Below, in pieces: positions 1 to 18,792 of a DNA stretch of 18,792 nucleotides (its first letter is position 1; each line of letters opens with the position of its first letter). The translations under genes were made by a program, and so were the position numbers. The notes under the pieces were generated by a model. The model saw only the letters and a program-made list of their open reading frames with translations, was not told the origin of the DNA and searched no databases. This stretch comes from Promethearchaeota archaeon (lineage in GTDB: Archaea > Asgardarchaeota > Lokiarchaeia > Sigynarchaeales > SOKP01). The DNA is taken from NCBI GenBank assembly GCA_014729315.1, contig WJKD01000711.1:1-18792 (forward strand), read 5' to 3'.

Positions 1-245
1 TATTCATGGTTGTAATCGCAAAATCATCTACCCTCTTATCCAGAGAGGATTTCCTTTATTAGTTAATAGAAAACAGTGAAAATTAAAGATTTCTTCACAG
101 CTACTTAAATGCTGAAATTTAGTTTTGAAAAAATAACCTTTATATTTATTCTTATCCCTATATATAACGATAGTATCTCTTTAGAGTTGAATCCAAGGAA
201 AATAGTATCAAAGTCAAGAATATTTAATTTAGGCGATGTTTACGC
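1..245. other. Intergenic left edge; possible 3' tail of an upstream gene
   Basis: No convincing gene lies here. One plus-strand frame is open from base 2 to a TGA at 77-79 (about 25 residues, ending LLVNRKQ) and could be the C-terminus of a gene beginning outside the window, but it is too short to identify. The rest is AT-rich. A TATA-like stretch at about 220-231 lies 15-26 bases before the ATG of the GTPase gene and may be its promoter. Confidence 0.25.
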
Positions 246-956
246 ATGTTTTATACCTCTGATAATAAGTTATACTTTAAAATAATATACTACGGAATGG
301 GCGGTTCCGGAAAAACTACTATTTTGGACACTTTATATCAAATCACCAGGACTTACAACAAAAGCATAATCCCGATCGGAGATATTACAAAAATAGATAA
401 AGCAAGCGGGGCTACACTTTATTTCGATAAAGGTCTTTTTGAATCCACCAGACAGAACCAAATTTACTATCAAATATTTACCGTTGCTGGACAAACTAGT
501 TATGCTCCACTGCGAAAGAAAGTTTATGAAGGTTCAGATGGGATTGTTTTTGTAGTTGATTCGCAAGTACATCGTTTTAAAGAAAATGTGGAATCTCTGA
601 AAGAATTAATGAAATTTTCACATAATAGTCTAATTAAGGAAATTCCCGTAGTTGTCATGTTGAATAAACAGGATTTACCTCATACAATCAGTTCTCCCGA
701 CTTTAAAGCCGTTTTAATGGATTTAAATTTATGGTACGATCCTGAAATAAAATATAATCTTTGGAATCCGAGCGTATTTGAAACATGTGCTTTATATCCC
801 CATCATAAAAATATTTTCGAGAGTTTTACTGATTGCGCTCGGAAAACTGCGTTATATCAGTTTTATGGTAAGGGAAAGGCACCTATAGATGATAATGTGG
901 TAAAAAGAATGATTAAATACGGATTCCTTAAAAAAGAACCAATTCCTACAGTATAA
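246..956 (+). CDS. MglA-like Ras-superfamily small GTPase
   Basis: A 236-residue GTP-binding switch protein. The P-loop G-x4-GKT spans residues 17-24 (GMGGSGKT). The switch I region around 53-60 (ASGATLYF) resembles the SxATxxxLFFD segment of bacterial and archaeal MglA proteins. The G3 motif is TVAGQ at 79-83, the MglA-type replacement of the usual DxxGQ. G4 is NKQD at 140-143, and G5 is probably ETCA at 179-182. The tail after residue 185 is longer than a minimal GTPase domain. There is no lipidation Cys and no membrane segment. The gene stands alone, with no adjacent roadblock/longin partner, so its effector is unknown. Asgard genomes are rich in such GTPases, and this fits a role in cell organisation or trafficking (inference). 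The fold and GTP binding are well supported; the cellular role is not. Confidence 0.9.
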   Translation: MFYTSDNKLYFKIIYYGMGGSGKTTILDTLYQITRTYNKSIIPIGDITKIDKASGATLYFDKGLFESTRQNQIYYQIFTVAGQTSYAPLRKKVYEGSDGIVFVVDSQVHRFKENVESLKELMKFSHNSLIKEIPVVVMLNKQDLPHTISSPDFKAVLMDLNLWYDPEIKYNLWNPSVFETCALYPHHKNIFESFTDCARKTALYQFYGKGKAPIDDNVVKRMIKYGFLKKEPIPTV

Positions 957-1247
957 TTAATCTTAAGTATTCTTTATTTAAAATGGAATTGTGTCAAATT
1001 AATAATTTCGACTTTGTATCATTTAAGCTGCATGATAAGACTAATTTTGATTTATTTATAAAATATAATATATTTTTCCGTAATTCTTCAATAATTAATT
1101 AAATTTTGGACTTCTGAAACAACGAAAACGAGTAAGTATTTTTTTTTCAAAATGAATGATTATTCATAAAACTTAAATTACTTCTTTCACTTATTATATT
1201 AAAGAATCACAAAAGCATTAAAGAATTAAATTACAAGAGGTTTAATC
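957..1247. other. Intergenic, AT-rich, holds promoter of next operon
   Basis: No gene is supported here. The only open frame (983-1102, 39 residues) has no start context or recognisable motif. A small perfect inverted repeat, ATGAAT-gatt-ATTCAT, sits at 1152-1167, upstream of the TATA-like element at 1193-1202. It might be an operator but could be chance in such AT-rich DNA. Confidence 0.4.
1193..1241 (+). promoter_or_regulatory. TATA-like promoter and Shine-Dalgarno site for the NifX-like gene
   Basis: TATTATATTA at 1193-1202 looks like an archaeal TATA box, implying a transcript start near 1225. A GAGGT Shine-Dalgarno match at 1237-1241 ends six bases before the ATG at 1248 and fixes that start. 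The same GAGGT spacing recurs before the MttB-like gene. Confidence 0.5.
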
Positions 1248-1727
1248 ATGACGATAATAGGAGTTCCCACATTCGGGGAAGGCGGATTAAATGCCGTACT
1301 TAATCCTCGTTTTGGAAGATGTGAAAGTTTTACGTTTGTTACTGTTGAGGATGGAAAAGTTACCGAAGTACACGCAGTTCCCAACGCAGCAGCAGGTGCC
1401 ATGGGTGGAGCAGGAATTCAAGCGGCTCAGATTTTGGGAAACAACAATGCAACAGAAGCAATAGTAGGCAATCTTGGTCCAAATGCGGCACAGTCGCTTT
1501 TATCGCTAAATATTAAGCTTCATCAAGCCCCCAATCAACAAATAACAGTTAAAGATGCTATTGACCTTTATATTAAAGGGTCTCTTCGAGAATTAAATAG
1601 TTCAAATGTCGGTGCACATTTTGGTATGGGCGCAGGCAGAGGCATGGGTGGCGGTGGTGGACGAGGTATGGGCGGTGGTAGAGGCATGGGTGGCGGCGGT
1701 GGAGGCGGCCGAGGAAGAATGCCCTAA
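1248..1727 (+). CDS. NifX/NifB-like iron-molybdenum cofactor-binding family protein with Gly/Arg/Met tail
   Basis: A 159-residue protein of the dinitrogenase iron-molybdenum cofactor-binding family (COG1433, MTH1175-like). The first 115 residues contain the family hallmarks: a central GAMGGAGIQAAQIL stretch, an IVGNLGPNA segment, and a predicted alternating beta/alpha fold. From about residue 124 the protein becomes a low-complexity tail made almost only of Gly, Arg and Met, in GRGMGGG units. Relatives of this family often carry Gly/His/Met-rich tails, thought to hold metal or cofactor. There are no nitrogenase genes in the window, so the protein more likely binds another metal-sulfur species. 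It precedes two ferredoxin-bearing MinD-type ATPases on the same strand; this three-gene grouping is common in anaerobic archaea and has no settled function. Family assignment is firm; ligand and role are unknown. Confidence 0.88.
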   Translation: MTIIGVPTFGEGGLNAVLNPRFGRCESFTFVTVEDGKVTEVHAVPNAAAGAMGGAGIQAAQILGNNNATEAIVGNLGPNAAQSLLSLNIKLHQAPNQQITVKDAIDLYIKGSLRELNSSNVGAHFGMGAGRGMGGGGGRGMGGGRGMGGGGGGGRGRMP

Positions 1728-1784
1728 CTTTTTTATATACAATTATATTTTTCAATTTTCAAACTTAATTTCATCATTTTTATT

Positions 1785-2720
1785 ATGAGAACAAAACCAC
1801 AAATTATATGCGTTACTGGAGGAAAGGGTGGAACTGGAAAAACCCTCGTCGCCGTCAATATTGCAAACATGTTTGAGAACGATGGATATAAGGTATTACT
1901 TATTGATGGGGATGTTGAAAATCCTAATACTTATTTATTAATGGGGGGGAAATTAGAAAACAGAACTGAGGTTCCTTTTTTTAAACCCAAGATTATCGAA
2001 GAAAAATGTACTAAGTGCGGACTATGTGCAAAAAACTGTGCTACTCACGCCTTATTGCACGTAAAGGATTCGTATCCGATACCGATTTTAACTGTTTGTA
2101 GTGGATGCAAATTATGCTATAAAATTTGTCCAGAAGGAGCAATTGAAGCGGATTCGAAAGTAATTGGGGTTACATATTCTACGAAAATAAATAATATCTC
2201 CCTTCTAGTCGGCGAACTAACCGCTGGTGAAGCACGCTCAGCTGCAGTAGTTGACGCCCTCTTAGAGCAATTAGACGAAATTTTAGAAAATAATCCCGAA
2301 GAATTCGATGTGATCGTTTTAGATACTGCACCTGGAGCCCATTGCGATGTAGAATTACTTATAGAAAAAGCCGATGTAGTTATCCCTGTTACAGAACCTA
2401 CTAAATTTGGTAAATTAGATTTAATTAGAATTATTGAGTTAATAGAATTATTGAAAAAGGACTATAAAGCGATAGTAAACAGATCCACTTTATTAGGTTA
2501 TAAAGAGCAATTTTTAAAAGAGTTGCAAGATCAGGAGATAGAAATCTTAGGCGATATTCCCTTAGACGATAATATCGTAAAGTCTTACTGCCAAGGAATC
2601 CCTTTAATGGCAAGGAATAGCGAATTTAGTGATAGTAATGGATATAAAGCGTTTCAAGAAATATTTGTCAACTTAAAGAATTGGCTTGAAAATCATCACG
2701 AAAAAGGTGTACCAAAATGA
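1785..2720 (+). CDS. MinD/Mrp-type P-loop ATPase with inserted 2[4Fe-4S] ferredoxin domain (first copy)
   Basis: A 311-residue member of the MinD-superfamily ATPases containing an inserted ferredoxin domain (COG1149). The deviant Walker A motif GGKGGTGKT occupies residues 12-20, with the signature Lys at 14. A DGD motif at 41-43 follows, and the Walker B-like DTAPG is at 180-184. Between them are two ferredoxin cysteine sets, C75/C78/C81/C85 and C105/C108/C111/C115, each in the CxxCxxCxxxC pattern for one 4Fe-4S cluster. The stop overlaps the start of the next gene in an ATGA arrangement, showing translational coupling. Relatives (Mrp/NBP35) carry or transfer iron-sulfur clusters. The partnership with the second copy and the NifX-like protein suggests ATP-dependent metal-cluster handling, but this is inference. 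Confidence 0.9.
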   Translation: MRTKPQIICVTGGKGGTGKTLVAVNIANMFENDGYKVLLIDGDVENPNTYLLMGGKLENRTEVPFFKPKIIEEKCTKCGLCAKNCATHALLHVKDSYPIPILTVCSGCKLCYKICPEGAIEADSKVIGVTYSTKINNISLLVGELTAGEARSAAVVDALLEQLDEILENNPEEFDVIVLDTAPGAHCDVELLIEKADVVIPVTEPTKFGKLDLIRIIELIELLKKDYKAIVNRSTLLGYKEQFLKELQDQEIEILGDIPLDDNIVKSYCQGIPLMARNSEFSDSNGYKAFQEIFVNLKNWLENHHEKGVPK

Positions 2721-3649
2721 AAAAAGAAACCAAATCAATAGGTATTATATCGGGTAAAGGAGGAGTTGGAAAGACTTCGCTCACTGCAAGTTTAGCGAGT
2801 TTAGCCAAGAAAGATAAAGAAATAGAAGCGCTAATCTTGGATTGCGATGTCGACGCTCCAAATTTGGCTCTGATACTTCCCGCTCAAGAGGAAGATCACA
2901 TCAATAAGAAAGATACCTATACCACCTTAAAAGCGAAATTTCTTGAAGAAAAATGTGTGCATTGTAAACAATGTATTGACGACCAGTTTTGCGAATTTAA
3001 AGCTTTAAGCTGGAACGAGGATGACCAAGTGCCCGAGATTGATTATCTTGCTTGCGAGGGGTGCGGTGCATGTAAAGTGCTTTGTCCTGAACACGCATTC
3101 GAGATAAATGCTGTAAAAAGTGGAGAAATTATCTCCTACGAATCAAAAATAGACCTTCCTTTAGTATATGGAAAAACTCGCTTAGGAAGCACGACTTCAG
3201 GAAAATTAGTTTCCGACGCAAAACAATTCGCAAAAGAATCGGAACACTTTACAGAAAGCAATTTAATAATTATTGATGGTCCCCCTGGCATTGGATGTCC
3301 AGTTATTGCTACGGTCTCTGGATTAGATTACATAATAACGATAACAGAACCCACACCTTCAGGTTTACACGATGTTATAAGAGCGATCGAAGTAGTCCAT
3401 CAATTTGAAATCCCATTTGGAATAGTGATTAATAAATATGATATTGAAAGCTCATTTCAAGAGGAATTTAAAGATTTTATTAATAAAACGGGATATAAAA
3501 TATTAGGTCGGATTCCTTTTGATTTATCCATTCCTAAAGCTATGTCATTTGCAGAACCAGTTGTGGATTTTGCACCAGATTCAACTGCCAGTAAAGCTAT
3601 AGAAGAGATTTATGAGAATATAAAACGAGAACTATGGAATGAATCATAA
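2717..3649 (+). CDS. MinD/Mrp-type P-loop ATPase with inserted 2[4Fe-4S] ferredoxin domain (second copy)
   Basis: A 310-residue paralogue of the preceding ATPase; it starts inside that gene's stop codon (ATGA overlap of 4 bases). The deviant Walker A SGKGGVGKT is at residues 12-20, DCD at 42-44 and DGPPGIGCP at 187-195. The ferredoxin insert has C80/C83/C86/C92, where the last spacing is five residues rather than three, and a standard C113/C116/C119/C123 set. The two copies differ clearly in sequence, so this is an old duplication that probably forms a heterodimer, since MinD-type ATPases sandwich ATP between two subunits (family knowledge; heterodimer inferred). The ATPases lie directly upstream of a pterin-metal/iron-sulfur oxidoreductase operon, so a link to its maturation is possible but unproven. 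Confidence 0.9.
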   Translation: MKKETKSIGIISGKGGVGKTSLTASLASLAKKDKEIEALILDCDVDAPNLALILPAQEEDHINKKDTYTTLKAKFLEEKCVHCKQCIDDQFCEFKALSWNEDDQVPEIDYLACEGCGACKVLCPEHAFEINAVKSGEIISYESKIDLPLVYGKTRLGSTTSGKLVSDAKQFAKESEHFTESNLIIIDGPPGIGCPVIATVSGLDYIITITEPTPSGLHDVIRAIEVVHQFEIPFGIVINKYDIESSFQEEFKDFINKTGYKILGRIPFDLSIPKAMSFAEPVVDFAPDSTASKAIEEIYENIKRELWNES

Positions 3650-3719
3650 TTGAAATAAAATTGTCATTTCTTACTGCTTATTAGCCCAGAATTATCTCAA
3701 ATGATTGATATTATTTACA

Positions 3720-3728
3720 TTATAAAAA
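3720..3728 (+). promoter_or_regulatory. TATA-like box upstream of the Fwd-like operon
   Basis: TTATAAAAA is close to the archaeal TATA consensus and would place a transcript start near 3750. That is about a dozen bases before the small ORF at 3763 and some 220 bases before the first operon gene. The A-rich stretch after it has no obvious operator. Confidence 0.4.
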
Positions 3729-3762
3729 GTCTTTAATCTCAGATTAGTATAAGAAGAAAAAA

Positions 3763-3864
3763 ATGGAAGAGAAATCCATTAATACCCAAAAATTGTTCCA
3801 GTGTGAGCAAATTTTAAAAAAAAGAGGCGGTAGACTTAAATTATGTGGTTTGAAACACAACTAA
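3763..3864 (+). CDS. Possible 33-residue leader or small protein
   Basis: An ATG-initiated frame of 33 codons ends in TAA. It lies about 12 bases after the transcript start predicted from the TATA box at 3720. The product is basic towards its end and has two Cys (residues 14 and 28) and a KKRGGRLKL stretch. It matches no family I recognise. Its position ahead of the Fwd-like operon would suit a leader peptide or a small metal-binding protein, but a chance ORF is equally possible. Conservation at this position in related genomes would be the deciding evidence. Confidence 0.22.
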   Translation: MEEKSINTQKLFQCEQILKKRGGRLKLCGLKHN

Positions 3865-3970
3865 TAAAACATAATGTAAAGAAATTAATAAATTTATGAT
3901 TATTATCCAAATTAGAAATAAGAAAAACAAAATTATTCTGTAGTGATTAAAAATTCCACCAAAAAATTTT

Positions 3971-4441
3971 ATGGAACTATACGAGTATCTTCCTAAAACT
4001 AATTGTAAAAAATGTGGGAAACCAACTTGCATGGCATTTGCGTTGGATTTACTAAAAGGCGTAGTAAAGATTGAGGAGTGCACACCTCTCGTAGAGGAAG
4101 AGAAGTATAAAGAAAAATACGAAGCGCTGAAAGAATTAATTGGTGGAGAGGAGGGAAAAGAAAAAGAACTAAGAATTAATGTCGATCCCGACGAATGCGA
4201 TGGATGTGGAATTTGTGTCACGGTTTGCCCTGTAAACGCGAGATACTGCCCTCCCACACTTAGTGGAAAAGCGCCAGACCATCCCCCTGATAAACGACAG
4301 TTATTTGTTGTCAAAGATGGAAAATGTGAGCTATTACATATCGAACATTGTAGAAGAATTGCCGCTCAAGGAAGAGAGCGAGAATGCAGGGTGTGTGAAA
4401 CATATTGTCCTCGCGATGCTATTAAGATAGAATATGTTTAA
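3971..4441 (+). CDS. Iron-sulfur protein: N-terminal Fes (CdhD-like) domain plus ferredoxin domain
   Basis: A 156-residue electron carrier. Residues 9-37 form a Fes-type 4Fe-4S motif (C12, C15, C20, C37 in a CxxCGxPTC context), as found in corrinoid iron-sulfur proteins and methyltransferase activators. A charged linker at about 42-68 follows. Next is a ferredoxin motif C76/C79/C82/C86-Pro and a less regular second set, C139/C142/C146-Pro, whose fourth ligand could be C119 or C127. It sits 42 bases before fwdB on the same strand, so it probably feeds electrons to the pterin-metal subunit, in place of the FwdF/FwdG polyferredoxins of methanogens (inference). The assignment to iron-sulfur electron transfer is firm; the exact partner is not. 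The reverse-strand frame over this gene is a shadow. Confidence 0.85.
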   Translation: MELYEYLPKTNCKKCGKPTCMAFALDLLKGVVKIEECTPLVEEEKYKEKYEALKELIGGEEGKEKELRINVDPDECDGCGICVTVCPVNARYCPPTLSGKAPDHPPDKRQLFVVKDGKCELLHIEHCRRIAAQGRERECRVCETYCPRDAIKIEYV

Positions 4442-4483
4442 TTTATAATATATTAATTTTTATATTCAAAGAGTTAGTTTAAT

Positions 4484-5785
4484 ATGAAAAGAATACCGTG
4501 TACAGGATGTTCGCTACTATGCGACGACATAATGGTTAATAGTAGCGGATTATTCATTGACGAAGTCATTGGTGCGTGCTTAAAAGGTAAAGAAAAGTTC
4601 GATCAATTAACATCTAATAATCGTTTTCTAAATCCGATGCTAAGAAAAGGTGGTGAACTCAAGAAGGTAAGTTGGGACGAAGCTTTAGAAAAAGCGGCAG
4701 AAATTCTAAAATCGTCGTTAAAACCCATTTTATATGGATTTTCCACTTCTAGCTGTGAGGCTCAAGTAAAAGCTATTGAATTAGCGAAAACGGTTAATGG
4801 TTTTATAGACTCGAATTCATCTATCTGTCAAGGTAATGTTTTAGATGCCGCTAAGGAAACGGGAATAACTTTAACATCAATTGCAGAAATTATTAATAAA
4901 GCAGACGTCCTCGTTTATTGGGGATTTAACGGTGCGGAATCAATTCCGAGACTCACGAATAAAGCTGTTTTTAGTAGAGGTAAATTTCGAATGACTGGTC
5001 GGGAGATAAAGACCCTTATTGTAATAGATCCTGTTAAAACTGCATCTTTTAATGTTATGGGAGCTAAAGATATTGCACTTAATATTGAACCCGATAAGGA
5101 TTTAGAACTTATTAATATCCTAACTCAAGAATGTTGTAAAGCAGGAAATATACCTGACGAGGGTGCCGCTGGACTTGATAAAGATGATATTAAAAGATTA
5201 TTAGTGAATTTGGTAAATTCTGAAAATGTAGTTATTTTTATTGGTCAAGGCTTATTAGATCCAAAAAATCATTTTCAAGTCGCTAGAAACTTATTGAAAA
5301 TGGTTGAAGTTATGAATGAGAAGCACGAAAAAGGCAGAGTCTCTGTAGTGTTGACTGGTGGTCATTATAACATGGCAGGATTTGACCATGTAGCATTATC
5401 GATGACCGGTAAAGAGCATAATATTCAATTTTCGGAACACAAGCTTACAGATTCACAGTATAATCTAATTTCGAAGATCAAAAACGAAGATTTTGATTGT
5501 TCGTTAATAGTTGGCACGGATCCTATTTCTCATTTTCCTTTCGAATTAAGCAAAAAATTAACATCAAAACCGATAATCCTAATTGATAACAAAAAATCTG
5601 CAACCTCTGAAATAACCGATGTTTTATTACCTTCAGCTATAACGGGAATAGAATGCCGGGGAACCGCAGTTCGATTAGATCAAGTGCCAGTAGAACTTCA
5701 GAAATTATTGGAACCTGCAAATAATGTCCCCTCAGACGAGAAAATATTATCTCAAATAATAAATAAGCTAAAAGATAATAAATAG
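4484..5785 (+). CDS. fwdB: Formylmethanofuran dehydrogenase subunit B-like (tungsten/molybdenum-pterin) protein with altered active-site neighbours
   Basis: A 433-residue homologue of FwdB/FmdB, the subunit that reduces CO2 to formate at a bis-pterin tungsten or molybdenum centre. An N-terminal 4Fe-4S site is C6, C9, C13 and C32. The metal-ligand cysteine is C115 in the NSSICQG motif; it is Cys and not selenocysteine. Typical family blocks follow: VYWGFN (144-149), IDPVKT (181-186), GTDP (344-347) and the C-terminal GIECRGTAVR (388-397). Two features are odd. The residue after C115 is Gln, where formate dehydrogenases and FwdB usually have His. The motif expected as RGHYN begins with Gly (G292-G293-H294-Y295-N296). 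By memory of the family these positions are the catalytic His and Arg. The gene belongs with fwdD and fwdA downstream. Homology is certain; the usual activity is doubtful. Confidence 0.88.
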   Translation: MKRIPCTGCSLLCDDIMVNSSGLFIDEVIGACLKGKEKFDQLTSNNRFLNPMLRKGGELKKVSWDEALEKAAEILKSSLKPILYGFSTSSCEAQVKAIELAKTVNGFIDSNSSICQGNVLDAAKETGITLTSIAEIINKADVLVYWGFNGAESIPRLTNKAVFSRGKFRMTGREIKTLIVIDPVKTASFNVMGAKDIALNIEPDKDLELINILTQECCKAGNIPDEGAAGLDKDDIKRLLVNLVNSENVVIFIGQGLLDPKNHFQVARNLLKMVEVMNEKHEKGRVSVVLTGGHYNMAGFDHVALSMTGKEHNIQFSEHKLTDSQYNLISKIKNEDFDCSLIVGTDPISHFPFELSKKLTSKPIILIDNKKSATSEITDVLLPSAITGIECRGTAVRLDQVPVELQKLLEPANNVPSDEKILSQIINKLKDNK

Positions 5786-5796
5786 CGGTGTAAAAA

Positions 5797-6171
5797 ATGG
5801 AATTGTTGTTAAATACAATAAGATTAATTGATTATGATCAAGTAAAAGAATTCGCCTTGGGAGATGAGAGTTCTCTCAAAGAAAAATTGGCGATTGCATT
5901 TCTCAATCCAGAGGACTTTAACGAGCTTGGGCTGGTTCCAAGCTTAAGAATCAAGATCTGGAACGATTTCGGAGAAATAATAGTGGAACAAGAAACAGAC
6001 GAAGATATTCCTAAAGGGATGATCACAATGCCCGTATCTATTTGGTCAAACCAAATCACCAAGGTTGAAAATAAGGGAGTTAAGTATAAAAACATTAAGG
6101 TCAAAGTCGAGCCAACAAGAGATCAAGTTATGGATTTTAAAGAATTATTAAAAAAAATTAAACAGAGTTAG
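5797..6171 (+). CDS. fwdD: Formylmethanofuran dehydrogenase subunit D-like, pterin dinucleotide-binding domain
   Basis: A 124-residue homologue of FwdD, the small beta-barrel subunit that completes the binding site for the molybdopterin guanine dinucleotide in FwdB. It starts 11 bases after the fwdB stop and ends in a TAG overlapping the first possible start of fwdA. Recognisable features are the N-terminal LNTIRLIDYDQ segment, the AIAFLNPEDFNELGL stretch (32-46, typical of this fold), and MPVSIWSN at 78-85. The last motif replaces the MPxGPWAN common in the family, so the Gly-Pro pair is changed to Ser-Ile. The length is normal for FwdD. Together with the changes in FwdB and FwdA this supports a divergent complex. 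Family call is good; exact cofactor is unknown. Confidence 0.82.
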   Translation: MELLLNTIRLIDYDQVKEFALGDESSLKEKLAIAFLNPEDFNELGLVPSLRIKIWNDFGEIIVEQETDEDIPKGMITMPVSIWSNQITKVENKGVKYKNIKVKVEPTRDQVMDFKELLKKIKQS

Positions 6172-6176
6172 TGTTG

Positions 6177-7856
6177 ATGCGAAAAATGGAGAAAATTTTA
6201 ATCAAAAACGGTCTGGTATACGACCCCTTGAACAATATAGAGGGAGAGGTCATAGATATTCACGCCGAGAATGGACAAATTGTTGAAAAGTTTTCAAATC
6301 AAAATGATGTTCGCGAAATCGACGCAAAGGGAAAAACAGTAGTACCAGGAGCAATTGATATACACGCTCATATTGCGTCTCAACAAGTAAATTGGGCGCG
6401 TCTTTTAGGTACTAAAAATGAAGCTTTCAAGAAATTATGGAAAGGGATTACGCTTGATGATATAGCGCGAGATTACGTTTCCAACGGCTACACTTTCATC
6501 GTTGAAGCGAATATTTTTCCTTCCTTATCAAATTTCGCAATATTTAATTTTCAGCAGCTTCCCGTATTAGACAAGGCAATGCTTTTAAATGTCAGTAATT
6601 TATGGGCTTTGGAAGACGAGTATCAACGCAAAAAGACGGAGGATGCCGCGGGATTTATTTCTGACCTGTTAACAAAAACTAAAGCGTTTGGATTAAAAGT
6701 ATATAATCCTTTTGAAAACGAGAAATGGAATTTTAATGTCTTAAGAGAAGATTTAGCAGAGAAAGGAACATTATACAACTTTTCTGCCGTGGATGTATAT
6801 AAAATTTTAGCAGAAACCAACGAAATGTTAAAGCTTCCTCATTCCATTCACGCACATGTCGAAGGCTACGAGAGTCAGCAAGGGAAAACAAACTTAGAGC
6901 TAATTTTAAACGAGATTAAATCGTTAAGTCTTAATAATCCTTCTAATACGAATGGAAGTCGATCTCAGATTTTTCATTTAGCCCATGCTTCAGCCTATAA
7001 TCTTGACGGTGAAAATGATACTCTTATTAAATTTTTTAATAGCAATTCTGAATTTGATCTTGATCTAGGAGTGCTCTCTTTCAACGAAATTAATCCTCTC
7101 ATAACTTCTGACCGAAGATTATTTAAACACTTGTCAAACCAAAGTCCAGGAGAGGGTAATAAAAAGATAATAAAATCCGCGGTCGAGTTTGAAGGAGATT
7201 ATTTTGTATCATTACGATCTTTTAGTAAAAAGAATAAATCTCACTGCGTTCAATGGGCGAATTCGCTATTATTAGCTCTCAAAATAACGAATAAATGGCA
7301 AATACAGCTTTCCTATAACTTTCCTAACTATAGTCATATAAACAATAGTGCAGATATTGCGGCAATCTTAACCAGTAGCCGAGCTAGAGAAGATTTTATG
7401 AAGGAAATGACCGATGATTTTTCCAATAAGAATGCGATCAAAGGAGATCTACAAAATATGACATTTAATGAATACATAATCGTTTCAAGAGCAAGTCCTG
7501 CTAAATCACTCGGACTTGGACACATAAAAGGAAATTTCGGAGTAGGTGCTGACGCAGACATAAATATTATAGATATAGACGCACAAAATTTAGATCTTGA
7601 GAAAAACTACTCAGAGTTAAAATCGGCTCTTTCGGATATAAATTATGTCTTAAAAGGCGGAAATGTCGTAAAGCAAAACGATAAGATCGATCTAAGCGCC
7701 CACGGTCAAATATTCTGGTCAAAGGGAAAATATTCACATAAGGATTTTCGAAGTTTGCTCCAAAAAAAGAAAGAATTTTATCAAAAATATGGTTCTTTCT
7801 TTTACGATTCACTCAAATCTTCCGTGAATCAAGATCTCTTAAGAGAAATTACTTAA
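6177..7856 (+). CDS. fwdA: Formylmethanofuran dehydrogenase subunit A-like amidohydrolase with altered catalytic motif
   Basis: A 559-residue homologue of FwdA, the amidohydrolase-fold subunit that condenses formate with methanofuran at a binuclear zinc site. I use the ATG at 6177. A GTG at 6171 that overlaps the fwdD stop is possible, and an ATG at 6186 would give the MEKILIKNG start most like relatives. Apparent metal ligands are kept: HAH at 63-65, K174 in GLKVYNP, HAH at 225-227 and H270 in HLAH. GVGADADINIID near the end is also typical. The motif expected as TTD-x-PN is SYNFPN, so the catalytic Asp is Asn (N381) and the next residue is Phe. The ETGxGxVP-like loop before it is also lost, replaced around 343-352 by VSLRSFSKKN. 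No fwdC follows; the next gene is on the other strand. Homology is clear; normal activity is questionable. Confidence 0.85.
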   Translation: MRKMEKILIKNGLVYDPLNNIEGEVIDIHAENGQIVEKFSNQNDVREIDAKGKTVVPGAIDIHAHIASQQVNWARLLGTKNEAFKKLWKGITLDDIARDYVSNGYTFIVEANIFPSLSNFAIFNFQQLPVLDKAMLLNVSNLWALEDEYQRKKTEDAAGFISDLLTKTKAFGLKVYNPFENEKWNFNVLREDLAEKGTLYNFSAVDVYKILAETNEMLKLPHSIHAHVEGYESQQGKTNLELILNEIKSLSLNNPSNTNGSRSQIFHLAHASAYNLDGENDTLIKFFNSNSEFDLDLGVLSFNEINPLITSDRRLFKHLSNQSPGEGNKKIIKSAVEFEGDYFVSLRSFSKKNKSHCVQWANSLLLALKITNKWQIQLSYNFPNYSHINNSADIAAILTSSRAREDFMKEMTDDFSNKNAIKGDLQNMTFNEYIIVSRASPAKSLGLGHIKGNFGVGADADINIIDIDAQNLDLEKNYSELKSALSDINYVLKGGNVVKQNDKIDLSAHGQIFWSKGKYSHKDFRSLLQKKKEFYQKYGSFFYDSLKSSVNQDLLREIT

Positions 7857-7884
7857 ATAAAAATTTATTGTGTTTTATTGTCTA

Positions 7885-9369
7885 TTATCTGCTAATTTTT
7901 ATTTTCAAAATAGAGTGTTTTGGTAGATTCAAGTTAAAAGACTTACCGTCAGCGTTTATATCAAATTTACGAGGAAAAACTTCTTTAGGGTTTTCAAAAC
8001 TATTATAATCTCTTAAATTCTGTGAAGTTAATATTACTCCCGAAGATGATTCAATTTCAAATTTTTCCATCTCTATTAAAACATCTAGATCGTTTTTTGG
8101 GTCTCTATTTATCAAGAATAATAAATATCGTTTTTCACTCATTTTTATTGCTGAAACATCCAAAACAAGTGCGTTTGAGTTTAATAAATTAGGACAGCTG
8201 ACGTTGGTTTCTACAGAAATCCCTCCAGCGCAAGATCGATACAATTTATACACATAATAAGAAGATCTAAGTAGAACTCCGCGATTGTCTGCGTAAATTA
8301 AACCTCTCGTGTTTACATTCGGAGAATAATGTGCCATAGTAATAAAATTTGCGTTTCGAATAATTATATTTAAAAACCCTGCAGTGTAAAGAGCATGTGC
8401 TAAGTCATATTGTTCCGGTAAAGAATTTTTTACTATATCTTGTTCTTCCCAACCGTATTCGTTCCATTCATCAATCGATAATTTAATTATGTCTTTTCTT
8501 CCGATCTCATTACAAAATTTTTTTATTAAGTGAAGTGTTTTTTTTATTAATCTTTCAACTTTTCTGAGGTCAAGAGTTGCCTTTTTGTGAGAAATAGGCT
8601 GCTTTGAATATCCGATTTGATAATAATGATGCCACGAGATTAGTTCTGCATTTCTTGTAAAATCTTCAATCGAAAACAATTGTTTATTCCATTTTCTTGT
8701 ATGATTTGGGTCCTCACCAACAAATATAATTTTGATATCCGGATCTGCTTTTTTCATTGCTCTCATAACCTTCAGGGAGTCTTTTGCGTATTTAGCACCA
8801 TCGGTATAATAACCTATTTGCCATGGCCCCCAACATTCGTTTCCAATACCCCACCATTTCACATTTAGTGGCTCTACATATCCCGCTGAAGCTCTCAATT
8901 TTGCTTCAGGTCCTTCTCTATTATTACAATATTTGACCCACGAAGCCGCTTCTTCGGCAGTAGGATTTGATTTACTTTTTCCTACTCCAACACAAATGAG
9001 TGGTTCGGCTCCTAATCTTCTGCAGTGTTCTACAAATTCTGTAGTCCCAAAATGATGTGATTCTATTTCTCCCCAATGAGGATTCTGCAAAGTTTTTCTT
9101 TCTTTTCTAGGTCCAGCTCCCCATTGCCAATGATAACCGCTCGTATAATTTCCACCTGGCCATCTAATAATTGTTGGTTTCAATTCTTTTAATGCTTTTT
9201 CTACATCAAGGCGGAATCCTTTCATATCTGAGAATTTTCCTCCCTCTTCAAATATACCCCCGTAGATTTGTCTTTGAAAGTGCTCTATAAAGTGTCCAAA
9301 AACGAACGAGTTGATATATCCTATATGATGCTGATCCTTGACCTTAATTCTCGAAATCATATTATTCAT
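7885..9369 (-). CDS. abfA: Alpha-L-arabinofuranosidase, GH51 family, intracellular
   Basis: A 494-residue GH51 enzyme that releases terminal alpha-L-arabinofuranosyl residues from arabino-oligosaccharides. The (beta/alpha)8 barrel shows RWPGGN at 69-74, FGTTEF at 107-112 (usually FGTDEF), the acid/base Glu E178 in WGIGNE, and the nucleophile E301 in DEWN. A C-terminal beta domain follows from about 380. There is no signal peptide, so it acts in the cytoplasm on imported oligosaccharides. The length is typical. The start at 9369 has a second ATG three codons in (9360), and either is possible. It is convergent with fwdA and divergent from the 7TM gene. No transporter or arabinose pathway gene lies nearby, so it looks like an isolated, perhaps horizontally acquired gene, though its AT-rich codon use matches its surroundings. 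Very secure family call. Confidence 0.93.
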   Translation of the reverse strand: MNNMISRIKVKDQHHIGYINSFVFGHFIEHFQRQIYGGIFEEGGKFSDMKGFRLDVEKALKELKPTIIRWPGGNYTSGYHWQWGAGPRKERKTLQNPHWGEIESHHFGTTEFVEHCRRLGAEPLICVGVGKSKSNPTAEEAASWVKYCNNREGPEAKLRASAGYVEPLNVKWWGIGNECWGPWQIGYYTDGAKYAKDSLKVMRAMKKADPDIKIIFVGEDPNHTRKWNKQLFSIEDFTRNAELISWHHYYQIGYSKQPISHKKATLDLRKVERLIKKTLHLIKKFCNEIGRKDIIKLSIDEWNEYGWEEQDIVKNSLPEQYDLAHALYTAGFLNIIIRNANFITMAHYSPNVNTRGLIYADNRGVLLRSSYYVYKLYRSCAGGISVETNVSCPNLLNSNALVLDVSAIKMSEKRYLLFLINRDPKNDLDVLIEMEKFEIESSSGVILTSQNLRDYNSFENPKEVFPRKFDINADGKSFNLNLPKHSILKIKISR

Positions 9370-9528
9370 AACAAACTTACATCTTATTGGTTCTTTCTTT
9401 ATTTTTTATGTTAGTTTTCTTTAATTAAATTCGATAAATCTTTAAGACTTTTTTATATTCATGAAATACCACAAGAAAGTAGTTGAAGCGGCTGATAGAT
9501 CAAGGGCAAATGCATAATTCGAAAGAAA

Positions 9529-9628
9529 AGATATATAAATAAAGATTGTGATTCTTGTAATATATAAAACTTCGACATCCAAGTAAATAAATAAACCTCA
9601 GTATTTGAACTATGTTAAATTTAAGGAG
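9529..9628 (+). promoter_or_regulatory. TATA-like elements and Shine-Dalgarno site for the 7TM gene
   Basis: ATATATAAATAAAG near 9529-9545 and TATATAAAAC at 9561-9570 are both good TATA candidates; the second implies a start near 9592. AAGGAG at 9623-9628 is a strong Shine-Dalgarno match ten bases before the ATG at 9639, so this transcript has a real leader. The 269-base gap also carries the divergent arabinofuranosidase promoter, perhaps the A/T-rich run near 9395-9410 read on the minus strand. Confidence 0.45.
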
Positions 9629-9638
9629 TTTTTAAATT

Positions 9639-10688
9639 ATGCTATCAATTTCTGGTTGGTTAGTGGGTATAACAGCTTTATGGTATGTTGGCTTTGGTTG
9701 TTTTTTTGGTTTTTTTCTATTTTATAAAGGAAAAAGGTCAGACGCATATGCCTTAGCATATATGGGTTTAAGTATCGTATTTGGATCGTTATTGCTGTTA
9801 GGCCCTACTACTGATTTTTTACACGTTTTAATTATTGGTAGAAATATAGATAATAGTAATGGAATTGTTGGTATTCTTAGTTTTACTTCTGGATCTTTAG
9901 GAATTTTATTTGCTTTATTAGCCTCTTCTGAAGTTCTCAATCCAAAACTTAAAAAACCTATTTTAATCATTTTTTCTGTCTTAGGTGTAATTTGGGAGGT
10001 AATTCTTTATGTGGATCCATTAAGTTCGATTAAATTCACGGAGCCCTCAACACCAGGGCAAGATATTATAGATAGTCAATTAATAATTGGATCTCCTTTG
10101 TTTTATATTGAGATGATTTATTTAATTTCATTAATCATTTTTAACGGTTTTGGATTCTTATTGAGAGCATTTAAGTCTTCAGGTATTCTGAGAAATAAAT
10201 TTTTGATTATGTCAATTGGATACATTTTATACATTGGAGGCCTCTTCATGGAAAGTTCTGTAACAAACGCATATTTTCTTATTTTTATTAGGGCAATGTT
10301 AACTATTTGTTTTATTTTATGGTATATTGGACTCCGAGAAGCGTCTGAACAACCAGATAAAAAAAAAAAAATTAAAAAAGAGATTAAGATTGAGCAAGGA
10401 TTATTCAGAATTACCGAACGTCCAAATTATTTATCAGAAGAGGAGGTCACTTACTATAAAGAACGAAAAATTTGTTTAGTATGTAAAGGCAAAGTTGCAG
10501 GCATAAATTACATTTGTCCAAAGTGCGATACGCTTTATTGCATGAAATGTGTTGAACTTTTGACGGATCGAGAGAACGCATGTTGGGTCTGTAATAAACC
10601 GTTTGACGAATCAAAACCTTCTAAACCACACGATTTAATCGAAGAAAAGGTAGAAGAAAAGAAGAAATATAAGGTATTGAAACCTTAA
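9639..10688 (+). CDS. Seven-helix membrane protein with cytoplasmic RING-like zinc-binding tail
   Basis: A 349-residue protein not matched to a named family. Seven hydrophobic segments are visible at about residues 4-29, 37-55, 75-95, 107-125, 151-176, 187-205 and 211-232. A Lys-rich stretch (241-250) follows, then a compact Cys-rich domain: C279/C282, C293/C296, C301/C304 and C315/C318. Four CxxC pairs at these spacings suit two zinc ions in a cross-brace or treble-clef fold of the RING/B-box kind. The tail ends in charged residues (334-349). With seven helices the tail lies on the opposite side from the N-terminus, probably in the cytoplasm by the positive-inside rule. It might be a receptor or scaffold; ligase activity is not implied, as no E1 or E2 gene is near. 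It precedes the MttB-like gene by 70 bases on the same strand. Confidence 0.8.
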   Translation: MLSISGWLVGITALWYVGFGCFFGFFLFYKGKRSDAYALAYMGLSIVFGSLLLLGPTTDFLHVLIIGRNIDNSNGIVGILSFTSGSLGILFALLASSEVLNPKLKKPILIIFSVLGVIWEVILYVDPLSSIKFTEPSTPGQDIIDSQLIIGSPLFYIEMIYLISLIIFNGFGFLLRAFKSSGILRNKFLIMSIGYILYIGGLFMESSVTNAYFLIFIRAMLTICFILWYIGLREASEQPDKKKKIKKEIKIEQGLFRITERPNYLSEEEVTYYKERKICLVCKGKVAGINYICPKCDTLYCMKCVELLTDRENACWVCNKPFDESKPSKPHDLIEEKVEEKKKYKVLKP

Positions 10689-10747
10689 AATAATCAATAT
10701 CTCGAAATTGATTGAGAGTGATTATATTGTTTTATACTTTATTTTTA

Positions 10748-10752
10748 GAGGT
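10748..10752 (+). promoter_or_regulatory. Shine-Dalgarno site setting the MttB-like start
   Basis: GAGGT lies six bases before the ATG at 10759, the same spacing as at the NifX-like gene. It supports 10759 over an in-frame ATG at 10708, which would add 17 hydrophobic residues not seen in this family. Confidence 0.6.
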
Positions 10753-10758
10753 TATTCT

Positions 10759-12267
10759 ATGAAATTGAACCAGTTTAAGGTGTTATCACAAGAGGAGATT
10801 GAAAAAATACATTCTGCGACTCTTGAATTATTACGCAATGTGGGTGTGAAGATAGATTGCAAAAAGACACGAAAATTGCTAGAAGATTATGGAGCCAACG
10901 TAGATCACGATACTAACTTTGTTAAATATCCCGAATCGCTGGTTATAGAAAAGCTCAGACAAGTTCCTAGTTCTTTTAAATTATATGGTCCTGATGGAAA
11001 CTCTAACATTGAAGTAAACCTAAATAGCACTCATTTCCTACCCATAGGGACGCCTGTTAAAATATACGCTCCCGAAAAGAATAAAGGAGTGAGAAAGTCA
11101 ACTTTAGAAGATACTATAAAGCAAATGCGATTAGTAGATCAATCAGAATTTTTAAGTTGTAGCACCATCGATTTTTGGCCAAATGACATAAAGTATACCA
11201 CAATTCACGCTCAATGTCTTTATCAATGGGTGCATAATTGTCGAAAGCCTTACGGTTTCGGGTGTTTTGGAAAAATGGTTAGCCAAGATGCTATGAATAT
11301 GACTGCAATAATTGCCGGAGGGGAAGATGAGATAAGAAGGCATCCAAGAATGTTTGGTATCTTTAATCCTACAAGCCCTTTACATTTGCCCAAATTAATG
11401 ACAAACGGTCTTGCCATCTTTGCTGAATATGAACACCCGTTAATTATCGCTCCTGAAGCTCTTGGGGGGACTTCCGCGCCCGTGACCTTAGCGGGATTGA
11501 TTACGCAAACCAACGCCGAAATATTGAGTACTATAATTCTTGCACAAATACATAACCCAGGTACTCCAGTAATGTATGGAACTGTTTCTCATACAACGGA
11601 TATGAGGTCTGGAAATTCTGCTATAGGAGGTATCGAAACGGGATTGATTACCGCGGGAATGGCGCAGCTCGCTCATTATTACAATATACCTTCTCGTTCT
11701 TTAGGAGCGGTAACAGATTCGAAATGTTTAGATCTTCAAAATGGAGTTGAACGCTTTCAAACTTTGCTTTTTGCGGCTTTATCTGGAATAAATTTTATTA
11801 CTTGCGCTGGAAATTATGAGGTAACCTTGTCAGGTTCTTTTGAGCTTACAACAATCGATAACGAATTGGCTGGTATGGTATTGCGTGCGATCGAGGGAAT
11901 TGAAATATCGGACGAAACGATTGGACTAGATGTTATTAGTAAAGTGGCTCAAAGTAAAGAAAAAGGTGTCAATTATTTGAGCGAACGGCACACACGTAAT
12001 TATATGAAAAAAGAACTTTTTATGCCGCATCTCTTTGATCGAGATAGAAGAGCTACTTGGCGTAAAAAAGGGTCTAAAAACATTATTCAAAGCGCAAAAG
12101 AAAAGGTTGAAAAGATTTTAAAAAATTTTTCGGAATATCAGTTAGATAACGATATTGAAAAGGATCTCAGAAATTATATGAAAAATGTTGAAGAGAGGAG
12201 CTACGAATATTATTCAATAGCCGAGGGTCTCACTCGAAGGGATGTTTCATTGCCAGACGAGGTTTAG
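10759..12267 (+). CDS. MttB-family (trimethylamine methyltransferase-like) corrinoid methyltransferase without pyrrolysine
   Basis: A 502-residue homologue of MttB (COG5598), a TIM-barrel protein that moves a methyl group from a quaternary or tertiary amine to a corrinoid protein. Family blocks include the N-terminal LSQEEIEKIHSATLELLRNVG (residues 10-30), GTSAPVTLAG, a YGTVSHTTDMRSG stretch, and GAVTDSKCLDLQNGVE, the region where true trimethylamine enzymes place the UAG-encoded pyrrolysine. No internal TAG occurs; the only TAG is the terminal stop. It therefore belongs to the non-pyrrolysine subgroup that includes the glycine betaine methyltransferase MtgB, and substrates could be betaine, carnitine or another methylated amine. 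The corrinoid protein and the second methyltransferase are not in the window. The start at 10759 gives the normal family length. Confidence 0.88.
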   Translation: MKLNQFKVLSQEEIEKIHSATLELLRNVGVKIDCKKTRKLLEDYGANVDHDTNFVKYPESLVIEKLRQVPSSFKLYGPDGNSNIEVNLNSTHFLPIGTPVKIYAPEKNKGVRKSTLEDTIKQMRLVDQSEFLSCSTIDFWPNDIKYTTIHAQCLYQWVHNCRKPYGFGCFGKMVSQDAMNMTAIIAGGEDEIRRHPRMFGIFNPTSPLHLPKLMTNGLAIFAEYEHPLIIAPEALGGTSAPVTLAGLITQTNAEILSTIILAQIHNPGTPVMYGTVSHTTDMRSGNSAIGGIETGLITAGMAQLAHYYNIPSRSLGAVTDSKCLDLQNGVERFQTLLFAALSGINFITCAGNYEVTLSGSFELTTIDNELAGMVLRAIEGIEISDETIGLDVISKVAQSKEKGVNYLSERHTRNYMKKELFMPHLFDRDRRATWRKKGSKNIIQSAKEKVEKILKNFSEYQLDNDIEKDLRNYMKNVEERSYEYYSIAEGLTRRDVSLPDEV

Positions 12268-12296
12268 GACACCTCAATTATTTTAAATCTCAAATT

Positions 12297-13529
12297 TTAA
12301 TAGGTAAAACCTTTTAATTTCTGTACAGTAGTATAAATGTTCCTTCCGCCTCTTCGCAAGTAATTCATAGCCTCCTCGATACCCTCAACGGTGAGATTAA
12401 ACATTGGAACGATACTAGAGATGATTTTTCTTGTCCAAGGTTGCCATTGTTCTTTTATAAGTTCAGGATTTAGCCAGACAACATTATTTTTAAAATGATT
12501 GGCAATTTCTCGAATATAATAAATACCCGGCATCTCGTTTCGATGATAATAATAAATCGAGCCGTAACGTTCCGTAAGTTCGTACGAAGCCATCGCAGCG
12601 TCTCCAACCATAACCACCTTATACTTATTGTCGAATTTTCGTAGAAAATCGTCAAATTCTATGGCTTCGTCTGGATTTCTCTGAGCATTAAAGAACAATT
12701 GTTCGTAGACGCAATTATGGAAGTAATAATACTTAAAGTCTTTCCAATGAGACATATTGTTTGCTGCTGAGAAGAGTAAGTTAACTAAGTGCGCGTAGGG
12801 AGTCATACTTCCTCCGACATCCATTAATAATATGAGTTTTACGTTGTTTTTCCTTCGTTTTTCGAAAAAGAGTTCGATGTCTCCACCATTTTTTGCCGTC
12901 TTGTCAATTGTTTTATCAATATTTAATTCGTCCTGTCTTCCAATCTCTTCCAACTTCCTGAGACGCTTTAACGCAACTTTAATTTGTCGCGTATCCAAAA
13001 CAACATCTTTTCGATAATCTTGAAATATCCTTTTTTGAGCAATTTGAATTGCCATGCGCATTCCCGAGGTTCCTCCGACCCTCATACCCATAGGATTCTG
13101 CCCAGAATGCCCAAATTGAGATATGCCTTGCGTTCCAATCCATTGATTGCCAAAATTATGCTCATCATCTTGTTTCTTCATCAATTCTTCGAATTGCTTC
13201 TGCATCTCTTCGATATCGAATTCAAAATTAAGAAATTCTTGAAATCCATCAGGTAATTCTTCGGGTTCGAAATCTTTTTCAAGCCAGTCCCAGATTTCTT
13301 GCTTAATATCTTCGGGAAATTTAAGCATAGCATCTTTGAAAAAATTAGCAAAAGCAATATCGTACACATCAAAATGGTGTTCGTTTTTACAGAGTATACT
13401 TCTCGAAATATAATAAAATTCGACCATATTATGTATAAGTCCTTCGTTTAGCGCTTGCATTAAGGTCATATACTCGGTAATACTTACGGGCAATCTTTTT
13501 TTGAGGTAATAGAAAAATTCTACAAACAT
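12297..13529 (-). CDS. CoxE-like von Willebrand factor A domain protein
   Basis: A 410-residue VWA protein of the CoxE type. The first 120 residues are helical and include an acidic Glu-rich run (about 86-120). A Gly/Met-rich linker lies at about 125-158. The VWA domain starts near residue 230 with LILLMDVGGSM (233-242), a MIDAS DxGxS motif (D237, S241), and a further metal-site Asp at D310 in VGDAAM. The C-terminal half has aromatic stretches such as YYYFHNC (267-273). VWA proteins of this kind work with MoxR AAA+ ATPases as chaperone pairs that insert metals or remodel complexes, as CoxD/CoxE do for carbon monoxide dehydrogenase. The matching MoxR gene lies 4.3 kb upstream on the same strand rather than adjacent. 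It is convergent with the MttB-like gene. Its client is unknown. Confidence 0.88.
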   Translation of the reverse strand: MFVEFFYYLKKRLPVSITEYMTLMQALNEGLIHNMVEFYYISRSILCKNEHHFDVYDIAFANFFKDAMLKFPEDIKQEIWDWLEKDFEPEELPDGFQEFLNFEFDIEEMQKQFEELMKKQDDEHNFGNQWIGTQGISQFGHSGQNPMGMRVGGTSGMRMAIQIAQKRIFQDYRKDVVLDTRQIKVALKRLRKLEEIGRQDELNIDKTIDKTAKNGGDIELFFEKRRKNNVKLILLMDVGGSMTPYAHLVNLLFSAANNMSHWKDFKYYYFHNCVYEQLFFNAQRNPDEAIEFDDFLRKFDNKYKVVMVGDAAMASYELTERYGSIYYYHRNEMPGIYYIREIANHFKNNVVWLNPELIKEQWQPWTRKIISSIVPMFNLTVEGIEEAMNYLRRGGRNIYTTVQKLKGFTY

Positions 13530-13736
13530 TTTTGCGGAAGGGAGTTATCTTGATATTTTTAATTAATCTTAAATATATTATTCAGTAGTAATATTTCCAT
13601 ATCAATATAATTTTTATAAATTAATGAATTTTTTCGTAAATTTTTTCAATAATTTAATATAGAACATTGGTTAAAATCAGAATAACAAGAAAATGATTAA
13701 TACAATTACAAATAATCCTAAATAAGATGGAGAAAA

Positions 13737-14120
13737 ATGGATAAAAAAAAATATTACAAATATCTGTTCATCGTTGGTGCTTTTTTTAACTGGATCAACG
13801 CGTCGAGTTTTCTTTTTCTTTCAATAATAGACAAGAACATTTTTAAATTATTTGGTAGCTCTTTTCCTCCCACATTATTTTTCTTACATTCGCTCTTAGC
13901 ATTAATAGCAGTCTATGGTCTTGGATATTTCATTGTGGGACTGAATTTAGACAAGAATAAAGGTGTTGTTATTCTGGGAATCGTCAGCAAATTATCATTT
14001 TTCACATGTTGCGTTGTTTATTACTTAATAGGAGATTTAACCTTAATAATTGTCATTCTCGGTTCTGGAGACTTCATTTTTGCTTGTCTCTTTATTGAAT
14101 TCTACCTAAATTATAAATAA
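13737..14120 (+). CDS. Small four-helix membrane protein of unknown function
   Basis: A 127-residue protein with a Lys-rich N-terminus (DKKKYYK) and four hydrophobic segments, at about residues 9-30, 44-68, 77-98 and 100-123. A GGAG ribosome site at 13729-13732 supports the ATG at 13737. Two adjacent Cys (C91-C92) sit in the third helix and one more in the fourth. The compact four-helix layout resembles small bacterial and archaeal integral membrane proteins of unknown role, but I recognise no family. It is divergent from the VWA gene and convergent with the decayed toxin fragment, so it looks like a single-gene unit. It is one of the genes lying between the MoxR and CoxE-like partners. Confidence 0.6.
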   Translation: MDKKKYYKYLFIVGAFFNWINASSFLFLSIIDKNIFKLFGSSFPPTLFFLHSLLALIAVYGLGYFIVGLNLDKNKGVVILGIVSKLSFFTCCVVYYLIGDLTLIIVILGSGDFIFACLFIEFYLNYK

Positions 14121-14146
14121 CTCAAAAAGGAATAGGAGAATTAAGC

Positions 14147-14155
14147 TTTTTTTTT
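14147..14155 (+). terminator. Poly-T terminator after the small membrane protein
   Basis: A run of nine T lies 27 bases after the stop of the small membrane protein. Oligo-T runs end transcription in archaea, and this one has no hairpin before it. Confidence 0.45.
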
Positions 14156-14175
14156 ACATTCTAACTTTTTAGATT

Positions 14176-14448
14176 TTATTCAAAATTTTTAATTGTCTTA
14201 AAATCATTCCAGATTTCCTTCACACAATCGAAATGTTTATCTTTCGTATATAGGACAAAATTTTTATTATAACTTATAGTTGCAATTAAAACATCAATTG
14301 CAGGGAAAGTTTTACCAATCTTGTATAAATTTGCTGAAAGAATAATAGAAAAATCAAAATCTTTTAAATCCGGATAAAATATTTTTAGCTTATTAGGAAT
14401 TTCAAGCGCCTTAGAAAATTCAATAATGTTAAAGATAGTAGTCGCTAA
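14176..14448 (-). pseudogene. Truncated VapC-like PIN-domain toxin lacking its N-terminus
   Basis: Reading the minus strand from 14448 to a TAA at 14178-14176 gives about 90 in-frame codons typical of the C-terminal two thirds of a PIN-domain ribonuclease. There is a FNIIEFSKALE block with a conserved Glu, then PAIDVLIATISY with a conserved Asp, then YTKDKHF with another Asp. The first PIN strand and its catalytic Asp are absent. Two stop codons (TGA and TAA, 14449-14457) lie just before the fragment in its frame, only about 35 bases separate it from the antitoxin stop, and the fragment contains no Met. So about 35 residues have been deleted and the toxin is almost surely inactive. It sits directly downstream of its VapB-like antitoxin. 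Confidence 0.75.
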
Positions 14449-14482
14449 TTAATATCAAAATTTTTTGATTTGGTGATTTATA

Positions 14483-14755
14483 TTATTCCGTTTGTGTCGA
14501 ATAGAATCTTTCCCATTTTAATTCTCTCATTTTTTTATAAGTCTCTATTGCTTTGTTCAAGGGCAGATCATCCAACTTTAAACCTTTTTTTGCCAATCTC
14601 GTTCTTAATTCTTCAGCCGATACACTATTTGGAGTTTCTAATTTATCTAAGTAATGTTTAATTGTTTGTCTATACAATGTAGTCCACTTTATTTCTGGAA
14701 ATTTTTTCATTCTTTCACATAACTCCTTGGATACTAAAAAGGTTATATTAGGCAT
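14483..14755 (-). CDS. VapB-type ribbon-helix-helix antitoxin
   Basis: A 90-residue protein whose first 40 residues fit a ribbon-helix-helix DNA-binding domain: a short strand (NITFLVS), then helices ending in LYRQTIKHYLDKLE. The C-terminal half (about 45-90), with SAEELRTRLAKKG and a final charged KKMRELKWERF segment, would be the toxin-binding region. This layout matches archaeal VapB antitoxins. The toxin gene that should follow survives only as an N-terminally deleted fragment (14176-14448), so the antitoxin may now be an orphan transcription factor or a harmless relic. A TATA-like sequence on the minus strand at about 14783-14792 lies some 30 bases before its ATG. Family call is probable rather than certain. 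Confidence 0.72.
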   Translation of the reverse strand: MPNITFLVSKELCERMKKFPEIKWTTLYRQTIKHYLDKLETPNSVSAEELRTRLAKKGLKLDDLPLNKAIETYKKMRELKWERFYSTQTE

Positions 14756-14909
14756 ATAAATTTGGAAAAGTTACAAGTTACTTAAATATAAATTTTTACT
14801 TATTTTTTTTATATTGAACCAGTAATCATTAAAAAAAGATTAATAGTTAATAAACTCGAAGATATGAAGAAATTAAATCGAAATTTTTATTATCAACATT
14901 AAATAAGTC

Positions 14910-16298
14910 CTATCCTATAGCTTTTAGTGTCCAAATCGTTAATTTCTGCATATCCATTTTACCGTCATTACAAATTAATGATAATTTACAATCCAGACTT
15001 TTTGGAAAAGTCCTAAACGTAAAACAGAATTCTTTATTAATATACACTTCAACGACAGAGTGGTCTATGAAAATTTTTATATTTAATCTGTGCAAATCAC
15101 TTAAATCGGTTAGGTAGCCTTTTTCGCGTCCCGCTGTAATTATTTTTTTATAAAAATCGAAATTTATTTTATCAGTCTGATTATCTTGGCTACTTTTGAA
15201 CAGATCAATTGTAAAATATTTTGAGTTTCTTCTTTCGAGAACTAATTCAATTTCTAAACAACATCCGCTCGTAGAAAAGTCAATTCCCTCCTCATCGATA
15301 GTTATATTTTTGACACTGAATTCATTTTCTCGAAGCTTCTGTAGCTCCGACACTGGAGTAAAAGTCAATTTTTCTCCATCAGGACTTAAATTTAAAATTC
15401 GAGGAAGACTCATACAACCGCTCCAACCTCCAGAACCACCCCCTTTAATCCAACCTAACATGATTATCCGATCTTTATTATCAACAAATATGTTTGGAGC
15501 ATAAAATGTCTTTCCATGGTCTAAAATATTCCATTTATCTGGAGTAAATTCAAAATTTTTATAAGAACCAAGAGCATAAATAACTTTTCTATGAGGTGAT
15601 ACAATAAGGGCATATTTATTCTCGAATCTTAAGAAGACAGGACACTCCCAATTCTTTCCCGTTTTCCTATTTCCTTCACAAAGGATATTAACAAATTCCC
15701 AATCTTTCAAATTTGTGGATTTATAAAGAAGGACAATCCCTCCCCTTTTTTTATGGACATGTCCTCCTAAAATCATAAAATAGCTCCCATTCTCTTTCCA
15801 TAAATATGGATCTCTCCAATCCCTAATTTTTAAATCTTTGTGAACATCAAGAGTAAGTATTGGATTATTTTCGAATTTTTTCCAAGTGGTCATATTGTCC
15901 GTACTGATGGCAAGCCATTGTTCAGCGCCCGTAGCGGGTAATTTATTTGGACCGATGCTTGTATAAATTATTGAAGGAACTCCATTGTGAATTATACAAT
16001 TTCCGGAAAAGCAGTGCTCTTCCCCTTTTTCTAAAGAAGGAGCTAAAGCAATCGGTAAATGTTCCCAATGGATCAAATCAGGACTTTTCGCGTGGCCCCA
16101 GTGTATCTTACCCCACTGGTCTCCGTATGGATTGTGTTGATAGAATATATGATATTCGCCCTTGTAATGCATAGGCGCGTTAGGATCATTCATCCAATAT
16201 GCGGGAGGTAAGAAGTGGTATTTAGGCCTATAAGAACATTCAGAAGCGATCCTTTTACCTTCCTCAATGCTTTTCATCGCAGATTCAATTTTATCCAT
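14910..16298 (-). CDS. GH32 beta-fructosidase (invertase / sucrose-6-phosphate hydrolase type), intracellular
   Basis: A 462-residue glycoside hydrolase family 32 enzyme that hydrolyses beta-fructofuranosides such as sucrose, sucrose 6-phosphate or fructans. The five-bladed propeller shows the nucleophile D38 in WMNDPN (35-40), FSGNC at 97-101, the transition-state Asp D163 in WRDP (161-164), and the acid/base E218 in WECP (217-220). FYAPN at 265-269, GW at 282-283 and SLPR at 297-300 complete the family pattern. A C-terminal beta-sandwich with FIDHSVVEVY-like sequence follows. There is no signal peptide, so it acts in the cytoplasm. A TATA-like TTTAAA at 16322-16327 suggests a leaderless transcript. 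GH32 is uncommon in archaea and suggests acquisition from bacteria. A divergent MFS gene lies next to it, but the transporter looks like a drug-type exporter rather than a sugar importer. Confidence 0.92.
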   Translation of the reverse strand: MDKIESAMKSIEEGKRIASECSYRPKYHFLPPAYWMNDPNAPMHYKGEYHIFYQHNPYGDQWGKIHWGHAKSPDLIHWEHLPIALAPSLEKGEEHCFSGNCIIHNGVPSIIYTSIGPNKLPATGAEQWLAISTDNMTTWKKFENNPILTLDVHKDLKIRDWRDPYLWKENGSYFMILGGHVHKKRGGIVLLYKSTNLKDWEFVNILCEGNRKTGKNWECPVFLRFENKYALIVSPHRKVIYALGSYKNFEFTPDKWNILDHGKTFYAPNIFVDNKDRIIMLGWIKGGGSGGWSGCMSLPRILNLSPDGEKLTFTPVSELQKLRENEFSVKNITIDEEGIDFSTSGCCLEIELVLERRNSKYFTIDLFKSSQDNQTDKINFDFYKKIITAGREKGYLTDLSDLHRLNIKIFIDHSVVEVYINKEFCFTFRTFPKSLDCKLSLICNDGKMDMQKLTIWTLKAIG

Positions 16299-16321
16299 AT
16301 TCTATATTAGTTTCTAAATCA

Positions 16322-16327
16322 TTTAAA
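16322..16327 (-). promoter_or_regulatory. TATA-like box of the GH32 gene
   Basis: TTTAAA centred about 27 bases before the ATG at 16298 would place the transcript start at or next to the start codon, as in leaderless archaeal genes. The 152-base gap also serves the divergent MFS gene; no inverted-repeat operator stands out. Confidence 0.35.
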
Positions 16328-16450
16328 GCTTATAGTTAAAGATATTTGAATAGACTACAGATAGGAATAAATTAAAAAGATAAATTTATTAAATTTCGAT
16401 AAATTACCAAAAAAAACATTAAACATAAATAAGAAAGATAAAAATAAATC

Positions 16451-17773
16451 ATGGAAAACGGCGAAAACAACCATCATAGTTCAGAAGAGAATCTGAAACC
16501 CTTTAATCACCAAGAACATTTAAAAAAATACGAAATAAATAAAAAAAAAGCGATGATTACCATAATGCTTTGTATTTTTATCGATGTTTTAGGGTACTCA
16601 ATGATTTTACCTTTAATGCCGAGTATTGTTCTCGAAGCGTTTGATGGGAGTAATTTTACCATCGGAATACTAATTGCTACTAACGCAATGTCAGCGCTGA
16701 TTTTTGCCCCTATTTGGGGTAAACTGAGCGATCATTATGGGAGGAAACCTTTTCTGATCGTTTCGCAAATGGGCACTTTAGCTGCGTTTTTATTATTAGG
16801 CTTTTCTACAACCCTTGAGATGGTCTTTTATTCCAGAATTCTTGATGGGATCTTCGGAGGTCAGATTCCAATCATTCGGGCATACGTAATTGATATTACC
16901 GAAAAGAAATCAAGATCGAGCGAAATGGGCAAATTCAGCGGAGTAATTGCAGTGGGAATTATTTTCGGACCTGCCATTGGAGGACTATTAGGATTTATCA
17001 ATTGGAGATACCCGTTATTCATCGCATCTTTATTGTCTTTAATTACCATTTTATTTACGCTTAGCTTCATCAAAGAAAGTATGCCCAGGCAGAGAGTGTT
17101 AGATATAAAAAAGCGAAAGGAAGATAATCGAGAAAGGAATATAAATCAGAAACCTGTTATATTTCAAAAACAAGTCGCAATTCGGCTATTGCAGGCGTTC
17201 CTGCTTATTTTTGTTTTTGTTATGATTAATACGAGCTTTCCATTAGTCACATATTTGAGATACGGATTTAATGTAGCGATGATTGGACTGTTTGCATCTT
17301 TGTTCGGAATTCTTGCAATGATTACAGGTGGGTTTTTAGTGAAACCTATGGTTAAAAAATGGGGGGAAAAACTAATGCTATCTTTCTCCATAATCCTTGC
17401 GATAGTAGTCTTTATGGCTTATCCGTTCCTGTATACTACTTGGTCTTTATTTATATTTATTGTTCCTTACGTTGTCTGTCATATTCTAACTCGAGCAATT
17501 ATTATTTCAAATTTAACTAATTCGGTTGACGAAGATCAACAAGGAACAGTTAGCGGGTGGACTACCAACATGCAAGCCATTGCTCAAATCCTTGCGCCTA
17601 TTATAGCCTATTCGTATTTAGAAATTTGGATGATTAATTTTCTAGGAATTAGCTTTGACGCGTATTTTATGATTGGATTAACTTGTGTTTTTACCACACT
17701 CGTTTTATTAGCGCTCGTGGTCTACGATATGAAGTTACACCCCGAAATTTTTACACACGAGATAGAGATATAG
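16451..17773 (+). CDS. MFS transporter, DHA1 (TetA-like) drug-exporter type
   Basis: A 440-residue major facilitator superfamily protein. A hydrophilic N-terminal tail (1-33) with several His and Glu precedes helix 1, which contains FIDVLGYSMILPLMP (43-57), like the FLDxLGxGxxxPxLP start of TetA-type H+ antiporters. Motif A, GKLSDHYGRKP, is at 90-100 in the loop after helix 2. A motif C-like GPAIGG follows in helix 5. A long basic loop at about 210-240 divides the two six-helix halves. These features indicate a proton-coupled exporter of small molecules at the cytoplasmic membrane; substrate is unknown. It is divergent from the GH32 gene and convergent with the MoxR gene, and lies between the two halves of the MoxR/CoxE pair. 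Confidence 0.87.
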   Translation: MENGENNHHSSEENLKPFNHQEHLKKYEINKKKAMITIMLCIFIDVLGYSMILPLMPSIVLEAFDGSNFTIGILIATNAMSALIFAPIWGKLSDHYGRKPFLIVSQMGTLAAFLLLGFSTTLEMVFYSRILDGIFGGQIPIIRAYVIDITEKKSRSSEMGKFSGVIAVGIIFGPAIGGLLGFINWRYPLFIASLLSLITILFTLSFIKESMPRQRVLDIKKRKEDNRERNINQKPVIFQKQVAIRLLQAFLLIFVFVMINTSFPLVTYLRYGFNVAMIGLFASLFGILAMITGGFLVKPMVKKWGEKLMLSFSIILAIVVFMAYPFLYTTWSLFIFIVPYVVCHILTRAIIISNLTNSVDEDQQGTVSGWTTNMQAIAQILAPIIAYSYLEIWMINFLGISFDAYFMIGLTCVFTTLVLLALVVYDMKLHPEIFTHEIEI

Positions 17774-17786
17774 ATATTAATTAAGG

Positions 17787-17838
17787 AGAAGAGTTCGTCA
17801 ACTCTTCTTAAGAAAAAGAGATCATTTTTTTAAAAAAA
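17787..17838. terminator. Bidirectional terminator between convergent MFS and MoxR genes
   Basis: A perfect 9-base inverted repeat, AGAAGAGTT at 17787-17795 and AACTCTTCT at 17800-17808, forms a hairpin with loop CGTC. It is followed by T7 at 17825-17831 and A7 at 17832-17838, giving oligo-T runs on both strands. It lies within the 79 bases between the two convergent stop codons. Confidence 0.6.
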
Positions 17839-17852
17839 TATTTAACAGTTTA

Positions 17853-18707
17853 TTATACAGGAAATTTTGCCTTGGAGAGGGCCATTTCCAAATCCTTCTC
17901 TTTTTTTATCAAGACTCCCAAAAACGGAACCCCTTTGCGTAATTCTTCAATAGTTATTCCACTTTTTAACAAGACACCTATCCAGTCGAGAAGTTCTGAA
18001 GTAGAAGGTAATTTTCTCATTTTTGTTATTGTGCGTAAAGCGTAGAAATGTTTAAGGCACTGATCCAAAAGGTTTTTCTTGAGATTTGGATAATGTAGAT
18101 TACAAATTTCTGTCATAAAGTCCTTGTCGGGAAATTCTATATAGTGGAAAACGCAACGTCTTAGAAACGCATCAGGTAACTCCTTCTCGTTATTCGAGGT
18201 AATAATAACAATTGGTCGATGTTTCGCTTTTACAAACTCTTTCGTTTCCTTAATGTAAAATTCCATTACATCTAATTCTTGTAATAAATCATTAGGAAAT
18301 TCGATATCTGCTTTATCGATTTCGTCAATCAGGAGGACAACTTGTTCGTCTGAATCAAACGCTTCTCCTAAGGGTCCTAAGGTAATATAATCCTCTATGT
18401 TATTTACATTTCTATCTTCGCATCCAAACCTACTGTCGTTCAATCTCTGAACTGTATCATACATATAACACCCATCTATTGCCTCAGTGGTCGATTTAAT
18501 GTTCCAAATTATTAAGCGTTTGTCCAGAGCTTCAGCAATAGCGTGTGCAAGTAAGGTTTTTCCTGTTCCCGGTTCTCCCTTCACTAATAAGGGCCTCCCT
18601 AAAGCAATAGAAACATTTACTATATTTCGTAATTGCGGGTCAGCGATATATCGCACCTTGTCAGTTTGGACATTACCTTTAAATTGGTCAAAATCTGTAT
18701 TGCTCAT
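17853..18707 (-). CDS. MoxR-family AAA+ ATPase
   Basis: A 284-residue MoxR-type AAA+ ATPase. I chose the ATG at 18707 over an in-frame TTG at 18716, because the TATA box at 18731-18739 then lies at the distance seen for leaderless genes. Walker A GEPGTGKT is at 44-51, Walker B LLIDEID at 125-131, sensor 1 in ITSNN at 169-173, and the Arg-finger segment LRRC at 182-185. The C-terminal helical lid includes a LPSTSELLDW stretch, typical of the family. MoxR ATPases act with VWA-domain proteins to insert cofactors or mature enzyme complexes. The expected VWA partner (CoxE-like, 12297-13529) is on the same strand but 4.3 kb downstream. No carbon monoxide dehydrogenase or other known client is in the window. 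Confidence 0.9.
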   Translation of the reverse strand: MSNTDFDQFKGNVQTDKVRYIADPQLRNIVNVSIALGRPLLVKGEPGTGKTLLAHAIAEALDKRLIIWNIKSTTEAIDGCYMYDTVQRLNDSRFGCEDRNVNNIEDYITLGPLGEAFDSDEQVVLLIDEIDKADIEFPNDLLQELDVMEFYIKETKEFVKAKHRPIVIITSNNEKELPDAFLRRCVFHYIEFPDKDFMTEICNLHYPNLKKNLLDQCLKHFYALRTITKMRKLPSTSELLDWIGVLLKSGITIEELRKGVPFLGVLIKKEKDLEMALSKAKFPV

Positions 18708-18730
18708 ATGAATCAAAAATTATTGTAAAA

Positions 18731-18739
18731 TTATATATT
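18731..18739 (-). promoter_or_regulatory. TATA box of the MoxR gene
   Basis: Read on the minus strand, AATATATAA preceded by an A-rich BRE-like run is centred about 28 bases before the ATG at 18707. This is the spacing of a leaderless archaeal promoter and it favours the ATG over the upstream TTG. Confidence 0.5.
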
Positions 18740-18792
18740 TTTTCATAATTAACTATAAGAAGTAAAATTGTACAACTATTTAAGAATTACAA

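What the first reader, a model, noticed from the sequence alone, without database searches (positions are those of the whole stretch)
7305..7337. FwdA homologue with the catalytic Asp motif TTD-x-PN changed to SYNFPN
Seen: the apparent metal ligands (two HAH motifs, the Lys of GLKVYNP, the His of HLAH) remain, but the Asp expected before x-PN is Asn at 7317-7319, and the ETGxGxVP-like loop upstream is replaced. Family knowledge: that Asp is the proton-handling residue of the amidohydrolase site. Inference: formyl transfer to methanofuran may be lost or altered. Paired with the FwdB changes, this suggests co-evolved divergence of the whole complex, possibly towards a new C1 or other carbonyl substrate.
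Basis: partly seen in the sequence, partly recalled or inferred. Interest (0 to 1): 0.72.

Follow-up and report, generated by a model that had tools for sequence, protein, structure and literature searches.

The report
Loki archaeal formylmethanofuran-dehydrogenase-like paralogue complex
Loki archaea carry, usually beside their ordinary CO2-fixing formylmethanofuran dehydrogenase, a conserved second version in which both reaction centres have lost formate-handling residues but kept their metal holders, so it probably does a different, still unknown job.

Summary
The FwdA-like protein (6186-7856 +) has Asn (AAC, 7317-7319) where FwdA has its catalytic Asp385; the other metal ligands are kept. 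It is neither sequencing error nor decay: Asn is in 120 of 120 listed homologues and 52 of 53 locus rows (one gap), with dN/dS 0.10-0.22 in the 14 closest pairs. The gene ends a conserved Lokiarchaeial operon FeS-FwdB'-FwdD'-FwdA' (complete in 47 of 52 loci) without its own FwdC. Of 51 such genomes, 39 also hold a canonical FwdA, some only in part. FwdB' keeps its tungsten-ligand Cys (50 of 50) but lost Arg288 (50 of 50) and mostly His119 (46 of 50); FwdA' lost the gatekeeper Lys64. The FeS-FwdB' pair belongs to an Asgard-wide paralogue family in which Arg288 is gone in 100 of 100 and the tungsten Cys in 34 of 50 non-Loki members. It co-occurs with CODH/ACS, within 10 kb of cdhA in 21 genomes. 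Best reading: a neofunctionalised, FeS-wired Fwd-like complex tied to the acetyl-CoA pathway. Substrate unknown. Co-evolved divergence is supported; the new-substrate claim is untested.

The parts
6186..7856 (+). FwdA' (FwdA-like amidohydrolase-fold subunit)
7317..7319 (+). Asn378 (AAC) in place of catalytic/metal-ligand Asp385 of M. wolfei FwdA
6384..6386 (+). Gln67 in place of the proposed formate gatekeeper Lys64 of M. wolfei FwdA
   Evidence: Q 51, E 2 of 53 rows; canonical K 37 of 37; role of Lys64, called speculative there, from PMC11656701
6363..6371 (+). H60-x-H62 metal-ligand motif (M. wolfei H57, H59)
   Evidence: 53 of 53 rows
6696..6698 (+). Lys171, carboxylysine position (M. wolfei K178)
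   Evidence: 53 of 53 rows
6855..6857 (+). His224 metal ligand (M. wolfei H231)
   Evidence: 53 of 53 rows
6984..6986 (+). His267 metal ligand (M. wolfei H271)
   Evidence: 53 of 53 rows
5797..6171 (+). FwdD' (pterin-binding subunit homologue)
   Evidence: NF042908 61.9 bits (cut-off 175); 5t5i_D E 2.9e-13
4484..5785 (+). FwdB' (tungsten/molybdenum-pterin subunit homologue)
   Evidence: TIGR03129 358 bits over the cut-off 327.8; 5t5i_B E 7.1e-79
4826..4831 (+). Cys115 (tungsten-ligand Cys118 kept) and Gln116 (replaces His119)
   Evidence: Loki paralogues: Cys 50 of 50; Gln 45, His 4, Leu 1
5357..5359 (+). Gly292, replaces Arg288 of M. wolfei FwdB
   Evidence: Loki paralogues: Gly 45, Thr 4, Ser 1 of 50; canonical Asgard Arg 18 of 18
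3971..4441 (+). FeS protein: PF04060 Fe-S domain plus 4Fe-4S domain(s), partner of FwdB'
   Evidence: 103 of 105 FeS ORFs in the loci held have an FwdB-like ORF within 600 bp on the same strand
1785..3649 (+). two MinD/ParA-type ATPases with inserted ferredoxin domains (1785-2720, 2717-3649)
   Evidence: together with the NifX-like gene upstream on the same strand in 14 of 52 loci; membership of the working unit is inferred
1248..1727 (+). NifX/ORP-like protein (PF02579)
   Evidence: see the ATPases; membership is inferred

Best explanation
The window holds a dedicated Lokiarchaeial paralogue of formylmethanofuran dehydrogenase, made of FeS protein, FwdB', FwdD' and FwdA' and lacking its own FwdC. 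Shown by sequence: it is conserved, under purifying selection, usually present beside a canonical Fwd set, and has lost residues thought to handle formate at both catalytic sites (FwdB His119 and Arg288; FwdA gatekeeper Lys64 and proton-abstracting Asp385) and part of the methanofuran pocket. It keeps the tungsten-ligand Cys, the FwdB cluster Cys, and the four His and the Lys that hold the dinuclear metal site. Inferred: it no longer makes or cleaves formyl-methanofuran from or to CO2. The W/Mo-pterin site of FwdB'D' does a two-electron reaction on a neutral or less anionic substrate, electrons pass through the FwdB' cluster and the FeS protein, and the Asn-containing dinuclear site of FwdA' binds or polarises a carbonyl-type group without the usual Asp base. 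Because the FeS-FwdB pair co-occurs with CODH/ACS across Asgard genomes and stands in an operon-like run with cdhA in other lineages, the complex most likely serves the carbonyl (CODH/ACS) branch of the acetyl-CoA pathway rather than the methyl branch.
For: Asn 120 of 120 and 52 of 53. Loki FwdB': Cys118 50 of 50, Arg288 0 of 50, His119 4 of 50 (row L015 was first counted as canonical and moved to this group from then on), four cluster Cys 49 of 49. FwdA': Lys64 0 of 53, Leu235->Tyr 53 of 53, Phe274 0 of 53. Operon order complete in 47 of 52 loci; FwdC found in 3 loci only, as part of a neighbouring canonical set. dN/dS 0.10-0.22 in the 14 closest pairs. FwdA' is one clade, SH-aLRT 100 (quick method); Loki FwdB' is one clade, 100/99 (18 of 50 Loki rows used). 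Canonical FwdA in 39 of 51 FwdA' genomes (counted by hand, partial copies included); of the other 12, 9 still have FwdC. The complete chromosome G001 has canonical FwdD-B-C together and a canonical FwdA with Asp elsewhere. FeS and cdhA in 227 genomes: 91 both, 12 FeS only, 19 cdhA only, 105 neither; among 144 FwdB-positive genomes 91/12/14/27, Fisher p 2.3e-10. In the G185-G215 block FeS-FwdB is followed by a CooC/MinD-like ATPase, CdhA (1085 bits, cut-off 781.3) and CdhB (110.1, cut-off 101.2), one representative of each scanned. Roles of the residues: PMC11656701 sections 2.2 and 2.3.
Against: No substrate or activity is known. Four basal Loki FwdB' keep His119 and two FwdA' rows have Glu at Lys64. 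Paralogue clade I (9 rows) keeps Asp385, so Asn is not a property of all paralogues. In 34 of 50 non-Loki paralogues the tungsten Cys is lost, which suggests that the family's shared role may be electron transfer, not catalysis. In no Loki genome examined is the operon near cdhA (by reading; in G001 at 65 kb and 2.08 Mb of 3.34 Mb). 12 genomes have the FeS gene without cdhA and 19 the reverse, and Fisher tests ignore kinship. One locus (L012) has FwdA' without the other three genes although the contig runs on. Two of the 51 genome matches to FwdA' read through stop codons (G148 one, G102 two). 8 of the 120 listed homologues bear source names of Thor-, Hermod- or Hodarchaeota, so the restriction to Lokiarchaeia rests on the genome sets.
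Confidence: 0.5

Rival explanations
1. Scaffold and electron wire: the paralogue complex is not an enzyme of its own. FwdB' and the FeS protein carry electrons (as NuoG does in complex I) between HdrA/polyferredoxin and CODH/ACS, and FwdA' is a structural pseudo-amidohydrolase with a metal site kept for folding.
For: Four cluster Cys of FwdB 99 of 99 in paralogues, while Cys118 is lost in 34 of 50 non-Loki members and Arg288 in all. HdrA2-like and FwdF-like polyferredoxin genes beside the pair in 32 and 26 non-Loki loci by clustering, one representative of each scanned. Clade II FwdA has degenerate ligands (H57N in 2 of 4, K178E in 1 of 4).
Against: In Loki the pterin side is fully kept: Cys118, Gly120, Gly289, His290, Asn292, Gly295, Gly305 and Glu388 in 50 of 50. 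FwdD' and all His/Lys ligands of FwdA' are kept too, with new invariant residues (Glu229, Glu177, Arg310 in 53 of 53), which a bare scaffold would not need.
Confidence: 0.28
2. It is still a formylmethanofuran dehydrogenase with an altered mechanism or specialised for one direction; Asn binds metal and another acid (for example the new Glu229 near His224) takes over the base role.
Against: Formate handling is lost at four positions in two subunits, methanofuran-pocket residues are changed, FwdC is missing from the operon, and a canonical set is at hand in most of these genomes.
Confidence: 0.12
3. Sequencing error, relaxed selection or decay.
For: Only that two of 51 genome matches contain stop codons, which MAG errors or contig ends could explain.
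Against: the window's own frame is open.
Confidence: 0.01
4. Asn378 is deamidated to Asp after translation, so the canonical site is restored.
For: Only that Asn deamidation exists (recalled).
Against: Asn-Phe/Tyr-Pro is not a favoured deamidation context (recalled), and the other formate-handling residues are changed as well.
Confidence: 0.02

Closest known systems
Formylmethanofuran dehydrogenase (Fwd/Fmd; M. wolfei 5t5i, E. thermophilum 8rja)
   Same: Homologous A, B and D subunits; same FwdA fold; four His and the Lys of the dinuclear site; tungsten-ligand Cys; FwdB cluster Cys
   Different: Asp385->Asn, Lys64->Gln in A; His119->Gln, Arg288->Gly in B; no FwdC in the operon; an FeS protein with a PF04060 domain instead of FwdF/G; under the NCBIfam cut-offs for A and D, over it for B
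Formyltransferase/hydrolase complex Fhc of methylotrophic bacteria (6s6y)
   Different: In Fhc the B subunit has lost the metallopterin, with no FwdD-type subunit, and the hydrolase half is kept (PMC11656701 section 2.2; PMC10100899 passages). Here the A-subunit Asp is lost, and the pterin-metal ligand and cluster Cys of B are kept
NuoG/Nqo3 of complex I
   Same: Molybdopterin-oxidoreductase-fold subunit kept after loss of the metal site, as suggested for non-Loki FwdB paralogues; that Nqo3 lost the cofactor is taken from PMC10100899 passages, that it keeps Fe-S clusters is recalled
   Different: Different family and partners; Loki FwdB' keeps the metal-ligand Cys
Isoaspartyl dipeptidase D285N (1ybq)
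   Same: An amidohydrolase-fold entry with an Asp->Asn mutation and bound substrate by its title; that D285 is the same strand-8 Asp and that the mutant is nearly inactive is recalled
   Different: Engineered mutant, other family, not part of a redox complex

Membership tests
Formylmethanofuran dehydrogenase (FMD) | A subunit with dinuclear site of four His, one Asp and a carboxylysine (PMC11656701) | tested here: not met
   His and Lys 53 of 53, Asp 0 of 53 (Asn 52, one gap)
Formylmethanofuran dehydrogenase (FMD) | Proposed gatekeeper Lys64 in subunit A | tested here: not met
   Q 51, E 2 of 53; canonical K 37 of 37
Formylmethanofuran dehydrogenase (FMD) | B subunit with W/Mo-ligand Cys/Sec | tested here: met
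   Cys 50 of 50 Loki paralogues
Formylmethanofuran dehydrogenase (FMD) | B subunit with His119 and Arg288 at the metal site | tested here: not met
   Loki: Arg 0 of 50, His 4 of 50; the window has Gln and Gly; canonical Asgard 18 of 18 have both
Formylmethanofuran dehydrogenase (FMD) | FwdC beta-helix subunit bridging A and B | tested here: not met
   No FwdC in the DNA held for 49 of 52 FwdA' loci; the 3 with one (L034, L035, L037) have it in an adjacent canonical D-B-C set. A FwdC encoded elsewhere could still be shared
Formylmethanofuran dehydrogenase (FMD) | FwdD homologue | tested here: met
   NF042908 61.9 bits, below its cut-off of 175; 5t5i_D E 2.9e-13
Formylmethanofuran dehydrogenase (FMD) | Curated cut-offs TIGR03121 (A) and TIGR03129 (B) | tested here: inconclusive
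   A 299 of 392.75 not reached; B 358 over 327.8
Formylmethanofuran dehydrogenase (FMD) | Formyl-methanofuran : acceptor activity | not testable with these tools
   needs protein
Fhc complex | B subunit without metallopterin | tested here: inconclusive
   Sequence proxy only, and it speaks against: metal-ligand Cys and surrounding glycines kept 50 of 50 in Loki
CODH/ACS-linked module | Physical or operon link to CODH/ACS | tested here: inconclusive
   Within 10 kb of cdhA in 21 of 91 genomes with both, read by hand, none of them in the Loki block; co-occurrence Fisher p 2.3e-10 among FwdB-positive genomes, kinship ignored

The most novel reading that the evidence does not exclude
Asgard archaea evolved from formylmethanofuran dehydrogenase a second complex for the CODH/ACS branch. 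In Lokiarchaeia it became a new metalloenzyme with a W/Mo site (His->Gln, Arg->Gly) and an Asn-type dinuclear site that together act on a neutral C1 or carbonyl compound such as CO or an aldehyde-level intermediate. Its metal centre may be matured by the neighbouring NifX/ORP-like protein, ferredoxin-ATPases and CoxE-like VWA protein. In other Asgard lineages the same family decayed to an electron wire.
Probability: 0.12. Interest if true: 0.85.

Novelty: new variant of a known kind. Interest (0 to 1): 0.62.

Why it matters
Genome surveys can read fwdA and fwdB in Asgard archaea as evidence for CO2 fixation or formyl-methanofuran oxidation; the last Asgard common ancestor, for example, was inferred to have formylmethanofuran dehydrogenase as part of its Wood-Ljungdahl pathway (PMC10307638, one passage seen). 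Where the FeS-FwdB pair is present (103 of 227 genomes), one of the fwdB-like genes is this paralogue, which lacks a residue that the reaction is thought to need, so such counts need a check of FwdB Arg288 and FwdA Asp385. If the complex has a new substrate, it would be a second chemistry built on a two-site tunnelling enzyme. If it is a CODH/ACS electron wire, it would tell how these close relatives of the eukaryotic host lineage feed electrons to the acetyl-CoA pathway.

Tried and rejected
Own genome: none is held, so 'does this very genome have a canonical set' could not be answered; it was answered for 51 relatives instead, many of them incomplete assemblies.

Sequencing error and decay: rejected. 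A missing FwdB' in the chromosome G002 (L051): FwdA' there lies next to a run of N in the assembly, so it says nothing.

The genome scan used two peptide patterns taken from FwdA' itself, so it could not find other FwdA kinds; those came.

First AlphaFold job with 26 rows gave pLDDT 58 and was not used; the second with 81 rows gave 92.1. The model has no metals or partners, so site geometry was not tested.

Idea that the FeS protein is private to the Asn-type complex: rejected; it is in 105 of 227 Asgard genomes at E<=1e-20 (two of these, G005 and G007, are short partial hits in proteins of about 480 residues and were dropped, leaving 103).

Spread outside Asgard archaea was not settled: one search lists 120 of 783 FeS homologues, and where a source names the organism it is an Asgard group or just 'archaeon'.

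MttB methyltransferase as a pathway clue: MttB-like genes occur near several operons but not consistently; not pursued. NifX-like plus ATPases upstream: 14 of 52 loci only.

Print: searches of the open library showed in their lists (some capped: 25 of 58, 15 of 37, 10 of 16, 10 of 19) no title or abstract start on an Asp->Asn FwdA, a FwdC-less paralogue or an FeS-FwdB pair in Asgard archaea. I read sections 7 and 8 (headed 2.2 and 2.3) whole and some passages of PMC11656701, and passages only of PMC11493965, PMC10100899 (12 of 22 places), PMC10307638, PMC11291895 and PMC11237513; the rest are listings. Subscription papers are mostly outside this library.

Rows dropped: one search used FwdB ORFs over 330 residues and 250 bits, without L054 (same place as L043) and identical rows; this left out three FeS-adjacent fragments (L132, L134, L140). 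L015 was first counted as canonical because its FeS gene is off the contig, then moved to the Loki paralogues. L115 and L121 have the FeS gene without an adjacent FwdB. One canonical FwdB row has Asp at a cluster-Cys column (Cys12), not looked into. The FwdB tree used 18 of the 50 Loki rows. In one search, three partial FwdA' fragments (G139, G153, G149) were not counted.

Full report
Observation. The window carries FeS protein (3971-4441), FwdB-like (4484-5785), FwdD-like (5797-6171) and FwdA-like (6186-7856) genes in one run on the + strand. In the FwdA-like protein the Asp of FwdA before x-P-N (M. wolfei Asp385) is Asn378, codon AAC at 7317-7319. Its other metal ligands are present.

Is it real and general? 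Of 438 proteins with E<=1e-3 the best 120 are listed; all 120 have Asn, 116 as N-x-P-N and 4 as N-F-P-H. A pattern scan of the species-genome collection gave 51 loci, all titled Lokiarchaeota or Lokiarchaeia. In 227 genomes of the Asgard phylum, 51 genomes have a full or near-full FwdA' at 811 bits or more; apart from three partial fragments the next class falls to 366 bits. Two of the 51 matches contain stop codons (G148, G102). 8 of the 120 proteins bear Thor-, Hermod- or Hodarchaeota names from their sources, which I did not resolve. Nei-Gojobori dN/dS is 0.10-0.22 for the 14 closest pairs. FwdA' is one clade with SH-aLRT 100. The change is therefore fixed in a broad clade and kept by purifying selection.

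The complex. The order FeS-FwdB'-FwdD'-FwdA' is complete in 47 of 52 loci (51 loci plus the window). In three others the contig starts inside the operon, one abuts an assembly gap, and one (L012) has FwdA' alone. FwdC is absent from the DNA held for 49 of 52 loci; in the other three it belongs to a canonical D-B-C set next door. Canonical FwdA is present, at least in part, in 39 of the 51 FwdA' genomes, and 9 of the remaining 12 still have FwdC (counted by hand). The complete chromosome G001 has canonical FwdD-FwdB-FwdC together and a canonical FwdA with Asp elsewhere. So FwdA' is an extra copy, not a replacement.

Both active sites are changed, and selectively. PMC11656701 (sections 2.2 and 2.3 read whole) says that four His, an Asp and a carboxylysine hold the dinuclear site, that the Asp is proposed to take the proton from the methanofuran amine, that Lys64 may keep formate in the cavity, and that the equivalent of His119 was proposed to gate substrate in formate dehydrogenases. 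In FwdA' the His and Lys are kept in 53 of 53, Asp is Asn in 52 of 53 (one gap), Lys64 is Gln in 51 and Glu in 2, Leu235 of the methanofuran pocket is Tyr in 53 of 53, and Phe274 is Ala or Ser in 49 of 53 and Phe in none. In FwdB' the tungsten Cys is kept in 50 of 50 and Arg288 in none (Gly 45, Thr 4, Ser 1); His119 is Gln in 45, Leu in 1 and kept in 4 basal rows. Residues around the metal (Gly120, Gly289, His290, Asn292, Gly295, Gly305, Glu388) are kept 50 of 50, while His157, His160 and Arg187, at least 95% conserved in canonical FwdB, are replaced in 47, 50 and 46 of 50. That Arg288 binds formate, as in formate dehydrogenases, is recalled, and so is its name as an active-site residue. The pattern, cofactor side kept and several basic residues of the other side lost, argues for a changed substrate in Loki; which residues face the substrate was not tested on a structure.

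A wider family. An alignment of the FeS partner finds it in 105 of 227 Asgard genomes at E<=1e-20, 103 after dropping two partial hits. In the loci that I held, 103 of 105 FeS ORFs have an FwdB-like ORF within 600 bp on the same strand. Of 99 such FwdB with usable length (49 Loki, 50 other), plus L015, none keeps Arg288; all 99 keep the four cluster Cys; 34 of the 50 non-Loki ones have lost the tungsten Cys; 18 of 18 canonical Asgard FwdB read Cys-His...Arg. In a tree of 87 rows the 19 canonical rows lie on one side of a branch with 100/99 support, and the 18 Loki paralogue rows form one group with 100/99. The trees are unrooted, some branches are long, and the alignment at the lost site in the most divergent rows is uncertain. 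FwdA partners of the paralogue type are seen in Loki, in G074-G077 (Asn in 3 of 4, with degenerate ligands), in G175-G178 and, apart from the FeS-FwdB pair, in G078-G081 and G160 (Asp kept), and in G004.

Link to CODH/ACS. In the G185-G215 block the FeS-FwdB pair is often followed by a CooC/MinD-like ATPase, CdhA (12 non-Loki loci by clustering) and CdhB (8), with HdrA2-like (32) and FwdF-like polyferredoxin (26) genes mostly divergent from it; one representative of each cluster was named by NCBIfam. cdhA is in 110 of 227 genomes. FeS and cdhA: 91 both, 12 FeS only, 19 cdhA only, 105 neither; among the 144 FwdB-positive genomes 91, 12, 14, 27 (Fisher p 2.3e-10, kinship ignored). Of the 39 FwdB-positive genomes without cdhA, 27 lack the pair, many of them in the patchy G181-G217 block. 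By reading, 21 genomes have both within 10 kb. In Loki they are not close (G001: 65 kb and 2.08 Mb on 3.34 Mb), though 45 of the 51 FwdA' genomes have cdhA (by hand).

Explanation. Shown: a conserved, selected Fwd paralogue without its own FwdC and with changes at both sites, part of an Asgard family that co-occurs with CODH/ACS. Inferred: it no longer performs formyl-methanofuran chemistry; electrons run through the FwdB cluster and the FeS protein; the Loki branch acts on another, less anionic substrate. Open: substrate, presence of W/Mo and zinc, and whether the role is catalytic or that of an electron wire.

Verdict. A real and interesting variant of a known enzyme kind; first-reader inference partly supported; interest 0.62.

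Noticed in passing
FeS neighbourhoods of non-Loki Asgard genomes (L086-L087, L095-L098, L106-L131, L136-L156): FwdB paralogues beside the FeS protein keep the four cluster Cys, yet 34 of 50 have lost the tungsten-ligand Cys (Gly, Glu, Thr, Val and others), a NuoG-like fate inside the Fwd family.
   Followed up: partly
L122, L141-L152, L155 (G185-G215 block): FeS-FwdB stands at the head of a cooC-like/cdhA/cdhB run in many of these loci, with hdrA2-like and fwdF-like polyferredoxin genes divergent from it.
   Followed up: partly
L095-L098 (G074-G077): A second FwdA paralogue group with Asn at the Asp385 position in 3 of 4 and broken metal ligands (H57N in 2, K178E in 1), in a D-A-FeS-B operon.
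   Followed up: partly
12297-13529 (-) and 17853-18716 (-): CoxE-like VWA protein (PF05762) and an AAA ATPase. Genes of the VWA cluster lie in 23 of 52 loci. Of four genomes searched, G001's only PF05762 hit over the cut-off lies about 1.2 kb from FwdA', G119 and G110 have hits within 10 kb (G110 also a stronger one elsewhere), and in G099 the only one is about 180 kb away. Such pairs act in metal-centre maturation elsewhere (recalled); plain synteny is not excluded.
   Followed up: partly
10708-12267 (+): MttB-family methyltransferase (TIGR02369 407 bits, cut-off 525) with an uninterrupted frame, so no in-frame amber codon; MttB-like genes also lie near several relatives' operons.
   Followed up: no
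7885-9369 (-) and 14910-16298 (-): Glycoside hydrolases in the same window: alpha-L-arabinofuranosidase-like and GH32, which may point to plant-polysaccharide use.
   Followed up: no
246-956 (+): Arf/Ras-like small GTPase gene (PF00025 62 bits); such genes are typical of Asgard archaea (recalled).
   Followed up: no
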